Source: Mesorhizobium loti (GTDB taxonomy: Bacteria; Pseudomonadota; Alphaproteobacteria; Rhizobiales; Rhizobiaceae). From it: a stretch of 64,000 bases of DNA. The position numbers and the translations under genes were made by a program. Under the pieces are notes generated by a model. That model saw nothing but the letters and a program-made list of their open reading frames with translations. It searched no databases and was not told the origin of the DNA. The DNA is taken from assembly GCF_013170705.1 (NCBI RefSeq), contig NZ_CP033334.1, positions 930,001 through 994,000 of the forward strand. Reading direction: 5' to 3'. Below are positions 1-64,000 of this stretch, piece by piece. Numbering within the stretch: the stretch's first letter is position 1; each line of letters begins with the position of its first letter.

Positions 1-650
1 CTTTCCCGAAGGAGAGCGCCGATGGCGGGCTCGATACCGTACGTGACCGGATGATTGCCCGCCAGCACGATCTCCACGAAGCCGCCGGCCTCGAAGCGGC
101 GATCGGCGCGGCGACCGCCGCCTGCGAAGACGGCATGAAGCGGATCGAAAGCCTCGACTTGCCAGACCAGCCGGAACAGGCGGCCGACGTGCTTGCCGAA
201 GGCGCCAGGGTCACCCTGCGCCGTGCCAGGAAGGCGCTCGACAAGGCTGGCTCGCGCGGCGAGGCCGACGATTTCCACGATCTGCGCAAGGCGGCCAAGA
301 CGCATGGCATGCACCTGTCGCTGCTGGGCAGGCTCTGGCCGACGCCTATCAAGGCGCGGCGCAAGGCGGTCGATGCACTGGGCGAGCGGCTCGGCGAATT
401 GCATGATCTGTTCGTCATGCGCGCCTTGCTCGAGGCGGATGACGAGCCGCTTGGCCCGCCCGAGGACACGAAACTTCTCGGCAAGCTCATGAAACGTTCG
501 GAGAAGAGCCTGAGAAAGTCATGTCTTGCCGAGGCGGCCGAACTGTTCGGCGACAGCCCCAAGCATTCGACGAAGAACCTGGCCCGCAAGGCGCGCGGTG
601 ATCTGGCCAGTCCGGCGCCGCGCGACGAGACGAGCGCTTCGGCCGGCTGA
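1..650 (+). CDS. CHAD domain protein, 5' end outside window
   Basis: The reading frame is open from base 3 to the stop at 648-650, so the protein continues upstream of the window and the ATG at 51 is probably internal. The visible part is alpha-helical and rich in Arg, Lys, His and Glu, with the pattern of a CHAD domain (conserved histidine alpha-helical domain, e.g. FHDLRKAAKTHGMHL and LGELHDLFVMRALLE). CHAD domains bind inorganic polyphosphate and often follow a CYTH triphosphatase domain; whether one lies upstream cannot be seen. The C-terminus ends in a disordered Ser/Ala-rich tail. Family call is fairly sure, function not. Confidence 0.75.
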   Translation, partial: FPKESADGGLDTVRDRMIARQHDLHEAAGLEAAIGAATAACEDGMKRIESLDLPDQPEQAADVLAEGARVTLRRARKALDKAGSRGEADDFHDLRKAAKTHGMHLSLLGRLWPTPIKARRKAVDALGERLGELHDLFVMRALLEADDEPLGPPEDTKLLGKLMKRSEKSLRKSCLAEAAELFGDSPKHSTKNLARKARGDLASPAPRDETSASAG

Positions 651-703
651 CGAGGCCTGCACGCTGGCACTTCCCCGCCGGCGTGTGCTAGTCACGCTGC
701 ATC

Positions 704-1504
704 ATGACCGAGCCCGGCGACACGCTCCTGGACCGACTTGGCCGCTGGCTCGCCGGCCGGTTGCAGGAAGAGTCCTCCGGCTATGAACCCTACACGCCGT
801 CGGATCCCGAAACGTTGCGCCGCACGCTGGAACCCGGCGACATCCTTCTGATCGAGGGCAACCAGAAGATCTCGGCGGCGATCAAGTACCTCACCCAGTC
901 GACATGGTCGCATGCGGCCCTCTATGTCGGCGACGCGCTGGCCGAACCGGAGGACGGAACAGAGCGGCGGCGGCTGGTCGAGGTCACGCTCCGCGAAGGC
1001 TGCGTGGCGGTACCCTTGTCTCGCTACCGCACCTACAACACCCGCATCTGCCGGGCGAGCGGGCTGACGCCGGAGGACCGCGACACGGTCGTCGCCTTCA
1101 TGATCGGCAAGCTTGGTCTGAAATACGACCTCAAGAACATTTTCGACATGCTGCGCTATTTCCTGCCGACGCCGCCGGTGCCGGTGCGCTGGCGCCGGCG
1201 CATGCTGGCCTTCGGCTCCGGCGACCCGACCCGGGCCATCTGCTCCTCGCTCATCGCCGAGGCCTATGGCCGGATCCACTACCCGATCCTGCCCGAAATC
1301 ACCCGTGCGCCGGGCCGCGCCTCGGCGCAGTCGAGCTATATGCGCAAGGAAATCCTGCACATCCGCCACCACTCGCTCTACACGCCGCGCGACTTCGACC
1401 TGTCGCCGTTTTTCCGCATCGTCAAGCCGACGCTGGAATATGGCTTCGACTACCGGTCCGTGACCTGGGACGACAAGGCCGCCGACGCGAAGGCCGCCGA
1501 ATAG
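704..1504 (+). CDS. YiiX/YebB-like permuted papain-fold hydrolase
   Basis: This 266-residue protein looks like the permuted NlpC/P60 (C92, YaeF/YiiX) cysteine hydrolase family. The expected order is present: PGDILL at about 45-50, the catalytic His in SHAALYVGD (His70), a beta-strand Glu in LVEV (about 93), and a late catalytic Cys in AICSSLIAEAYG (Cys180). Such enzymes cleave amide bonds in peptidoglycan-like or lipid substrates; the substrate here is unknown. There is no signal peptide or lipobox, unlike enterobacterial YiiX, so it is probably cytoplasmic. It stands alone, 53 bp after the CHAD gene, and converges on the next gene. Confidence 0.75.
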   Translation: MTEPGDTLLDRLGRWLAGRLQEESSGYEPYTPSDPETLRRTLEPGDILLIEGNQKISAAIKYLTQSTWSHAALYVGDALAEPEDGTERRRLVEVTLREGCVAVPLSRYRTYNTRICRASGLTPEDRDTVVAFMIGKLGLKYDLKNIFDMLRYFLPTPPVPVRWRRRMLAFGSGDPTRAICSSLIAEAYGRIHYPILPEITRAPGRASAQSSYMRKEILHIRHHSLYTPRDFDLSPFFRIVKPTLEYGFDYRSVTWDDKAADAKAAE

Positions 1505-1511
1505 CGGCCTT

Positions 1512-2312
1512 TCAAGCCGGAAGCGGGCGCCGTCCTTTTGCGGTGGGCTGCTCAGGCGTCCTGGCGCCGGCATCGCGCGGGTGCGGGCCGATCGGCATGA
1601 TCGCGGGAAATGGCGTCGCTCCAAAGGCAAACGTCCATTTGTAGCCGGTGAGCCCGTCCTCGGGCGTCGTATGCTGGTCGTGGTGAGCCAGCAATTTGGC
1701 GCGCTCGGCAAGGTCTTCCGCTTCGCGCCGCACCATCTCGGCCGTCTCAGGCCGCATCCGCCTGGAGAAGCTGACGAAGGTCGCCTCCTTCTCGATATGG
1801 GTGATGGCCCAGCCGATGAAATTCTTGTTGGTCATCTCGAACAGCGGCCTGAGCGGCCCTTCGAAATTCCACTGGATCGGCGTTTCGACCAGCAATCTTG
1901 CCGTGAGGCCCCGGCCGAGCGCGATCAGTCCCAGTTCCTCGAGGTCGCGCAGATAGAGGAACATCGAGGCCTCGCTCAGGCCTTGCGAGCGCATGATGCC
2001 CTGCGGCGTGAACTTTTCCGACAGCATGACGAAGATGAACATCAGCGCGGGCCGCCCAGCGAGCCGGCGCTCGATCTCGGGCGCGATATGGTTGACCGGC
2101 CCCGGCCCCCGGTTCATCGAGCCAAGCACGTTTTCCAGCTCGACGCCGGCTGCGGCGCATATCTCGACCAACCGGTCGAGCTTGCAGTTGCGCTCGTGGA
2201 AGATGCGTTTCACCGTCGGCTCGGAAACGCCCATGCGATCGGCCAGCTCGCGATACGTGACGCCCTTCGCCTTCAGCGTCCGCTTCAGCGCCTCGAAGAT
2301 CAGACCGTTCAT
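1512..2312 (-). CDS. XRE-family transcriptional regulator with C-terminal effector region
   Basis: Residues about 3-60 form a helix-turn-helix of the Cro/CI type (TYRELADRMGVSEPTVKRIF). The remaining about 200 residues form an unrecognised domain with possible winged-helix character (GLSEASMFLYLRDLEELGLI), perhaps a ligand or oligomerisation domain. I chose the ATG at 2312 because AGAGG lies 8 bases before it; a GTG at 2321 is the alternative. It is divergent from the secreted propeller gene at 2427, and the shared intergenic region carries strong inverted repeats (2339-2391), so it probably controls itself and that neighbour. Confidence 0.8.
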   Translation of the reverse strand: MNGLIFEALKRTLKAKGVTYRELADRMGVSEPTVKRIFHERNCKLDRLVEICAAAGVELENVLGSMNRGPGPVNHIAPEIERRLAGRPALMFIFVMLSEKFTPQGIMRSQGLSEASMFLYLRDLEELGLIALGRGLTARLLVETPIQWNFEGPLRPLFEMTNKNFIGWAITHIEKEATFVSFSRRMRPETAEMVRREAEDLAERAKLLAHHDQHTTPEDGLTGYKWTFAFGATPFPAIMPIGPHPRDAGARTPEQPTAKGRRPLPA

Positions 2313-2338
2313 GGGATGCACCTCTTGCCGGCAATTTC

Positions 2339-2391
2339 GTATCGATTTTCGATACTAGCGGCAATCAGACTTTTCGAAAAGTATCGAAAAT
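2339..2391. promoter_or_regulatory. operator-like inverted repeats between divergent genes
   Basis: A perfect 17-bp palindrome, GTATCGA-TTT-TCGATAC, sits at 2339-2355. Its right part, ATTTTCGATAC (2345-2355), recurs inverted as GTATCGAAAAT at 2381-2391. A further perfect 14-bp palindrome, ACTTTTCGAAAAGT (2369-2382), lies between. The layout is that of paired half-sites for a dimeric HTH protein, most simply the XRE regulator encoded to the left. Confidence 0.7.
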
Positions 2392-2426
2392 CCTAGCTCG
2401 TCGCCTGTCAGCACAGGAGAACAGCC

Positions 2427-3287
2427 ATGAAACGCTTCATCATCCCAGCCTTGGTCGCCACCATCGGTATCGCGGCCGCACCAGCGGTCCAGGCCGGCGA
2501 ACTCTGGCGCGCAACGGGCCTCCAACAACCGGAATCAGCTTTGTTCGACGCCGCCAACAACCGCATCATCGTCTCCAATATCGTCGGTAACCCGGGCGAT
2601 GCCGACGGCAACGGCTATCTCAGCGTGCTGTCGCTGGACGGCAAGATCGTCACCCAGCACTGGACCGACGGCATGGACGCGCCCAAGGGCATGGCGATAT
2701 CGGCCGGCAAGCTCTATGTCGCCGACATCACCAAGGTCCGCGTCGTCGATCTCGCCAGCGGCAGGCTGGTCGCCAGCATCGTGGTGCCGAATGCCGTCTT
2801 CCTCAACGACATGACGGCGGACCACACAGGCAAGGTCTATGTCAGCGACATGCTGGCCGACACGATCTACCGCATCGACGGCGACAGGCCGGAGCCGTTC
2901 GTCAGGGATGCGTTGCTGGCTTCGCCCAATGGCGTCTTCGCCGACGGCGACCGGCTGATCGTGGCCTCCTGGGGCAAGGGCATCAAGCCCGACTTCAGCA
3001 CGGCGGAGCCGGGCGGGCTGCTGTCGGTCGACCTCGCCAGCAAGGTGGTTTCGCCGCTGCCCGGCGCGCGGAGATTCGCCGACCTCGACGGCGTCATCGC
3101 CATTGGCGACACCATCTACGCCACCGCCTACTTGACCGGCACGCTTTACCGCTACGAGGCCGGCGGAACTCCAGAAGCGGTGGCGCATTTCAAGCCGGGC
3201 AGCGCCGACATCGGCACCGACGGCAAGTCGATCCTCTATGTGCCGCTGATGAACGAGGGCGAGGTGGCGGCGCTGAAGCTCGATTGA
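2427..3287 (+). CDS. secreted SMP-30/NHL-type beta-propeller protein
   Basis: A signal peptide is evident (MKRF, hydrophobic core, cleavage after AVQA at about residue 23), so the product is periplasmic. The mature part repeats the blade pattern of SMP-30/gluconolactonase and NHL propellers (PKGMAISAGKLYVADI, NGVFADGDRLIVASWGKG, DIGTDGKSILYVP). Enzymatic function is not assured: many such proteins are lactonases, others are binding scaffolds. AGGAGA precedes the ATG at good distance. It is divergent from the XRE regulator and is the likely target of that regulator through the operator at 2339-2391. Confidence 0.75.
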   Translation: MKRFIIPALVATIGIAAAPAVQAGELWRATGLQQPESALFDAANNRIIVSNIVGNPGDADGNGYLSVLSLDGKIVTQHWTDGMDAPKGMAISAGKLYVADITKVRVVDLASGRLVASIVVPNAVFLNDMTADHTGKVYVSDMLADTIYRIDGDRPEPFVRDALLASPNGVFADGDRLIVASWGKGIKPDFSTAEPGGLLSVDLASKVVSPLPGARRFADLDGVIAIGDTIYATAYLTGTLYRYEAGGTPEAVAHFKPGSADIGTDGKSILYVPLMNEGEVAALKLD

Positions 3288-3379
3288 GAAACGGCGGCTC
3301 GGGGCGAGCCGCGACCTTTGCTAACAGCCGTCGATGGACCGTGGTAGGAAAGGTCCTTCGACGGCGATGGAGGTTTGCC

Positions 3380-3775
3380 ATGGAAGACTTTGCCATGGAA
3401 GACGGGGGCATCCGGGCGGCCCTGGATCGCCACTGGGCGGCTTCCGACGCAGGTGACTTCGAGGCGGAACACCAGATCTACCGGGAGGATGCGGTGCTCG
3501 ACTATCCGCAATCGGGCGAGCGCATCCGCGGACGGCGCAACATCCAGTCGTCCCGCGCCGCGCAGCCGAACCGCAAGCGCTTCACCGTGCGGCGGATCAT
3601 CGGCAAGGATGACCTCTGGGTCACCGAATATGTCCTGACCTATGACGGGCGGCCATCCCATACCGTCAGCATCATGGAGTTCCTGGACGGCAAGGTGGCG
3701 CGCGAGACCCAGTATTTCAGCGATCCATTCGAGCCGGGAGCCTCGCGGGCACAATGGGCCGAGCGGATACTGTGA
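3380..3775 (+). CDS. NTF2-like / SnoaL-like fold protein
   Basis: The 131-residue product has the cone-shaped NTF2 fold pattern: an N-terminal helix (RAALDRHWAASDAGDFEAEHQIYREDAVLDYP) then strands ending in HTVSIMEFLDGKVARETQYFSDPFEP. Members include small isomerases and hydrolases as well as non-enzymes, so no reaction is proposed. The ATG at 3380 with GGAGG just upstream (about 3369-3373) fits better than the longer in-frame start at 3284, whose extra residues look non-native. Its last 22 bases overlap the next gene, suggesting translational coupling with the DNA glycosylase. Confidence 0.7.
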   Translation: MEDFAMEDGGIRAALDRHWAASDAGDFEAEHQIYREDAVLDYPQSGERIRGRRNIQSSRAAQPNRKRFTVRRIIGKDDLWVTEYVLTYDGRPSHTVSIMEFLDGKVARETQYFSDPFEPGASRAQWAERIL

Positions 3776-4380
3776 GCCATGGGGAAAATCATCCGCCGAT
3801 CGCCCGTGCGGAACTGCCGAACGAGACCGTCGCTCTCGCCCGCTTCCTGATCGGCAAGCTGGTGATGCGGGCGTTACCCGAAGGCATTGTCGGCGGCCGC
3901 ATCGTCGAGACCGAGGCCTATGTCGTCGGCGACGCCGCCGGGCATGGTTTCAGGGGAATGACCCCGCGCAACCGCTCGCTGTTCCTCGAGCGCGGCCATG
4001 CCTATGTCTATCTCGCCTATGGCACCTCCATGATGCTGAATGTCTCGAGCGAGGGGCAGGGGATCGGCACCGGTGTCCTGATCCGGGCGCTGGAACCGCT
4101 CGAAGGCATCGCGATCATGCGGCGGAACCGTGGCATCGAGCGCTTGCGCGACCTGGCGCGCGGGCCGGGAAGGCTGGCCTCCGCACTGCGGATCGATCGT
4201 TCGCTCGACGGGCTCGACCTCTGCCAGAAAGGGCCTTTATGGCTCGCAGGCGATGCCCAGAGCCCCGGTGAGATCGGGCAGGGCATCAGGATCGGCATTT
4301 CGAAGGATGCCGACCGCCTGCTGCGCTTCTATCTCAGGGGCAGCCCGTTCGTCAGCGGTCCGAGATCGCTCAACCGATGA
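3754..4380 (+). CDS. mpg: 3-methyladenine DNA glycosylase (AAG/MPG type)
   Basis: The 208-residue protein matches the AAG/MPG base-excision repair family, which removes alkylated purines such as 3-methyladenine. Seen: LARFLIGKLVMR, the RIVETEAY block at 49-55 that carries the catalytic Glu, HGFRGMTPRN, the YVYLAYGTSMMLNV strand, and RGPGRLASALRI. Length is typical for bacterial members. The start is uncertain: ATG 3754 lies inside the preceding gene, and a GTG at 3772 is also in frame. It converges on the small XRE gene to the right. Confidence 0.88.
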   Translation: MGRADTVSHGENHPPIARAELPNETVALARFLIGKLVMRALPEGIVGGRIVETEAYVVGDAAGHGFRGMTPRNRSLFLERGHAYVYLAYGTSMMLNVSSEGQGIGTGVLIRALEPLEGIAIMRRNRGIERLRDLARGPGRLASALRIDRSLDGLDLCQKGPLWLAGDAQSPGEIGQGIRIGISKDADRLLRFYLRGSPFVSGPRSLNR

Positions 4381-4487
4381 GACGCCGGCCAGCCGCCCTC
4401 CTCCGTTGAAAGGAAGCTGGACCGAAGGGACGCGCCTCTCACTTCCCCGCCAGCCGCGCCCGCGCGTCGCGGAGCCGGCACAGGTCA

Positions 4488-4760
4488 TCAGCGGCCGCTT
4501 GGCGCCGGTGGTGCGGCGGGCTTGAGGCGCACGCCCCTGCCGCCGCGCTCGCTGGCCTGGTTCTCGCCGATCAGTTCCACCCCGGCCTCGTCGAGCGCCT
4601 GGATGACCTTCATCAGCGTATCGACCACGCCCCGGACCACGCCATCGCTCGCTTCCATGCGCTGGATGGTTGGAAGCGAAACGCCGGCGCGCTCGGCCAG
4701 CGTCTTCTGATCGATGCCGGCCAAAGCCCTCGCGGCACGCATCTGCGCGGCAGTGATCAT
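4488..4760 (-). CDS. small XRE-family transcriptional regulator
   Basis: A 90-residue protein made almost wholly of one Cro/CI-type helix-turn-helix (MRAARALAGIDQKTLAERAGVSLPTIQRMEASDG), followed by a helix and a basic, Pro-rich tail. The ATG at 4760 begins at the usual MITAAQMRAAR position for this family; an upstream ATG at 4799 would add 13 unlikely residues. It is not beside any obvious toxin, so its target is unknown. It converges on mpg. Confidence 0.78.
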   Translation of the reverse strand: MITAAQMRAARALAGIDQKTLAERAGVSLPTIQRMEASDGVVRGVVDTLMKVIQALDEAGVELIGENQASERGGRGVRLKPAAPPAPSGR

Positions 4761-4921
4761 CGGCCGGAACCCATGTCCGCGTCCGCGGAAATGGCGCATG
4801 ACGTTTCAAGCATCAATATGAATCTTTGTGACTTAAACACCGTCGCCTGATTGTCCATTTCCGATACTTCCCGAGGATTGCAAGCTAGGATGTTGTCCAT
4901 CTGAAGGAAGGGATAACGCGG

Positions 4922-5020
4922 TTGAGCAGTTTCAAAACTTTGGTGACATCGGCATGCTGGCTGTCAATGGTTCTGGCGCTGGCAGGCTGTGGTGGACACC
5001 TGATCAACAGATTGATCTGA
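4922..5020 (+). CDS. very small putative lipoprotein (TTG start)
   Basis: A 32-residue frame beginning with TTG reads as a miniature lipoprotein: a short basic N-terminus (SSFKT), a hydrophobic stretch, and a lipobox LALAGC with the Cys at residue 23, followed by only GGHLINRLI. A good ribosome site (GAAGGAAGGGA, about 4901-4911) lies just upstream. It resembles entericidin-sized lipoproteins in architecture, not in sequence. It sits alone between XRE and PAP2 genes. The short length means chance cannot be excluded. Confidence 0.4.
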   Translation: MSSFKTLVTSACWLSMVLALAGCGGHLINRLI

Positions 5021-5041
5021 GGGCAAGCCCGGGCGATGCGG

Positions 5042-5752
5042 TCAGGCGCCATAGGTATCGTCGCTCACCACCTTGCGCCGCTGCAGCATCCGCGCCACCA
5101 ACCAGCATAGCATCGCCCAAGCGAAGCCCGCGCACCAGCCTGCCAACACATCCGACGGCCAGTGGACGCCGAGATAGATGCGGCTGACGCCGACCAGCAC
5201 CGTCGTCAGCACGGCGAGGGACAGGACGTATATCTTCGTCGCCCGGCCATGCAGGAAGCGCGCCGCGAGCGAACCGAGCGTGAGATAGGTCACCGCCGAC
5301 AGCATGGCGTGGCCACTCGGGAAGGAAAGCGATGTCTCGCTGACCAGATGCGAGACGAGCTCGGGCCGCGGCCGGTCGACGCCGACCTTCAGCAGGCTCG
5401 ACAAAATCTGGCCACCCGCCACGGCGGCGAAGATGAGAAGCGCGGTCCCAGGCCTGCGGATCAACAGCAGATAGATGATCGTTGCCGTCGTTATCAGCAC
5501 CAGCACGCTGGCGCTGCCCAGGCTGGTGATGTCGCGCATCGCCCCCTCCAGCCATGGCGGGCCGATTGGAATACCGGGTTGGCCCGCCTGGCGGAAGGCA
5601 AGCAGGATTTCGGTGTCGAAGGCGTGTGGCGTGGTGGCGCGCGCCACCTCCATCAACTCCTCGAAGCCCCAAAGCCCGCCGGCGACGACGAGGCCAGCCA
5701 GCAGGACCGGGAATTCGATCCGGTTAAGCAGGGTGCTTGCAGTGTCTTTCAT
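5042..5752 (-). CDS. PAP2-family membrane phosphatase
   Basis: A 236-residue integral membrane protein with about six membrane segments and all three PAP2 signature motifs: KVGVDRPRP (122-130), PSGH (145-148) and SR-X5-H-X3-D (Ser190, Arg191, His197, Asp201). The family dephosphorylates phosphatidic acid, undecaprenyl diphosphate or lipid A at the periplasmic face; the substrate here cannot be told from sequence. The ATG at 5752 is followed 27 bp upstream by the DMT-type gene, also on the minus strand, so the two may be co-transcribed. Confidence 0.88.
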   Translation of the reverse strand: MKDTASTLLNRIEFPVLLAGLVVAGGLWGFEELMEVARATTPHAFDTEILLAFRQAGQPGIPIGPPWLEGAMRDITSLGSASVLVLITTATIIYLLLIRRPGTALLIFAAVAGGQILSSLLKVGVDRPRPELVSHLVSETSLSFPSGHAMLSAVTYLTLGSLAARFLHGRATKIYVLSLAVLTTVLVGVSRIYLGVHWPSDVLAGWCAGFAWAMLCWLVARMLQRRKVVSDDTYGA

Positions 5753-5779
5753 CGGATCGGTACCGCGGCCTTCATTCGG

Positions 5780-6118
5780 TCATCGTCCCTGCAGATAGGG
5801 CCCGAGCGTGATCAGCGCCACGGCCGCGATCGCCATCACGATGCCGGCGGCCTGCAGGGCGTTGACGCGCTCGCCGAAGAACACCAGCGCGACGACGTTG
5901 ACCGAGACCAGCTGAATGACGGCCGAGAGGCTGAAGGACACCGACATGCCGAACTCACGGATCAGCCGCAGCATGATCAAATTGCCCAGTGAATAGAGCG
6001 CGAGCGTCAGCAGGATCTTGCCGAGGCTCGGCGCAAGGCCCCATTGCTTGGCGGCGGTCGCCGCCAGAAGGAAGATCACCGTTGAAAAGCCAAGCTGCAG
6101 CAGTCCCGAAAACCCCAA
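5780..6118 (-). CDS. four-helix DMT/EamA-type membrane protein
   Basis: The 112-residue product has four predicted membrane helices and ends in GERVNALQAAGIVMAIAAVALITLGP, the hallmark of the drug/metabolite transporter superfamily. It is the size of an SMR protein and would have to dimerise. The Glu expected in helix 1 of classical EmrE-type efflux pumps is absent (helix 1 is uncharged), so multidrug efflux is not supported. It lies 27 bp upstream of the PAP2 gene, which suggests a shared role at the membrane, perhaps lipid-linked carrier movement; that link is inference only. Confidence 0.7.
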   Translation of the reverse strand: MGFSGLLQLGFSTVIFLLAATAAKQWGLAPSLGKILLTLALYSLGNLIMLRLIREFGMSVSFSLSAVIQLVSVNVVALVFFGERVNALQAAGIVMAIAAVALITLGPYLQGR

Positions 6119-6291
6119 TGTCCCGTCCCCTTAGAAGCGGCTGCCGCCGCGTGCGCAGCGGACCTTGTTTCCGAAGCGCCCCGAGACGTCAAGCGAACTC
6201 GTTCCAACTAAGGTCTTGGCAACGGCAAGACTGAGGCTCAATGTGCCAATGTCGCCCAGCTGTCGATGGGGAGGGGGGCGGTCAGGGGCTT

Positions 6292-7683
6292 ATGATTCGT
6301 ATTCTGCAGAATTTGGCGCGGCGCTGGAGCGAGCTTTCGCTTGCCCTGCAATTCCTCGTTGCCGGCGGCTTTGGCCTCCTGGCCGTCATGCTCGTGGTCG
6401 GCGCCTGGGTAACGACGCAGATCCGGGACGGCGTCATGCGCAATTCGGCCGCCACGACGGCGCTTTATGTCGACAGCGTGATCGCCCCGCTGCTGCCGGA
6501 CCTGCGCAAGAGCGAAGAGCTCAGCGAGGCCGTCAAGCAGGCGCTCGACGAGACGCTCGGCCAGGGCGCGCTCGGCAAGCGGCTGGTTTCGTTCAGGCTC
6601 TGGCGGCGCGACGGCACGGTGCTCTACGCCAAGGATGCGGCCTTGATCGGCCGCCGCTTCAATCTGACCGACAATCTGCGGTCCGCCTTCCAGGGCAACG
6701 TCACCGCCCAATTCGATACGTTCGACGAAGACGAAACGAAGGAACAGGCTGTCGGCACGCCCTTGCTGGAGATCTACAATCCCGTGCGCGAACCCTGGTC
6801 CGGCAATGTGGTGGCCGTCACCGAATTCTTCGAGGTCGCCAGCGATTTCAAGGCCACGCTGGCTTCCGCGCTGCTGTCGAGCTGGCTGGTCGTGGCCGGC
6901 ACCACCTTGACGGCTTTTCTGCTGCTGTCGGGCATCGTCCTGCGCGCCAGCCGCACCATCGACGATCAGCGAGGGGCGCTGCGTCACCAGGTGTCGGAGT
7001 TGCAGGAGCTGGTGACGCAAAACAGCGCCTTGCGGCAGCGTGTGCAGCGGGCGTCCCGCCGCGCCACCGCACTCAACGAAAGATATCTGCGCCGGATCGG
7101 CGCCGACCTCCATGACGGACCGGCGCAACTGGTGGCGCTGGCGGCGTTACGCATGGACAGCCCGATATTTTCGGACGACGGCCATTGGACCGAGAGCCGT
7201 TCGGCCGAGGTCGCGATGATCCGCAGGACGCTGGAGGATGCCATGCGCGAAATACGCGGTATCTGCACCGGCCTTGTGCTGCCGCAGATAGAGACGGCCG
7301 CCGCCAAGGAGATATTGCGGCTGGCCGTCGACGAACATGAGCGCCGGACGGGAACCTCGGTGACGCTTACCATGCCCAAGCATTTGCCCGAACCCGGCGC
7401 ATCCGAGAAGATCAGCATCTATCGTTTCGTGCAGGAAGGGCTGAACAATGCGTATCGCCACGGGCGGGCCAAGGATCAGGCGGTGCGTGCCGGGATGAAG
7501 AATGGCCGGCTGTTTGTAGAGGTGTCGGATAGCGGGCCGGGCTTCGATCCGGCGCGGGTCGAGGGGCTGGGGCTGGCCGGCCTGCGGGAGCGGGTCGAAA
7601 GCATTGGTGGCCAGTTCCAGACCTTGACCGGAGCACAAGGCACGCGATTGGTAATCAGTCTATCGGTTGAGGAGCAAGCATGA
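6292..7683 (+). CDS. NarX-type sensor histidine kinase
   Basis: 463 residues. Domains in order: membrane helix at about 17-41, a periplasmic sensor region of about 150 residues, membrane helix at about 191-215, coiled coil, HisKA_3 dimerisation domain with the phospho-acceptor in DLHDGPAQL (His274), and a HATPase_c domain (FVQEGLNNAYRHG, DSGPGFDP, GLGLAGLRERV). The ATG at 6292 follows a G-rich ribosome site and begins at the natural cytoplasmic leader; the upstream start at 6241 is less likely. The stop overlaps the start of the response regulator (ATGA), so the two are a coupled pair. The signal is unknown. Confidence 0.88.
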   Translation: MIRILQNLARRWSELSLALQFLVAGGFGLLAVMLVVGAWVTTQIRDGVMRNSAATTALYVDSVIAPLLPDLRKSEELSEAVKQALDETLGQGALGKRLVSFRLWRRDGTVLYAKDAALIGRRFNLTDNLRSAFQGNVTAQFDTFDEDETKEQAVGTPLLEIYNPVREPWSGNVVAVTEFFEVASDFKATLASALLSSWLVVAGTTLTAFLLLSGIVLRASRTIDDQRGALRHQVSELQELVTQNSALRQRVQRASRRATALNERYLRRIGADLHDGPAQLVALAALRMDSPIFSDDGHWTESRSAEVAMIRRTLEDAMREIRGICTGLVLPQIETAAAKEILRLAVDEHERRTGTSVTLTMPKHLPEPGASEKISIYRFVQEGLNNAYRHGRAKDQAVRAGMKNGRLFVEVSDSGPGFDPARVEGLGLAGLRERVESIGGQFQTLTGAQGTRLVISLSVEEQA

Positions 7684-8342
7684 TTGGCGTCATTCGAATC
7701 GCTATTGTCGACGATCATCCGCTGTTTCGCGAAGGCGTGACGCGCAGCCTGTCGGAGATCGGAGGCTTCGAGATCGTCGGCGAAGGCGCGACGGCGCAGG
7801 ATGCCGAACGCATCGCCTCGACGGCGCAGCCCGACATATTGCTGCTCGACATCTCCATGCCGGGCGGCGGCCTGGCCGCGGTTGCAAGCATCCTTGCCGA
7901 CAACCCCGCCCAGAAGATCGTCATGCTGACCGTTTCGGAGGCCAATGCCGATGTCACCAAGGCCCTGAATGCGGGGGTGCACGGCTATATCCTCAAGGGT
8001 GTCGGGTCGCGCGCCCTGGCCGACATCCTGCGCAACGTCGCGGCTGGCGAGAGCTATCTTTCACCGACGCTGTCGGCGCGGCTGCTGTCCGATCTGCAGT
8101 CCCCGCAGCCTGCCAATGCCGAGGCGGACCGGCTGCGGCAACTGACCGAACGACAGACGGAAATCCTCCGGTTGGTGGCGGAGGGGCTCAGCAACAAGGA
8201 GGTTGCCTTGCGCCTGCAGCTGCAGGAGAAGACGGTCAAGCACCACATGACCGGGGTGCTGTCAAAACTCAACGTGCGAAACCGAACCGAGGCGGCCCTC
8301 ATGATGCGTGAGTTGCGCGACCGAGACAGGAACCGCGCGTAG
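7680..8342 (+). CDS. NarL/FixJ-family response regulator
   Basis: A 220-residue regulator with a receiver domain at 1-120 (acidic pair Asp11-Asp12, phospho-acceptor Asp57 in LLLDISMPGG, switch Thr and Lys in MLTVSEAN and ILKG) and a LuxR-type HTH at about 150-205 (LTERQTEILRLVAEGLSNKEVALRLQL, EKTVKHHMTGVLSKL). Its ATG overlaps the kinase stop by four bases. No obvious target operon lies beside it; the gene to the right is convergent. Confidence 0.9.
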   Translation: MIGVIRIAIVDDHPLFREGVTRSLSEIGGFEIVGEGATAQDAERIASTAQPDILLLDISMPGGGLAAVASILADNPAQKIVMLTVSEANADVTKALNAGVHGYILKGVGSRALADILRNVAAGESYLSPTLSARLLSDLQSPQPANAEADRLRQLTERQTEILRLVAEGLSNKEVALRLQLQEKTVKHHMTGVLSKLNVRNRTEAALMMRELRDRDRNRA

Positions 8343-8380
8343 GCCATCGCCGAACCGAGCGAGAGGCGGACAAAACGAGG

Positions 8381-8408
8381 TCACCTCCGCCGGGGGCGGC
8401 GAAGGTGA
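8381..8408. terminator. hairpin between convergent genes
   Basis: TCACCT-CCGCC, loop GGG, GGCGG, a three-base bulge CGA, AGGTGA. It lies between the response regulator stop (8342) and the stop of the convergent Gly-rich gene (8442), where a bidirectional terminator would be expected. No U-run follows, so activity as an intrinsic terminator is uncertain. Confidence 0.4.
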
Positions 8409-8441
8409 GGTGTGAAGCTGGTCGTTGCCTGTTGACCGGCC

Positions 8442-8996
8442 TCACAAGGCCTTGAGACGCCTGACATCGGCGGGCGTGGCCCGACGGTCGATGATCGTGC
8501 GGCCGAGCGCGTCGCGCATGCTGAAACGACCGTTCTCGATCTTTTCCGTCATGCCGTTGGGGTGCTCGACCGAGATCTTGCTGCCGTCCACGCTGACCTT
8601 GTCGCCGGTCGTGGCGTTGACATGGCTGGTGCCGGTGCTCTGGCTGGCACCCGGTCCTGAGTTGCCGCCACCATCATCACCGCCATCTGTTCCGGAATTG
8701 CCGCCGTTTCCATTTCCGTTGCCGCTATTGCCACCGCCGCTGTTGCCGCCGCTGCCGCCATTTCCATTTCCGTTACTGCTGCTGTTGCCGCCGCTGCCGC
8801 CACTTCCATTTCCGTTACCGCTGCTGTTGCCGCCGTTGCCACCGCCATTGCCGCCCTTGGCGGCCTGTGCGACAGCGGCATTGATCCCGGAGGCGGGGCC
8901 TTGCAGCGCGATTCGATAGGGGGCGATGGTCAACAGCAGCGTGGCCGCGGAGACGAGCGCCAGCCGGCAACAACGGGCCGTGATCGATCCGTTCAT
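8442..8996 (-). CDS. secreted Gly/Asn/Ser-rich repeat protein
   Basis: The 184-residue protein begins with a signal or anchor segment (LALVSAATLLLTIAPY), then about 75 residues made of Gly, Asn and Ser (GGNGGGNGGNSSGNGNG-type), then a small C-terminal domain of about 70 residues (DKVSVDGSKISVEHPNGMTEKIENGRFSMRDALGRTIIDRRAT). The repeat section is encoded partly by a 42-bp tandem repeat (8740 onward). The ATG at 8996 has GGAG at proper distance; the longer start at 9029 has no such site. The low-complexity part looks like a flexible linker carrying the C-terminal domain outside the membrane. Function unknown. Confidence 0.7.
   Translation of the reverse strand: MNGSITARCCRLALVSAATLLLTIAPYRIALQGPASGINAAVAQAAKGGNGGGNGGNSSGNGNGSGGSGGNSSSNGNGNGGSGGNSGGGNSGNGNGNGGNSGTDGGDDGGGNSGPGASQSTGTSHVNATTGDKVSVDGSKISVEHPNGMTEKIENGRFSMRDALGRTIIDRRATPADVRRLKAL
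8740..8840. repeat. 42-bp in-gene tandem repeat
   Basis: The block beginning CTGTTGCCGCCGCTGCC starts at 8740 and again at 8782, with a partial third copy at 8824; the period is exactly 42 bp, i.e. 14 codons of the Gly/Asn/Ser linker. Such repeats change length by slippage or recombination. Confidence 0.7.
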
Positions 8997-9188
8997 CCTG
9001 ATCTCCGTCGATTGAGCCGGCGCGCCCACCCCAACGTTGCAACCAGCAACATCGCCGAAAGATGTATTGACCGGAAGCGACCTCCGACCGTTGCGTTTGT
9101 CACCCAGGACCTTTGGAAGCGCAAGACCGGACCAAAGTCCGACGTCATGGATGACAACTGCCTCGCGCGGAGTGGTGGAACAGGTATG

Positions 9189-9206
9189 ATGTCACGAAAA
9201 TGTGAT
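9189..9206 (+). promoter_or_regulatory. candidate Pho box upstream of phoX
   Basis: ATGTCAC-GAAA-ATGTGAT is two 7-bp half-sites spaced 11 bp apart, the geometry of a PhoB site (ideal CTGTCAT-N4-CTGTCAT). It ends 62 bp before the phoX start. Matches are imperfect at the first base of each half and within the second half, so this is a candidate only. Confidence 0.45.
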
Positions 9207-9268
9207 CAGCCGGCTGTAGGGGTCGACAGGCGACAGAAGCTCCAGCCACTCGAAAGCCAGAGGCCCTC

Positions 9269-11272
9269 ATGACCGAACATCGCTCCCCCGACGCCCGATT
9301 CCGCACCAGCCTGCTCGAGGAAAACGAAGGGCCGGCCATCAACCCGACCGACAACCGCACCATGGGCGAGATCATCGCCGCGCGGTTCTCGCGCCGGGCG
9401 TTCCTCAAGGGATCGCTCGCCGTCTCGGCGATCGCCGCCACGGTCAGCCCGCTGGCCATGATCGCCGCGGACGATGCCCGTGCCGCGGAAGGCTCGGCCT
9501 TCAAGTTCGACGAGCTCGAGGCCGGCATCGACGACAAGCATCATGTCGCGCCGGGCTATGACGCCGACGTGCTGTTGCGCTGGGGCGATCCGCTGTTTGC
9601 CGATTCGCCGGAATTCGACCCGACAAAGCAGTCGGCTGAGGCGCAGGCCAGGCAGTTCGGCTACAACAACGACTATGTCGGCTATATCCCGATCGACGGC
9701 TCGGCCGAACACGGCCTGCTCGTGGTCAACCACGAATACGCCAACCCGCATCTGATGTTCCCCGGCATCGTTTCGATCGTCGAGAAGGACGGGAAGAAGA
9801 AGGCCGAAGTCGCCCCGCTCTCGAAGGAGCAGGTCGATGTCGAAATGGCGGCGCATGGCGGCACCATCGTCGAGATCCGCAAGGAAGGCGGCAAATGGCA
9901 GGTGGTGCGCGACGGCAAGCTCAATCGCCGCATCACCTCCACCACGGAGATGGCGCTGTCCGGCCCGGTCGCCGGCCATGATCGCGTCAAGACCAATGCC
10001 GACGCGTCCGGCACCAAGGTGTTCGGCACCTTCAACAACTGCGCCGGCGGCGTCACGCCGTGGGGCACCTATGTGATGGCCGAGGAAAACATCCATGGCT
10101 ATTTCTCCGGCGAACTGCCCAAGGGCCACAAGGAAGCCGCCAACTACAAGCGGCTCGGCATTCCCGAAGGCGCCTATGAATGGGGCGCGCATTACGACCG
10201 CTTCAACCTGGCCAAGGAACCGAACGAGCCCAATCGTTTCGGCTGGATCGTCGAGGTCGATGTCAACGATCCAACCTCGATCCCGAGGAAGCGCACCGCC
10301 ATGGGCCGCTTCAAGCATGAGGGCGCTGAATCGATCGTCGCCAAGGACGGCCGCGTCGTCTTCTATCTCGGCGACGACGAGCGCTTCGACTATGTCTACA
10401 AATTTGTCACCAAGGGCGCCTTCAACGCCGGCGACCGCGCGGCCAACAAGGACCTGCTCGACGACGGCACGCTGCATGTCGCCAAATTCGCCGAGGACGG
10501 CACGGTGGACTGGCTTCCGATCGTCTTTGGTCAAGGCCCGCTGACGGCCGAGAACGGCTTCGCCAGCCAGGCCGACGTGCTGATCGAGACACGCCGTGCC
10601 GCCGACCTGCTTGGCGCCACAAAGATGGACCGGCCCGAGGACATCCAGCCCAACGCCGTCAACGGCAAGGTCTATGTGATGCTGACCAACAATTCGAAGC
10701 GCAAGGCCGACCAGGTCGATGCGGCCAACCCGCGCGCCGAGAATGCCTTCGGCCACATCATCGAGATCACCGAGACCGACGGCGATTTCACGGCCGCAAA
10801 GGGCAAATGGGAAGTGCTGCTGAAGTGCGGCGATCCTTCAGTGGCCGATGTCGGCGCCACCTTCTCGACGGCGACGACGGCCAATGGCTGGTTCGGCATG
10901 CCCGACAATTGCGCGGTCGATTCGGCCGGGCGCCTGTGGGTCGCCACCGACGGCCAGGGCCCGAAAGCCACCGGGCGCACCGACGGCCTGTGGGCGGTCG
11001 ACACGGAAGGTGCCGCGCGGGCGACCTCGAAACTGTTCTTCCGTGTGCCGATCGGCGCCGAAATGTGCGGCCCGCTGTTTGCGCCCGACGACCAGACCGC
11101 CTTCGTCGCCGTCCAGCATCCCGGCGATGGCGGCGAGGACTGGGAAGGCTTCGGCCGCCCGTCCTACTACGAGGATCCGTCGACGCGCTGGCCCGACTTC
11201 AAGCCCGACATGCCGGTGCGACCTGCGGTCGTCGCCATCACCAGGCAAGGTGGCGGCAAGATCGCGGTCTGA
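9269..11272 (+). CDS. phoX: PhoX-family phosphatase, Tat-exported
   Basis: A 667-residue PhoX (DUF839) family protein. A twin-arginine signal is clear at 41-47 (SRRAFLK) followed by a hydrophobic stretch and an AxA-type cleavage region, so it is exported folded. The body carries family hallmarks such as NHEY, NNCAGGVTPWGTYVMAEEN, NRFGWIVEVDVNDP, YLGDDERFDYVYKF and PDNCAVDSAGRLWVATDGQG. PhoX enzymes are calcium/iron-dependent alkaline phosphatases that release phosphate from organic esters in the periplasm. A candidate Pho box lies upstream (9189-9206). The gene is monocistronic or followed by the small gene at 11362. Confidence 0.9.
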   Translation: MTEHRSPDARFRTSLLEENEGPAINPTDNRTMGEIIAARFSRRAFLKGSLAVSAIAATVSPLAMIAADDARAAEGSAFKFDELEAGIDDKHHVAPGYDADVLLRWGDPLFADSPEFDPTKQSAEAQARQFGYNNDYVGYIPIDGSAEHGLLVVNHEYANPHLMFPGIVSIVEKDGKKKAEVAPLSKEQVDVEMAAHGGTIVEIRKEGGKWQVVRDGKLNRRITSTTEMALSGPVAGHDRVKTNADASGTKVFGTFNNCAGGVTPWGTYVMAEENIHGYFSGELPKGHKEAANYKRLGIPEGAYEWGAHYDRFNLAKEPNEPNRFGWIVEVDVNDPTSIPRKRTAMGRFKHEGAESIVAKDGRVVFYLGDDERFDYVYKFVTKGAFNAGDRAANKDLLDDGTLHVAKFAEDGTVDWLPIVFGQGPLTAENGFASQADVLIETRRAADLLGATKMDRPEDIQPNAVNGKVYVMLTNNSKRKADQVDAANPRAENAFGHIIEITETDGDFTAAKGKWEVLLKCGDPSVADVGATFSTATTANGWFGMPDNCAVDSAGRLWVATDGQGPKATGRTDGLWAVDTEGAARATSKLFFRVPIGAEMCGPLFAPDDQTAFVAVQHPGDGGEDWEGFGRPSYYEDPSTRWPDFKPDMPVRPAVVAITRQGGGKIAV

Positions 11273-11361
11273 TCTCGGCGCCAAGGCCCGAAGCTCAAGC
11301 CTCGGGAAAGACTGGCAATTTAGGAATGGCGCCCTAACTCCTCTCCCAGGAGACCGCCGCC

Positions 11362-11586
11362 ATGCCAAAGTCAGTCTATGATCGTGGCCTGCTCAAGCCT
11401 GGCGAAATCGCCAGGCTGCAGCGCGTCTTTGACGAAGCCTGCCTGCGGCGCGACGCGCAGCCTGATTCGCCGGAAGCGCGCGAAATCGCCCTGACCCTGC
11501 TTGCGCTCCACAATGCCGGCATGGTCGACGAGGAGATGTTGATGGAAGCCGTCGGTTTCCGCCGGCTCGAGCCGAAATCGGCGTGA
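11362..11586 (+). CDS. small conserved-looking cytoplasmic protein
   Basis: A 74-residue soluble protein (MPKSVYDRGLLKPGEIARL..., ending GFRRLEPKSA) preceded by AGGAG at 11348-11352. It is helical and charged with no membrane segment or recognised motif. Codon pattern is like its neighbours, so it is probably a real gene. It starts 89 bp after phoX and could share its transcript. No function assigned. Confidence 0.6.
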   Translation: MPKSVYDRGLLKPGEIARLQRVFDEACLRRDAQPDSPEAREIALTLLALHNAGMVDEEMLMEAVGFRRLEPKSA

Positions 11587-11702
11587 TGTCCGCGTTCGCG
11601 TCCAGCCCTATGCAGCGCGCCGAACGACGGCGACATTGATCGGGGTCCTCAAGCTGAAGCCGGCCGGCTCGTACAGCCTTGCCGCCCGCCTGCGCGATCA
11701 AA

Positions 11703-12890
11703 TCAGCGTGACGCGCCCGATGGCCGGGAGGAGCCGGCGATCCGCCTGGCGATCGCCTTGCCCAATATGGCGGCATTGGCGAAGCAGCCGCGGATGCTCG
11801 GCCGCATGCCGGTGAACCACAGGCCTGGCAGCTTCGGATCGGCTTGCCCGCCGTTAAAGAGCGGGACGCCCTTGCCGTCGAGCACGCCGAGATTGCCGAC
11901 CATGCGCTCCAACCCGGTGCGGTAGCCGGTCGCGGCAATGACGATATCGGGATCGACCAGGCTGCCATTGGCCAGGACCACGCCGTCGCGCGTGAATTCC
12001 CGTATCGCCGGCACGACGACGATCTTGCCCGATTTGATGGCGTCGACCGCACCGTCGTCAGCGGCGATCGCCGTGTAATCCGAAGTCAGGCGGCTGGCGC
12101 CGCCCGACGGCGCGGGCGGCATGCCGAATTTGGTCAGATCGCCGAAAACCAGGCGCTGCGTCGCGGCGATCGCCGCATCTGCGACGCGCAGCGGCAAACG
12201 CGCCATGAACGGCGAGAGCCGGTGCACCGCAATCTTGCCGATGCGCTTGGGCAGAAGCGCGGGCCCATTGCGGGCCGACAACCAAAGCGCCGCCGTATCC
12301 ACGCCGGCCAGATGATTGAGGGTGTCGAAGCCCGAATTGCCGGCGCCGACGACCAGCACCCTCTTGCCGGCATAGGCCGTGGCGTCGCCAAAATCCGCGG
12401 AATGGATGATCCGGCCCGAAAAGGCTTGCATGCCCTTCCACTGTGGGGTGAAGGGCTCCCTGTCGCGGCCGGTGGCAATCACGACATGACGCGCCAGGCG
12501 CGAGCCGGCGCTGGTCCGCACGGCCCAGTGGTCGCCCCTGAACACGATGGCCTCGACGGCAACGCCGAACTCCACCGGCAGGCGGTTCGCCTCCCGGAAA
12601 TCGTTCATATGGCGTATAACGACGTCCCTGGGCGGAAAGGCGGGGGTACCCCGGGGATAGGCAAGACCGGGCAGCGCCGAGAGATCGCGGTGGGTGTTGA
12701 GACGCAATTGCTGGTGCCGCCGGTGCCAGGGTTCGGCCAGCCGGCTCTCCTTTTCCAGGATCGCCGTCGGCACGCCGGCCTTGATCAAGGCATGGGCGAC
12801 GGTCAGTCCGGCGGCCCCGGCGCCAATCACGATCGCCGGCTCGACCGTCACCAATTGCTCCACCATCGGTCTGGTTGCCGTATCAGCCAT
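11703..12890 (-). CDS. flavin-dependent monooxygenase-like oxidoreductase
   Basis: 395 residues. An FAD-binding Rossmann motif lies at 22-28 (IGAGAAG), a flavin-monooxygenase fingerprint FSGRIIHSADF at 157-167, and a second dinucleotide motif VGAGNSG at 181-187 for NADPH. This arrangement is typical of class B flavoprotein monooxygenases of the YUCCA/FMO type and of related dehydrogenases that oxidise N- or S-containing compounds; the substrate is unknown. The gene is monocistronic and faces left; 425 bp of non-coding sequence lie upstream. Confidence 0.8.
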   Translation of the reverse strand: MADTATRPMVEQLVTVEPAIVIGAGAAGLTVAHALIKAGVPTAILEKESRLAEPWHRRHQQLRLNTHRDLSALPGLAYPRGTPAFPPRDVVIRHMNDFREANRLPVEFGVAVEAIVFRGDHWAVRTSAGSRLARHVVIATGRDREPFTPQWKGMQAFSGRIIHSADFGDATAYAGKRVLVVGAGNSGFDTLNHLAGVDTAALWLSARNGPALLPKRIGKIAVHRLSPFMARLPLRVADAAIAATQRLVFGDLTKFGMPPAPSGGASRLTSDYTAIAADDGAVDAIKSGKIVVVPAIREFTRDGVVLANGSLVDPDIVIAATGYRTGLERMVGNLGVLDGKGVPLFNGGQADPKLPGLWFTGMRPSIRGCFANAAILGKAIARRIAGSSRPSGASR

Positions 12891-13315
12891 TCACTCTCTA
12901 GTCCCATTCAGCCGCGCATTGCCACAAGGCTCGCAGCAGGCTGTAACCGTTTGATCGCGCGCAGCCTCATATATGGGTATCATTGCCGAGCCCTGCGCCG
13001 GGCCGCGGCCGCGCTCCAGGAGATTTCGTCGCCAAGCGGAAACGACTGGATCGCGGAAATGCGGCCAAAACAACGAGATGGAGCGGAACGCCCGCTTCTA
13101 TCCGAATACATCCAGCCCTATATGGCATATCGGCGGCATCGGCGATAATCAGGTCGCGGCAATGTGATTGATTCGAGCTCCGGGGGCTGGCGGATCTCGT
13201 TACCGGCGCAGGAATTCGAAACCGATTTCGGCTTCCCGCGAGAATCAAGACGCCGTGGCGCGTCTTGCGTGTCGACAGGCACGCCACGCCACAGACGGCA
13301 CGCGGAATCTCGACC
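12891..13315. other. intergenic region, 425 bp
   Basis: This gap separates the divergent oxidoreductase and DUF2156 genes and must contain both promoters. I see no RNA gene, no convincing small frame and no strong palindrome. A mildly A+T-rich patch is at 13095-13130 (TCTATCCGAATACATCC and CCCTATATGGCATATC). Confidence 0.4.
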
Positions 13316-14353
13316 ATGCCCTCCTTGCGGATCTATTTCGACAAAATCCTCGAGGGCGCTTCGCCCAAGGTCGAGCGTCAGGCGTTGACGCATGTCGAAC
13401 GCCTCGCGATCGTCCGCCGCCATGGCGACTTCTCGCTCGCCTATTCCACTGCCGTGCAGGGCAAGCTTTCCTATTTTGGCGATGCCGACGGCTACATCGC
13501 CTTCGGCACCAAGATGAAGCATCATTTCGCGCTTGGCGACCCGGTGGCGGCGCCGGGGCGGCGGGCCGACTACATCAGGCGCTTTGTCGAGACCGCCGGC
13601 GACCCTTGGTTCGTGCAGATCGGCGAGGATACCGCGCGCGTGCTGGCCGGGCTCGGCTACAAGGTCAACCGGCTGGGCATCGATACCCGCCTTGTCCTGC
13701 CCAAGCATGATTTTTCCGGAAAGCGAAACGAGACCGTGCGCTATTCAGAGCGCTGGCTCTTGAAGAAGGGGTTTTCGTTCGACGAGGACAAAAGGACCGT
13801 CTTCCTCGACGAGATCACGCGACTTTCCGACAATTGGCGCGGCGACCGCATCGTCAAGCGCTGGGAAATGGGTTTTCTGAACCGCCCCTTTTACGATCAA
13901 CTCGGCACCGACATGCGCCGTTTCGTGCTGCATGGACCCGATGGCGAGCTGGTCGCGCTGCTCGATTTCGATCCGCTGTTTCGCGACGGCAAGGTCATCG
14001 GCTACACCACCGCCTTCAAGCGCAAGCATATCGATGCCTCGCCGCACGCCGAGATCGGCCTGACCAAATTCGCGGTCGACCGGTTTCGCGAGGAAGGCAT
14101 ATCCGTGGTCACGCTTGGCCTGTCGCCGCTCGTCGACGTGACACCAAGCGGATTTGCCGAAAGCGACTTCTGGCGCAACGCCTTCCAGCGCGCCTACTCC
14201 TCGCCATGGGTCAACCGCCGCAGGTTCAACCTGCAGGGCCAGGCGGCGTTCAAGCGCCGTTTCCACGGTGCGGAAGAGCCGGTCTACATCGCCTTCCGCC
14301 AGGGCACCTATATCGAGATGCTGGGGTTGTTGCGGCTGGTCAAGGCGATCTAG
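13316..14353 (+). CDS. DUF2156 (phosphatidylglycerol lysyltransferase-like GNAT) protein
   Basis: The 345-residue protein matches the DUF2156 domain, a double GNAT fold found as the catalytic half of MprF, which transfers amino acids from tRNA to phosphatidylglycerol. Seen: GDADGYIAFGTKMKHHFALGDPV, RRFVETAGDPWFVQIGEDTA, and the C-terminal LTKFAVDRFREEGISVVTLGLSPL and GLLRLVKAI. It has no membrane helices, unlike full MprF, so it resembles stand-alone DUF2156 proteins whose substrate is unknown. The start at 13316 (MPSLRIYF) is preferred over 13265. Confidence 0.78.
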   Translation: MPSLRIYFDKILEGASPKVERQALTHVERLAIVRRHGDFSLAYSTAVQGKLSYFGDADGYIAFGTKMKHHFALGDPVAAPGRRADYIRRFVETAGDPWFVQIGEDTARVLAGLGYKVNRLGIDTRLVLPKHDFSGKRNETVRYSERWLLKKGFSFDEDKRTVFLDEITRLSDNWRGDRIVKRWEMGFLNRPFYDQLGTDMRRFVLHGPDGELVALLDFDPLFRDGKVIGYTTAFKRKHIDASPHAEIGLTKFAVDRFREEGISVVTLGLSPLVDVTPSGFAESDFWRNAFQRAYSSPWVNRRRFNLQGQAAFKRRFHGAEEPVYIAFRQGTYIEMLGLLRLVKAI

Positions 14354-14754
14354 GCCGTGAACTCATAAATGCGGAATGACAGAGATGGGGTGGTTTCTTG
14401 CCAGTCCGTTTTTGGACAGGATCACGAAAAAGCGGTCATTCATTCCCGTACTGATATTGCATGACTACGGAATGACAGCATCTGAAGGCCGGCGAAAGCA
14501 GCCTTTCCGGACACTTTCAGCCACACACTTGCGGTTCGAATCTCATCCGGCGGCTGAGAACGACAAAACGCAGAACTAGGCCTACGTAGCGCTCCATGTC
14601 CCTCCTACATTGGCCGACAAGCAAAGCGCTTGGAGGCTACATATCCCAGATCGCCGACTGGGCATGGCATTCTCCCTGTTATTTGCGGCGAGCATCGGAG
14701 CGATCGATACGTCCGCTCAGTCCCGCCCTTGCATATGGCGCGCGCCTCTCTTAC
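14354..14754. other. intergenic region, about 400 bp
   Basis: Between the DUF2156 and HxlR genes. A 10-bp direct repeat, CGGAATGACA, occurs at 14371 and 14467. A 67-residue frame at 14376-14579 has no ribosome site and no recognisable composition, so I do not call it. No RNA gene is seen. Confidence 0.35.
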
Positions 14755-14767
14755 TTCAATAATTGAA
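14755..14767. promoter_or_regulatory. perfect palindrome before the HxlR gene
   Basis: TTCAAT-A-ATTGAA is a perfect 13-bp palindrome ending 20 bp before the HxlR start codon, in an A+T-rich patch. HxlR proteins commonly bind such sites to repress their own operon, so this is a likely autoregulatory operator. Confidence 0.5.
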
Positions 14768-14787
14768 CTTATTCGAGAACCACGCTT

Positions 14788-15288
14788 ATGAAGCCCAAAT
14801 CATTTGCCGGAATGCGCTGCTCGATCGCGGGCGCGCTCGAGCAGATCGGCGATAGATGGACGCTGCTACTGATCCGCGACCTTTCGCTGGGTTTCGGACG
14901 CTACGACGACCTGCGGGCCAATACGGGCATTCCCGCAGCGACTCTTGCAGCCCGCCTGAAGCACCTCGTCGAGCATGAATTTGTGGAGCGCGTGCGCTAT
15001 CAGGTAAGTCCGCCGCGCGACGAATATCGGTTGACGCCCAAAGGGCTCGATCTGTGGAAGGTCGGCACCGCCCTGCGCGAATGGGGAGATCGCTGGGATG
15101 CGACCGGCTTTGGCGCGCCCTCCATCGAAATGGTCGATCGGGAGACCGGACGCCCTTTGACTCTGGCGCTCGTCGATGCCGAAACGGGCATCGCCATTCC
15201 CCACGAGCGCGCTCAGCTTCGTCCCGGTCCAGGCGCGGACGACGACACATTTCGACTTCTCAACCAACGCGCTGGAGCGGGTCGGTGA
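14788..15288 (+). CDS. HxlR-family winged-helix regulator
   Basis: 166 residues with the HxlR (MarR-like) winged helix at about 8-105: CSIAGALEQIGDRWTLLLIRDLSLG, RYDDLRANTGIPAATLAARLKHLVEHEFVERV and YRLTPKGLDLW are near-signature. The Cys at the N-terminus (RCSI) is the redox/quinone-sensing position in relatives such as YodB and HypR. It sits 60 bp before an oxidoreductase gene on the same strand, a classic sensor-plus-detoxifying-enzyme pair. A palindrome at 14755-14767 is its likely operator. Confidence 0.85.
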   Translation: MKPKSFAGMRCSIAGALEQIGDRWTLLLIRDLSLGFGRYDDLRANTGIPAATLAARLKHLVEHEFVERVRYQVSPPRDEYRLTPKGLDLWKVGTALREWGDRWDATGFGAPSIEMVDRETGRPLTLALVDAETGIAIPHERAQLRPGPGADDDTFRLLNQRAGAGR

Positions 15289-15348
15289 CGCGATGCCTCG
15301 CCGATGGTCGTGACGCGGCATCGCCAGACTGATTGGAGAAAGCATACG

Positions 15349-16350
15349 ATGAAAGCCTTCATCCTCGACCGCTACGGCAAGAACCAGACGCTGCGTCTCG
15401 GCGACCTCCCCGAGCCCACGCCCAGCCCCGACGACGTGGTTGTCGAGGTGGAGGCAGCCGGCCTCAACATTCTCGACTCCAAGATCAGGGACGGTGCGTT
15501 CAAGCCGATCCTGCCCTACAAGCCGCCGCTCGTGCTCGGTCATGATCTGGCAGGTACGGTCGTCAAGGTCGGCGCGAAGGTGCGACGCTTCAAGTCGGGC
15601 GATGCCGTCTATGCCCGTGCGCGTGACGGACAGATCGGAGCCTTCGCCGAGCGGATTTCGGTGAAGGAAGCCGACCTCGCGCTCAAGCCCGCCAATCTGT
15701 CGATGTCGGAAGCGGCGTCGATCCCGCTGGTTGGACTGACCGCCTGGCAGGTGTTGGTGGAGCGAGCCCAGATCAGGCCGGGGCAGAAAGTGCTGATCCA
15801 TGCGGGATCAGGCGGGGTCGGCACCTTCGCCATCCAGCTCGCCAAGCATCTCGGCGCGACCGTCGCGACAACGGCCAGTGCCGCCAACGCCGCCATGGTG
15901 AAGCAACTGGGCGCGGACATCGTCATCGACTATCGCAGCCAGAACTTCGAGGAAGAGCTGTCCGGTTACGACCTTGTCCTCAACAGCCTCGACGCCCGGA
16001 CGCTGGAAAAATCGCTCAAGATTCTGAAGCCCGGCGGCAAGCTGATTTCTATCTCCGGCCCGCCCGACCCCACCTTCGCCCGCGCCCAGGGCATGAATGC
16101 AGTGCTTCAGCTCGTGCTGCGCCTGATGAGCGCGGGCATCCGGCGCAAGGCGAAGAGGGCGGGCGTCGACTATTCCTTTCTGTTCATGCGCGCCGATGGC
16201 GGGCAGCTCGAAAGGATCACCAAGCTGATCGAAGACGGCACGATCCGCCCGGTCGTCGATCGCAGCTTTCCCTTCGAAACATTGAACGAAGCCTTCGCCT
16301 ACATCGACACCGGACGCGCCAAGGGGAAGGTGGTCGTCACCATGAAGTGA
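15349..16350 (+). CDS. NADP-dependent quinone-oxidoreductase-like MDR enzyme
   Basis: 333 residues of the medium-chain dehydrogenase/reductase superfamily. GroES-like N-terminal domain (VVEVEAAGLNILDSKIRDG, VLGHDLAGTVVKVG), then a Rossmann domain with HAGSGGVGTFAIQLAK at 151-166. Zinc-ligand cysteines are missing, so it belongs to the zinc-independent quinone/enal reductase branch that uses NADPH. The ATG at 15349 has GGAGAAAG upstream; the alternative 15304 start is poor. Probably controlled by the HxlR gene just before it in response to electrophiles or quinones (inference). Confidence 0.85.
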   Translation: MKAFILDRYGKNQTLRLGDLPEPTPSPDDVVVEVEAAGLNILDSKIRDGAFKPILPYKPPLVLGHDLAGTVVKVGAKVRRFKSGDAVYARARDGQIGAFAERISVKEADLALKPANLSMSEAASIPLVGLTAWQVLVERAQIRPGQKVLIHAGSGGVGTFAIQLAKHLGATVATTASAANAAMVKQLGADIVIDYRSQNFEEELSGYDLVLNSLDARTLEKSLKILKPGGKLISISGPPDPTFARAQGMNAVLQLVLRLMSAGIRRKAKRAGVDYSFLFMRADGGQLERITKLIEDGTIRPVVDRSFPFETLNEAFAYIDTGRAKGKVVVTMK

Positions 16351-16527
16351 CGCGATATCCCGAAGCTGGAACTTCGATCATGGTCGCTCACGAGGGGACC
16401 GCGCGCGATCGAAGCGCCGCAATTGCCACAAGCCCAGGGATCAAGGCTCAACCCACGCCCACAATGCGATCAGTCGGGAGACGACGATGCCCGCGTCGCG
16501 CGGCCTTGCCCATGCCTCATGGGGGCG

Positions 16528-17289
16528 TCAGTTGCGCAGCCGGTAGCCGGTCTTGAAGATCCAGGCGACGACCGCGATGCAGGCGGCCAGGAAGACCAGC
16601 GTCATGCCGAGGCTGATGCCGACCGAGACATCGGCCTTGCCGAAGAAGCTCCAGCGGAAGCCGCTGATCAGGTAGACGACCGGGTTGAACAGCGTGATCG
16701 TCTTCCAGACGCCGGGCAGCATATGGATCGAATAGAAGCTGCCGCCGAGGAAGGTCAGCGGGGTGATGATGAGCAGCGGCACCAGCTGCAGCTGCTCGAA
16801 GCTCTTCGCCCAGATGCCGATGATGAAGCCGAACAGGCTGAAGGTCACCGCCGTCAGCACCAGGAAGGCGATCATCCAGAACGGATGCTCGATCCTGAGC
16901 GGCACGAACAGCGAGGCGGTGGCCAGGATGATCAGGCCGAGGATGATCGACTTGGTGGCCGCCCCGCCGACATAGGCGATGACGATCTCCAGATAGGAGA
17001 CCGGCGCCGACAGCAGCTCGTAGATGGAGCCGACGAATTTCGGGAAGTAGATGGCGAAGGAAGCGTTGGAGATCGACTGCGTCAGCAGCGACAGCATGAT
17101 CAGCCCCGGCACGATGAAGGCGCCATAGCTGATGCCGTCGATCTCGGTGATGCGCGAGCCGATGGCCGAGCCGAAGACGACGAAATAGAGCGATGTCGAG
17201 ATGACCGGCGAGATGATGCTTTGCAGCACGGTGCGGAACGCACGCGCCATCTCGACCCGGTAGATCGCCCAAACCGCGCGCAGGTTCAT
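16528..17289 (-). CDS. ABC-2 type exporter permease (YadH-like)
   Basis: A 253-residue membrane protein with six predicted helices and the ABC-2 pattern ([78 protein letters not shown]). It belongs with the YadH/NodJ-like permeases. Its start overlaps the stop of the ATPase gene by four bases, so the two encode one exporter. Substrate unknown. Confidence 0.88.
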
Positions 17290-18212
17290 GGCTCTCTCCT
17301 CACCAGATTGACGAATATCTCCTCGAGCGAGCTGTTTTGCGTGTCGATGTCACGGAACTGGATGCCGCCGGCCTCGAGATCGCGGATCAGCGAGGCGACG
17401 CCCGGCCGTTCGGCCTGGTTGTCATAGGTGTAGGTCAGTTGCCCGCCATCAGGCGACAGCTCCAGCGCATAGCGCGAGAAGGCTTCCGGTATGGCCGTCA
17501 GCGCATTGCGCAACTCCAGCACCAGCCGCTTGCGGCCAAGCTTGCGCATCAGTTCGGCCTTGTTCTCGACCAGGATGATCTCGCCGCGGTTGATGACGCC
17601 GACGCGGTCGGCCATCGCCTCGGCTTCCTCGATATAGTGGGTGGTGAGGATGATGGTGACGCCATCCTCGCGCAGCCGGCGCACCATCTCCCACATGTCC
17701 TGACGCAGTTCGACATCGACGCCCGCCGTCGGCTCGTCGAGGAACAGGATGCGCGGCTCGTGCGACAGCGCCTTGGCGATCATCAGCCTGCGCTTCATGC
17801 CGCCCGACAGCGTGATCGCCTTGGCGTCCTTCTTGTCCCATAGCGACAGATCCCGCAGCACTTTTTCGACGAAGGCGGGATTGGCCGGCTTGCCGAACAG
17901 GCCGCGGCTATAATTGACCGTCGCCCAGACACTCTCGAAGGCGTCGATGGTCAATTCCTGCGGCACCAGGCCGATCAGGCTGCGCGCCGCGCGGTAGTCC
18001 CTGCCGATGTCGTGACCGTCGACGGTGACGGTGCCGGTCGAGCGGTTGACGATGCCGCAGACGATCGAGATCAGCGTCGTCTTGCCGGCGCCATTGGGGC
18101 CGAGCAGCGCGAAGATCTCACCGCGGTTGATGTCGAGATTGACTTGCTTGAGCGCGGTGAAGCCGGTGGCGTAGGTCTTGGAGACCCCGGAAATGGACAG
18201 GATGGAGGGCAT
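17286..18212 (-). CDS. ABC exporter ATPase (YadG-like)
   Basis: 308 residues. Walker [10 protein letters not shown] (38-46), Q-loop VPQE (83-86), signature LSGGMKRR (135-142), Walker B ILFLDEP (155-161), then H-loop [19 protein letters not shown], and a C-terminal extension of about 90 residues typical of YadG/DrrA-type exporter ATPases. It is the first gene of the operon with the ABC-2 permease. The gene begins 355 bp from the divergent cydA and its promoter must lie in that gap. Confidence 0.9.
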
Positions 18213-18567
18213 GGGCTGAAAACGGCTGCCTGAAAGAGGTCCCCTGATATAGGCCGAATGTCGTTATGTGCAACCGCAAGTCAAGGCGCTGCTGACAGTT
18301 CTGGACAGCGGTTGCGGGCGGCCAGGGCTCTTGCCTTGACGCAATCCCGCCGGGAAATCGCTTCATGCTTTTCCCGGAATTGCCTCAACCGAGCAATTCC
18401 GGGAAAAGTGTGAAACGGTTGTGCGTCCGGAATTGAGAGCAAAGAGACACGCGGCGTGAAGCGGTAAAATTGTCCTGTGGCGTTGAGCCTCGCGGCAGGA
18501 CGCCGCTTTGACCTGAAGCAGCTTCGGGCCTATCCTTCATCAATACTTGCAGCAGCCGGAGCCCACC
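18213..18567. other. divergent intergenic region with long hairpin
   Basis: 355 bp between the exporter ATPase and cydA. It contains a perfect 16-bp stem hairpin at 18368-18408, listed separately, with an associated TGTGAAACGGTTGTGCGTCC tail. No FNR-type TTGAT-N4-ATCAA site was found near cydA. No small gene is evident. Confidence 0.4.
18368..18408. repeat. rhizobial-type palindromic element (GGGAAAAG hairpin)
   Basis: CTTTTCCCGGAATTGC (18368-18383), a 9-base loop, and its exact reverse complement GCAATTCCGGGAAAAG (18393-18408). The following TGTGAAACGGTT and CCGGAATTG continue a pattern I know as an intergenic repeat in Rhizobiales genomes. Related pieces occur at 41121-41158 and 42654-42699. 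Confidence 0.65.
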
Positions 18568-19929
18568 ATGGACCCGCTCATACTGTCGCGCATCCAGTTC
18601 GGCGCGAATATCTCGTTTCATATTCTGTTTCCGACGATCACCATTGCACTTGGCTGGGTGCTGCTGTTCTTCAAGCTGCGCTACAACGCCACCAATGATT
18701 CCGCCTGGATGCGCGCCTATTTCACCTGGGTGAAGGTGTTTGCACTGTCCTTCGCCATGGGCGTGGTTTCGGGCGTCACCATGAGTTTTCAGTTCGGCAC
18801 CAACTGGCCGGGCTATATGGAAAAGGTCGGCAACATTGCCGGGCCTTTGCTGGCCTACGAGATCCTCACCGCCTTCTTCCTCGAAGCCGCCTTCCTCGGC
18901 ATCATGCTATTCGGATTCCGCCGCGTCTCCAACCGCGTCCACACGCTGGCAACGGTGCTGGTCGCCGGCGGCACGACCCTGTCGGCCTTCTGGATCATCG
19001 CGCTCAATTCCTGGATGCAGACGCCGGCCGGTTTCGAGATCCGCGACGGCGTGGCGCACGCCGTCGACTGGTGGGCTGTCGTCTTCAACCCGTCCATGCC
19101 CTACCGCCTCGTCCACATGCTGCTTGCATCGGGCCTGACCGTATCATTCCTGATATCGGGCCTGTCGGCGCTGCGTTATCTCCAGGGCGACCGCTCGGAA
19201 TCGATGTGGAAGGCGCTGCGCACCGGCGTCTTCACCGCGGCGGTCCTGATCCCGATCCAGATCTTCGCCGGCGACCAGCACGGGCTGAACACGCTGGAAC
19301 ACCAGCCGCAGAAGATCGCCGCCATGGAGGCCAACTGGAACACCGGGCCAAACGTGCCGCTGGTGCTGTTCGCGCTGCCCGACGAGGCGGCGAGGGAGAA
19401 CAGATTCGAGATCGCCATTCCCGACGGCGCCAGCCTGGTGCTGCGGCACAGCCCGAGCGGCGTGGTGCCGGGGCTGAACGATTTTCCCGGCAACCACCCG
19501 CCGGTCTTTCCGGTGTTCTGGGGCTTTCGCATCATGGTCGGCACCGGCCTGCTGATGCTCGCCGTTTCCTGGTCGGCCGCCTTCTTCCTCAAGCGCCGGC
19601 ACAGCCTGCCGAAGCCGCTCGCCATGCTGATGGTGCCGATGGCGCTGTCGGGCTGGCTGGCGACGCTGGCCGGCTGGTACACGACCGAGATCGGCCGCCA
19701 GCCCTGGCTGGTGACGGGCGTGCTCAGAACCGCCGACGCCGTCGGTCCGGTGGCGGGCAGCCATGTGGCGCTGACGCTCGCCGTCTATCTCATCCTCTAC
19801 GTGCTGCTGCTGATCGCCTATCTCGGCGTGCTGGTGCACCTGGCGCTGAAGGCGGCCAAGGATGGCGACACCTCGCCATTGCCGGGTGTCATGAAAGCAG
19901 CGCTTTCACAGCCAGCGGCGGGAGAGTGA
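18568..19929 (+). CDS. cydA: cytochrome bd-type (CIO) quinol oxidase subunit I
   Basis: A 453-residue membrane protein carrying CydA hallmarks: MDPLILSRIQFGANISFHILFPTI with the haem-ligand His18, the FGTNWPGYMEKVG segment, NSWMQTPAGFEI, GDQHGLNTLEHQPQKIAAMEA, and GRQPW near the C-terminus. The Q-loop is short, which places it with cyanide-insensitive oxidases rather than E. coli bd-I. With CydB it oxidises quinol and reduces oxygen to water at the inner membrane, with high O2 affinity or cyanide/NO resistance. The ATG at 18568 follows CCGGAG; 18547 is an unlikely upstream start. Confidence 0.92.
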   Translation: MDPLILSRIQFGANISFHILFPTITIALGWVLLFFKLRYNATNDSAWMRAYFTWVKVFALSFAMGVVSGVTMSFQFGTNWPGYMEKVGNIAGPLLAYEILTAFFLEAAFLGIMLFGFRRVSNRVHTLATVLVAGGTTLSAFWIIALNSWMQTPAGFEIRDGVAHAVDWWAVVFNPSMPYRLVHMLLASGLTVSFLISGLSALRYLQGDRSESMWKALRTGVFTAAVLIPIQIFAGDQHGLNTLEHQPQKIAAMEANWNTGPNVPLVLFALPDEAARENRFEIAIPDGASLVLRHSPSGVVPGLNDFPGNHPPVFPVFWGFRIMVGTGLLMLAVSWSAAFFLKRRHSLPKPLAMLMVPMALSGWLATLAGWYTTEIGRQPWLVTGVLRTADAVGPVAGSHVALTLAVYLILYVLLLIAYLGVLVHLALKAAKDGDTSPLPGVMKAALSQPAAGE

Positions 19930-19930
19930 C

Positions 19931-20935
19931 ATGAGCTTCGATTGGCCAACCGCCCTCCCCCTCATCTTCGCCGGCCTGATGGGCCTCGCCATCCTGATCT
20001 ATGTCATCCTCGACGGCTTCGACCTCGGCATCGGCATCCTGTTCGCGGCCGCCGAGGACACCGAGCAGGATACGATGATCGCGGCGATCGGTCCGTTCTG
20101 GGACGCCAACGAGACCTGGCTGGTGCTGGCCGTCGGCCTGCTGCTGGTCGCCTTCCCGATGGCGCATGGCGTCATCCTGACCGCGCTCTACATTCCGGTC
20201 TTCGTGCTTTTGGTCGGGCTGATCCTGCGCGGCGTCGCCTTCGATTTTCGCGCCAAGGTGCCGAGCGGCAAAAAGCATCGCTGGAACCGCATCTTCTTCC
20301 TGGGCTCGGTCATCGCCTCGCTGGCGCAAGGCTACATGCTGGGCGTCTATGTGCTCGGCCTCGATGTCGGCGTGGGTGGCATGGCATTCGGCGCGCTGGT
20401 GGCGTTCTGCCTGGCCGCGGCCTACGCGGCGATGGGCGCCGCCTGGGTGATCTACAAGGCCGAAGGCGCGTTGCAGAAGAAGGCGGTGCGCTGGCTGCGC
20501 ACGGCGCTGGTGCTGACCGCGCTCGGCATGGCGGCGGTGTCGCTGGCGACGCCCTTCGCCAGCCCGCGCATCTTCGACAAATGGTTCGTCTGGCCGGAAA
20601 TGCTGTACATGTCGCCGCTGCCGATCCTGTCGGCGCTGCTGTTCCTGTGGCTGTGGCGGCAGACCTTCCATCTGCCGAAACCCGACGACCGCCATTCGCT
20701 GACGCCGTTCCTGACGCTGGCCGGCATCTTCGTGCTCGGCTTTGCCGGCCTTGCCTGGTCGTTCTACCCGTTCGTCGTACCCGATAAGCTGACCATCTGG
20801 CAGGCGGCGTCGGCGACCGAAAGCCTGGCCATCATCCTGGTCGGCACCGTGGTGGTGCTGCCGATCATCATCTTCTATTCCTTCTATGCCTACCGGGTAT
20901 TCGGCGGCAAGGCGACGGATCTCACCTACGACTGA
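19931..20935 (+). CDS. cydB: cytochrome bd-type quinol oxidase subunit II
   Basis: 334 residues with about eight or nine membrane helices and the CydB start (PLIFAGLMGLAILIYVILDGFDLGIGILF), followed by GPFWDANETWLVLAVGLLLVAFP and GVAFDFRAK. It follows cydA by one base, so the two are coupled. No cydX-like micro-gene fits the short gap to the convergent LuxR gene. Weak convergent hairpin CCTTCGC...GCGAAGG lies at 20943-20971. Confidence 0.92.
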   Translation: MSFDWPTALPLIFAGLMGLAILIYVILDGFDLGIGILFAAAEDTEQDTMIAAIGPFWDANETWLVLAVGLLLVAFPMAHGVILTALYIPVFVLLVGLILRGVAFDFRAKVPSGKKHRWNRIFFLGSVIASLAQGYMLGVYVLGLDVGVGGMAFGALVAFCLAAAYAAMGAAWVIYKAEGALQKKAVRWLRTALVLTALGMAAVSLATPFASPRIFDKWFVWPEMLYMSPLPILSALLFLWLWRQTFHLPKPDDRHSLTPFLTLAGIFVLGFAGLAWSFYPFVVPDKLTIWQAASATESLAIILVGTVVVLPIIIFYSFYAYRVFGGKATDLTYD

Positions 20936-20972
20936 TACGCCGCCTTCGCAGCCGCCAAGGCACGGCGAAGGG

Positions 20973-23567
20973 TCAGATCAGCCCGCTGTCGCGCGCGGCC
21001 GCGGTCGCCTCGCCGCGCGAGACGGCGTCCAGCTTGCCCAGCACCGCCGAGACATGGTGATCGACCGTCTTGGGCGAAATAGCGAGATGCTCGGCGATGC
21101 GCTTGTTGGACAGGCCGCGCTCGATCAGCTGCAGCACTTCCATCTGGCGCCGGGTCAGGCCGGCGCTGTTGGCACGAGTGGTGCGGCGCGGGCCCCTGGC
21201 AATGTGAATGACGCCGTTCTGCCGCATCATGTCGCGCACATGGCTCGCGACCGGCCCGGCGCCGAGCGCTTCAAAAATCTCCAGCGCCGTGCGCTGCGCG
21301 GCCTCGTCGCCCTGGGCGAGCGCCAGCGCGCGTTCGTAAGGCGCGTCGAGTTCCGCCCAGGCTGCCGACGCGCCCCGCCAGTCACCGGCGAGCAGCATGC
21401 GGTAGGGCGCGGCCATGCCTGACGTGTCGCCCGGATCGGTATCGGGTGCCAGAAGCCGCCGCCAGCCGGCCAGCTCCGCGAAGACCGCCCGCGTCGGCGA
21501 CAGGCCCTCGGCAAGGCCGATCAGGCGCAGCGCCTCGGCCTTGTCCGCCTCGCCGAGCCAGGCCCGTTCGGCAACCACCGCCGCATAGGGCAACAGTCGC
21601 TGCAGCTCGGCTCCCCTCTCCAGAAACTGCTTCATCTCGGCCAGAAGCGGCTCGGCCGAGGGGTCGCCGCGACGGACCCTCAGCCGCGACAGCGCCACAA
21701 GGGCCGGATAGCGCACCAGTGCGGTCGCCCGGTCGTTGGCAATCACATCCAGGGCTTCGGCGGCCGCCTCATTCCAGCATCCCTGGCGCAGCAGCAGCTG
21801 GGCCCGCACACCGCGCATGTAGTCGCGCCACGTCGCCAGATCGTTCTCGACGCAATAATCGATGCCGCGATCAAGGAAGGATTGGGCCTGGCTGTAGCCC
21901 AACTGGTTCATCTCGCCACAAGCGCAATTGGTGAACGCGCGGGCCGCATGCTCCTGGAAATTCTGCTCAAGCGCGATTTCGAGGCTGCGGGCAAGATGCA
22001 GCCGGCTTGCGCCCAGGTCCAGCCACTGCTCGGCGGCGCCGACATTGTTGAGCGCATGGCAGACCACTTCGGGCCTGTTCAGCCGTTCGGCGAGCTCGAT
22101 CGCCCTGGCACCCAGCGACAAGGTCTCGTCCAGCCTTTCGGCCAGCATCGCCAGTTGCGAGAGGTTCGAATAGGCCATGGCAAGCTCGGCGCTGGCCGGT
22201 ACGGTCTCCAGCAACGCGACCGCCTGGGCGCCGAACATGTCGGCGGCCTGCCGGTCGCCCACAAGATAGGAAAAGCGCGACAGCCATCTCAGGCTGTCGC
22301 CTTCCTTCAGCGTGTTGCCGAGCGCCCGCCGCAGCACGCGCGCCTGTTCCTGCGCCTTGATGGCCTCTTCGATGCGCGCGATCAGATGGCATTCGAAGGC
22401 ATATTGCTCGTAAAGGCCGGCGCGCTCTTCCTCAGGCAAGGTGTCGGCCTGGCGCAAGGCGACCTCGTAATAGCCGGCGGCGTCGCGATGGGCGCCGACA
22501 CGCGAGGCCTCCCGCGCCGCGACCGGCGCGAACGCGCGCACCGCCTCGAGATTATGCGCTTCCACCGCATGGTGGACGAGACGCGCGATGGCGACATCCC
22601 TGTTCTCAAGCAGCGCCGACAGCGCACGCTGGTTGAACAGTCTCCGGGAACTCGTCGTCAGCATCATCTCGATGGCGCGGCGCGCGATCTCGTGCCGGAA
22701 GGCGTAGCCGTCGCCCAGATCGTCAAGCAGCCCATGCGACACACATTCGGCGAGCTGACCGGCGGCGGCCACGCCGCACAGGCCCTGCAAGGCCCAGGCG
22801 TCGGCGCGCCTGGGAAACACCGACACCGCGTCGAGCATCGATCGTGCGCCGGCCGACAGCCGTTCGGCGCGGGCGACGACGGCGTCGCGCACGCTGGCGG
22901 GCGGCGTCATCTCATTGTCGGCGCATAAAAGCTCGGTAACGAAGAAGGCATTACCGGCCGTCGCCCGGTAGATGGCGTCGCCGTCGCGGCCGGCGGCGAT
23001 GGCGAGCGAGAGCACCGCCGCCTCGCTGAGCAGCGGCACGTCGATCCGCACGACATTGCCGGCCGGAATTTCGCCGAGCGCGCGACGCACGCGCATCTGT
23101 CCTTCGCTGCGGTCGGTGCGCGCCGTCAGGACGAGCAGGATGTGGGTGTTGGCGATGCGGCGGCCCAGAAAGCGGACGAAATCGAGCGTCGCGTCATCCG
23201 CCCAGTGCAGGTCCTCGATGATCAGCAGCGTTGGCTGCGTCCTCGCCTCGAAGACTTCGAGCGCGTCGGAAAACAGGGGCAGCCTCTGTCCCTGCCGGGC
23301 ATCGATCGCCCGCGGCATCGACCATCGCGCCTCGCGGGCGAGATCGTAGAGCGGCCCGAGCGGGTCCGGTATCGACAGATCCTCGCAGGCGCTGCGGAAA
23401 ATGCGCGCGCCGTCGCCAACGCCGCCGGCGAAAGCCTCGACAAGGGCCGACTTGCCGGCGCCTGCCTCGCCGGACAGCGCCGCCACATGGCCGAAGCCAC
23501 GCGTGGCCTGCGCGAGAAGTCCATCCAGCTGCTCCAGCTGTGCCTGCCGTTCCAGAAGCATCGTCAT
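20973..23567 (-). CDS. large LuxR-family regulator with AAA ATPase and TPR-like region
   Basis: About 864 residues from the ATG at 23567; longer starts reach 23675. N-terminal AAA/STAND ATPase with Walker A GEAGAGKSA (33-41) and Walker B LLIIEDLHWAD, a middle of helical TPR-like repeats, and a C-terminal LuxR HTH (LTRRQMEVLQLIERGLSNKRIAEHLAISPKTVDHHVSAVLGKL). This MalT/LAL architecture switches on ATP and an inducer. It is divergent from the DUF4242 gene (start 23808), which is a likely target. Convergent with cydB. Confidence 0.88.
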   Translation of the reverse strand: MTMLLERQAQLEQLDGLLAQATRGFGHVAALSGEAGAGKSALVEAFAGGVGDGARIFRSACEDLSIPDPLGPLYDLAREARWSMPRAIDARQGQRLPLFSDALEVFEARTQPTLLIIEDLHWADDATLDFVRFLGRRIANTHILLVLTARTDRSEGQMRVRRALGEIPAGNVVRIDVPLLSEAAVLSLAIAAGRDGDAIYRATAGNAFFVTELLCADNEMTPPASVRDAVVARAERLSAGARSMLDAVSVFPRRADAWALQGLCGVAAAGQLAECVSHGLLDDLGDGYAFRHEIARRAIEMMLTTSSRRLFNQRALSALLENRDVAIARLVHHAVEAHNLEAVRAFAPVAAREASRVGAHRDAAGYYEVALRQADTLPEEERAGLYEQYAFECHLIARIEEAIKAQEQARVLRRALGNTLKEGDSLRWLSRFSYLVGDRQAADMFGAQAVALLETVPASAELAMAYSNLSQLAMLAERLDETLSLGARAIELAERLNRPEVVCHALNNVGAAEQWLDLGASRLHLARSLEIALEQNFQEHAARAFTNCACGEMNQLGYSQAQSFLDRGIDYCVENDLATWRDYMRGVRAQLLLRQGCWNEAAAEALDVIANDRATALVRYPALVALSRLRVRRGDPSAEPLLAEMKQFLERGAELQRLLPYAAVVAERAWLGEADKAEALRLIGLAEGLSPTRAVFAELAGWRRLLAPDTDPGDTSGMAAPYRMLLAGDWRGASAAWAELDAPYERALALAQGDEAAQRTALEIFEALGAGPVASHVRDMMRQNGVIHIARGPRRTTRANSAGLTRRQMEVLQLIERGLSNKRIAEHLAISPKTVDHHVSAVLGKLDAVSRGEATAAARDSGLI

Positions 23568-23807
23568 TCGCTCAACAGGGATTGTGTCCGGGCGTATCCC
23601 TGGACGTCCGCCACGAGCGTCCGGGACCATGACCGACAATGTGCCCCTCCCCACATTTTCGGTGCCACCTACCACATAACGTCGCCACTATAGGGAATCT
23701 TCCAACAGAAAAATAGGGAAAGGCTCCGATGCGCGCCCTTGGCGAGCGTGATCAATGTCCAGTCGCGCTCGAATCGAGCGTGAATCAACGAAAAAGGGAA
23801 ACTTGAT

Positions 23808-24080
23808 ATGCCCCGCTATGTGGTACAACGCACATTTCCTGACGGCCTCAGCGTGCCGATGAACGATGCCGGCGCCGACGCGCTGGGCGGCGTCATCATG
23901 CGCAATGCGGAGAAGGGCGTGACCTGGGTGCAATCCTTCGTGTCGCCCGACAGGAAGCAGAGCTTCTGCATCTATGACGCGCCCTCGCCGGAAGCGATCC
24001 GCAGCACTGCCCAGAAGAACGCGCTGCCCGTCGACAAGATCACGGAGGTGCGGGTCCTTGACCCTTACTTTTATCGTTGA
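23808..24080 (+). CDS. DUF4242 (SCO4226-like) ferredoxin-fold protein
   Basis: The 90-residue protein matches DUF4242: MPRYVVQRTFPDGL, then GVTWVQSFVSPDRKQSFCIYDAPSPEAIRSTAQKNALPVDKITEVRVLDPYF. A Streptomyces relative, SCO4226, binds nickel; whether this one does is unknown. The ATG has a clear purine-rich site (AAAAAGGGAAA). It is divergent from the LuxR-ATPase gene and probably regulated by it. Such regulator/DUF4242 pairs are common in proteobacteria as far as I recall. Confidence 0.8.
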   Translation: MPRYVVQRTFPDGLSVPMNDAGADALGGVIMRNAEKGVTWVQSFVSPDRKQSFCIYDAPSPEAIRSTAQKNALPVDKITEVRVLDPYFYR

Positions 24081-24123
24081 TCCCTCCGATGGGTGTCAAA
24101 CTGCCCTTCGCGCCGGCGGCGAC

Positions 24124-24348
24124 ATGCCTGACGAAGCGCCCGGCGAGGTGCTGGCGGATTCGAGACCCGTCGGACGACGGCCGCTACTGGGCCGGCTTCC
24201 CTGGCGGCTTGCCTCGCTGCTGTTGGCACCATTGCGCAAGGGCCGGCGCCGGTTGCCACCGCAGGACGACTATCTGAGACGCGACATAGGCTTGCCGGAG
24301 CTCGAGGAGCTGCCGCGGTACTGGGATTTCACCCGGTCGGACCACTGA
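24124..24348 (+). CDS. small basic protein with DUF1127-like tail
   Basis: A 74-residue frame beginning MPDEAPGEV. The middle is very basic (PLRKGRRRLPPQDD) and the end reads YLRRDIGLPELEELPRYWDF; the LRRDIGL element is the core of DUF1127 proteins, small Arg-rich proteins known in rhizobia and Agrobacterium for roles in RNA and phosphate physiology. The ribosome site is weak (GGCGGCGAC), so the exact start is unsure. It lies 44 bp after the DUF4242 gene. Confidence 0.5.
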   Translation: MPDEAPGEVLADSRPVGRRPLLGRLPWRLASLLLAPLRKGRRRLPPQDDYLRRDIGLPELEELPRYWDFTRSDH

Positions 24349-24419
24349 CACGTGCAGCCATCCGACTTGCCGGCGGCGGGAGCGGCTGCTCCCGCGCACA
24401 TCAACAACGAGGAGAGAAA

Positions 24420-24911
24420 ATGAACATTCATGTGTGGACCAAGCATCTCATCAACCTGTCGATCGCGGCCACGGCGGCCAATGCCCATGACACGGGTACG
24501 CTGGATGAGAAGGTACGGGCGGCCAATGGCCGTTTCGAGAACGTGGCGATGGCCACCGCCGAAGGCTATGCGCCGATCCCTTGCGCCAGCGGCATCGCCG
24601 GCGGCGCCATGGGCATCCACTATGTCAACGCGGCCTACCTGAAGGACGATGCCGTCGATCTCGCAAAGCCGGAGGCCGTCATGTACGAGCCGATGGCGGA
24701 CGGCCGGCTCAAGCTGGTGGCGGTCGAATACATAACCTCGAAAGGCCCGGCCTCCCTGGAAGGGCAGCTGTTCAACTTCAACAGCGCGCCCAATCGCTAT
24801 GGCCTGGGCGCCTTCTACGAGCTGCATGTCTGGGCCTGGAAGAAGAACCCGACCGGCACCTTCGCCGACATGAACCCCGATGTGTCGTGCGACGCGATGA
24901 AGGGCATGTAG
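24420..24911 (+). CDS. unknown protein with possible signal peptide
   Basis: 163 residues preceded by a strong site GAGGAGAG. The N-terminus (HVWTKHLINLSIAATAANAHD) reads as a weak signal peptide cut after ANA, and two Cys (PCASGIAGG and VSCDAM) could form a disulfide in the periplasm. The rest (GAMGIHYVNAAYLKDDAVDLAKPEAVMYEPMADGRLKLVAVEYI, LGAFYELHVWAWKKNPTGTFADMNPDV) resembles proteins seen as hypothetical in many soil proteobacteria. I assign no function. Confidence 0.65.
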   Translation: MNIHVWTKHLINLSIAATAANAHDTGTLDEKVRAANGRFENVAMATAEGYAPIPCASGIAGGAMGIHYVNAAYLKDDAVDLAKPEAVMYEPMADGRLKLVAVEYITSKGPASLEGQLFNFNSAPNRYGLGAFYELHVWAWKKNPTGTFADMNPDVSCDAMKGM

Positions 24912-24916
24912 GCGCA

Positions 24917-25071
24917 AATCTCCCCCCTCGAGGGGGGAGATGTCGCCACAGGCGACAGAGGGGGTCGTTGCGCGTGGAGCGCCAACCTCCTCCGTTGCAA
25001 GGAGGCCGAGCCCGGTCGGACCGACCCCCTCTGGCCGCTTCGCGGCCATCTCCCCCTCGAGGGGGGAGATT
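24917..25071. repeat. intergenic inverted repeat (family B, CTCGAG subtype)
   Basis: The block opens with AATCTCCCCCCTCGAGGGGGGAGAT (a self-complementary hairpin) and ends with ATCTCCCCCTCGAGGGGGGAGAT; between them GACAGAGGGGGTCG and CGACCCCCTCTGG are inverted partners. It lies just after the stop at 24911 and before the stop of the convergent msrA, so it may also end transcription from both sides. Confidence 0.7.
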
Positions 25072-25088
25072 ACACGCGGCCTCCGAAC

Positions 25089-25814
25089 TCAGTTGCTCGC
25101 CGACAGCACCAGCACCGGCTTCTCGCTGTACAGCGCCGGGAACAGCTGCTTCAGGTTCGCCACCTTGGGCAGGTCGTTGTAGACGATGTAGGGATAGGTC
25201 GGGTTCAGCGTCAGAAAGTCCTGGTGGTAGTTCTCGGCCGGGTAGAAGGTCTTGCCGGTCTCGATCGTGGTGACGATCGGCGCCCCATACAGCTTGGCCT
25301 TGTCGAGCTGGGCGATGTAGCTCTGCGCGATCTTCTTCTGGGCATCGTTCTCGGCGAAGATCGTCGAGCGATACTGGGTGCCGGAGTCCGGGCCCTGGTA
25401 GTTGAGCTGCGTCGGGTTGTGGGCGACCGAGAAGTAGACCTGCAGCAGCTGGCCGTAGGTCACCTTCGAGGGATCATAGGTGATCTCGACGGATTCGGCG
25501 TGGCCGGTGCGGCCTGTGCCGACCGTCTCGTAGACGGCGTCATCCTTGGCGCCGCCGGTGTATCCGGAGACGGCCTGGCTGACGCCCTTGACGTGCTGGA
25601 ACACGCCCTGCACGCCCCAGAAGCAGCCGCCGGCGAAGATCGCCTTCTCGCTGCCCGAGGCCGCCTTTTCGTCCAGCGCCGGCGGCGGGATCACCACGGC
25701 GTCTTCCGCCGAGACGGCCGGCGTCAGCCAGAAGGCGGCACCGGCGGCCGCCAAGGCGAGTGCGGCGAGCGCACTCCTGGCAAAGCCGGTCGAACGGGTC
25801 TTGATGTCGGTCAT
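25089..25814 (-). CDS. msrA: peptide-methionine (S)-S-oxide reductase, exported or membrane-anchored
   Basis: 241 residues. A signal or anchor precedes the MsrA domain (SALAALALAAAGAAFWLTPAVSAED), then the catalytic motif GCFWGVQG with Cys64, followed by SGYTGG, HAESVEITYDPSKVTYGQLL, and AENYHQDFL. MsrA repairs oxidised methionine in proteins; the leader puts this one in the periplasm. The ATG at 25814 is preceded by AGGAG; the start at 25829 is less likely. Usual MsrA length is about 170-220, so the excess is the leader. Confidence 0.9.
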   Translation of the reverse strand: MTDIKTRSTGFARSALAALALAAAGAAFWLTPAVSAEDAVVIPPPALDEKAASGSEKAIFAGGCFWGVQGVFQHVKGVSQAVSGYTGGAKDDAVYETVGTGRTGHAESVEITYDPSKVTYGQLLQVYFSVAHNPTQLNYQGPDSGTQYRSTIFAENDAQKKIAQSYIAQLDKAKLYGAPIVTTIETGKTFYPAENYHQDFLTLNPTYPYIVYNDLPKVANLKQLFPALYSEKPVLVLSASN

Positions 25815-25943
25815 GGTTGCACTCCTCATGGCTTGCCCCTTTGATCAGCAACTGGGGATCAGTCTATTGGATCAGCTACGATAGCGCGATGCGCGAGTTG
25901 CGGCCCGGCCTCACATTCGTGCGACCGGGCGCATGTCCTGGCC

Positions 25944-26246
25944 CTACTTGGCCGGAGCCATGGCATCCGCCGCCGGCTTCATCGCGTCGGCAGCGGGCTT
26001 CATCGCATCGGCGGCCGGCTTCATGGCGTCAGCCGCGGGCTTCATGGCGTTGGTGGCCATCGGGTCCGCCGGCTTCATCGCATCGGCTGCCGGTTTCATG
26101 GCATCCGCCGCCGGCTTCATCGCGTCGGCGGCCGGCTTCATCGCGTTTGTCGCGTCGTCGGCGCGGGCGATGCCGCCGGCCAACAGCGCCGTCGAGCACA
26201 AGGCAAGCGCGAGTGCGGGCAGCGTCAGGCGGGAAAGAACAGTCAT
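25944..26246 (-). CDS. secreted MKPAADA heptapeptide-repeat protein
   Basis: A 100-residue protein with a signal peptide (LTLPALALALCSTALLAGGIARA) and a mature part that is nearly only repeats of MKPAADA: three, then a broken one (MKPADPMATNA), then four, ending MAPAK. GGAGACC precedes the ATG at 26246. The repeat is methionine-rich and helical. Met-rich exported proteins can act as oxidant sinks or bind copper; its position beside msrA, the reductase for oxidised Met, makes the oxidant idea attractive but it is inference. It also resembles the MXKDX small-repeat family in style. Confidence 0.7.
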   Translation of the reverse strand: MTVLSRLTLPALALALCSTALLAGGIARADDATNAMKPAADAMKPAADAMKPAADAMKPADPMATNAMKPAADAMKPAADAMKPAADAMKPAADAMAPAK

Positions 26247-26347
26247 GATGGTCTCCTTGGGTTGGTCGTTGAGGGTGACGGCCTTGCCGCCGGGCAATGC
26301 GGCGCCGCTCATGCGGCGTTGCGCAATCTCTTGGTGAAGGCGGTTTT

Positions 26348-27052
26348 CTAGTTGGTCGCGGCGGCCAGGATCGGCCCGCCGCCGGGCGACTGCACCAGCA
26401 CGGCGGTGCTCAAGCCACCGGCCGCGGCGGGCAGCGCATAGGCGGTGGCGTCGCCGGTCCAGCTGCCGAGTTTTTCCAGCGCATGCACGACATTGGCATG
26501 CGGCAATGTGCGGCCGGTGTTTTCGCCACGCGCGACCGGCACCTGCACGACGCCCTTGGCGTAGCGCACCAGCCAGACATCGGCCTTGCCGCCTGGTGCG
26601 GCGCCGGCACCGATCGCGACCTTGCCGCCCTCGAGCGACAGCGACGGGCCGCCGGTCTTGCCCGTTGCCTTGATCAGATGCTCGATCTCGCCTTGCGCGG
26701 CGCCGACGACATCGGCATGGCCGTTGACCACCACTTGCGGCGTGAACGGGCCGTCATGGCCGAGCGACGGTTCGTAGGAAACCTGGCGCTGGGTGAACTC
26801 CTGCTTGCCGAACGTGTCCTTCCAGCCGAGGTAATCCCAGTAGGTGACGTTGAAGGACAGCGCCAGCACGCCGGGCTGGTCCTTGACCTTGATGAGGTTG
26901 GCGTTGGCCGGCGGGCAGGACGAGCAGCCCTGACTGGTGAACAGCTCGACCACGGTGAGCGGCTGGGCGGCGGCGGCACCGAGCGAGGCAGCGAGCGCGA
27001 GCGCGCCCAGGCTGGACAGTGCGGCGAACCTTTGGGCTGGTGATCTCGGCAT
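26348..27052 (-). CDS. DUF1223 thioredoxin-like exported protein
   Basis: 234 residues. Signal peptide (RFAALSSLGALALAASLGAAAAQ) followed at once by VVELFTSQGCSSCPPANANL with a CxxC at Cys43-Cys46, WDYLGWKDTF, and FTPQVVVNG, the typical pattern of DUF1223. The fold is thioredoxin-like, so a periplasmic thiol-redox role is likely. It lies in the same direction as the repeat gene and msrA to its left, with about 100 bp gaps, and may be co-transcribed with these oxidative-stress-type genes. Confidence 0.85.
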   Translation of the reverse strand: MPRSPAQRFAALSSLGALALAASLGAAAAQPLTVVELFTSQGCSSCPPANANLIKVKDQPGVLALSFNVTYWDYLGWKDTFGKQEFTQRQVSYEPSLGHDGPFTPQVVVNGHADVVGAAQGEIEHLIKATGKTGGPSLSLEGGKVAIGAGAAPGGKADVWLVRYAKGVVQVPVARGENTGRTLPHANVVHALEKLGSWTGDATAYALPAAAGGLSTAVLVQSPGGGPILAAATN

Positions 27053-27192
27053 CGGCTTGCTCCATGGGGCGGCGCTGGGACGCGCCGGTCATTCCCCATT
27101 TCGCTGATGCCTGCCGCTTCGTTACAGCGCTCACCGGTTTGTGATGAGCGCGATCGTCCTTCGCCCGTGTCGGCGAAGGGCGAGCGGGGTGC

Positions 27193-28317
27193 TTACTGCG
27201 TCAGCGCCGTCTCGGATGGCCGCTGGTTGAAGTCGCACTTGCCGGTGACGTTGTAGAAGAAGTCGGCATTCGTATAATCCGCCGGAAGGGAGTTGCCGCC
27301 GTCTTCCCAGGCCTGATAGCTGGTCTGCGAGCACGGCACGACGGAAAAGATGTCGATCAGCTTGCCCGAGGCCACCTCGGTCAAGGGCGTGGGTGTGGTG
27401 CCCAGATAGAGGTGGTTGGAGGTCGTGGTGTCGTTCGATTTGAACGTCGCCTTGTTGCCGGTCGTGACATCCATCTGCAGGGAGAGCTGGCCCATCTGGC
27501 TGACGTCGACGGCGGCGCCGCCGCCGGTGGCCGGCACGTTGGTGGTGGCGCAGGTGATCTGGAAATAGATCGTCTGTTTGCTGTTCCCGTCGTATTCGGG
27601 GGTCACTATCGCGCCCGCCGGCGGGTTGGTGAAATTGGATGTCGAGCCCACGGTGGTGCAGGTCTGCTTCTGGACCACGGTCGGCGTCGAACCGTTGACA
27701 AGCGATATCGTCGTGGTGCCGTAGCCCTTCTGTTCCGTCATCGAATAGGACTTGCTCCCGACCTTGTACGAATAGGTGTAGGGCGCGTAGACGTAGCTGG
27801 CCGTCATCAGTTTCTGCGCCGTCGTGCCGCCGAAATTCGTGCCGTAAAGCGTCACCGTCTTGTTCCAGTAACCCGACACCTTGTCGACCTTGAACGTCGC
27901 CTGCACCAGGCTGGGCGCCTTGTTGACCCCCGATTTGACCGCGACCGGCACGCTGTCGATCCTGGCGATGGTCATGAAATTGGTCGGCATGGCGAAGCTG
28001 GCCGACGTCTGCGCCGCGACGGTGCCGTCGGAGGCGACGTTGAAGCTCACCAGCGTCGCGGTGCCCTGGCCGTTGTTGGCGGCGAAATTGTCCTGCAGCG
28101 CCTGCTGGCGGTCAGGCAGCGTCGTGCTCGCTGGCAGCGTGGTGATCGCCAGCGTCGCGGCATCCAGCGCGGCCTGCATGCCGGAGCGGGTCTGGACGGC
28201 ATCGGTATAGTCGACCGAGAAGCCGACGGCGGCGATCAATGGCACCAGGCTCAGGAAGAACAGCGGCATCATGGACCCGCTGCGGGAGCGGGCAAACCTG
28301 TCTGCAATTTTCTGCAT
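27193..28317 (-). CDS. TadG-like pilus assembly/pseudopilin-type protein
   Basis: 374 residues from ATG 28317, which has a G-rich site (GGGGG) upstream. The N-terminus is the TadE/TadG pattern: a short basic stretch (RFARSRSGS), then one hydrophobic helix MMPLFFLSLVPLIAAVGFSVDYTDAV, then RSGMQAALDAATLAITT. The rest is a periplasmic, Thr/Ser-rich domain with Cys pairs. TadG-like proteins occur in several copies in rhizobia, often away from the tad locus, as here. The role is probably surface attachment, but no partner genes are adjacent. Confidence 0.72.
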   Translation of the reverse strand: MQKIADRFARSRSGSMMPLFFLSLVPLIAAVGFSVDYTDAVQTRSGMQAALDAATLAITTLPASTTLPDRQQALQDNFAANNGQGTATLVSFNVASDGTVAAQTSASFAMPTNFMTIARIDSVPVAVKSGVNKAPSLVQATFKVDKVSGYWNKTVTLYGTNFGGTTAQKLMTASYVYAPYTYSYKVGSKSYSMTEQKGYGTTTISLVNGSTPTVVQKQTCTTVGSTSNFTNPPAGAIVTPEYDGNSKQTIYFQITCATTNVPATGGGAAVDVSQMGQLSLQMDVTTGNKATFKSNDTTTSNHLYLGTTPTPLTEVASGKLIDIFSVVPCSQTSYQAWEDGGNSLPADYTNADFFYNVTGKCDFNQRPSETALTQ

Positions 28318-28523
28318 TTCTTTACCCCCAAGGACATTAGTGGCCTTGCCGATACCACGCAGCCGGAAAATCAAGGTCTAACGGGATCGATCAAAGTTTA
28401 TGCATTTACGGTCGCTTGACCGATATTCTCGATTTTTCGGCGCCGCTCTTCACTTTGCGACCGCAGGGCAGCCCTTGCGCCGCAAGCCTTGCCGCCGCTT
28501 GCCGCCCCTGCTAAAGCGCGCGC

Positions 28524-30329
28524 ATGAGCACGCCCCTCGACCACATCCGCAATTTCTCCATCGTCGCCCATATCGACCATGGCAAATCCACGCTTGCCGA
28601 CCGCCTGATCCAGCTGACGGGCGGGCTGGAGCTGCGCGACATGAAGGAGCAGGTGCTGGACTCGATGGATATCGAGCGCGAGCGCGGCATCACCATCAAG
28701 GCGCAGACGGTGCGGCTGAAATACCGCGCCAACAATGGCGAGGACTATATCCTCAACCTCATTGACACGCCCGGACATGTCGACTTCGCCTATGAAGTGT
28801 CGCGGTCGCTGGCCGCCTGCGAAGGCTCGCTGCTGGTGGTCGACGCTTCGCAAGGCGTCGAGGCGCAGACGCTCGCCAATGTCTACCAGGCGATCGACAA
28901 CAACCATGAGATCGTCGTGGTGCTGAACAAGGTCGACCTGCCGGCCGCCGAGCCCGAGCGCATCCGCGAGCAGGTCGAGGAGGTGATCGGCATCGACGCT
29001 TCGGGCGCCGTGCTGATCTCGGCCAAGACCGGGCTTGGCATTCCCGACGTGCTGGAGGCGATCGTCCACCAATTGCCGCCGCCGCGCGAGGGCGACGCCA
29101 CCGCGCCCTTGAAGGCGATGCTGGTCGACAGCTGGTACGACGCCTATCTCGGCGTCATCGTGCTGGTGCGCATCATCGACGGCGTCCTGAAGAAGGGCCA
29201 GACCATCCGCATGATGGGCACCGGCGCCAAATACCTGGTCGAGCGCACCGGTGTGTTCACGCCCGCCCGCATCAATGTCGACGAGCTCGGCCCCGGCGAG
29301 TTCGGCTTCTTCACCGGCTCGATCAAGGAAGTGGCCGACACGCGCGTCGGCGACACCATCACCGAGGACAAGCGCCCCACCGCGCATGCGCTGCCCGGCT
29401 TCAAGCCGGCGCAGCCGGTGGTGTTCTGCGGCCTGTTCCCGGTCGACGCCGCCGATTTCGAGGATCTGCGCGCCGCCGTCGGCAAATTGCGCCTCAACGA
29501 CGCTTCTTTCTCTTATGAGATGGAAACCTCGGCCGCGCTCGGCTTCGGCTATCGCTGCGGCTTCCTGGGCCTCTTGCATCTGGAAATCATCCAGGAGCGG
29601 CTGGAGCGTGAGTTCAACCTCGACCTGATCGCCACCGCGCCATCGGTCGTCTACCGGCTGCTCCTCAATGACGGCTCGGTGAAGGAACTGCACAATCCGG
29701 CCGACATGCCCGACGTGGTCAAGATCTCGGCGATCGAGGAGCCGTGGATCCGCGCCACGATCCTGACCCCCGACGACTATCTCGGCGGCATATTGAAACT
29801 CTGCCAGGACCGGCGCGGCATCCAGGCCGACCTGTCCTACGTGGGAAAACGCGCCATGCTGACCTACGACCTGCCGCTCAATGAAGTGGTGTTCGACTTC
29901 TATGACCGGCTGAAGTCGATCTCCAAGGGCTACGCCTCGTTCGACTATCACCTCACCGACTACCGCGAGGGCGACCTGGTGAAAATGTCGATCCTGGTCA
30001 ATGAGGAGCCGGTCGACGCGCTGTCCATGCTGGTGCACCGCACGGCGGCGGAAAAGCGCGGAAGGCAGATGTGCGAGAAGCTGAAGGAGCTCATCCCGCA
30101 CCACCTGTTCAAGATCCCGATCCAGGCCGCCATCGGCGGCAAGGTCATCGCCCGCGAAACCATCTCGGCGCTGCGCAAGGACGTGACCGCCAAGTGCTAC
30201 GGCGGCGACGTGAGCCGCAAGCGCAAGCTGCTGGACAAGCAGAAAGAAGGCAAGAAGCGGATGCGCCAGTTCGGCAAGGTGGATATCCCGCAGGAGGCGT
30301 TTATCCAGGCGCTGAAGATGGGGGATTGA
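28524..30329 (+). CDS. lepA: elongation factor 4 (back-translocating GTPase LepA)
   Basis: 601 residues, standard for LepA. GTPase motifs AHIDHGKST (15-23), DTPGHVDF, and NKVD, then EF-G-like domains and the LepA-specific C-terminus ([48 protein letters not shown]). The enzyme acts on stalled or mis-translocated ribosomes. The 5' neighbour is divergent. Immediately 3' the composition falls sharply: the A+T-rich cassette begins about 100 bp after this stop. Confidence 0.97.
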
Positions 30330-30436
30330 GCGGATTGTACCTCATAATCGCTCTTGCAGACCGCGATGTTTCTGGACAGCCGTGTGTTCGACTCACTGGA
30401 GTCAGAAACGAGCTGCTCTGAGGTGACTTCACGAAA

Positions 30437-31861
30437 TTAGGTCAGCAAATCGCGATAGAGCCGGAATAGTTTGTCCCTTATACCTTCGTCATTTAAGATC
30501 GATTTGGCCTCTAGCATCTCCATCAAATCCTTGTCGGTAAGTGCTATGATGTAACCCTGCCCCCGAGTCGCTGCGTCCTTCAATCGCTTTTTAAGTATAT
30601 CTCTGTCGTCTATGTCCCGACATGTTATAATTCCGAAATACCCCCGATTCCTATCAAAACGACCGAGTAGTTGATCTATCTCTTGATTGTGGATATCATT
30701 ACTGTAATTTTTGCACTCTACAATCACTGTGTTCGCATGGGTAACGTTGTCGTCCCGACGCTGAGCAAAAAAACCACTGTCAGCGGAATTGGTGAAGACT
30801 ATGTCAATCCGCTTACGCCCATCGTGAATCTCCCATTCTTTGTGAGGCTGCGTGAGATCCGGGTAAAAGAGTGCCGTTAGCGCGCCAAGGACCAGATTTT
30901 GATAGTCGGTCGCTCCTTGAGCTCCACTGGGTATTTGAGAGAACAGAGGTGCCAAGCGGCCACAGATCGCCGTTACTGATGGGTCCTGATCATTAAAGAC
31001 GGCTAATGAACTGTGGCGCTTTGCCAGTTCTTTATACATCTCTAATAGCTGAGGATGAGCTAATACCATGTCGGCAATATAGTTCTTTGATGGGGGGTTT
31101 TCTGATCGAACATCCTTTTTTAGTATGCGTTTTTCGGACTTAACAGCTTGAACGAGTGCGCTATTCGCTTTTACTGTCTCTGCGATCAAAAAATCAGTAA
31201 TCTGTTTGTTATAAAACTCTTGGGAATTTAGTGACAGATTTCTCCGCACTATATACTTTGGTACTAGAATAACTGGTTCGCCATCTATCCTTGGTAAATT
31301 GGTCGGTTGGCTTACCCAGTTTTTTCTACTTATGTCCCACCCGGGAGGTCCTGAGAGATATAATACCGGAACCCCAAGCAAGTCGCATTGCTCTTGGGTG
31401 TATTCAATAAGAAGATGGCGAATTACATTAGTTGTCAGATCGGAGATTTTGTCTCTGTCTATGCCTGGTACGTACAGCGCGACCTCAGAAAGGTCCGAAA
31501 GCAAACCAGACCTGTATGCCGAACTTCCTAGAATTGCACTAATTAATTGGCTCGCCTGCCCTGAGCCAACTCCAAGGCCCTGCGGCCGGCCGCTTGAAAC
31601 ACCTAAGAATGTCTCTTTTGGCTCATGAAGGTGAGACATAAGGCTTGTTGCTCTGTAGCGATCATTCGCTCTAAGCGCCGCCAAGACCTCAAGGAAGAAG
31701 GAACGAATTGCCTCCGACGCCCTCGCTGCCCATATATCATCCCTTGTCTCTATTGCGTAAGGGTCGACATATACTGGTGTATCATAATCATTGCTTACGT
31801 CGACAAAATCTAGCTCAGACTGACTCTTATTGAGATTAAAATATTCCGAGAACCTTGGCAT
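30437..31861 (-). CDS. large unknown protein with C-terminal PD-(D/E)XK nuclease-like domain
   Basis: 474 residues from the ATG at 31861 (a longer frame to 31954 gives an unlikely leader). N-terminal part (SQSELDFVDVSNDYDTPVYVDPYAIE and onward, to about residue 330) is not recognised. The last about 140 residues look like a restriction-endonuclease fold: RIDIVF with Asp353, then IVECKNY giving Glu382 and Lys384, then LLGRFDRNRGYFGIITCR. The DNA is clearly A+T-richer than its surroundings (31081-31140 has 24 of 60 G+C; 29041-29100 in lepA has 43 of 60), so the gene is probably acquired. It is the second gene of a two-gene unit. A defence role is possible but unproven. Confidence 0.7.
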   Translation of the reverse strand: MPRFSEYFNLNKSQSELDFVDVSNDYDTPVYVDPYAIETRDDIWAARASEAIRSFFLEVLAALRANDRYRATSLMSHLHEPKETFLGVSSGRPQGLGVGSGQASQLISAILGSSAYRSGLLSDLSEVALYVPGIDRDKISDLTTNVIRHLLIEYTQEQCDLLGVPVLYLSGPPGWDISRKNWVSQPTNLPRIDGEPVILVPKYIVRRNLSLNSQEFYNKQITDFLIAETVKANSALVQAVKSEKRILKKDVRSENPPSKNYIADMVLAHPQLLEMYKELAKRHSSLAVFNDQDPSVTAICGRLAPLFSQIPSGAQGATDYQNLVLGALTALFYPDLTQPHKEWEIHDGRKRIDIVFTNSADSGFFAQRRDDNVTHANTVIVECKNYSNDIHNQEIDQLLGRFDRNRGYFGIITCRDIDDRDILKKRLKDAATRGQGYIIALTDKDLMEMLEAKSILNDEGIRDKLFRLYRDLLT

Positions 31862-31913
31862 TCTATACCTTTGGCTTTGTCGCAATATACGGGGCGCAAA
31901 GCCGCATATTTCG

Positions 31914-32405
31914 CTATAGGGATTGGGATCCACGTTGCTGCGCCAACTTCTCAAGCGCTTCTTTGAGCGTTGCCTCTTTGGACAGGCCTAGTGGCTTCAC
32001 ATCATCAAGTAACTTTCGTACGGACTCTTTGTCATCATTACGAACTCGCGGTTGTGACCGTCGTTCGAGCCAATCTGCTAGCTCTCCGATGGTGACCAGG
32101 TTTCGGAGCTTGCGTTCTTCAGCTCGCTTGTGCTTCTTCGACTGTCGTTGAGTAACGATTACCGATGGAACGCCGGAGTAATAGCCGAACAAGTCAGGCC
32201 CTTCTACGATGCCTGACGTTTGGGTTCTTCCGATCTCGTTTATTAGGCGTCCAAGCGCCATGTTCTCCAAGGCGAAAGCACTTTCATTGATTGCCTTGGG
32301 GTAACGCTGACGTAATGCCCGAATTACTTGATCTGATGAAAATGACCTGTCTTGGCCGATTTCGGCGGCGACTTCTCGTATTCTATTTCGAAGCTCCAGA
32401 AACAT
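31914..32405 (-). CDS. small unknown partner protein of the A+T-rich cassette
   Basis: 163 residues from ATG 32405, which has AAGGAGG five to six bases upstream (a strong site). Helical and charged; residues about 10-60 (EVAAEIGQDRSFSSDQVIRALRQRYP) could form a winged helix, the middle reads DLFGYYSGVPSVIVTQ, and the tail is Lys/Glu-rich. No family is recognised. The stop lies 52 bp before the start of the nuclease-like gene on the same strand, so they form one unit. A promoter candidate is at 32491-32519. Confidence 0.65.
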   Translation of the reverse strand: MFLELRNRIREVAAEIGQDRSFSSDQVIRALRQRYPKAINESAFALENMALGRLINEIGRTQTSGIVEGPDLFGYYSGVPSVIVTQRQSKKHKRAEERKLRNLVTIGELADWLERRSQPRVRNDDKESVRKLLDDVKPLGLSKEATLKEALEKLAQQRGSQSL

Positions 32406-32490
32406 AGAACCTCCTTGTGAATCATGAGCGTAACCACCGCCGCCCAACAAACGGCAGAATCGAAGATTACTATAGCGCTCATCTGATCGG

Positions 32491-32519
32491 ATTAGCGGCG
32501 AGTCCTCTCTAGGCGTCAA
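32491..32519 (-). promoter_or_regulatory. candidate promoter of the A+T-rich cassette
   Basis: On the minus strand TTGACG (32519-32514) and GCTAAT (32496-32491) are 17 bp apart, a sigma-70-like layout, about 85 bp before the start codon at 32405. The -10 is weak at its first two bases. Confidence 0.35.
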
Positions 32520-32879
32520 GCATTATGCTGATGATTTTGGTTTGTGCCGTAACTTATGCACTGTGCATGCCAAAACGCAGCCCGGCCAGCCGTAGCTTCT
32601 TTTCGCAGCAATAGTGATCTTCGGCTCCGTGCTGGCCCCGACAACAGCCCTTCAACAGCGCCTGGGTCTGAAGTACTCTCCCCGCAGCTTGGGGTAGACA
32701 TCACACGCGCGCCACATTAGGCACCATCGCCCCTCCTGGCCCCGCCACGGAGCGCCTTCGGCCTTGCCGGCACCTTCGTCACCAGCGCGCCGCTGCGCGA
32801 ACGCTGTGGACGATCGGCGGCGCGGCGCTCGTGGTCGCCACCCGCGCTGCTAACGATGAAATACCAGCGGCTGGGCCTC
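32520..32879. other. intergenic stretch beyond the cassette
   Basis: From the cassette promoter to the family B repeat. It holds a perfect palindrome ATGCAC-T-GTGCAT at 32556-32568. Composition returns to G+C-rich at about 32700. No gene is convincing and no integrase or tRNA end is seen. Confidence 0.4.
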
Positions 32880-33109
32880 CACCTTCCCCCCTTGTGGGGG
32901 AAGGTGGATCGGCGCGCCAGCGCCGAGACGGATGAGGGGTGTTCCAGCGGAGTGAGGCGGTAGAAAGGATTGGGCGCTTACAAGCGCTTGGTTCTGCGAT
33001 GCTGCGATCTGTCACGCACCCCTCATCCGTCTTGCCGCTTCGCGGCAATCCACCGCCCTGGGCGAGTCACGGGCCTCGCCCGCCCTTCGGGCCCCACAAG
33101 GGGAGAAGG
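32880..33109. repeat. intergenic inverted repeat (family B)
   Basis: CACCTTCCCCCCTTGTGGGGGAAGGTGG at the left, CACCCCTCATCCGTCTTGCCGCTTCGCGGCAATCC in the middle and GCCCCACAAGGGGAGAAGG at the right; GACGGATGAGGGGTG pairs with CACCCCTCATCCGTC. About 70 bp (GGTGGATCGGCGCG to GGAGTGAGGCG) is almost identical to 62051-62112. Confidence 0.75.
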
Positions 33110-33126
33110 CAAGAAACGTCGGCGCC

Positions 33127-34767
33127 TCAGCTTTCAATCCAAACCTTCTCAAAGTGCTGCTCCAGCGCCTGGTGCTGCTCGCAGCCTTCGACCCCCTTGC
33201 GATAGGTCCGGTACACCGAGCGCCAGTAGGGTTGGATGATGATGCCGCTGTCGCGCAAATTCTTCTCGATGCCGGCCATGATCTCCTTGCGGGCCTTGGC
33301 GTCGGGGGTGGCAAGCGCCTTGTCGAGCAGGTCGTCGAACTCCTTCGAGGCGTAGGCGCTTTCGTTCCAGGCCGCACCCGATTTGTAGGCCAGCGCCAGC
33401 ACCTGGACGCCGAGCGGGCGGCCGAGCCATTCGGTGCAGGAGAAGGGGTATTTGCTCCAGTCGTTCCAGAAGGTGGCGGCGGGCAGCACGGTGCGCTTGA
33501 TCTTGAGGCCAGCCTCGCGCATCTGCGCCGAGATGGCGTCGGCGGTGCTCTTCTGCCATTCGACGTCGACCGAGATGAGCTCGTACTCATGGTCCGGCTT
33601 GCTGGAGGCGGCGAGCAGTTTTTTCGCCTCCTCCATGTCGCGTTTCGCGGGACCGATATCGGCATATTCGGGATGCATGGGGCCGACATGGTGGTTGTCG
33701 GCGGGTTTGCCCCGCCCGTCGAGGCCGAGCTTCAGCACGGCGGCATTGTCGACGGCGAGCTGGGCGGCACGGCGCAGCTTGACGTCCTGATAGGGCGCGT
33801 TGCCGACATTGAAGCGGGCGACGATGGTGGAGCCGGTGGCGATCTCGGAATTCCTAAGCCCCATCTTGTCGGTCTGCGAAACGGCATCGGAGGCGGTTTC
33901 ATGGTCGGTGTCGATCTCGCCGGATTCGAAGGCCGACAGCATGGCGTTGGGGTCGGAGCCGTAATCGATCCACTGGATGCCATCGAGGTAGAAGTCACCT
34001 TTCCACCATGGCTTGTCCTTGCGCTTCACCTCGGCGCTTGTTTCGGCGTCCCATTTCACCAGCTCGCAGGGGCCGGTGGTGATGGCGAGCGCCTTCATGG
34101 GGTCGCCGTCACCCTCATAGGAGCGGTGCATGATCAAGGCGGGATAGTCGGCCATGCCGGCGATCAGCGAAATGTCGGGCTTGGGAAGGTTGAGTTTTAT
34201 CGTGTAGTCGTCGACCTTCTCGATGCCGCCATCGACCACTTTCTTGGTGTCGGCATCGACCAGCGCGCCCATGCGGGCGGCGACCGAGTTGCCGGCCACG
34301 CCCGCCTCGCACCAGCGGGTGAGGTTGTGGACGACATCGTCGGCGTTGAAGGTGTCGCCATTCGACCAGGTGATGCCCTTGCGCACATGCAGCGTCAGCG
34401 TTTTGGCGTCGTCGCTCATCTCCCATTTTTCCAAGAGCCACGGCTCGAACGAGAAATCGGTGTTCCAGCGCACCAGATATTCGTTGCAGTGGCGGGCGAC
34501 GTTGGACATTTCGACGCCGTCGAAGGTGCGCGGGTCCTTGAAACCCTTGACGTTCATGGCGACGCGCAAGGTGCCGCCCTTCCTGGGCTCGGCGGCGCGG
34601 GCAGGCGTCGCGGCGATGCCGCCCAGCGCGAAAGCGCCGGCGGCGCTGACGCCGAGGCCGGCCATCAGCGCCAGATATTCGCGGCGGCTGATGCCGCCCG
34701 TTTTGAAATCGTCGGCGACGGGTTTGGCCCGCGGGTGCAAATTGCGGTCGGTCAGCATGAATTTCAT
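33127..34767 (-). CDS. peptide-type ABC transporter substrate-binding protein (Tat)
   Basis: 546 residues of the DppA/OppA family (SBP_bac_5). An SRREYLAL twin-arginine signal is at 27-34, with a hydrophobic stretch and cleavage after ARA, so the protein is exported folded. Family patterns: [51 protein letters not shown], and [16 protein letters not shown]. Such proteins bind peptides, sugars or other solutes for an ABC importer. No permease or ATPase lies beside it, so it is an orphan. ATG 34767 has AAGGGAACG upstream; the 34896 start is spurious. Confidence 0.88.
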
Positions 34768-34998
34768 CGTCGTTCCCTTTGTCGTTGGTGCATGCCGCCC
34801 AGGGTGCGAAGCGGTTTGGGACAACGGCATGCACGGAAGCAGGCCCGCCCCGATCGATCGCCTACGCGGGGGCGGTTGCGACCGCCGGGGCGCCATTGCC
34901 TGAGGCGGCGATGATAGGGTGAGGTGACGTCAGGGAGTGTTCTGGAATCCGCAGAGCTTGTGCGGTGTTCCGCAAGTGGGGTGACGGCCTCCTCAGTT
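34768..34998. other. intergenic region with RIME-like palindrome
   Basis: Upstream of the binding-protein gene. It contains the palindrome at 34789-34833 (listed separately), which overlaps where this gene's promoter would be expected. No small gene is supported. Confidence 0.4.
34789..34833. repeat. rhizobial-type palindromic element (GTGCGAAGCGGTTT)
   Basis: TGCATGCCG (34789-34797) pairs with CGGCATGCA (34825-34833) around GCCCAGGGTGCGAAGCGGTTTGGGAC. The same core recurs at 37548-37598. I know this core as a dispersed intergenic element in rhizobia. Confidence 0.65.
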
Positions 34999-35203
34999 CG
35001 TCATCCACGGGCGGAGCAGCCGCGCAGCGGCGTCGCGGAGACCCGAGGATCCATGCCGCGACCTTGCCGACGGGATTCAACGGTGCAGGATCTGAACCGT
35101 GGCGACGCATTGGAGTCCCGGCATGGATCCCTTGGGCTGCGGAGCAGCTCCAGGGGTCTGCGCCGCGTCGCTGCGCTCCTTGCTCCGCCCGTGGATGACG
35201 AAG
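34999..35203. repeat. family A intergenic inverted repeat, copy 1
   Basis: Begins CGTCATCCACGGGCGGAGCAG and ends CTGCTCCGCCCGTGGATGACGAAG in inverted form, with CGAGGATCCATGCCGCGACC and CCGGCATGGATCCC as inner partners. The element is about 205 bp and lies between the orphan binding-protein gene and secB. Confidence 0.75.
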
Positions 35204-35221
35204 GGAGGGGCGCCGCCAACA

Positions 35222-35248
35222 AAAAGCCCGGCTCGAGGCCGGGCTTTT
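35222..35248. terminator. intrinsic terminator of secB
   Basis: AAAAGCCCGGC (35222-35232), loop TCGAG, GCCGGGCTTTT (35238-35248): a perfect 11-bp stem. Read on the minus strand it follows the secB stop (35271) by 22 bp and ends in a run of T, the textbook form. Confidence 0.85.
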
Positions 35249-35270
35249 CAGAAACACGAAGGAGAAGCGA

Positions 35271-35774
35271 TCAGCTGACCTGGACCTTCGAGGACGCGGC
35301 CTGGTCCTCGGCGATCTTCTGCTGGAACATCTGCGCGAAATCGATCGGGTCGAGCATCAGCGGCGGGAAGCCGCCATTGCGGGTCGCCTCGGCGATGATC
35401 TGGCGGGCGAAGGGGAACAGCAAACGCGGGCATTCGATGAACAGGATCGGCAGCATGTGTTCCTGCGGGAAGCCCGAAATGGCGAAGACGCCGCCATAGA
35501 CCAGCTCGACGTTGAACAGCACTTCCTGGTCGAAGGAAGCCTTGGCGTTCAGCGTCAGATTGACGTCGAACTGCTTGTCGGAGAGAGGGTTGGCGTTGAC
35601 GTTGACGTTGATGGCGATGCCGGGCGCCTTGTCGCGGCCTCGCAGCGAATTCGGCGCGCCGGGGCTTTCGAAGGACAGGTCCTTCACATACTGGGCCAGG
35701 ACGTTGAGCGATGGCTGCGCCGCCGCATTGCCGTTTCCGTTGGCGCCGACCGGCGCGTCATCATTGCTGGCCAT
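35271..35774 (-). CDS. secB: protein-export chaperone SecB
   Basis: 167 residues, usual for alphaproteobacterial SecB, including [50 protein letters not shown], and [31 protein letters not shown]. The tetramer keeps precursors unfolded and hands them to SecA. The ATG at 35774 follows an AAAAGG-type site. It has its own terminator at 35222-35248. In related genomes it sits beside dnaQ; here it does not. Confidence 0.97.
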
Positions 35775-35880
35775 GAGCCTTTTCCTTTTGCCTGGGCAGC
35801 GTTGCTGACCGAATTGAAATCGGGCGTTCGCTACCATGGCCGGCATGACAAGACAAGGTTTGCCGCCTTGCTTCCCGCCT

Positions 35881-36120
35881 CGTCATCCCAGGGCGAAGCA
35901 GCCGCGCAGCGGCGTCGCGGAGACCCTGGGATCCATGCCGCGACCTTGGCCGAAGAATGCGGCGGTTCAAGACGCTTGGCCGGCAAGCCGCCACGGCGAA
36001 ACTGACGAGCGGTACGGCAGGCCGAAAATCCCGCACCGCGGCGGCGCTCGGAGGTCGCGGCATGGATCCCAGGGTCTGCGCGCGTCGCTACGCTCCTTGC
36101 TTCGCCCCAGGATGACGAAG
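35881..36120. repeat. family A intergenic inverted repeat, copy 2
   Basis: CGTCATCCCAGGGCGAAGCAG at the left and TTCGCCCCAGGATGACGAAG at the right, with GGATCCATGCCGCGACC and GGTCGCGGCATGGATCC as inner partners. It fills most of the gap between secB and fxsA; both face left, so it lies in the fxsA 3' region and upstream of secB. Confidence 0.75.
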
Positions 36121-36135
36121 TGAACGAGCAGCCTC

Positions 36136-36651
36136 CTAATCGTCCTTCAGGCGCCGCCACGGCGAATTGTGATCCGGCCCGCGCTTGAAATCGTCCTCGC
36201 GCGAATAGTCGCCGTCGTCGAGGTCGATGACCTTTTCGCGCGGCCGGCCGCGGAAACCGCCGGCCGAGAAATCGGTGGCCACCACGATGCGGCCCTTGAA
36301 GCGGCTCCAGGCGAAGTCGCGCACCGGCGGCAGGAACAGCAGCAGGCCGATAATGTCAGTGATAAAGCCGGGGATGATCAACAGGATCGCCGCCACCACG
36401 ATCATGGCGCCATGCGCCAGCTGGCGGGAGGGATCATGGCCGGCATCCATCTCGGCGCGGATGCGGGCCATGACGCCGAAGCCCTGGTGCCGGAGCAAAA
36501 GCACGCCGGCGATGCTCGAGGCCAGCACCAGGCCGACGGTCGCCAGCGCGCCGACCTCACGGCCGACGATGACGAAACCGGCGATTTCCAGCAGCGGGAG
36601 CGCGAGGAGGAAGAGGGGAAGCAGCGAAATGCGCAAGTCTTTACCGACCAT
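36136..36651 (-). CDS. fxsA: FxsA-family membrane protein
   Basis: 171 residues with four membrane segments: LLPLFLLALPLLEIAGFVIVGREVG, TVGLVLASSIAGVLLLRHQG, and AILLIIPGFITDIIGLLLFLPPVRD are typical FxsA. E. coli FxsA suppresses phage exclusion of T7 by F when overproduced; the native role is unclear. The C-terminal tail is acidic and extends beyond the family core. A nine-residue longer start at 36678 is possible. It is divergent from the Tim44-like gene. Confidence 0.85.
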   Translation of the reverse strand: MVGKDLRISLLPLFLLALPLLEIAGFVIVGREVGALATVGLVLASSIAGVLLLRHQGFGVMARIRAEMDAGHDPSRQLAHGAMIVVAAILLIIPGFITDIIGLLLFLPPVRDFAWSRFKGRIVVATDFSAGGFRGRPREKVIDLDDGDYSREDDFKRGPDHNSPWRRLKDD

Positions 36652-36724
36652 TCGATTGTTTTGCCCGCTGGCGACCAATCGCCGCTGGCACGGAGGCTGT
36701 TAGATAGGTATGCCTGCCTTTGAT

Positions 36725-36753
36725 TTGAATGATTGCACCTTGCGTTCTATATG
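36725..36753 (+). promoter_or_regulatory. candidate sigma-70 promoter of the Tim44-like operon
   Basis: TTGAAT (36725-36730) and TATATG (36748-36753) are separated by exactly 17 bp, in the only A+T-rich part of the fxsA/Tim44 gap, about 80 bp before the start codon. Confidence 0.45.
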
Positions 36754-36834
36754 CTTTGAATGTTGAACGCTATGCGACCGCGGCCTGTTGGCTGGACGGT
36801 CCGGCCTAGAGGCAGGGATTGATTGGCGGAAGAT

Positions 36835-37542
36835 ATGGGTTTCTTCGACTTCGGCACGATTTTCTTCCTGATCGCGGCGGTGGTGATCTTCTTCCAGCTG
36901 CGCAACGTGCTGGGCCGTCGGACCGGTAGCGAGCGGCCGCCCTTCGACCCCTACACGGCGGCGCGCACCGACAAGGACGCGACCCAGAAACCCGAGAATG
37001 TCGTTTCGCTGCCGCGCAAGCGGCTGCCGGGCGAGCAGGCACCGGCCGATGCCTACACGGCGATCGACGCTTTCGCCAAGCCCGACACCGATCTCAACAA
37101 GGGCCTGCGCGCGATCAAGGACAATGATCCGTCCTTCGATCCGAAGGGCTTCGTCGACGGCGCCAAGATGGCCTATGAGATGATCGTCATGGCCTATGCC
37201 GACGGCGACCGCAAAACGCTGAAGAACCTTCTGTCGCGCGAAGTCTATGACGGTTTCGTCGCCGCGATCGGCGAGCGCGAGGCCAAGTCGGAAAAGATCC
37301 AGTCCTCCTTCGTCGGCATCGACAAGGCCGACATCGTCTCGGCCGAGATGAAGGGCGGCGAGGCGCATGTGACGCTGCGCATCATCAGCGAGCTGATTTC
37401 GGCGACGCGCGACAAGGCGGGCGCCGTCATCGACGGCGATCCGGAAACCGTGGCCGAGGTCAAGGATGTCTGGACCTTCGCCCGCGACACGCGCTCGCGC
37501 GATCCGAACTGGAAGCTCGTCGCCACCGAAGAAGAAGACTGA
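36835..37542 (+). CDS. Tim44/TimA-like inner-membrane protein
   Basis: 235 residues. An N-terminal membrane helix (FFDFGTIFFLIAAVVIFFQL) is followed by a linker (RRTGSERPPFDPYTAARTD) and a C-terminal Tim44-like domain (FDPKGFVDGAKMAYEMIVMAYADGDRKTLKNLLSREVYDGF). Alphaproteobacterial Tim44-like proteins are membrane-associated and thought to bind other proteins. I favour ATG 36835 with GGCGGA upstream; a TTG at 36823 is also in frame. First gene of the mltA-smr-xre direction. Confidence 0.85.
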   Translation: MGFFDFGTIFFLIAAVVIFFQLRNVLGRRTGSERPPFDPYTAARTDKDATQKPENVVSLPRKRLPGEQAPADAYTAIDAFAKPDTDLNKGLRAIKDNDPSFDPKGFVDGAKMAYEMIVMAYADGDRKTLKNLLSREVYDGFVAAIGEREAKSEKIQSSFVGIDKADIVSAEMKGGEAHVTLRIISELISATRDKAGAVIDGDPETVAEVKDVWTFARDTRSRDPNWKLVATEEED

Positions 37543-37547
37543 GTCCC

Positions 37548-37598
37548 GATGCATGTCGCCCAAAAGTGCGAAGCGGTTTTGGGACGACGACTTGCATC
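37548..37598. repeat. rhizobial-type palindromic element (GTGCGAAGCGGTTT), second copy
   Basis: GATGCATGTCGCCCAAAA pairs with TTTTGGGACGACGACTTGCATC across GTGCGAAGCGG. Same core as 34789-34833. It lies between the Tim44-like and mltA genes. Confidence 0.65.
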
Positions 37599-37668
37599 AA
37601 AACCAAGACTCGAAGCGCGTCGCATGACGCTCTTCAAACACGACGCGCTTTAAAGCGACGGGGCTCCG

Positions 37669-38769
37669 GTGTCGCTATCGCCTCTCTTCCTCGAAAAATC
37701 CTTTGACGACCTGCCCGGCTGGGGCGACGACGACCACCTGCCGGCCTTCGAGGCTTTTCGCCGTTCCGCCTTCCATGCGCCGGTAAAACCCTATCGCAGC
37801 GGCGCGCTCGGCGTCGATTTCAGCGCCTTCACGGCGGCTTACGCGGAGGCGCGCACCGCGCCGCCCGTGAACCGGTCGGAGGCGCGAACTTTCTTCGAGC
37901 GCCATTTTGTCCCCATGCTGGTGCGGCCCGAGACCGGCGCCGGGCTGGTCACCGGCTTCTACGAGCCGCAAGTGGAGGCCTCGCCGGTGCGGACCGGGCG
38001 GTTTGCCGTGCCGCTCCTGTCGCGTCCGCCCGATCTCGTCGATGTTGACGACGCCAACCGGCCGCGGGGGATGGATTCCTATCTCGCCTTCGCGCGCCGC
38101 ACGGCGGACGGAACGGTCGAGTATTTCGACCGTGGCGCGATCGAGCGCGGGGCGCTTGAGGGCCTGGGCCTGGAGATCGCCTGGCTGGCCGACAGGGTCG
38201 ACGCCTTCTTCGTCCATGTGCAAGGGGCCGCGCGGCTCGCCATGACCGATGGCCGGCTGCGCCGCGTCACCTACGCGGCCAAATCGGGCCAGCGTTTTAC
38301 CGGGCCGGGCAAAATCCTGAGCGAGCTGGGGGAAATCCCGCTGGCGCAAGTGACGATGCAGTCGATCCGCGCCTGGTTCAAGGCGCATCCCGACCGCATC
38401 GACGAGATCCTGTGGCAGAACCGCTCCTACATCTTCTTCCGCGAGGCCGATGTCGAGGACGCGGCCCTCGGCCCGATCGCCGCCGCCAAGGTGCCGCTGA
38501 CGCCGGGCCGCTCCGTCGCCGTCGACCGGCTGCTGCACACATTCGGCACGCCCTTCCACATCGACGCGCCGACGCTCACCGCCTTTGACAAACAACCGTT
38601 CCGGCGGCTGATGATCGCGCAGGACACCGGCTCGGCCATCACCGGGCCGGCGCGGGGCGATCTCTTCGCCGGCTCCGGCGACGCGGCCGGCGAAATCGCC
38701 GGCGTGGTGCGCAACGCCGCCGATTTCTACGCGCTGGTGCCGCGCCCGCTGGCCGGGGGCGCCAGATGA
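37669..38769 (+). CDS. mltA: membrane-bound lytic murein transglycosylase A (MltA)
   Basis: 366 residues from a GTG start. MltA pattern: RTFFERHFVPMLV, GAGLVTGFYEPQVEASPVRTGRFAVPLL, QGAARLAMTDGRLRRVTYAAKSGQRF, SYIFFRE, and the 3D domain RRLMIAQDTGSAITGPARGDLFAGSGDAAG with the conserved Asp. MltA cleaves glycan strands of peptidoglycan, producing anhydro ends. No lipobox or clear signal is seen at this start, unlike E. coli MltA, so either the true start is upstream or export differs. Its stop overlaps smr (ATGA). Confidence 0.88.
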   Translation: MSLSPLFLEKSFDDLPGWGDDDHLPAFEAFRRSAFHAPVKPYRSGALGVDFSAFTAAYAEARTAPPVNRSEARTFFERHFVPMLVRPETGAGLVTGFYEPQVEASPVRTGRFAVPLLSRPPDLVDVDDANRPRGMDSYLAFARRTADGTVEYFDRGAIERGALEGLGLEIAWLADRVDAFFVHVQGAARLAMTDGRLRRVTYAAKSGQRFTGPGKILSELGEIPLAQVTMQSIRAWFKAHPDRIDEILWQNRSYIFFREADVEDAALGPIAAAKVPLTPGRSVAVDRLLHTFGTPFHIDAPTLTAFDKQPFRRLMIAQDTGSAITGPARGDLFAGSGDAAGEIAGVVRNAADFYALVPRPLAGGAR

Positions 38770-39296
38770 GCAAGCGTCCGGACAAGCTCAGCGAGGACGA
38801 CCGGGTGCTGTGGAACCTGGTGGCGCGCACGGCCAAGCCGCTGAAGGGCAGGGCCGCCGTCGACATTCCCGATATCGCCGCCGACACCAAGCCGACATCG
38901 CCGCAAGCGGCGCAGCCAGCCGCCAATGCGCCGGGCGCGGCAAAGCCGAAGGCGCAGCATGTCACGCATCGCCTCGACGAGCCGACGCTGGACAAATTGG
39001 CGAAGGGCCGGCTGCCGATCGAGGGCCGCGTCGACCTGCATGGGATGACGCAGGACGAGGCCTATTCGCTGCTGTTCTCGTTCCTGCACCGGGCGCATGC
39101 CGGCGGTGTCCGCTATGTCCTGGTCATCACCGGCAAGGGGTCGTCCTCCGGCGGCGACGGCGTCTTGCGGCGCGCGGTGCCGGCCTGGCTGTCGACGCCG
39201 GCGTTCCGGCCGCTGGTCTCCAGCCACGACCATGCCGCCCGCAACCATGGCGGCTCGGGCGCGCTCTATATCAGGCTGCGGCGGGTGCGTTCATGA
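38766..39296 (+). CDS. Smr/MutS2 C-terminal domain protein
   Basis: 176 residues. A disordered N-terminal half (TKPTSPQAAQPAANAPGAAK) leads to an Smr domain: VDLHGMTQDEAY (DLHG motif), YVLVITGKGSSSGGDGVLRRAVPAWL, and HGGSGALYIRLRR. Stand-alone Smr domains are endonucleases, in some lineages acting on RNA at collided ribosomes; here only the fold is certain. Translationally coupled to mltA by a four-base overlap. Confidence 0.88.
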   Translation: MSKRPDKLSEDDRVLWNLVARTAKPLKGRAAVDIPDIAADTKPTSPQAAQPAANAPGAAKPKAQHVTHRLDEPTLDKLAKGRLPIEGRVDLHGMTQDEAYSLLFSFLHRAHAGGVRYVLVITGKGSSSGGDGVLRRAVPAWLSTPAFRPLVSSHDHAARNHGGSGALYIRLRRVRS

Positions 39297-39321
39297 GGGC
39301 TGAAGCCGTGGGGCGGGGCGC

Positions 39322-39690
39322 ATGACACCGTTCGGCGAGAGGCTGCGGGCGCTTCGCGCCGATCGCGGCGTTACCCAGAAGGACATGGCGGCGGCGATCG
39401 GCATCAGCGCCGCCTATCTGTCGGCGCTCGAGCATGGCAGGCGCGGCGCGCCGACCTGGACGCTGATCCAGAAGATCATCGGCTATTTCAACATCATCTG
39501 GGACGATGCCGAGGAGCTGGCGCGGCTGGCCGAAGCCTCGCATCCGCGCGTGAAGCTCGACACGTCGGGTCTCAGCCCCGCCGCCACCGAGCTGGCCAAT
39601 CTTCTGGCCGAGAACATCGAAAAGCTCGACGAAGCGGAGCTGCGCCGCATCACCGCCTCGATCCGCGCGGCGCTGGGCCGGCTGAAGTAA
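39322..39690 (+). CDS. XRE-family regulator
   Basis: 122 residues with an N-terminal helix-turn-helix (FGERLRALRADRGVTQKDMAAAIGISAAYLSALEHGRRG) and a helical C-terminus with a leucine-rich pattern (LANLLAENIEKLDEAELRRITASIRAAL) for dimerisation. It ends the Tim44-mltA-smr direction, 25 bp after smr; in other rhizobia, as I recall, the same order leads into gyrB, which is not here. Confidence 0.85.
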   Translation: MTPFGERLRALRADRGVTQKDMAAAIGISAAYLSALEHGRRGAPTWTLIQKIIGYFNIIWDDAEELARLAEASHPRVKLDTSGLSPAATELANLLAENIEKLDEAELRRITASIRAALGRLK

Positions 39691-39781
39691 CCGGTTTTAT
39701 CCGCATTCCGCGACGGCGGGACGTTCGCCTGGCCGCAAGACAGTGCCCGCCGGCATCGGCCAGCGGGCAGGCGTGGCGAGA

Positions 39782-40024
39782 TCAGTTCTTGCCGGCCGTG
39801 CTGCCGTTGGGGTTGCCGCCGTTGGTGCCCGGGCGATCATGGCCGTGGTCATTGTTTCCACCGCCCAGGCAGTCCGATGCGCCGGCAGTGCCACAACAAC
39901 GGCCGGCCCAGAGGTCATTGAGGTTGGTGTGGGCGCAGCTGACCGTCTGGTCGGCCATCGCGGATCCGCCCAGGGCCGACACGGCGGCAACGGCGAGAAG
40001 GGTGTTTCGCAGAAAAGCAGTCAT
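39782..40024 (-). CDS. small secreted Cys-containing protein
   Basis: 80 residues. A signal peptide (FLRNTLLAVAAVSALGGSAMA) is followed by a mature part with five Cys (VSCAH, GRCCG, ASDCLG region) and a flexible Gly/Asn/His-rich tail (GGGNNDHGHDRPGTNGGNPNGS). The ATG at 40024 has GGAG upstream. Cys and His content suggests disulfides or metal binding. No family recognised. Convergent with the XRE gene. Confidence 0.6.
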   Translation of the reverse strand: MTAFLRNTLLAVAAVSALGGSAMADQTVSCAHTNLNDLWAGRCCGTAGASDCLGGGNNDHGHDRPGTNGGNPNGSTAGKN

Positions 40025-40379
40025 TTGAAGTCTCCATGGTTGGGTTTCGTCATTCACGGCTGTGTGTCGCCGGGCGAACGGAAATGGTTCACGGAGAGAT
40101 TGAGAAAATTTTCGGGAGGGATGCGCGAGGTGCGCGACTGGCCATGTCGGCGCCGCCCCTCATCCGCCTGCCGGCACCTTCTCCCCGTGTAGAGACGGGG
40201 AGAAGGTGAACAGCCGCGCCGCTGGCGCTTGTACGTTGGCGAAAGCGCCTACAACAGCGTCTTTCTCCCCGTCACTATACGGGGAGAAATGCCCGGCAGG
40301 GCAATGAGGGGCAGCGCCAGCCTCTGCTATAATAACCGACAACGGGTGAAAGCCGCGGCTAAAAAACCGCTACCAGTCC
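40025..40379. other. intergenic region, 355 bp, mostly repeat
   Basis: Between two minus-strand genes. Positions 40151-40320 are a family B repeat (listed). Outside it, I see no promoter-like or coding signal that stands out. Confidence 0.4.
40151..40320. repeat. intergenic inverted repeat (family B, GCCGGCA subtype)
   Basis: CGCCGCCCCTCATCCGCCTGCCGGCA with CTTCTCCCCGTGTAGAGACGGGGAGAAG at the left; CTCCCCGTCACTATACGGGGAGAAATGCCCGGCAGGGCAATGAGGGGCAGCG at the right. Outer arms and inner hairpins are both inverted. Same subtype as 47827-48009. Confidence 0.7.
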
Positions 40380-41000
40380 CTATTCCACCGACCCCACCAG
40401 GACCTGCTGGCCGCCGCGGATCGAGACCCAGCGGCCTGTGTTGTCGATCGCCTGCCGCTTGAGGAAGCGGTAGCCGGTCTGGTCCCAGGCCCTGACCTTG
40501 TCGGTCAAATTGTCGAGCACGTAATCGCCCTTGTCGGTGCGCACGGTCAGCACCGAATGGCCTTCACCGTCCGGTTTGCGCACCACGGTGATGAGAAGAT
40601 CGGAAAGCGAGATGCCCGAGCGGAACAGTTGGCGCCGCTTTTCCAGCACATAGTCCTCGCAATCGCCGACGCCCTTGTCGGGATAGGCCCAGACCTCGTC
40701 CTTGCCGTATATGTCCATGTCGCTCATCGGCTTGACGGCGGCGTTGACCCTGGCGGTGACATTGACGAGCTTGCGCATCAGCCCGTCGGTCATCCTGGCC
40801 GGAGCCAGGTTGCTCGGACGGATCGAGCATTCGGCTGGGTGCAGCTTGCAGAAATCATAGTGGCCGATCGGCTGCGAGGTGATGCCCCCGGTCGCCATCG
40901 CCCCGGCCGCCAAGGCCGGTGCCATCCAGCCTCCCGTGGCTGCCAGACCGGCCGCGGCCACGCACACGCGCAGCCTTCTCGCCATTGTTGAGGAATTCAT
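40380..41000 (-). CDS. bacterial transglutaminase-like cysteine protease (BTLCP)
   Basis: 206 residues. A signal peptide or anchor (VAAAGLAATGGWMAPALAAGA) is followed by the DUF920/BTLCP domain with its Cys-His-Asp triad: GVGDCEDYV (Cys114), GHSVLTV (His148), and YVLDNL (Asp163). Members are periplasmic proteases linked in some bacteria to biofilm control by cleaving adhesins (LapG-like). No LapD/LapA-type partner is nearby. Monocistronic. Confidence 0.88.
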   Translation of the reverse strand: MNSSTMARRLRVCVAAAGLAATGGWMAPALAAGAMATGGITSQPIGHYDFCKLHPAECSIRPSNLAPARMTDGLMRKLVNVTARVNAAVKPMSDMDIYGKDEVWAYPDKGVGDCEDYVLEKRRQLFRSGISLSDLLITVVRKPDGEGHSVLTVRTDKGDYVLDNLTDKVRAWDQTGYRFLKRQAIDNTGRWVSIRGGQQVLVGSVE

Positions 41001-41120
41001 TGTCCCCGCTCACCCTGTTGTTAACGAAACGTTAAGGGCGATCGACAGTCCGTGTCAATTACGACGACAGGCTGATTTGCAGCATGGTTACCCGCGGGGA
41101 GGGACAGCGGCACTTGTGCA

Positions 41121-41158
41121 ACAGAATCGGCCCTGAAGCCGATTCTGTCCCGGAATTG
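41121..41158. terminator. hairpin downstream of phaZ
   Basis: ACAGAATCGGC (41121-41131), a six-base loop, GCCGATTCTGT (41138-41148): a perfect 11-bp stem a few bases beyond the phaZ stop on the minus strand. No T-run follows. The adjoining CCCGGAATTGCC is like the element at 18368, so it may be part of a repeat that also ends transcription. Confidence 0.5.
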
Positions 41159-41159
41159 C

Positions 41160-42443
41160 CTATCGCTTGGCGGTGCGGACCAGCTTCGGCTTCATCGCGA
41201 CGCGGTTCTGGCGGCCATAGCTGGTGATGAAGTCGACGATGCGCGGCACGATCTCGGAGCGGAAGCGCGAGCCGTTGAAGACGCCGTAATGGCCGACCGC
41301 CGGCTGCATGTAATGGGCCTTCTTGTCGGCCGGAATATTGACGCACAAATCCTGCGCCGCCTTGGTCTGGCCGAGGCCCGATATGTCGTCATTCTCGCCC
41401 TCGACCGTGAACAGGGCGACATTGCGGATGACCGACGGGTCGATACGGGTGCCGCGATGCGTCATCTCGCCCTTGGGCAAGGCATGGCGAACGAAGACCG
41501 TGTCGACGGTCTGCAGGTAGAACTCGGCCGTCAGGTCCATGACCGCCAGATATTCGTCATAGAAGTCGCGGTGCTTCTCGGCGTTGTCGCCATCATGCTT
41601 CACAAGGTGCATGAAGAAGTCCTTGTGGGCGATGATGTGGCGGTCGAGGTTCATGCTCATGAAGCCGGACAGCTGCAGGAAGCCCGGATAGACCTCGCGG
41701 CCGAAGCCCGGCACCGGCCAGGGCGCGCGCATGACGACATTGTCGCGGAACCAGTCGATGCCCTTTTCCTCGGCCAGGAGATTGACCGCGGTCGGGTTGC
41801 GGCGGGTGTCGATCGGGCCGCCCATCAGGGTCATGGTCGAGGGCACGAAGGGATCGCCCTTCGCCTCCATCAGCGCCACCGCCGCCAGAACCGGCACGGA
41901 AGGCTGGCACACCGCCATCACATGGGTGTCAGGACCCAGCGCATGGAACATGTCGACGATGTAATCGATATAGTCGTCGAGATCGAAACTGCCGTCGGCC
42001 AGCGGCACCATGCGGGCATCGACCCAGTCGGTGATGTGGACATCGGCATAGGGCAGCATGGCTTCCACCGTGCCGCGCAGCAGCGTGGCGTAATGGCCCG
42101 ACATCGGCGCGACGATCAGAAGCTTCGGATCCGGCTTGCGGCCGGCCGGCACCGCGCGTTCGAAGCGGACCAGATTGCAGAAAGGCTTCGACCAGACGGT
42201 CTTCTCGGTGACCTCGACGCTCTTCCAGTCGACGACGGTCTTGCCGAGGCCGAAGGCGGGCTTGCCATAGCGGCGCGTGGTGCGTTCGAAGAGTTCCGCG
42301 CCCGCGGCGACCGAGCGGCCCCAGGGCGTGTGGGCAATCGGATTGAGCGGGTTGGAGTAGAACATCCGCACCGCGTCGGCATAAAGCCGTGCCGGCTGCA
42401 GCGCCGCATGGTTCAATTCATAGAGCTGATAGAACATCGACAA
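41160..42443 (-). CDS. phaZ: intracellular polyhydroxyalkanoate depolymerase
   Basis: 427 residues, the size of PhaZ of rhizobia and Ralstonia. The start YQLYELNHAALQPARLYADAVR is typical, and HVMAVCQPSVPVLAAVAL carries the Cys (Cys179) that replaces the lipase-box Ser in this family. Later AHYMQPAVGHYGVFNG holds the catalytic His. It hydrolyses stored poly-3-hydroxybutyrate in the cytoplasm to release carbon during starvation. Monocistronic, with 270 bp upstream. Confidence 0.93.
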   Translation of the reverse strand: MSMFYQLYELNHAALQPARLYADAVRMFYSNPLNPIAHTPWGRSVAAGAELFERTTRRYGKPAFGLGKTVVDWKSVEVTEKTVWSKPFCNLVRFERAVPAGRKPDPKLLIVAPMSGHYATLLRGTVEAMLPYADVHITDWVDARMVPLADGSFDLDDYIDYIVDMFHALGPDTHVMAVCQPSVPVLAAVALMEAKGDPFVPSTMTLMGGPIDTRRNPTAVNLLAEEKGIDWFRDNVVMRAPWPVPGFGREVYPGFLQLSGFMSMNLDRHIIAHKDFFMHLVKHDGDNAEKHRDFYDEYLAVMDLTAEFYLQTVDTVFVRHALPKGEMTHRGTRIDPSVIRNVALFTVEGENDDISGLGQTKAAQDLCVNIPADKKAHYMQPAVGHYGVFNGSRFRSEIVPRIVDFITSYGRQNRVAMKPKLVRTAKR

Positions 42444-42653
42444 CCCCGCTGCTGCCTGCGACCGAAGGGACGACGAGCAGCGCCGAGCCTCAAATGTCTC
42501 GCGGCGAAGTTAACAACTAATTGCTGCGATGCAATACGTCACGTGGCGTGACCAATGGTTCTTTCGTCCAAAGGCTTGCAAATCCGCCCGGAATGGCGGA
42601 GCCGGCTCAGTGTGCGTTGCCGAAATGTGTAGGAAATATGTCGGGCCGCCGGA

Positions 42654-42699
42654 ACCATGATCCTGAAAACCGGTTCCTGTTTTCGAAGGAGATCATGGT
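42654..42699. repeat. rhizobial-type palindromic element (GATCATG)
   Basis: ACCATGATC (42654-42662) pairs with GATCATGGT (42691-42699) around CTGAAAACCGGTTCCTGTTTTCGAAG. The AAAACCGGTTCC core is one I know from dispersed repeats of Rhizobiales. It lies just 3' of rlpA. Confidence 0.6.
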
Positions 42700-42714
42700 C
42701 CAGGGATAATCACA

Positions 42715-43083
42715 TCAGACGCGTGCCATGCAGACCGAGGTATGGCCGGAACCGATGAAGCCGAGCTGGCCGGCGGCGCCCTTCGACAGGTCGAGTACGC
42801 GTCCGCGAATGAACGGGCCGCGATCGTTGATGCGCACGATGACGCTTTTGCCATTGTTCTGGTTGGTGACCCGCAATTTGGTGCCGAAAGGCAAGGTCCG
42901 GTGGGCGGCGGTCATCGCCGAAGGGTTCATGCGCTCGCCCGATGCGGTTTTCGAATGCAGCGCATACCAGGAAGCGCGACCGCACTGGCCGGCGGCGGCG
43001 GTCGCCGAAGTGGCGGAAGCGCCGACCATCAGGCCAGCAGCGATCGTTACCGCGACAAGCGCGGTCTGGTTTAGGTTCTTCAT
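42715..43083 (-). CDS. RlpA-like septal ring transglycosylase family protein
   Basis: 122 residues: signal peptide ([22 protein letters not shown]) then a double-psi beta-barrel of the RlpA type ([74 protein letters not shown]). Full RlpA has a C-terminal SPOR domain; this one ends after the barrel, so it is the short rhizobial form. Such enzymes cleave denuded glycan strands. Confidence 0.88.
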
Positions 43084-43392
43084 CTGTAAGGGGTGGCTCC
43101 GTTTTTGACAGACCCAAGCCGTTAGGTGCCGAATAAGGCAGGAAATGCGGCAAGCATCTGTCCGTTCCGTGGCGAGATCACACGTTTGGAGTCACCGGGT
43201 AACAGTCTGTCAGGGATTTTCCGGCACAATTTGATCCATTCTCGATGATCTCAGCGCCGATATCCGAGATCGTTTTGACAAGATGCCGGATTAATTTCCA
43301 AGTAGATTCCGGTGTGATTGTGCCACTTCCTTTGGCTCTTTCATCACGGTCACGGCACGGCCAACGATCGACTTGAAAAGCGAGATCCGTCA
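43084..43392. other. intergenic region, about 310 bp
   Basis: Between rlpA and the small membrane gene, which are divergent. Both promoters must lie here. I see no RNA gene, strong palindrome or coding frame. A moderately A+T-rich patch is at 43285-43340. Confidence 0.35.
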
Positions 43393-43569
43393 ATGAGACT
43401 GACCAAAAATCTGCTGGCCTTGATTGTGCTGGCCATCGGTGCGCTGTGGTCGCTGCAAGGCATCGGCGTGGTCGGCGGCAGCTTCATGACCGGCCAGCCG
43501 CAATGGTTTTATATCGGCATCGTCACCATGCTGGTCGGCCTGGCCGGGCTGGTGTGGGCGAACCGGTAG
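43393..43569 (+). CDS. small two-helix membrane protein
   Basis: 58 residues with two membrane helices (NLLALIVLAIGALWSLQGIGVV and WFYIGIVTMLVGLAGLVWA) joined by GGSFMTGQPQ. The pattern resembles small inner-membrane proteins common in many bacteria but with no assigned role. The start MRLTK at 43393 is preferred over the long frame beginning at 43318. Confidence 0.65.
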   Translation: MRLTKNLLALIVLAIGALWSLQGIGVVGGSFMTGQPQWFYIGIVTMLVGLAGLVWANR

Positions 43570-43742
43570 GGGGTGGGTGGCGGTAAGGTCGACCCCCACT
43601 CCGTCGAGCTGCGCTCGACACCTCTCCCCCGATCGACGGGGGAGAGGAAAGGCGCGAGCTTTTGCCGGCTGGCTCCCTTCCTCTCCCTCGGGAGGGGGAG
43701 AGGTGGCGCGGCAAAGCCGCGACGGAGTGGGGGAAGCCGCTC
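43570..43742. repeat. intergenic inverted repeat (family B, CGACGGAGT subtype)
   Basis: Left side GACCCCCACTCCGTCGAGCTGCGCTCGACACCTCTCCCCC; right side GGGGGAGAGGTGGCGCGGCAAAGCCGCGACGGAGTGGGGG; arms are inverted. Between them CTCCCCCGATCGACGGGGGAGAGG and CTCTCCCTCGGGAGGGGGAGAG are internal hairpins. Confidence 0.7.
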
Positions 43743-43864
43743 GTCAATCGCGTAACCGCAAGACAGCCCTAGCCCGGCGAGCAAGAAAACTGTCACCCGT
43801 GCCGTCGGGCCATTCTGTTACCTATTTATCCGGTTCAGACAGAATGCCCCGCCGCAAGACTACC

Positions 43865-44671
43865 CTAGCCGAACAGCCGGTCCAGGATCGTGCCTTCGAG
43901 GCGGGCGAGCTCGGCGGAACCGCGCCGCCGCGGCCTTTCCACCGGCACCTCCAGATCGAGCGCGATCTTGCCGGCGCTGATCACCACCACCCGGTCGGCG
44001 AGCGCGACCGCTTCGGCGACGTCGTGCGTGACCAGCACGGCGGTGAATTTCTGGGCGAGCCAGATGCGCTCCAGCAATTGCTGCATCTCGATGCGGGTCA
44101 GCGCGTCGAGCGCGCCGAGCGGCTCGTCGAGCGCCAGGATCTGCGGGTGGCCGACCAATGCGCGGGCCAGCGCCACGCGCTGCTTCTGGCCGCCGGACAG
44201 CACCGAGGGCCATTCATCGGCGCGATCGGCGAGGCCAACCTCGGCAAGGATATCGAGCGCGCGTTGCCTGGCGTCCGCGCCGGCAGCGATGCCGTTCAGC
44301 CCGACCTCGACATTTTTGACCACGCTGGCCCAGGGCAGCAGACGCGGCTCCTGGAACATGAAACGGGTGCGGCTGTGACCCTCTTCCCCGGCTCCAAGCG
44401 TCAGCGATCCCGATGTCGGGCGGTCGAGCCCCGCCAGCAACCGGAGCAGCGTGCTCTTGCCGCAGCCGCTCTTGCCGATGACGGCAACGAACTGCCCGGC
44501 CGGCACTTCGAGGTCGATGCCGTCGAGCACGGTCTTGTCGCCGAAGCGCTTTCCCACGCCCTTGAAGGCGAAGGCGCGCCGTCCTTCGACCGCCATGGCC
44601 GGTCGCGCCGGCGCCGGCGTGGCGACGAAGGATCGGGCGGCGGTCAGGCTGGCGGCGGTCATGGACAGCAT
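43865..44671 (-). CDS. ssuB: aliphatic sulfonate ABC transporter ATPase
   Basis: 268 residues. Walker [10 protein letters not shown] (66-74), signature [15 protein letters not shown], Walker B ILALDEP, then [19 protein letters not shown]. This belongs to the nitrate/sulfonate/taurine ATPase group. An unusual 35-residue Ala-rich N-terminal extension precedes the core; a later start is possible. Last gene of the ssuA-ssuD-ssuC-ssuB operon; it powers sulfonate uptake. Confidence 0.9.
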
Positions 44672-44672
44672 C

Positions 44673-45449
44673 TCATCCGTTCTGGAAGGCCGGATGCCAG
44701 CCGAGCGACAGCCGCTCGAGCAGGCGGGCGAGGCTGTCGGCGAGCTTGCCGAGCAGCGCGTAGATCAGGATCGACAGCACGACGACATCGATCAGCAGGA
44801 ATTCGCGCGCCTGCATGGCCATGTAGCCGAGGCCGGAACTGGCCGAGATGGTTTCGGCGACGATCAGTGTCAGCCACATGATGCCGAGCGCGTAGCGCAG
44901 GCCGACGAAGATCGCCGGCAGCGCGCCCGGCAGGATGACGCGAAAGAACAGCGCGCGCCGGTCCATGCCGTAGACGCGGCCCATCTCGACCAGCTGCGGG
45001 TCGACGCCCTGGATGCCGAGCAGCGTGTTGACGTAGATCGGAAAGAACACGCCAAGCGCCACCAGGAACAGTTTTGCCTCCTCGTCGATGCCGAACCACA
45101 GGATGACGAGCGGGATCAGCGCCAGATGCGGAATGTTGCGGATCATCTGCAGCGTGGTGTCGGTCAGGCCGCGGCTGAGCCGCGACAGGCCGTTGGCGAG
45201 GCCGAGCGCGAAGCCGATCGAACCGCCTATGGCAAAGCCGCCAAGCGCGCGCGCCGTGGAAACACCGATGTTGCGGATCAGTTCACCCGAAAGCGTCAGC
45301 CGCCAGAAGGCCTCGGCGACGGCGCTTGGCGCCGGCAGCACATTGGCCGGCATGACACCCGCGCGCGACGCGGCTTCCCAGCCGGCAATCACCAGGATCG
45401 GCAACACCCAGCCGATGGCGTTTGCGTGGAGGCGCGCGGAAAAGCTCAT
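44673..45449 (-). CDS. ssuC: aliphatic sulfonate ABC transporter permease
   Basis: 258 residues with about six membrane helices and the binding-protein-dependent permease loop ([45 protein letters not shown]). Close to SsuC. It is four bases overlapped with ssuD and one base from ssuB, so translation is likely coupled. It forms the membrane channel of the sulfonate importer. Confidence 0.9.
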
Positions 45450-46609
45450 GAAGAGGCCTGCAGGCGGGCGGCACCGTGGAAGCCGACCGAGAATTCATTG
45501 GCGATGTCCTGGTGCGCCCGCTGCCGCCTGGTGCCAAGCCCGAGACGTGGGAACAGCAGCTCGGCGACGCGGTAGGCTTCTTCCAGATGCGGGTAACCGG
45601 AGCCGATGATGGTATCGATGCCAATCGCCTGGTATTCGCGGATGCGCGCGGCGACCTGCTCGGGCGTGCCGACCAACGCGGTGCCGGCGCCGCCGCGCAC
45701 CAGGCCGACGCCCGCCCACAGATTGGGCGAGACGACCAGCTTGTCACGGCGGCCGCCATGCAGCTCTGCCATGCGGCGCTGGCCGACCGAATCCATCTGG
45801 TTGAGGAAGCGCGCCTGCGCATTCTCGATCTGGGCGTCGGTGACATGGCTGATCAGCCGGTCGGCGGCCCGCCAGGCCTCGTCCTCGGTTTCGCGCACGA
45901 TGAAATGCAGCCGGATGCCGAAACGCAGTTTCCTGCCGCGCAGGGCCGCCTTCGCGCGCGCCGAGGCCAGCTTCTCGGCCACCTGTGCCGGCGGTTCGCC
46001 CCAGGTCAGGTACATGTCGACGAGGTCGGCGGCGAGGTCCTGGCCGGCGTCGGACGAGCCGCCGAAATAGAGCGGCGGCCGTTCCTGCAACGGCAAGAGG
46101 TCGAGTCGGCCATTCTCGACGCGGTAGTATTTGCCGTCGAAGTTGACGCGCTCGCCGGATACCAGGCCGCGCCAGATGGTGAGGAATTCCCGCGCCTGGG
46201 CGTAGCGCTCGTCATGCGGGAGGAAGACGCCGTCGCCGGCGAGCTCGGTCGGATTGCCGCCGACCACCACATTGAGCAACAGCCGGCCATTGCTCAGCCG
46301 GTCGAGTGCCGCGGTCTGGCGCGCGGCGAAGGTCGGCAGCGTCACACCGGGCCGCAAGGCGACCAGGAATTTGAGTTTCTCGGTGAGCGTCGCAAGTCCT
46401 GTCGCGGTGATCCAGGAATCCTCGCAATTCTGACCGGTCGGCAACAGCACGCCGGGAAAGCCGAGCCGGTCGACCGCCTGCGCGATCTCCTTGAAATACC
46501 CGAACTCCGGCGGCCGCTGCTGTTGCTCGGAACCAAGATAGGAGCCGTCGCCATGGGTCGGGATGAACCAGAAGAAATCGAGCGGCGCGGTGCCGGCCGG
46601 CGTGGTCAT
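45446..46609 (-). CDS. ssuD: FMNH2-dependent alkanesulfonate monooxygenase
   Basis: 387 residues, usual length. Luciferase-like flavin monooxygenase signatures: [74 protein letters not shown], and [35 protein letters not shown]. It cleaves the C-S bond of alkanesulfonates to give sulfite. ATG 46609 matches family starts; an in-frame codon further up (46660) is possible. It needs a flavin reductase (SsuE), not found in this window. Confidence 0.93.
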
Positions 46610-46699
46610 GTCTGGCGCGGTCACGGGCGGATCTCCTGAAGATATCAGCGGAAACGACAAAGGCGCCGGACGTTTCCGCCCGGCGCCATGCGAGAAAAA

Positions 46700-47653
46700 T
46701 CAGTTGCCCGGCGCGGTCCACACCGCGTCGGAGATGCGGACCGCCTTCGGGATCAGGCCGAGCTTGTAGAAGCGGTCGGCTGTCGCCTGCTGGCCGGCGG
46801 TGATCTCGTCGGTGATCGGAAAGATGCCGAATTTTGTGCGGTTGGCGGCAATGGTCTGTGCGTCGAGCGGCACGCCGGTCACCTCATGCAGCGCCTCGGC
46901 CACCTTGTCGCGGTTCTGGTCCGCCCATTTCGCCGCCTCGCCGAGGGCGGCGATCGTCGTGGTGACGATCTCGGGATGCGCCTTGGCGAAATCCTTGTTG
47001 GCGAGGAAATAGGTGTTGACCTTGAGCACATCGCTGGAGCGGGCCAGAACACGCGGCTGATAACGCGTTTCGGCGATGGCGAAGAAGGGATCCCAGACCG
47101 CCCAGGCATCGATCTGGTCGCTGGCGAAGGCGGCGGCCGCATCGGCGGGGCTGAGATAGACCGGCGTGATCTGATCGAAGGGGATACCTGCCTTTTCCAG
47201 CGCGGCGACCAGCAGGTTATGCGCGCTGGTGCCCTTGCCGACGCCGACGCGCTTGCCCTTGAGATCGGCGACCGACTGGACCTGCGACGCCGGCTTGACG
47301 AAGATCGCCTCGCCGTCGCCATTGGACGGCAGCGCTGCCGCGTAGACAATGTTGGCGCCCGCCGACTGGCCGAAGATCGGCGGCGCGTCGCCGGTCCAGC
47401 CGGCGTCAATGGCGCCGACATTGAGCGCCTCGACCAGCGGCGGGCCAGCGGTGAATTCGACCCACTTGACGGTGACGCCCTTGTCGCCAAGCGCCTTTTC
47501 GAGGACCTGCTGCTGCCGGGCGATCACCGGCAGGCCGGTTTTCTGATAGCCGATGCTGAACTGCTTCAGCTCCTGCGCCGTGGCGCCGAACGACAGGGCA
47601 ACCGTCGCGGCCACAAGGCCGATGCCGAAAGCGCGCCTCGTCAAATTGAACAT
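46700..47653 (-). CDS. ssuA: aliphatic sulfonate-binding periplasmic protein
   Basis: 317 residues. Signal peptide (RRAFGIGLVAATVALSFGATAQE) then the NMT1/SsuA pattern: FSIGYQKTGLPVIARQQQVLEKAL, VKWVEFTAGPPLVEALNVGAIDAGWTGDAPPIF, and DAWAVWDPFFAIAE. First gene of the operon; the shared TTCTAT-N7-GTAGAG element lies 75 bp upstream. It captures sulfonates in the periplasm for SsuBC. Confidence 0.92.
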   Translation of the reverse strand: MFNLTRRAFGIGLVAATVALSFGATAQELKQFSIGYQKTGLPVIARQQQVLEKALGDKGVTVKWVEFTAGPPLVEALNVGAIDAGWTGDAPPIFGQSAGANIVYAAALPSNGDGEAIFVKPASQVQSVADLKGKRVGVGKGTSAHNLLVAALEKAGIPFDQITPVYLSPADAAAAFASDQIDAWAVWDPFFAIAETRYQPRVLARSSDVLKVNTYFLANKDFAKAHPEIVTTTIAALGEAAKWADQNRDKVAEALHEVTGVPLDAQTIAANRTKFGIFPITDEITAGQQATADRFYKLGLIPKAVRISDAVWTAPGN

Positions 47654-47727
47654 GATCCCTCTCCTTCGCTGTGGATCGGCGCCGGGAGCATGTCCTCGCC
47701 GGTTGGAAGAGAGATAAGGCTAGGTAG

Positions 47728-47746
47728 TTCTATAAATTTAGTAGAG
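47728..47746. promoter_or_regulatory. candidate sulfur-control site upstream of ssuA
   Basis: TTCTAT-AAATTTA-GTAGAG, a near-palindrome in an A+T-rich patch. The same halves with the same 7-bp gap occur upstream of tauA at 51100-51118. In the gene direction it reads CTCTAC-N7-ATAGAA. Confidence 0.55.
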
Positions 47747-47826
47747 GAACGATTTTGCGAGATGAGGCTGGAGGGCGGAATGGTTTTTCAGCCGCTTGGT
47801 CAATCGGCGGCGGCCGTTGCTAGCCT

Positions 47827-48009
47827 CTTTCTCCCCGTGAACGGGGAGAAATGCCCGGCAGGGCAATAAGGGGCAGCGCCGGCATTGGACTGGTAGCCTG
47901 CAGCATTAAATCGGACCTGTGTTCGCCTGACTCGATTGCACACCTAGGTCTGCGGTCTGCGCCGCCCCTCACCTGCCTGCCGGCATCCCCCGTAAACGGG
48001 GCGAGGGGC
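47827..48009. repeat. intergenic inverted repeat (family B, GCCGGCA subtype, second copy)
   Basis: TTTCTCCCCGTGAACGGGGAGAAATGCCCGGCAGGGCAATAAGGGGCAGCGCCGGCA at the left and GCCGCCCCTCACCTGCCTGCCGGCATCCCCCGTAAACGGGGCGAGG at the right. Very like 40151-40320. Confidence 0.7.
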
Positions 48010-48031
48010 GCTCTGTCCATGGTCTCGCCAG

Positions 48032-48220
48032 TCACTGCGACCAGTACTGCCAGGCCCAGTAGAAGCTCTCGTCGCGCGGCGGCAGGCGGTCGCGCCCGGC
48101 CTGGAACGGGACTGGCGCCGGCGATGGAGGGTTGTCCTCCTTCGTCGCCTTGCGATCGGAGGCAAGGCCCAGCAGCCAGGTGCCGAAATGGGCGAACAGC
48201 ACGGCGGTGGAATGGGTCAT
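48032..48220 (-). CDS. small protein at the end of the taurine-type operon
   Basis: 62 residues, MTHSTAVLFAHFGTWLLGLASDRKATKEDN, then a Pro-rich linker and an aromatic tail ESFYWAWQYWSQ. It has one hydrophobic helix. GGAGAGA precedes the ATG at 48220 at good distance (the ATG at 48226 is too close). It begins 28 bp after the permease stop on the same strand, so it is the last gene of the tau-type operon. No family recognised. Confidence 0.55.
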   Translation of the reverse strand: MTHSTAVLFAHFGTWLLGLASDRKATKEDNPPSPAPVPFQAGRDRLPPRDESFYWAWQYWSQ

Positions 48221-48248
48221 GGTCATTCTCTCCTGCACTTGCGGTTGG

Positions 48249-49109
48249 TCACTCCCGTCCCGCCCACGGGACGAGCGCGCGCTCGATCCTGCGGATGGTG
48301 AATTCGAGTACGAAGGCAATGGCCGCGATCACCAGAATGCCCATGATCACCACGTCGGTGACCAGGAACTGGGCCGCGGACTGGATCATGAAGCCAAGAC
48401 CCCGCGTCGCCGCGACCAGTTCGGCGGCGACCAACGTCGACCAGCCGGCGCCGAGCGCGATGCGCAGGCCGGTCAGGATCGAGGGCAGCGCGCTGGGCAG
48501 GATCACGTGGCGGACCACCTGGCGCTTTGTGGCGCCAAGCGAACGCGCCGCGTTGACGCGCTCCTGCGAGACGCCGCGAACGCCCGACGCCGTTGACAAT
48601 GCCACCGGCGCCAGCATGGCGATGGCGATCACCAGGATCTTCGACGGCTCGCCTATGCCGAACCAGATGATGACCAGCGGCAAATAGGCGAGCGGCGGGA
48701 TCGGCCGCAGGAATTCCAGCAGCGGATCGAAGATGCCGCGGCCGACAGTGCTGATGCCGATGGCGAGACCCACCGGCACGCCGACGAGGATGGCCGCGAC
48801 GAGTGCCGCAAACACGCGGCCGAGGCTGGCGACGACATGCTGCAGCAGCGTCGCGTCGACGAAGCCATCCCTGATGACGACGATGAATTTGTTCCAGACG
48901 GCGACCGGTGAGGGCAGGAACACCGGCGACACCAGTTGCAGGCGGGCCGACAGCGCCCACGCCGCCAGCACCACCAGTATGGTGACCGCGCTGATCATGC
49001 GGGCCGAAACGCCCTTGCGTTTCGGGCTTGGCCGCGACCACGGCACCGACAGGCCGTCGGCCTCTTCGGTCCTCGAGCCGGGTCGTTCGGTGTAGGAGGA
49101 GATGGTCAT
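48249..49109 (-). CDS. tauC: taurine-type ABC transporter permease
   Basis: 286 residues with about six helices and a permease loop (VRGVSQERVNAARSLGATKRQVVRHVILPSALPSILTGLRIALGAGWSTLVAAELV). This is TauC/SsuC-like; neighbouring TauA-like binding protein supports taurine. The ATG overlaps the ATPase stop by four bases. The first about 35 residues are a charged cytoplasmic leader. Confidence 0.87.
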   Translation of the reverse strand: MTISSYTERPGSRTEEADGLSVPWSRPSPKRKGVSARMISAVTILVVLAAWALSARLQLVSPVFLPSPVAVWNKFIVVIRDGFVDATLLQHVVASLGRVFAALVAAILVGVPVGLAIGISTVGRGIFDPLLEFLRPIPPLAYLPLVIIWFGIGEPSKILVIAIAMLAPVALSTASGVRGVSQERVNAARSLGATKRQVVRHVILPSALPSILTGLRIALGAGWSTLVAAELVAATRGLGFMIQSAAQFLVTDVVIMGILVIAAIAFVLEFTIRRIERALVPWAGRE

Positions 49110-49879
49110 GCCGCCTCTCCCTCGAAGATGGCGTCGGTCAGTTCGCCGCGCGCCGCGGCGAAGGCGGGATCGGCCTTGATCGCGCGGATGGCCTCGCCCG
49201 AGGCGTAGCGCCTGGAGAAGCCAGGTTCGAAGGTGCGCACCACGCGGCCGGGGCCGGGCGCCAGCACGACGATGCGGGTGGCGAGCACCAGCGCCTCCTC
49301 GATACCGTGGGTGACCATGAGCACGCCGGCACGGCTTGCCGTCCAGAGGTCGAGCAGCGTCGTCTGCATGCGCTCGCGCGTCAGCGCATCGAGCGCGCCG
49401 AGCGGCTCGTCGAGCAGCAGGAATTGCGGTTCGGCGGCGAGCGCGCGGGCAAGGCCGACACGCTGGCGCATGCCGCCGGACAGCTCCCAGATGCGCTTGT
49501 CGCCGGCATCGGTGAGTTTGACCAGCGCCAGAAGCTCGTCGGCGCGGCGCGCCCGCTCGTCGGGCCCGACACCGCGCAGGCGCAGCGCGAAAGCAACGTT
49601 CTCGCGCGCCGTCAGCCAGGGAAACAGCGCGTCGTTCTGGAACACCACGGCGCGATCCGAACCAGGTGCCGTGATCGGCTGGCCGTTGATCGTGGCCGTG
49701 CCGCGCGCCGGCGCGACCAGGCCGGCGGCGACATTGAGCAGCGAGGTCTTGCCGCAGCCGGAGCGGCCGACAAGGACGACGAAATCATCCTTGCCGATGT
49801 CGATCGACACCCGTTCGACGGCGGGTGCCGGCTGGCCCTCGTAGCGGATCGAGATCTTGTCGAGCACGAGATGCGGCAT
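49106..49879 (-). CDS. tauB: taurine-type ABC transporter ATPase
   Basis: 257 residues from ATG 49879 (GGAG eight bases upstream). Walker A GRSGCGKTS (38-46), [35 protein letters not shown], and VTHGIEEALVLATRIVVL. TauB group. The long upstream frame to 49948 is not needed. Located between tauA (150 bp gap) and tauC. Confidence 0.88.
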   Translation of the reverse strand: MPHLVLDKISIRYEGQPAPAVERVSIDIGKDDFVVLVGRSGCGKTSLLNVAAGLVAPARGTATINGQPITAPGSDRAVVFQNDALFPWLTARENVAFALRLRGVGPDERARRADELLALVKLTDAGDKRIWELSGGMRQRVGLARALAAEPQFLLLDEPLGALDALTRERMQTTLLDLWTASRAGVLMVTHGIEEALVLATRIVVLAPGPGRVVRTFEPGFSRRYASGEAIRAIKADPAFAAARGELTDAIFEGEAA

Positions 49880-50031
49880 GGGGCCTCTCCGAGGAAATCC
49901 GACTGCCCCGGAACGGCTCCTCGTCAGCAGGTCCGGGGCAGGCAGCACGCGGCGTCAGGGAAGGAGCGCGCGAGCCATTTGAGCGCCGCCGCATTGCCGC
50001 CAGGGCATGCGGGGACGCTTCAGCACTGGGC

Positions 50032-51045
50032 TCAGTTCGAGGCCAGCGCCTCGGTGACGTATTTCGATGTCAGGTATTTCGAATAGTCCGGCAGCACGGC
50101 GTCGACCTTGCCCTGTTCCTTGAGGAAGGCGGAGGCCGCCGCGACCGCCTTGACCGTGCCGCCGCCGAGGAACTTGTCGGAGGCCTGCTCCTCGAGCGTC
50201 GGGAAGACGTAGCCCTTCAGCAATTCGGGCACCTCTTCCAGCTTGGCGCCGGTGAGCTTGGCGATCTTTCCGGCCTGCGGCGAAGACACCGACCAGGCGT
50301 CGGGCTTGGCGAGATACTCGGCATAGGCGGCGCCCGTCACCTTGACGAAGTCGCGCACCGCTTCCGGGTTCTTCTCGGCAAAATCGGTGCGCACGATCCA
50401 GGCATCGAACGTCGGTGCGCCCCAGGCGGCGACCTGCGAGGAATCCAGCACCACCTTGCCTGTCGTCTTGATCTGGCCGAGTGCCGGATCCCAGACATAG
50501 GCGGCGTCGATGTCGCCGCGCGCGAAGGCGGCGGCGATTTCCGGCGGCCTGAGATTGAGGATCTGGACCGACTTCGGATCGACATTCTCATGCTTGAGCG
50601 CGGCAAGCAGGCTGTAATGCGTCGTCGAGACGAAGGGCACGGCGACCTTCTTGCCGGCGAGGTCGGCGACCTTCTCGATGCCGGCGCCGTTGCGGGCGAC
50701 AAGCGCCTCGGACGGCCCGATCAGGCCGACGACGAAGATCGTCTGGATCGGCAGTTCGCGGCTGGCCGCCGCCGCCAGCGGGCTCGAACCGACATAGCCG
50801 ATGTCGACCGAGCCGGAAGCGACCGCGGCGATGACATCGGCACCGGAATCGAACTTGCGCCAGTCGATCGTGGCCTTGGTGGCCTTTTCATAAGTCCCAT
50901 CGGCCTGCGGCACTTTGGAGGGTTCGACCACCGTCTGGTAGCCGATGGTGATCTTCAGGTCGTCGGCCAGGGCCGGGCCAAGGAAGGCGGCCCCGGCAAG
51001 GGCGGCCGACGACAGAAGGAGAATGCGTCGCGAAATGGTGGACAT
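50032..51045 (-). CDS. tauA: taurine-type periplasmic binding protein
   Basis: 337 residues. Signal peptide (RRILLLSSAALAGAAFLGPALADD), then the TauA pattern: KITIGYQTVVEPSKVPQADGTYEKATKATIDWRKFDSGADVIAAVASGSVDIGYVGSSPLAAAASRELPI. The specificity GSSP and GYQT-VEPSKV motif resemble taurine rather than nitrate or sulfonate proteins. No taurine dioxygenase (TauD) is in the operon, so how the sulfur is released is not shown here. ATG 51045 has GGAG upstream. Confidence 0.88.
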   Translation of the reverse strand: MSTISRRILLLSSAALAGAAFLGPALADDLKITIGYQTVVEPSKVPQADGTYEKATKATIDWRKFDSGADVIAAVASGSVDIGYVGSSPLAAAASRELPIQTIFVVGLIGPSEALVARNGAGIEKVADLAGKKVAVPFVSTTHYSLLAALKHENVDPKSVQILNLRPPEIAAAFARGDIDAAYVWDPALGQIKTTGKVVLDSSQVAAWGAPTFDAWIVRTDFAEKNPEAVRDFVKVTGAAYAEYLAKPDAWSVSSPQAGKIAKLTGAKLEEVPELLKGYVFPTLEEQASDKFLGGGTVKAVAAASAFLKEQGKVDAVLPDYSKYLTSKYVTEALASN

Positions 51046-51099
51046 CAAAGGGCTCCATGAAAACAGAGAAAATCGGATCGCCCCATTATAGTCCGCTAA

Positions 51100-51118
51100 T
51101 TCTATCGGCCTTGTAGAG
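51100..51118. promoter_or_regulatory. candidate sulfur-control site upstream of tauA
   Basis: TTCTAT-CGGCCTT-GTAGAG, 55 bp before the tauA start. Its halves and spacing match the ssuA site at 47728-47746, while the central seven bases differ, as expected for a dimer-binding site. Confidence 0.55.
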
Positions 51119-51949
51119 TTAAATTGTTTCAACGAAGGCGGGGTTGTTGGAAAAAAGCTGTCGGTTGCGGAAGGCTGGAGCGCATAGGTCGGCTGTGGCC
51201 GCTCGCTGCTTCGATGACAGACCGCTGTAGGAGCAGGAATGGCGCTCCGCGAACCTTCCAACCTTAGTCATTTATGGCGGAGCAAGGAGCGAAGCGACGC
51301 GGCGCAGACCCTAGGATCCATGCCGCGACATGTAAGCGTCGCCACGGTTCAGAACTCTGCACCGCTGCACTCTTCGATCAACGTCACGGAATGGATCCTC
51401 GGGTCTCCGCGACGCCGCTTCGCGGCTGCTCCGCCCGTGGATGACGAAGTTGTAGAGGCTCCGGCACTCGACTGCTTGTCTGTGCCGTTCACGCACGAAT
51501 GATAAATTCTTACCCAGGCCAGCACCACGCAAATCCATGCCTCGAACGGCTACGGAATTGACAAGCCGTTCCGCGTGTTCGAGGGTAAGTATAGTATCCT
51601 TATCGACATGAGGGAATTGGAGGCGACGATGAGCGGGCACCCCACCACCATGATCGCTCGCGGCATTCGGCTGTCGATGTTGTGTGAGTCGGCGCGCGAC
51701 ACGGCTGTCTCGCCGGGAGCCATCCTGTCGCTTTGGGCGGTCGATGTGCATTTCTGTGCCCTTAATGGCACAAAAGCCTGACAAATGGCCTAAACGGCTT
51801 GAAAACAAAGCAAAATCAACAGTTCTCGGCTTGTATATCATGTCACTAGAATTTATGTGTCATGGATGCTTGGGCGCGGCGGGGAGGCACGCCAGGCGTT
51901 TCGCAACGGATGGCTTCAAGCCATCGCATGACAGAGAAACGTTCGGTTT
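51119..51949. other. intergenic region, about 830 bp
   Basis: Between tauA and the Rrf2 gene. Positions 51267-51449 are a family A repeat. A 50-residue frame at 51629-51781 has a fair GGAGG site but no recognisable features, so it is not called as a gene. Positions 51780-51860 are A+T-rich and likely hold the Rrf2 promoter (TTGTATATCATGTCACTAGAAT). No RNA gene is seen. Confidence 0.4.
51267..51449. repeat. family A intergenic inverted repeat, copy 3 (degenerate left end)
   Basis: Starts GTCATTTATGGCGGAGCAAGGAGCGAAGCG with GGATCCATGCCGCGAC, and ends GCTGCTCCGCCCGTGGATGACGAAG. The left end is altered, so this copy is older or less exact than the others. Confidence 0.65.
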
Positions 51950-52426
51950 ATGCTCACCAAAAAAGGCAAGTACGGCCTCAAGGCGCTTGTACACCTCGCG
52001 CGGATGCCGGCCGGGCAGCTCGCTTTCGTCAACGACATCGCGACCGGCAACAACATCCCGAAGAAGTTTCTTGACGCCATCCTGGGCGAGCTGCGCAATG
52101 CCGGTTTCGTCCAGAGCCGCAAGGGCAAGGATGGCGGTTACCGTCTGGCTCGGCCCGCCGACGAGATCAAGGTCGGCCACGTCGTGCGCGTCCTTGACGG
52201 GCCGCTGGCCCCAATTCCCTGCGCCAGCCGCACACAATATCAGCGCTGCGAAGACTGCAACGAGGCGACATGCCAAGTCCGACATCTGATGCTGGAGGTC
52301 CGGCAGGCGATCGCCGAGGTGCTCGACCAGCGCAGCCTCGCCGAAATGCGCGATATCGGCCTCGACGAGCTTCCAGCCGCGAGGGAGATCCACAATCTTC
52401 CGATCGCGGTGAAGGTCCAGGCCTGA
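51950..52426 (+). CDS. Rrf2-family regulator with four Cys
   Basis: 158 residues. Winged helix at about 1-80 (LTKKGKYGLKALVHLAR, ATGNNIPKKFLDAILGELRNAGFVQSRKGKDGGYRLARP). Four Cys lie at 91, 100, 103 and 108 (PCASRTQYQRCEDCNEATC), where IscR/NsrR place three iron-sulfur ligands. It is the first gene before an FAD protein, cystathionine beta-synthase and a gamma-lyase, so a CymR-like or iron-sulfur-sensing control of sulfur amino-acid metabolism is likely (inference). Confidence 0.85.
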   Translation: MLTKKGKYGLKALVHLARMPAGQLAFVNDIATGNNIPKKFLDAILGELRNAGFVQSRKGKDGGYRLARPADEIKVGHVVRVLDGPLAPIPCASRTQYQRCEDCNEATCQVRHLMLEVRQAIAEVLDQRSLAEMRDIGLDELPAAREIHNLPIAVKVQA

Positions 52427-52451
52427 CGCATCGCATACCGCGGGAACGCGC

Positions 52452-53795
52452 ATGAGCGGGCGCGCCAATTCGATCATCATTGTCGGCGGCGGCGCCTCGG
52501 GCGTCGTGCTTGCCGCGCATCTCCTGAAATCGCCCAATCCGGATCTGCGTGTCACGCTGGTCGAAAAGCGCCCGCATTTCGGCCAGGGCATCGCCTATTC
52601 GACGCTGCTGTCGGCGCATGTGCTGAATGTCAGCGCCGCCGGCATGAGCGCCTATGCCGACGACCCCGGCAATTTCTGGCGCTGGCTGCAGGCGCGCGGC
52701 CTTGTGAGCCAGGAGCAGACGCCACAGACACCATTCTACGCACCGCGCAGCATCTATGCCCGCTATCTCGGCGAGCTGCTCGACGAACTCGAAGCGCGCG
52801 AACAGCCGACCGGGCGGCTGCGCCTGATCCACGAGGAGAGCCTGTCGATCACGCCGACCCCGTCCGGCGTCGAGGTGGCGCTCGCCAATGGCACCAGCGT
52901 CGTCGCCCATCTGGCCATACTCGCCACCGGCCATGACGAACAGCCGGCGCAAGGCCATGCGATCCGCATGGGCTCGGAAGCCGATACAGCGCTCGATCCG
53001 CACAGCCCCGTGATGGTGCTGGGCACCGGCCTCAGCATGGTGGACGCGTTCCTGGCGCTGGAACAGCGCGGCCACACCGGCAAGATCATCGCGGTTTCCC
53101 GGCGCGGCCTGCTGCCGTCGCCGCATCGCAAGGGCAATCCGATCAAGCTCGACGTCGCCGACATCCCGCTCGGCACCCAGCTTTCCTATTTCGTCGGCTG
53201 GTTCCGCGACCTGATCCGCGAGAACCAGAAGGCCGGCATCGACTGGCGCGACGTGGTCGACGGCCTGCGCCCCTTCAACCAGAAGATCTGGCAGAACTGG
53301 CCGGCTTCCGCCAAGCGCCGCTTCGTCGAGCACACCAAGGCCTGGTGGGACATCCACCGCCATCGCATGGCGCCGGAAGTCTACGCCAAGGTGACCGAGG
53401 CCGTGCAATCCGGCCGCATCCGGCTTGTCGCCGGCCGCGTCGTCGGCATCGTGCCGGGGGAGACTTTCACCGTCGACGTCCAGTCGCGCCACAGCCAGCT
53501 TGTCGAGACTTTCGAGGTTGCTCGTATCTATGATTGCTCGGGCATCGTGCGTGACATTTCGACCTCGTCGAACAGCGTGGTGCGCTCGCTGGTCGACCGC
53601 GGGCTCGCGCGGCCGGACCCGATGCGCATCGGCCTCGACGTGTCGCCCAATTGCGAGATCATCGCCAGCGACGGCACGGTCTCGCGAAAGATCCTCGCCG
53701 TCGGCCCGCTGACGCGCGGCACCTTCTTCGAGATCGACGCCATCCCGGATATTCGCGTGCAGTGTGCAAGGCTGAGCAAGCAGTTGCTGGGGTGA
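52452..53795 (+). CDS. FAD/NAD(P)-binding protein (FAD_NAD_binding 9 type)
   Basis: 447 residues beginning SIIIVGGGASGVVLAAHLLKSP (Rossmann motif) with PHFGQGIAYSTLLSAHVLNVSAAGMSAYADDPGNFWRWL, the typical early region of this HI0933-distant family, and LAILATGHDE and VMVLGTGLSMVDAFLALEQRGH further on. Reactions of the family are poorly known; relatives include YdhS and L-lysine-type monooxygenase-like proteins. It follows Rrf2 by 25 bp and is probably regulated with it. Confidence 0.8.
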   Translation: MSGRANSIIIVGGGASGVVLAAHLLKSPNPDLRVTLVEKRPHFGQGIAYSTLLSAHVLNVSAAGMSAYADDPGNFWRWLQARGLVSQEQTPQTPFYAPRSIYARYLGELLDELEAREQPTGRLRLIHEESLSITPTPSGVEVALANGTSVVAHLAILATGHDEQPAQGHAIRMGSEADTALDPHSPVMVLGTGLSMVDAFLALEQRGHTGKIIAVSRRGLLPSPHRKGNPIKLDVADIPLGTQLSYFVGWFRDLIRENQKAGIDWRDVVDGLRPFNQKIWQNWPASAKRRFVEHTKAWWDIHRHRMAPEVYAKVTEAVQSGRIRLVAGRVVGIVPGETFTVDVQSRHSQLVETFEVARIYDCSGIVRDISTSSNSVVRSLVDRGLARPDPMRIGLDVSPNCEIIASDGTVSRKILAVGPLTRGTFFEIDAIPDIRVQCARLSKQLLG

Positions 53796-53986
53796 ATCGT
53801 TGGTGGGTTGCGCTCTGCGGCGCCCCTCTGGCCTGCCCCACCGACCGTGGCACAAACTGGAATTTCATTCCCCGTCTGGCCGGTTGATTGGCATGATCTA
53901 TCTTCTTTCCGGCGACAAACGGCTGGAAAAGAGGCTACGCTGCCGCTCTGCCCCCCTAGGCGGTCGCTTGATCATGGAGCATCGAA

Positions 53987-55426
53987 ATGAGCGAGCACAG
54001 GCAAGCCGCGTCGGACAATGCCGCCTCGGACAGCGCAACATCCCGGCTGCGCCCTCCCTATGCCTCGGTTCTCGACCTGATCGGCCAGACGCCGGTGGTC
54101 GAGCTGACCAAGTTCGACACCGGAAAATGCCGGCTGTTCATCAAGCTCGAAAGCCAGAATCCCGGCGGCTCGATCAAGGACCGCATCGCGCTGTCGATGA
54201 TCGCCGCCGCCGAAAAGCAAGGCAAGCTCAGGCCGGGCGGCACCATCGTCGAGGCAACCGCGGGCAATACCGGCCTCGGCCTTGCCCAGGTCGGCATCCC
54301 CAAGGGCTACCGCATCGTGCTGGTCGTGCCCGACAAGATGTCGCGCGAAAAGATCCAGCATCTGCGCGCGCTGGGTGCGGAGGTGCGCATGACGCGCTCC
54401 GATGTCGGCAAGGGCCACCCCGAATATTACCAGGACATGGCCGAGAAAATCGCGGCGGAGGTGCCGGGCGCCTTCTACGCCAACCAGTTCGCCAATCCGG
54501 CCAACCCGCTGGCACATGAGACGACCACCGGCCCGGAGATCTTTTCGCAGCTCGACGGCAATGTCGACGCGGTTGTCGTCGGCGTCGGCTCGGGCGGCAC
54601 GCTGACCGGGCTTGGCCGATATTTTGCCCAGGTGTCGCCGAAGACCGAAATGGTGCTGGCCGATCCGGTCGGCTCGGTGCTGGCGCCCTTGATCAAGACC
54701 GGCAAGATGGAAGAGGCCGGCAGCTGGACGGTGGAAGGCATAGGCGAGGATTTCGTGCCGCCCAATGCCGATTTGTCGCTGGTCAGGAAGGCCTATTCCA
54801 TCACGGACAAGCAGAGCATGCTGGCGGTGCGCGATCTCCTGTCACGCGAAGGCATCCTGGCCGGCTCGTCGTCGGGCACGCTGTTGTCGGCCGCGCTGCG
54901 CTATTGCCGCGAGCAGACGGTGCCGAAGCGCGTCGTCACCTTCGTCTGCGACAGCGGCAACAAATACCTCTCCAAGGTGTTCGACGATTTCTGGCTGGCC
55001 GAGCAGGGCCTGGCCGAGCACGAGCAGCATGGCGACCTGCGCGACCTCGTCATGCGCTCGCACCGCACAGGCGACACCGTTTTCGTCGGCCCGGACGAAA
55101 GCCTGCTCAACGCCTATGGCCGCATGCGCCGCTCGGATGTGTCGCAGCTGCCGGTGCTCGACAATGGCAAGCTCGTCGGCATCGTCGACGAGAGCGACAT
55201 ATTGGCCAAGGTCGACGGCCCCTATGACGGCCGCTGGGAGCGGTTCAACGGCCCCGTGCGCACGGCCATGACCTCCAATCTGCACACGCTGCAGGCCAGC
55301 CAGACGCTGGATGCGCTGCTGCCGGTGTTCGACCGCAACGAGGTCGCCATCATCTTCGACAGCGACGAGTTCGTCGGCCTGATAACCCGCATCGACCTGA
55401 TCAACCATCTGAGGCGCGCCCGATGA
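53987..55426 (+). CDS. cbs: cystathionine beta-synthase
   Basis: 479 residues. A fold-type II PLP domain with the Schiff-base Lys in LESQNPGGSIKDR (Lys64), ATAGNTGLGLAQVG, and GSGGTLTGLGRYF, then two CBS domains at about 345-479 (DTVFVGPDESLLNAYGRMRRSDVSQLPVLDNGKLVGIVDESDILAKV, then TLDALLPVFDRNEVAIIFDSDEFVGLITRIDLINHLR). It condenses homocysteine with serine to make cystathionine. The CBS pair may bind S-adenosylmethionine. No haem-binding N-terminus. Overlaps the next gene by four bases. Confidence 0.92.
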   Translation: MSEHRQAASDNAASDSATSRLRPPYASVLDLIGQTPVVELTKFDTGKCRLFIKLESQNPGGSIKDRIALSMIAAAEKQGKLRPGGTIVEATAGNTGLGLAQVGIPKGYRIVLVVPDKMSREKIQHLRALGAEVRMTRSDVGKGHPEYYQDMAEKIAAEVPGAFYANQFANPANPLAHETTTGPEIFSQLDGNVDAVVVGVGSGGTLTGLGRYFAQVSPKTEMVLADPVGSVLAPLIKTGKMEEAGSWTVEGIGEDFVPPNADLSLVRKAYSITDKQSMLAVRDLLSREGILAGSSSGTLLSAALRYCREQTVPKRVVTFVCDSGNKYLSKVFDDFWLAEQGLAEHEQHGDLRDLVMRSHRTGDTVFVGPDESLLNAYGRMRRSDVSQLPVLDNGKLVGIVDESDILAKVDGPYDGRWERFNGPVRTAMTSNLHTLQASQTLDALLPVFDRNEVAIIFDSDEFVGLITRIDLINHLRRAR

Positions 55427-56604
55427 CCAAACACACCCCGCCAGCCGGCAAGAACCGCCTGGCCTTTTCGACGCGCACCATCCATGGCGGCCAGAGCCAC
55501 GACCCGCTGACCGGCGCGGTGATGGTGCCGATCTACGCCACCTCGACCTACGGCCAGCAGTCACCCGGCGTGCACAAGGGTTTCGAATACGCGCGCAGCC
55601 AGAACCCCACCCGCTTTGCCTTCGAGCGCGCCGTGGCCGACCTCGAAAGCGGCACCGCCGCCTTCGCCTTCGCTTCAGGCCTGGCGGCGATCTCGACGGT
55701 GCTCGAACTGCTCGATAGCGGGGCCCATATCGTCGCCACCGACGACATCTATGGCGGCTCGTTCCGGCTGATGGAGCGGGTGCGCAAACGCTCGGCCAAC
55801 CTGCAGGTCTCGTTCGTCGATTTCACAGACCTGGCGGCGGTCGAGGCCGCGATCCGGCCCGAAACGAAACTGCTGTGGGTCGAGACGCCGACCAACCCGC
55901 TGCTGCGCATCGTCGATCTCGAAGGCGTCGCGGCTCTCGCCAAACGCAAGGGCATCCTGTCGGTCGCCGACAACACCTTCTGCAGCCCCTATATCCAGCG
56001 GCCGCTGGAGCTTGGCATCGATATCGTGGTCCACTCGACGACCAAATATCTCAACGGCCATTCCGACATGGTCGGCGGTGTGGCGGTTGTCGGCGACAAC
56101 AAGGATCTCGCCGCCCAGCTGAAATTCCTGCAGAACGCCATCGGCGCCATATCGGGCCCGTTCGACAGTTTTCTCGCCTTGCGTGGCCTGAAGACGCTGG
56201 CGCTCAGGATGGAGCGGCATTCCGACAACGGGCTGAAGATCGCGCAGTGGCTGGAAGCCCGCAAGGATGTGCGCCGGGTGATCTATCCCGGCCTCGCCAG
56301 CCATCCCCAGCATGCCATCGCCGTCCAGCAGATGCACGCCTTCGGCGGCATGATATCAGCCGTGCTCGACCGCGACCTGGCCGGCACCAAACGCTTCCTC
56401 GAACGCACGCAATTGTTCACGCTCGCCGAAAGCCTTGGCGGGGTGGAAAGCCTGATCGAGCACCCCGCGCTGATGACGCATGGCTCCATTCCCGCCGAGA
56501 AGCGCGAGGAGATCGGCATATCGGATTCGCTGGTAAGGCTGTCGGCGGGGATCGAGGATGGCGACGACCTGATCGCGGATCTGGAGCAGGCGCTGGGGGG
56601 CTAG
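55423..56604 (+). CDS. cystathionine gamma-lyase/synthase family enzyme
   Basis: 393 residues of the Cys/Met metabolism PLP family. The PLP-binding Lys is in VVHSTTKYLNGHSDMVGG (Lys208); SQNPTRFAFERAVADLESG, FASGLAAISTVLELLDSG and VETPTNPLLRIVDLEGVA are signature parts. Coupling to cbs (four-base overlap) makes cystathionine gamma-lyase the better reading: together they form reverse transsulfuration from homocysteine to cysteine. Gamma-synthase activity cannot be excluded from sequence alone. Confidence 0.9.
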   Translation: MTKHTPPAGKNRLAFSTRTIHGGQSHDPLTGAVMVPIYATSTYGQQSPGVHKGFEYARSQNPTRFAFERAVADLESGTAAFAFASGLAAISTVLELLDSGAHIVATDDIYGGSFRLMERVRKRSANLQVSFVDFTDLAAVEAAIRPETKLLWVETPTNPLLRIVDLEGVAALAKRKGILSVADNTFCSPYIQRPLELGIDIVVHSTTKYLNGHSDMVGGVAVVGDNKDLAAQLKFLQNAIGAISGPFDSFLALRGLKTLALRMERHSDNGLKIAQWLEARKDVRRVIYPGLASHPQHAIAVQQMHAFGGMISAVLDRDLAGTKRFLERTQLFTLAESLGGVESLIEHPALMTHGSIPAEKREEIGISDSLVRLSAGIEDGDDLIADLEQALGG

Positions 56605-56672
56605 ATCTTTCGAAGCCAAGGGCGCCGCCGCCCAGTTGACCTCTCGCGTCATTCGCCCGAGATGTAGCGCCC

Positions 56673-57641
56673 ATGGCGACGCGCGAACCCCAAAGGCCCA
56701 CCGAGACTCTGACCTTCGCGGTGCTTGTATTCCCCGGCTTTCCGATGATGGCGTTCAGCTCCGTCATCGAGCCGTTGCGCGCCGCCAACATATTGGCGAA
56801 GCGGGAGTGCTACCGTTGGATCATAGTCGGCGGCACGAAAGGTGCGGTCGAGGCCTCGAACGGCGTCGTCATCCAGCCCGGTTTCTACGCCGAGGATGCG
56901 CCCAAGGTCGACCGCATAGTCGTGTGCTCCGGGGGTGACGCCGATCATCTCGTCGCCGAAGACGCCGCCAACTGGATCCGCCGCAGCCTGCGCAATGGCG
57001 CCCATATCGGCGCGGTGGCGGATGCGGCGTTCTTCCTGGCTCGGGCCGGCCTGCTCGACGGCCACGCCTGCACCTTGCACTGGACCAGCCAGGCCGCCTT
57101 CACCGAGGCCTTCCCCAACATCGAGCTCAAGCGCGACCTCTACGTCATCGACCGCAAGCGCTTCACCTCGGCCGGCGGCGTCGGCAGCCTCGACATGATG
57201 CTGGAGATCATCACAAGGGATTACGGCGCCGAGCTTGCCGCCGGCGTCGCCGAATGGTTCGTGCACAGCCAGCTGCGCTCCAGCGTCGACCGCAAGCTGA
57301 TGCCGCTGCGCCTGCGCACCGGCGTCCAGAACGAGCTGGTGCTGTCGGCGATCGCGATCATGGAGGATGCGGTGGAGGAGCGGCTCGGCATGGCCGAGCT
57401 CACCGCACGGCTCGGCGTGTCCTCCGACAAGCTCGAACGCTCCTTTCGCTCCGAACTCGCCATCTCGCCCAACGGCTATTACCGGCGCCTGCGGCTGAAA
57501 CGCGCCGCCGACCTGCTGGCGCATTCGACGCTCGCGGTGCGCGACGTCGCGCTGGCCTGCGGCTTCGCTTCGATGTCGAGTTTTGCCCGGGCTTTCCGGG
57601 AAGAGCATGGACATCCGCCGAAACTCGCGAGGCGGCATTAG
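56673..57641 (+). CDS. GlxA-type AraC-family regulator with DJ-1/PfpI domain
   Basis: 322 residues. Residues about 8-185 form a DJ-1/PfpI-like domain (TLTFAVLVFPGFPMMAFSSVIEPLRAANIL, RIVVCSGGDADHLV, GAVADAAFFLARAGLLDGHACTLHWTS). The C-terminus is an AraC HTH (LGMAELTARLGVSSDKLERSFRSELAISPNGYYRRLRLKRAADLLAHS, VRDVALACGFASMSSFARAFREEHG). Such regulators often respond to small amines such as carnitine or betaine derivatives. The target is unclear; the M24 gene 330 bp downstream is a candidate. Confidence 0.87.
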   Translation: MATREPQRPTETLTFAVLVFPGFPMMAFSSVIEPLRAANILAKRECYRWIIVGGTKGAVEASNGVVIQPGFYAEDAPKVDRIVVCSGGDADHLVAEDAANWIRRSLRNGAHIGAVADAAFFLARAGLLDGHACTLHWTSQAAFTEAFPNIELKRDLYVIDRKRFTSAGGVGSLDMMLEIITRDYGAELAAGVAEWFVHSQLRSSVDRKLMPLRLRTGVQNELVLSAIAIMEDAVEERLGMAELTARLGVSSDKLERSFRSELAISPNGYYRRLRLKRAADLLAHSTLAVRDVALACGFASMSSFARAFREEHGHPPKLARRH

Positions 57642-57651
57642 GGGCTATCTT

Positions 57652-57859
57652 CGTCATCCTAGGGCGGAGCGCCGCGAAGCGGCGTGGAGACCCTAGGATC
57701 CATGCCGCGACATCGGCCAAAATATGCAGCGGTCCAAGTGTCGTCCCCCGCGAGAATGCCTGGTTCTGAACCGCTTTAATGTAGCACAGACGCCCCGGCA
57801 TGGATCCTCGGGTCTTCGCCGCGTCGCTTCGCTCCTTGCTCCGCCCGTGGATGACGAAG
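57652..57859. repeat. family A intergenic inverted repeat, copy 4
   Basis: CGTCATCCTAGGGCGGAGCGCCGCG at the left and CTCCTTGCTCCGCCCGTGGATGACGAAG at the right, with AGGATCCATGCCGCGACATC and CCGGCATGGATCCTCGG as inner arms. It nearly fills the 327-bp gap between the GlxA-type and M24 genes. Confidence 0.75.
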
Positions 57860-57968
57860 GCAGGCGTCAGCGGCATCCGGCACAACACACGCGGTTTTCC
57901 GCACAATCCTTCGGCCCCGCCTGCGCCATGCTCCCGGCCTAGCAAATCCACCCAAGGCCAGGCACCCC

Positions 57969-59273
57969 ATGAGCATCGTCGTATTCGAACCAGACAGCAC
58001 CGAGGACGTCGACTTCAAGGATCGCATGCGTCACCCGGCGGCGGCCGATCCGGCCGGCGGCATGTGGCTGTCCGATACGGAGCCATCCTTCATCGATGCC
58101 GACGCCTTGCGCAAAGGCCGGCTGGCTAAATTGCGCGGCTGGATGCGCGAGGCGGGCTATGGCGGCGTCGTGCTGTTCGACCCGTACAACCAGCGCTATG
58201 CCACCGGCTCGCGCAACATGTTCGGCTATTTCCTGCGCAACTCGACCCGCTATTTCTTCATCCCCACCGAAGGGCCGATCGTGCTTTTCGAATATCCGCA
58301 GAGCTACCATGTCTCGATGGTGCTCGACACGATCGACGAGGCGCGGCCTTCCAAGCTGGTCTGGTCGTCGGTCTCGGGCCGCGACGACGAAACCGCCGGA
58401 CCCTTCGCCGACGAGATCGCCGAGCTTTTGAAGAAGCATGGCGGCGGCTCGATGAAGCTCGGGCTCGACCGCTGCAGCCATCTGCAGGCGCTGGCGCTGG
58501 AAAAGCGTGGCTGCGAGGTGCGGGATTGCCAGGGCGAGATCCTGGCCGTGCGCGCGGTGAAGACGCCGGAGGAGGTGAAATGCCTGCAGGTGTCGATGGC
58601 CGGCGCCGAGGCCGCGGTCTATGCGGTGCGCGAGGCCATCAGGCCCGGCGTCTCCGAAAACGACCTGTTCGCCATCATGTATGGCGAGGTCATCCGCCAG
58701 GGTGGCGAGTTCATCGAGACGCGGCTGCTGACGTCCGGCCAACGCACCAATCCCTGGTTCAACGAGGCCAGCGGGCGAAAAATCCGGCCGGGCGAGCTGC
58801 TGGCGCTCGATACCGACACGATCGGCTGCTACGGCTACTATTCCGATTTCTCGCGCACCTTCCGCTGCGGACCCGGCAAGCCGACGCCCTACCAGAAGTC
58901 GCTCTACCGCATGGCGCACGATCAGGTTCAGCACAATATCTCGATCGTCAAACCCGGCATGGCGTTCCGCGAGATCGCCGAGAAGGCGTGGAAAATCCCC
59001 GACCGCTTCGTCGACCAGCGCTACACTTCGGTCATGCACGGGGTCGGCATGCATGGCGAGACGCCGTTCATCGCGCATGCCATGGATTACAAGACCTATG
59101 GCCGCGACGGCCATATCGTGCCAGGCATGGTGGTGAGCGTGGAAAGCTATATTGGCGAGAAGGGCGGCCGCGAGGGCGTCAAGCTGGAGGACGAGATCCT
59201 GATCACCGACACCGGGACGGAGCTTCTGTCGCGCTTCCCCTATGAGGATGAGTTTCTGGAGAAGCAGGTCTGA
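57969..59273 (+). CDS. M24-family DddP-like metalloenzyme
   Basis: 434 residues of the M24 (pita-bread) fold. Metal ligands fit Asp281, Asp283 (LALDTDTIG), Asp293 (YYSDFSRTF), His357 (VMHGVGMHG), Glu392 (SVESYIGEKGG) and Glu407 (KLEDEILIT). These six fall at exactly the recalled DddP positions minus 14 (295, 297, 307, 371, 406, 421), and GGEFIETRLL-SGQRTNPWF is also DddP-like. The recalled catalytic Asp377 of DddP corresponds to Gly363 here. It is therefore a close DddP relative but perhaps a peptidase or another lyase. General Xaa-Pro peptidase is the conservative call. Confidence 0.82.
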   Translation: MSIVVFEPDSTEDVDFKDRMRHPAAADPAGGMWLSDTEPSFIDADALRKGRLAKLRGWMREAGYGGVVLFDPYNQRYATGSRNMFGYFLRNSTRYFFIPTEGPIVLFEYPQSYHVSMVLDTIDEARPSKLVWSSVSGRDDETAGPFADEIAELLKKHGGGSMKLGLDRCSHLQALALEKRGCEVRDCQGEILAVRAVKTPEEVKCLQVSMAGAEAAVYAVREAIRPGVSENDLFAIMYGEVIRQGGEFIETRLLTSGQRTNPWFNEASGRKIRPGELLALDTDTIGCYGYYSDFSRTFRCGPGKPTPYQKSLYRMAHDQVQHNISIVKPGMAFREIAEKAWKIPDRFVDQRYTSVMHGVGMHGETPFIAHAMDYKTYGRDGHIVPGMVVSVESYIGEKGGREGVKLEDEILITDTGTELLSRFPYEDEFLEKQV

Positions 59274-59319
59274 TGGGGGGTCTCCGTCCGTTGGCAATCA
59301 GCGCGAATACCCATCCCTT

Positions 59320-59503
59320 CGTCATCCCAAGGCGGAGCAAGGAGCGCAGCGACGCGGCGCAGACCCTGGGATTCATGCCGGGACTCCAACGCGTCGCCAC
59401 GGTCCTGAATTCTTCTCCGCTGCGCCCGTCAGAAAGGTCACGGTATGGATCCTCGGGTCACCGCGACGGCGCTTCGCTCCTGCTCCGCCCGTGGATGACG
59501 AAG
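59320..59503. repeat. family A intergenic inverted repeat, copy 5
   Basis: CGTCATCCCAAGGCGGAGCAAGGAGCG at the left and CTGCTCCGCCCGTGGATGACGAAG at the right. Inner arms GGATTCATGCCGGGACTCC and TATGGATCCTCGGG are partly matched. Lies between the M24 gene and the isochorismatase gene; the remainder of the 319-bp gap holds no gene that I can support. Confidence 0.7.
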
Positions 59504-59592
59504 GTGGGGAGGCGACGGCCAATCACCACCGGTTGCGCCAGCTCACTGAAAGGAGCGGCGGCGGCGGCCACACGAAGCCAAGGCGCCTCCGC

Positions 59593-60273
59593 ATGAAAAG
59601 CCCCATCGCCATCAAGCGCGGCACCGTGGCCGCGGTCTTCATCGACCTGCAGGAGGAGCACCGGCAGGACCCGCGCTATCTGGTCGAGGGCTTCGCCGGC
59701 ATCCTGGCCAATGTCCGGCGCCTGCAGGAAGCGGCGCGCGCCAACCACGTGCCGCTCCAGCATTGGGCCTATATCGTCGATCTCGACAAGCAGGACCGGC
59801 CCTTTCATCCCGTCGGCGCCGACGGCAAGTCGGCTTTCTCCGACAAGAGCGATCCGCTGACCGAAATCTGCCATGAGGTGGCGCCCGCCGATGGCGAGGC
59901 GCTGCTGATCAAGGCCGAGGCCAGCGCCTTTCGCACCGGTTCGGCCGCAGATCGACTCAAGGCGTCCGGTATCGAATGGCTGGTCATCGCCGGTGTGTGG
60001 ACCGAGGCCTGTATCGACGCATCCGTAAAGGATGCGGTTGCGAAAGGTTTTCGCGTGCTGCTGGTCAAGGATGCCTGCGGCAGCGGCAGTGCGGCCATGC
60101 ACCAGACCGGCATCCTCAACCTTGCCAACCGGCTTTATGGCGGCGCGGTCACCGACACGGACGGCGCCTGCCGGCTGCTGGCCGGCGAGGTGGTCTCCGC
60201 CTGGCAGGTCGAGGGCTCGGTGCCGCTGCGCTTCAGTTTCGACAACGCAGCCGCCCTCTACGCCGATCTGTGA
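59593..60273 (+). CDS. isochorismatase-like cysteine hydrolase
   Basis: 226 residues from ATG 59593. The Asp-Lys-Cys triad is visible: AVFIDLQEEH (Asp18), LLIKAEASAF (Lys107), and VIAGVWTEACIDASVKDAVAKGF (Cys140), the last strongly family-like. Members hydrolyse isochorismate, N-carbamoylsarcosine or nicotinamide; the substrate here is unknown. The long upstream frame from 59242 is in the repeat and is not real. The esterase gene begins 19 bp later and is likely co-transcribed. Confidence 0.85.
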   Translation: MKSPIAIKRGTVAAVFIDLQEEHRQDPRYLVEGFAGILANVRRLQEAARANHVPLQHWAYIVDLDKQDRPFHPVGADGKSAFSDKSDPLTEICHEVAPADGEALLIKAEASAFRTGSAADRLKASGIEWLVIAGVWTEACIDASVKDAVAKGFRVLLVKDACGSGSAAMHQTGILNLANRLYGGAVTDTDGACRLLAGEVVSAWQVEGSVPLRFSFDNAAALYADL

Positions 60274-60292
60274 ACAGGTTGAGCAGACCGAC

Positions 60293-61240
60293 ATGACCGG
60301 CCGCGGCAAATATGAAACACGGCTCGATCCGACGCTTTGGGCCTATATCGACAGCGTCAACGCCTGGTATCCGCCCGAGATCACCGGCCTGCCGATCGAC
60401 AGGCAGCGCGCGGTCTATGACAGGATGTGCCGGGTCTTCCATCGAGGGCGCCCGGGGGTCAAGGTCAGCGATGGCCTGGTCGCCGCGCCGGGCCACGGCA
60501 TTCCGATCCGCCACTACCAGCCCGCCGGCAGCCCCGCGCGCGCCATGGTGCTCTATTTCCATGGCGGCGGCTTCATCCTTGGCGGGCTCGACAGCCATGA
60601 CGACATCTGCGCCGAACTCTGCGCCGGCACCGGCTTCGACGTGCTGTCGGTCGACTACCGGCTGGCGCCCGAACATGTCCATCCCGCCGCCTTCGACGAT
60701 GCGATGACCGCTTTCGCATGGGCAGCGGCCGCCACCGATCTGCCGATCGTGCTGTGCGGCGAGAGCGCCGGCGGCAATCTGGCCGCCGCGGTGGCGCACG
60801 CAAAGCGCCGACACGCCCGGACCGCGATCGGCCAGGTTCTGATCTATCCCGGCCTTGGCGGCGACGAAAGCAAGGGTTCCTACGTCGAGCATGCCGAGGC
60901 GCCGCTGCTGTCCGTCGGCGACATCGCCTTCTACCGCGACGTCCGCTCGGCCAGGCGGCAAGCGCCTGACGATCCCACCTTCTCGCCGCTGCGCGACAGC
61001 GATTTTTCAGGCCTGCCGCCGACGGTGATCATCACGGCCGAATGCGACCCGCTGTCATCCGATGGCGAGACCTATCGCGACCGCATCCTGGCCGCCGGCG
61101 GCAAGGCATGGTGGCATGAGGAGAAGCGCCTGGTTCACAGTTTCCTGCGCGCCCGCACCACGGTGCCCGCGGCCGCCGAGGCATTCGCGCGCATCATCGC
61201 GGCGGTTGGTGCACTGGGCCGGAGCGAATGGCCGTACTGA
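60293..61240 (+). CDS. HSL-family alpha/beta hydrolase (carboxylesterase)
   Basis: 315 residues with hormone-sensitive-lipase-type motifs: oxyanion loop HGGGF (90-94), nucleophile elbow GESAGGN (Ser158), and late acid ITAECDPLSSDGE and His in RLVHSFLR. It hydrolyses short acyl esters or amides. It follows the isochorismatase-like gene at 19 bp; the pair could act on one N-containing substrate. ATG 60293 with GGTTGAG upstream is preferred over the long frame from 60032 that overlaps the neighbour. Confidence 0.87.
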   Translation: MTGRGKYETRLDPTLWAYIDSVNAWYPPEITGLPIDRQRAVYDRMCRVFHRGRPGVKVSDGLVAAPGHGIPIRHYQPAGSPARAMVLYFHGGGFILGGLDSHDDICAELCAGTGFDVLSVDYRLAPEHVHPAAFDDAMTAFAWAAAATDLPIVLCGESAGGNLAAAVAHAKRRHARTAIGQVLIYPGLGGDESKGSYVEHAEAPLLSVGDIAFYRDVRSARRQAPDDPTFSPLRDSDFSGLPPTVIITAECDPLSSDGETYRDRILAAGGKAWWHEEKRLVHSFLRARTTVPAAAEAFARIIAAVGALGRSEWPY

Positions 61241-61242
61241 GG

Positions 61243-61971
61243 CTAGGACGACGTCGCGATATTCGCTTCGGGTGACGTCGCTTTCAGCCAGAGCGCCTTT
61301 TCGCCGAGCGTGGCGACCATGGCGGCGTGAGCGGCGCGATCGGCCTCGGTGAGGCGCGACGGCAATGGGGCCGGGCGTTGGGCGACGATGATTTCGATAT
61401 GCCGGACATTTTCGCCGCCCCGCGCCGGCGCGGTCGAACTGTCGAGGATGAGGGCCGCCTGCTTGCCGCCAATCAGCTCGATATAGACCTCGGCCAGCAA
61501 TTCGGAATCGAGAAGCGCGCCGTGCTTTGTGCGCTTCGTGTTGTCGATGCCGTAGCGCCGGCAGAGCGCGTCGAGCGAATTGGGACCCATCGGGTGCTTG
61601 CGGCGCGCCAGCGCCAGCGTATCGACGACGCGGCCGGGATCGACGACGGGATGACCGAGCCGGCCGAATTCGACATTGAGGAAGCCGATGTCGAAAGTGG
61701 CGTTGTGGGCGACCAGCTTGGCGCCGTCGGTGAAGGTCAGCCATTCCTCGGCGATTTCGGCAAAAGTCGGCTTGCCCGCGAGGTCGGCCGCGCTGATGCC
61801 GTGCACCGCTTGCGCTTCCTCATGGATCGCCCGGCCCTGCGGGTTGATGTAGTGGTGGAAGGTCCTGCCGGTCGGAAAACGGTTGACCAGTTCGACGCCG
61901 CCCAGCTCGATCACGCGGTCGTCGCGCGAATCAAGTCCGGTGGTTTCCGTGTCGAAGATGATCTCGCGCAT
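61243..61971 (-). CDS. dnaQ: DNA polymerase III epsilon subunit (3'-5' exonuclease)
   Basis: 242 residues. Exonuclease I motif FDTETTG (Asp7, Glu9), then VIELGGVELVNRFPTGRTFHHYINPQGRAIHEEAQAVHGI, LVAHNATFDIGFLNVEF (Exo II), and KHGALLDSELLAEVY (Exo III). It gives proofreading to the replicative polymerase. The stop almost abuts the convergent esterase stop (two bases). In related genomes secB lies on its downstream side; here an esterase does. Confidence 0.95.
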   Translation of the reverse strand: MREIIFDTETTGLDSRDDRVIELGGVELVNRFPTGRTFHHYINPQGRAIHEEAQAVHGISAADLAGKPTFAEIAEEWLTFTDGAKLVAHNATFDIGFLNVEFGRLGHPVVDPGRVVDTLALARRKHPMGPNSLDALCRRYGIDNTKRTKHGALLDSELLAEVYIELIGGKQAALILDSSTAPARGGENVRHIEIIVAQRPAPLPSRLTEADRAAHAAMVATLGEKALWLKATSPEANIATSS

Positions 61972-62035
61972 CGAATCAGTCGCTCCAAAGGAGTAGAATC
62001 ACGAGACCGGAACAAAATGGCAATGCCTCTTTTCC

Positions 62036-62182
62036 CTTCTCCCCTTGTGGGAGAAGGTGGATCGGCGCGTTAGCGCCGAGACGGATGAGGGGTGTTCCAG
62101 CGGAGTGAGGCGTTGGCGTCCCCTGGAGCACCCCTCATCCGTCGCCTTCGGCGACACCTTCTCCCACAAGGGGAGAAGGGAA
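62036..62182. repeat. intergenic inverted repeat (family B), near-copy of 32880
   Basis: TTCTCCCCTTGTGGGAGAAGGTGGATCGGCGCG at the left; CACCCCTCATCCGTCGCCTTCGGCGAC and ACCTTCTCCCACAAGGGGAGAA at the right, fully inverted. It lies between coaE and dnaQ and shares about 70 bp with the copy at 32880. Confidence 0.78.
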
Positions 62183-62189
62183 GGAAGCG

Positions 62190-62777
62190 TCAGCGACATC
62201 CGATCAATTCCGCAATGATCGCATCGACCGCCGCCCGCGCTGCATCCAGCCCCTGGCCGGTGTCGATGATGAAATCCGCCAGCCGGCGCTTCTCCTCATC
62301 CGGCACCTGCTTGGCCAGTATGGCCGCCAGTTTCTCTTCCGTCATGCCCGGCCGCGCCAGCACGCGCTGGCGCTGCACTTCGGCGGGCGCGGTGACGACG
62401 ACGACCTTGTCGACACGGCCACGGCCGCCGGTTTCGAACAGCAGCGGGATGTCGAGCACGGCGATCGATTCGCCGGCGTTACGATGCCTGGCCAGGAAGG
62501 CGTCGGCGTCGGCGCGGACCAGCGGATGGATAATGGCTTCCAGTTGCTTCAGCGCGGCGGCATCGCCAAGGACGCGCGCGCCAAGTTTCGCGCGATCGAC
62601 CACGCCGCCACTCGTGGTGCCGGGAAAGGCGGCCTCCACCAAAGGCGCCGCCGCGCCCGCATAGAGCCGATGCACCGTCTCGTCGGAATCGTGGACCGGC
62701 ACGCCGGCCTCGGCGAACATCTTCGCCGTCGTCGACTTGCCCATGCCGATCGAGCCGGTCAGGCCGAGCACGATCAT
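62190..62777 (-). CDS. coaE: dephospho-CoA kinase
   Basis: 195 residues. P-loop [12 protein letters not shown] at 5-16, then [18 protein letters not shown], and [50 protein letters not shown], all typical of CoaE. It phosphorylates dephospho-CoA in the last step of coenzyme A synthesis. The start overlaps the aroE stop by four bases, so it is translationally coupled within maf-aroE-coaE. Confidence 0.95.
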
Positions 62778-63616
62778 GGTTTCGGCACCAGATCGGCGAC
62801 AATGAGCGCGCGCAGCTCGGCCGTGACCTGCGGCCTGACGCCGAACCAGTGTTCGAAGCCGGGCACGGCCTGGTTGAGCAGCATGCCGAGACCGTCGACC
62901 GTTTTCAGCCCCCTGGCGCGCGACGCGGCAAGCAGCGGCGTCTCCAGCGGCACATAGACGAGGTCGGTGACGACGGCATGGTCCGGCAGCAAGGCCGGAT
63001 CGGCGGAGAGGCCTTCATTGCCGACCATGCCGAGCGCGGTGGTGTTGACCAGCAGGCCGGCGTCGGCCAGCAATTCGTCGGTCGCCGCCGTGCCGTGCGC
63101 CGAAACGCCGGCGCCGAAACGGTTGCTCAGTTCCTGTGCCCGGGCCAGCGTGCGGTTGACGATGCGGATATCGGCGACGCCACGCTGCTTCAGCGCCTGG
63201 ATGACGGCGCGCGACGCGCCGCCGGCGCCAAGCACGACCGCGGGTCCGGTGTTCGCCCAGCCCGGCGCGTAATCATCGAGGTTGGCGGCAAAGCCGTGGC
63301 CATCGGTGTTGCCGCCCCACAGGACGCCGTCCTCGAACCACAGCGTGTTGACGGCGCCGATCTCCTCGGCCGCCTGGTCGCGGCGGTGGACGAGGGCGAA
63401 GGCGGCTTCCTTGTGCGGGATGGTGACATTGCCGCCGCGAAACCCGTTTGCCTGCAATGTCGCGATGAATTCGGCAAAATCCCGCGGCGCCACGTCGATG
63501 GCCTCGTAGCTGCCATTGATGCCGTGCTTGGCCAGCCAGTGGCCGTGAATCTTCGGCGAGCGCGAATGCTTGATCGGATGGCCGGTGACGAAGGCCCTTT
63601 TCGTTGCCTCAGCCAT
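62774..63616 (-). CDS. aroE: shikimate dehydrogenase
   Basis: 280 residues. Substrate motif HSRSPKIHG (17-25), catalytic Lys69 in [12 protein letters not shown], Asp105 in [13 protein letters not shown] site [12 protein letters not shown], and C-terminal [20 protein letters not shown]. It reduces 3-dehydroshikimate with NADPH in aromatic synthesis. ATG 63616 is the family start; longer forms to 63745 are inside maf. It overlaps the maf stop by eight bases. Confidence 0.95.
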
Positions 63617-64000
63617 CGATGGCTCCCAGTGTGCGCAGTTCCGCCAGCAGCGGCAAAAGCGGCAGGCCGACAATGGTGAAGTGGTCGCCCTCGATCTTCT
63701 CGAAAAGCTGGATGCCTTCACCTTCGATCTGATAGGCGCCGACACTGGACAGCGCCCTGGCGCGGACGCGGGCGAGGTGGCGGCCGATAAAGCCGGGGTC
63801 GAGCTTGCGCATGGTCATGGAGGCGATACCGACATGGCGCCACAGCACCTTGCCGTCACGGACCAGCACCGCGGCGCTGTTGAGCTGATGCGTCCTGCCC
63901 GATAGCGCCAGGAGATGGCGGCGCGCACCCTCCATGTCGGCCGGCTTGTGGAACACTTCATCGCCGAGCGACAAGGTCTGGTCGCAGCCAAGCACCAGCG
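63609..64000 (-). CDS. maf: Maf-family nucleotide pyrophosphatase, 5' end outside window
   Basis: The frame is open through the right edge, so only the C-terminal 130 or so residues are seen. [46 protein letters not shown] and [19 protein letters not shown] are Maf signatures. The enzyme hydrolyses non-canonical or canonical nucleoside triphosphates. It heads the maf-aroE-coaE-dnaQ cluster, which in rhizobia lies near the replication origin region as I recall. Confidence 0.92.

Follow-up and report, generated by a model that had tools for sequence, protein, structure and literature searches.

What is a pair of A+T-rich genes doing between lepA and an unrelated transport gene in Mesorhizobium loti, and do the two constitute, as the initial annotation proposed, an undescribed defence module built around a PD-(D/E)XK nuclease-like protein? 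The genes lie within a 64,000-nucleotide stretch of the chromosome that was analysed here as a whole (the window), and the features to which we refer are listed below.

28524..30329, plus strand: lepA, left border of the hotspot (lepA matches in congeners)
30334..32675, no strand: A+T-rich insert, 2342 bp long, which forms the cargo at the lepA 3' hotspot (from blastn with the flanks of 20 congeners)
30437..31861, minus strand: large gene, 474 aa, with an N-terminal recognition-like domain (about residues 1-283) and a C-terminal Mrr/PD-(D/E)XK-like domain (PADLOC PDC-M36A, PDLC04597, E 4.4e-44; PHROGs phrog_27295, E 3.4e-95)
31013..31861, minus strand: N-terminal domain of the large protein, residues 1-283 (three plasmid proteins align by hhalign with probability 100 and E 4.7e-63; tblastn to plasmids)
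30440..30964, minus strand: C-terminal nuclease-like domain, residues 300-474 (D353, E382 and K384 in 77/77 aligned; Mrr_cat in 21/84 scanned)
30803-30805, minus strand: D353 codon, catalytic-type residue of the large gene
30716-30718, minus strand: E382 codon, catalytic-type residue of the large gene
30710-30712, minus strand: K384 codon, catalytic-type residue of the large gene
31914..32405, minus strand: small gene, 163 aa, a possible control or accessory protein; rare (distant relatives in Agrobacterium/Rhizobium plasmid defence islands)
32676..32876, plus strand: conserved block at the right border, apparently what is left of a 170-aa gene (blastn of congener flanks)

The lepA 3' site and its insert

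Both minus-strand reading frames are present as first described, with 163 and 474 codons and a gap of 52 bp between them; each starts with ATG, preceded in the small gene by a perfect AGGAGG and in the large gene by AAAGG 6 nt upstream. The base counts behind the description of an A+T-rich cassette are exact on recounting (24/60 G+C in a segment of the insert and 43/60 in one of lepA), and the GC content of the insert is 0.478 as compared to 0.643 across the window, with the nine lowest-GC 1-kb windows (taken in 250-bp steps) all overlapping 30334-32675. At third codon positions the GC content is 0.45 and 0.49 for the insert genes, compared with 0.89 for lepA and 0.86 for the transport gene. 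These two genes are the only contents of the insert, with lepA and the transport gene as their neighbours. A promoter and terminator scan of the region gave results no better than those with shuffled sequences, and no direct repeat was found at the insert borders. The region lies between the two halves of an imperfect 23-nt pair (83%; 30245-30267 and 33104-33126), and the end of lepA has an 18-nt imperfect inverted match with 32648-32665, both of them short pairs of the kind that often arise by chance.

The border block to the right of the insert (32676-32876) corresponds to a 170-aa gene that is open in several congeners and apparently shortened in the window. Beyond it, at 32880-33109, are palindromic elements of the form CACCTTCCCCC...GGGGGAAGGTG, whose inverted arms are at 32882-32899/33092-33109 and 32919-32941/33017-33039; they have matches in many of the congener flanks, resembling a genus-wide repeat, and this exact pattern has a single occurrence in the window.

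A lepA match is present in 24 congeners (G001-G024), and we compared the 3' flanks of 20 of them (without G006, G007, G013 and G024) to the window by blastn (E 1e-5) over lengths of 2.8-5.9 kb. Similarity to the window stops at 30325-30333, around the lepA stop codon, in all 20 flanks, and it restarts at 32676-32760 in 15 of them, in which the stretch between lepA and the right border ranges from 378 to 3,873 bp. None of the 20 flanks has a blastn match to the insert, which was thus not inherited at the lepA site by those congeners. Because the flank similarity breaks off and restarts, the lengths differ, and the insert is unmatched, we regard this as a variable cargo site. The lepA 3' stretch (30330-32876 in the window; loci L186-L205) contains different, mostly low-GC genes in most of the congeners compared, and a search for the large protein in 60 other genomes, 36 of them of the genus, found nothing beyond an N-terminal stretch with 29% identity in a single congener.

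We have also examined what else the site holds. Thirty-one cargo ORFs from 16 of the 20 congeners, picked by eye and mostly of low GC, were scanned against PADLOC and Pfam, and 20 of these were scanned individually against PADLOC. Among the PADLOC matches listed, which comprise 25 of 149 families, strong ones occur in the cargo of five of the 16 scanned congeners (a raw count without a random-locus control): a type II restriction enzyme and methyltransferase in G021, PD-Lambda-5 A and B in G004, LmuB in G003, PDC-M57 and a SIR2-type protein in G002, and a methyltransferase with a DpdB/DndB-like protein in G023. The cargo ORFs of G008 and G015 have weak PADLOC matches only, eight of the 20 individually scanned ORFs have no PADLOC match at 1e-3, and single Pfam matches among the 31 include NACHT, SocA/Panacea, Fic and ABC-3C MC5. 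The lepA 3' site is a compact chromosomal hotspot at which small cassettes are swapped within the genus, several of them defence genes, and it could be mined for others.

The large protein, its relatives and their settings

The claim that the large gene encodes a nuclease-like protein rested on an Asp353 and Glu382-x-Lys384 pattern, and these residues are indeed at those positions. The large protein itself matches the Pfam Mrr_cat profile only below the curated cut-off (E 0.0096; 16.5 bits, cut-off 21), and among 84 proteins scanned 21 have an Mrr_cat match (E <= 0.05, best 7.4e-10), although the 84 include seven from outside the family proper, so that up to seven of the 21 matches may be to non-family proteins. 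Searches of solved structures with the large protein gave chance-level matches only. A match to phrog_27295 is present in 11 of 385 genomes of the class and matches, many of them partial, in 17 of 398 genomes of the phylum (the window genome included in each count), and a species collection yielded 232 relatives, of which the best 80 were kept. When the window protein is aligned with 76 of these 80 (L050, L051, L094 and L098 were left out as truncated or broken at the match), D353, E382, K384, N385, Y386, D396, Q397 and R401 are invariant in all 77 members. The invariance of E382 and K384 is in part selected, since the patterns with which the collection was scanned covered ECKNY (E-x-K-N-Y) and PEIDQ, but D353, R349 and R401 fall outside these patterns and were hence not selected. 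Seven relatives that came from searches independent of the motif, six from a protein search and one (L044) from a PHROG search, keep D353, E382 and K384. Conservation extends to the N-terminal domain, in which D27, P34, E80, G87, D137, S140, D141 and P201 are found in 76 or 77 of the 77 members. The large gene is a horizontally moving one that encodes a probable Mrr/PD-(D/E)XK nuclease of a candidate defence family.

In a tree of these proteins the window protein groups with copies from Thalassospira (66% identity), Bradyrhizobium and Ancylobacter, and the rows span 14 named phylum-level groups as labelled in their records, several being binned genomes. The gene is lower in GC than its flanks in 77 of the 82 loci with enough flank, and lies more than 5 points below them in 41 of the 43 loci where the flank GC is at least 0.55. 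A tblastn search of 50,697 phage records with the large protein gave no match, nor did one using a viral-contig relative as query, although the family is represented among the PHROGs by phrog_27295. Among viral contigs, 18 carry family members when the 77-row alignment is the query; a plain protein scan found none there.

The N-terminal domain of about 280 residues has no Pfam match of note but is homologous to entire plasmid proteins of 286-315 aa, with stand-alone versions on plasmids of Acinetobacter, Bacillus and Pseudarthrobacter (L018, L019 and L021); of these N-terminal-only relatives one adjoins a rep gene and one follows recombinase genes. A Paenibacillus plasmid protein has only the C-terminal domain in common with the large protein. 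Because proteins with either part alone exist, the two domains are separable. In two Bradyrhizobium loci (L047, 9465-10526; L050, 9457-10530), the protein encoded downstream contains two nuclease-like stretches, of which the second is homologous to the C-terminal domain of the large protein (hhalign E 1.1e-11), as if the effector domain had been duplicated within the operon. This protein was considered as a general partner and rejected, since it forms no cluster of at least three loci.

Mrr and McrBC bind modified bases in phage DNA and cut it, and the large protein could act in such a type IV-like manner, its N-terminal domain binding modified phage bases and its Mrr-like domain cutting. The Mrr_cat matches are consistent with this, as are the absence of a methyltransferase at the site and the lack of a conserved partner (see below). 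Against it, the N-terminal domain has no Pfam match to a known modified-base reader, and its nuclease-free homologues on plasmids are not obviously explained by a pure DNA reader. We consider this a doubtful though real possibility and note that it is a narrower form of the stand-alone nuclease explanation, which we prefer and to which we return below.

The settings in which relatives are found bear on whether the function is one of defence. The family is present in four of 5,426 E. coli genomes (blastn, two queries), the four copies having 37-40% identity to the large protein and three of them residing in satellite-like elements. Two are in P4-like satellites, where they have psu/delta-like genes on one side, the integrase on the other and an IS next to them. 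A third forms the end of a different satellite-like element, which carries an Ogr/Delta gene; the remaining copy is in an island after tRNA-Gly, with a 154-aa HTH gene 51 bp upstream that is unrelated to the small gene of the window (hhalign probability 0.2). The psu-int locus is described as an antiviral hotspot of P4-like satellites in the passages of PMC9122126 that concern it. Relatives also co-locate with defence genes elsewhere. One (L042; G633 783524-784891) has an N6_Mtase gene (781141-782013, E 4.2e-74) on one side and Methylase_S stretches (785004-787436, E 6.3e-18) on the other, which places it inside a type I restriction locus, and it adjoins a protein with an Mrr_cat match; another is followed by an AIPR/AbiU gene (L039), and a TIR gene is near a third (L044). 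Many relatives are flanked by ordinary-looking genes, outside defence islands, and the 66% identical Thalassospira copy is one, its neighbours being a pntB-like gene (by sequence reading) and a 195-aa ORF of host-like GC.

A nuclease of DNA repair, recombination or element maintenance, serving the mobile element that carries it, could show some of the same features: recombinase-like genes are near several relatives (by sequence reading), the N-terminal-only plasmid proteins keep company with rep and recombinase genes, and the family is on those 18 virus-like contigs. Such a non-defence role seems unlikely, given that family members occupy the place of antiviral cargo in P4-like satellites and that the lepA slot has several defence occupants.

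The small gene and the search for a partner

The initial annotation saw the small gene as the sensor or control half of a conserved two-gene module, with a possible winged helix. The case for the latter is weak: the match is to DUF7669, whose function is not known, at E = 0.0016 and below the curated cut-off, and two relatives of the small gene (L224 and L225) are not among the DUF7669 matches at E <= 0.05. The conserved module is not borne out. No relative of the small gene is found in any of 86 family loci, whether by phmmer against neighbouring ORFs (to E 10) or in six frames (to E 1), and the two genes are therefore not conserved together, an outcome that the initial annotation had itself listed as refuting its proposal; these loci correspond to 85 distinct places (L044 and L073 being on one contig), and several flanks end at contig ends. 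It is likewise without relatives in the phage records and in the 397 other phylum genomes searched. Relatives are present in three plasmid records, with 25-26% identity over 90-91% (E 3e-4 to 9e-3), and a profile search of 367 genomes gave one further weak match (E 3.4e-4). The Agrobacterium and Rhizobium plasmid copies (L224, 4989-5498; L225, 4983-5495) are distant relatives of about 170 aa, located one gene downstream of HTH and ImmA/IrrE genes and flanked by CBASS-type and Hachiman-type genes. The small gene thus encodes a protein that is rare and belongs to defence neighbourhoods, and it is not itself a fixed partner of the large gene.

Does the large gene have another partner? Clustering of 1,316 neighbouring ORFs from the 86 loci (blastp 1e-6, naive ORF calls) gave no cluster with more than three adjacent members, the commonest adjacent one being MazG-like by sequence reading (three adjacent, five loci). 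In 33 of 90 loci (the 86 and the four in E. coli), an ORF of 80 aa or longer on the same strand lies no more than 160 bp upstream, and the small gene has no relative among these ORFs (lowest E by phmmer 0.069). When both sides are considered, 76 of 89 loci are usable, 13 having been dropped for contig ends or unclear frames, and 45 of the 76 have no same-strand ORF of at least 100 aa within 100 bp on either side (naive calls); for a distance of 160 bp the number is 32 of 76. This count led us to weaken a reading of the gene as usually alone to one in which it has no fixed partner, and the single-gene habit of the family is only partial. Since the family is without a fixed partner, the small gene beside it in the window is a local extra, best seen as a locus-specific accessory or control protein outside the core.

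Could the pair nonetheless be a toxin-antitoxin-like or abortive system, in which the small protein restrains the nuclease until a phage lifts the restraint and the cell dies? Its position 52 bp upstream with a strong ribosome site would suit such a role, as would the association of its distant relatives with HTH and ImmA/IrrE genes, in islands that also contain CBASS-type and Hachiman-type genes. A required antitoxin would be retained, however, so the absence of the small gene from the flanks of all 86 family loci, the 66% identical Thalassospira copy included, counts against the pair, although a different antitoxin may serve at each locus. We consider this account improbable.

Proposed function and known systems

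With moderate confidence, we propose that the large gene encodes a stand-alone anti-phage (anti-mobile-DNA) nuclease that was acquired horizontally into the lepA hotspot, with the small gene a local accessory. Defence is favoured because the lepA site has other defence cargo, because copies reside in P4-like satellites of E. coli, and because one relative lies among type I restriction genes. The large protein is best read as a single-polypeptide restriction factor with putative N-terminal recognition and Mrr-type cleavage. The gene would arrive by horizontal transfer, directly after lepA; the N-terminal 280 or so residues would recognise an invader through its DNA, a DNA modification or a product of infection; and the C-terminal Mrr-type PD-(D/E)XK domain would then cut DNA, with D353, E382 and K384 as its predicted metal site. 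No methyltransferase gene adjoins the large gene, so that self and non-self would be told apart in recognition, by trigger or by modification, and self DNA would be spared at that step without a cognate methylase. The upstream 163-aa protein may have an accessory or control role specific to this locus.

A more ambitious and decidedly tentative reading is that the family constitutes an autonomous one-protein form of immunity, in which a new sensing domain is joined to an Mrr-type nuclease across 14 phylum-level groups and P4-like satellites, the lone sensing domain on plasmids perhaps acting as a decoy or in control of the nuclease. If so, this defence by a single protein would be widespread, and PADLOC-DB would represent it mainly by a candidate of several parts that does not fit it. 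The copies in two E. coli satellites offer test cases with which its function could be checked quickly.

That candidate is PDC-M36, which consists of A and B subunits and whose A subunit is homologous to the large protein over its full length: hhalign of the family to PDC-M36A gives probability 100 and E 2.2e-40 over 439 columns, with the D and E-x-K residues aligned. On plasmids of Methylobacterium and Leptolyngbya, PDC-M36A is followed downstream by PDC-M36B genes. The PDC-M36A proteins with this arrangement are 22-24% identical to the window family and sit on a very long branch from it. A profile of four B proteins finds no PDC-M36B (E <= 1) among 13,100 six-frame segments from the 86 window-clade loci, with the positive cases L016 and L017 scoring to 9.4e-53. 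PDC-M36B was also not found in the window genome or in seven other family genomes, in a search that gave no match in any genome and so had no positive case to compare with. The MazG-like cluster described above was considered as PDC-M36B and rejected, two members having been scanned and neither being PDC-M36B. The large gene might be what remains of a PDC-M36 system that has lost its B subunits, as the full-length homology to PDC-M36A would permit, but with PDC-M36B in none of the 86 loci its absence is a trait of the whole long-branch clade and not a recent loss, and we disfavour this explanation as very unlikely. The long branch and the absence of PDC-M36B place the window family as a sister clade without the second subunit, and the large protein is, as judged by its sequence, a distant relative of PDC-M36A.

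How far does the description as undescribed stand? We found no paper on PDC-M36, DUF8370 or the DUF7669 of the small gene among the papers searched, which agrees with it, but the family has a distant relative, PDC-M36A, in PADLOC-DB, and one E. coli copy has the name DUF8370 in RefSeq. The PDC families are unpublished candidates according to the part of PMC11811056 that deals with them. The RefSeq 'DUF8370 family protein' WP_247142595.1 is a full-length E. coli relative with the same catalytic-type residues; DUF8370 is a bare name, and it is attached to only one of the four E. coli copies.

Other comparisons set the large protein apart more clearly. Family members of Shedu match SduA/DUF4263, whereas the window protein has no match to the PADLOC SduA profile at E <= 1; a weak SduA match (2.9e-4) is seen in L038, one of three full-length relatives scanned. 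Classical restriction-modification systems have a cognate methyltransferase, whereas the insert consists of two genes with none beside the nuclease, and the initial assessment that this is not a classical pair holds for the site itself. With the Mrr-type (type IV) endonucleases it has in common the C-terminal D...E-x-K domain, represented by the Pfam Mrr_cat matches, and it differs from them by the N-terminal domain of about 280 residues. The locus itself can be compared with the P4/P2 hotspots: the window site is chromosomal, follows lepA, and has no integrase or satellite genes within its insert, but here too, as in the hotspots portrayed in those parts of PMC9122126, small cassettes are exchanged between two conserved genes.
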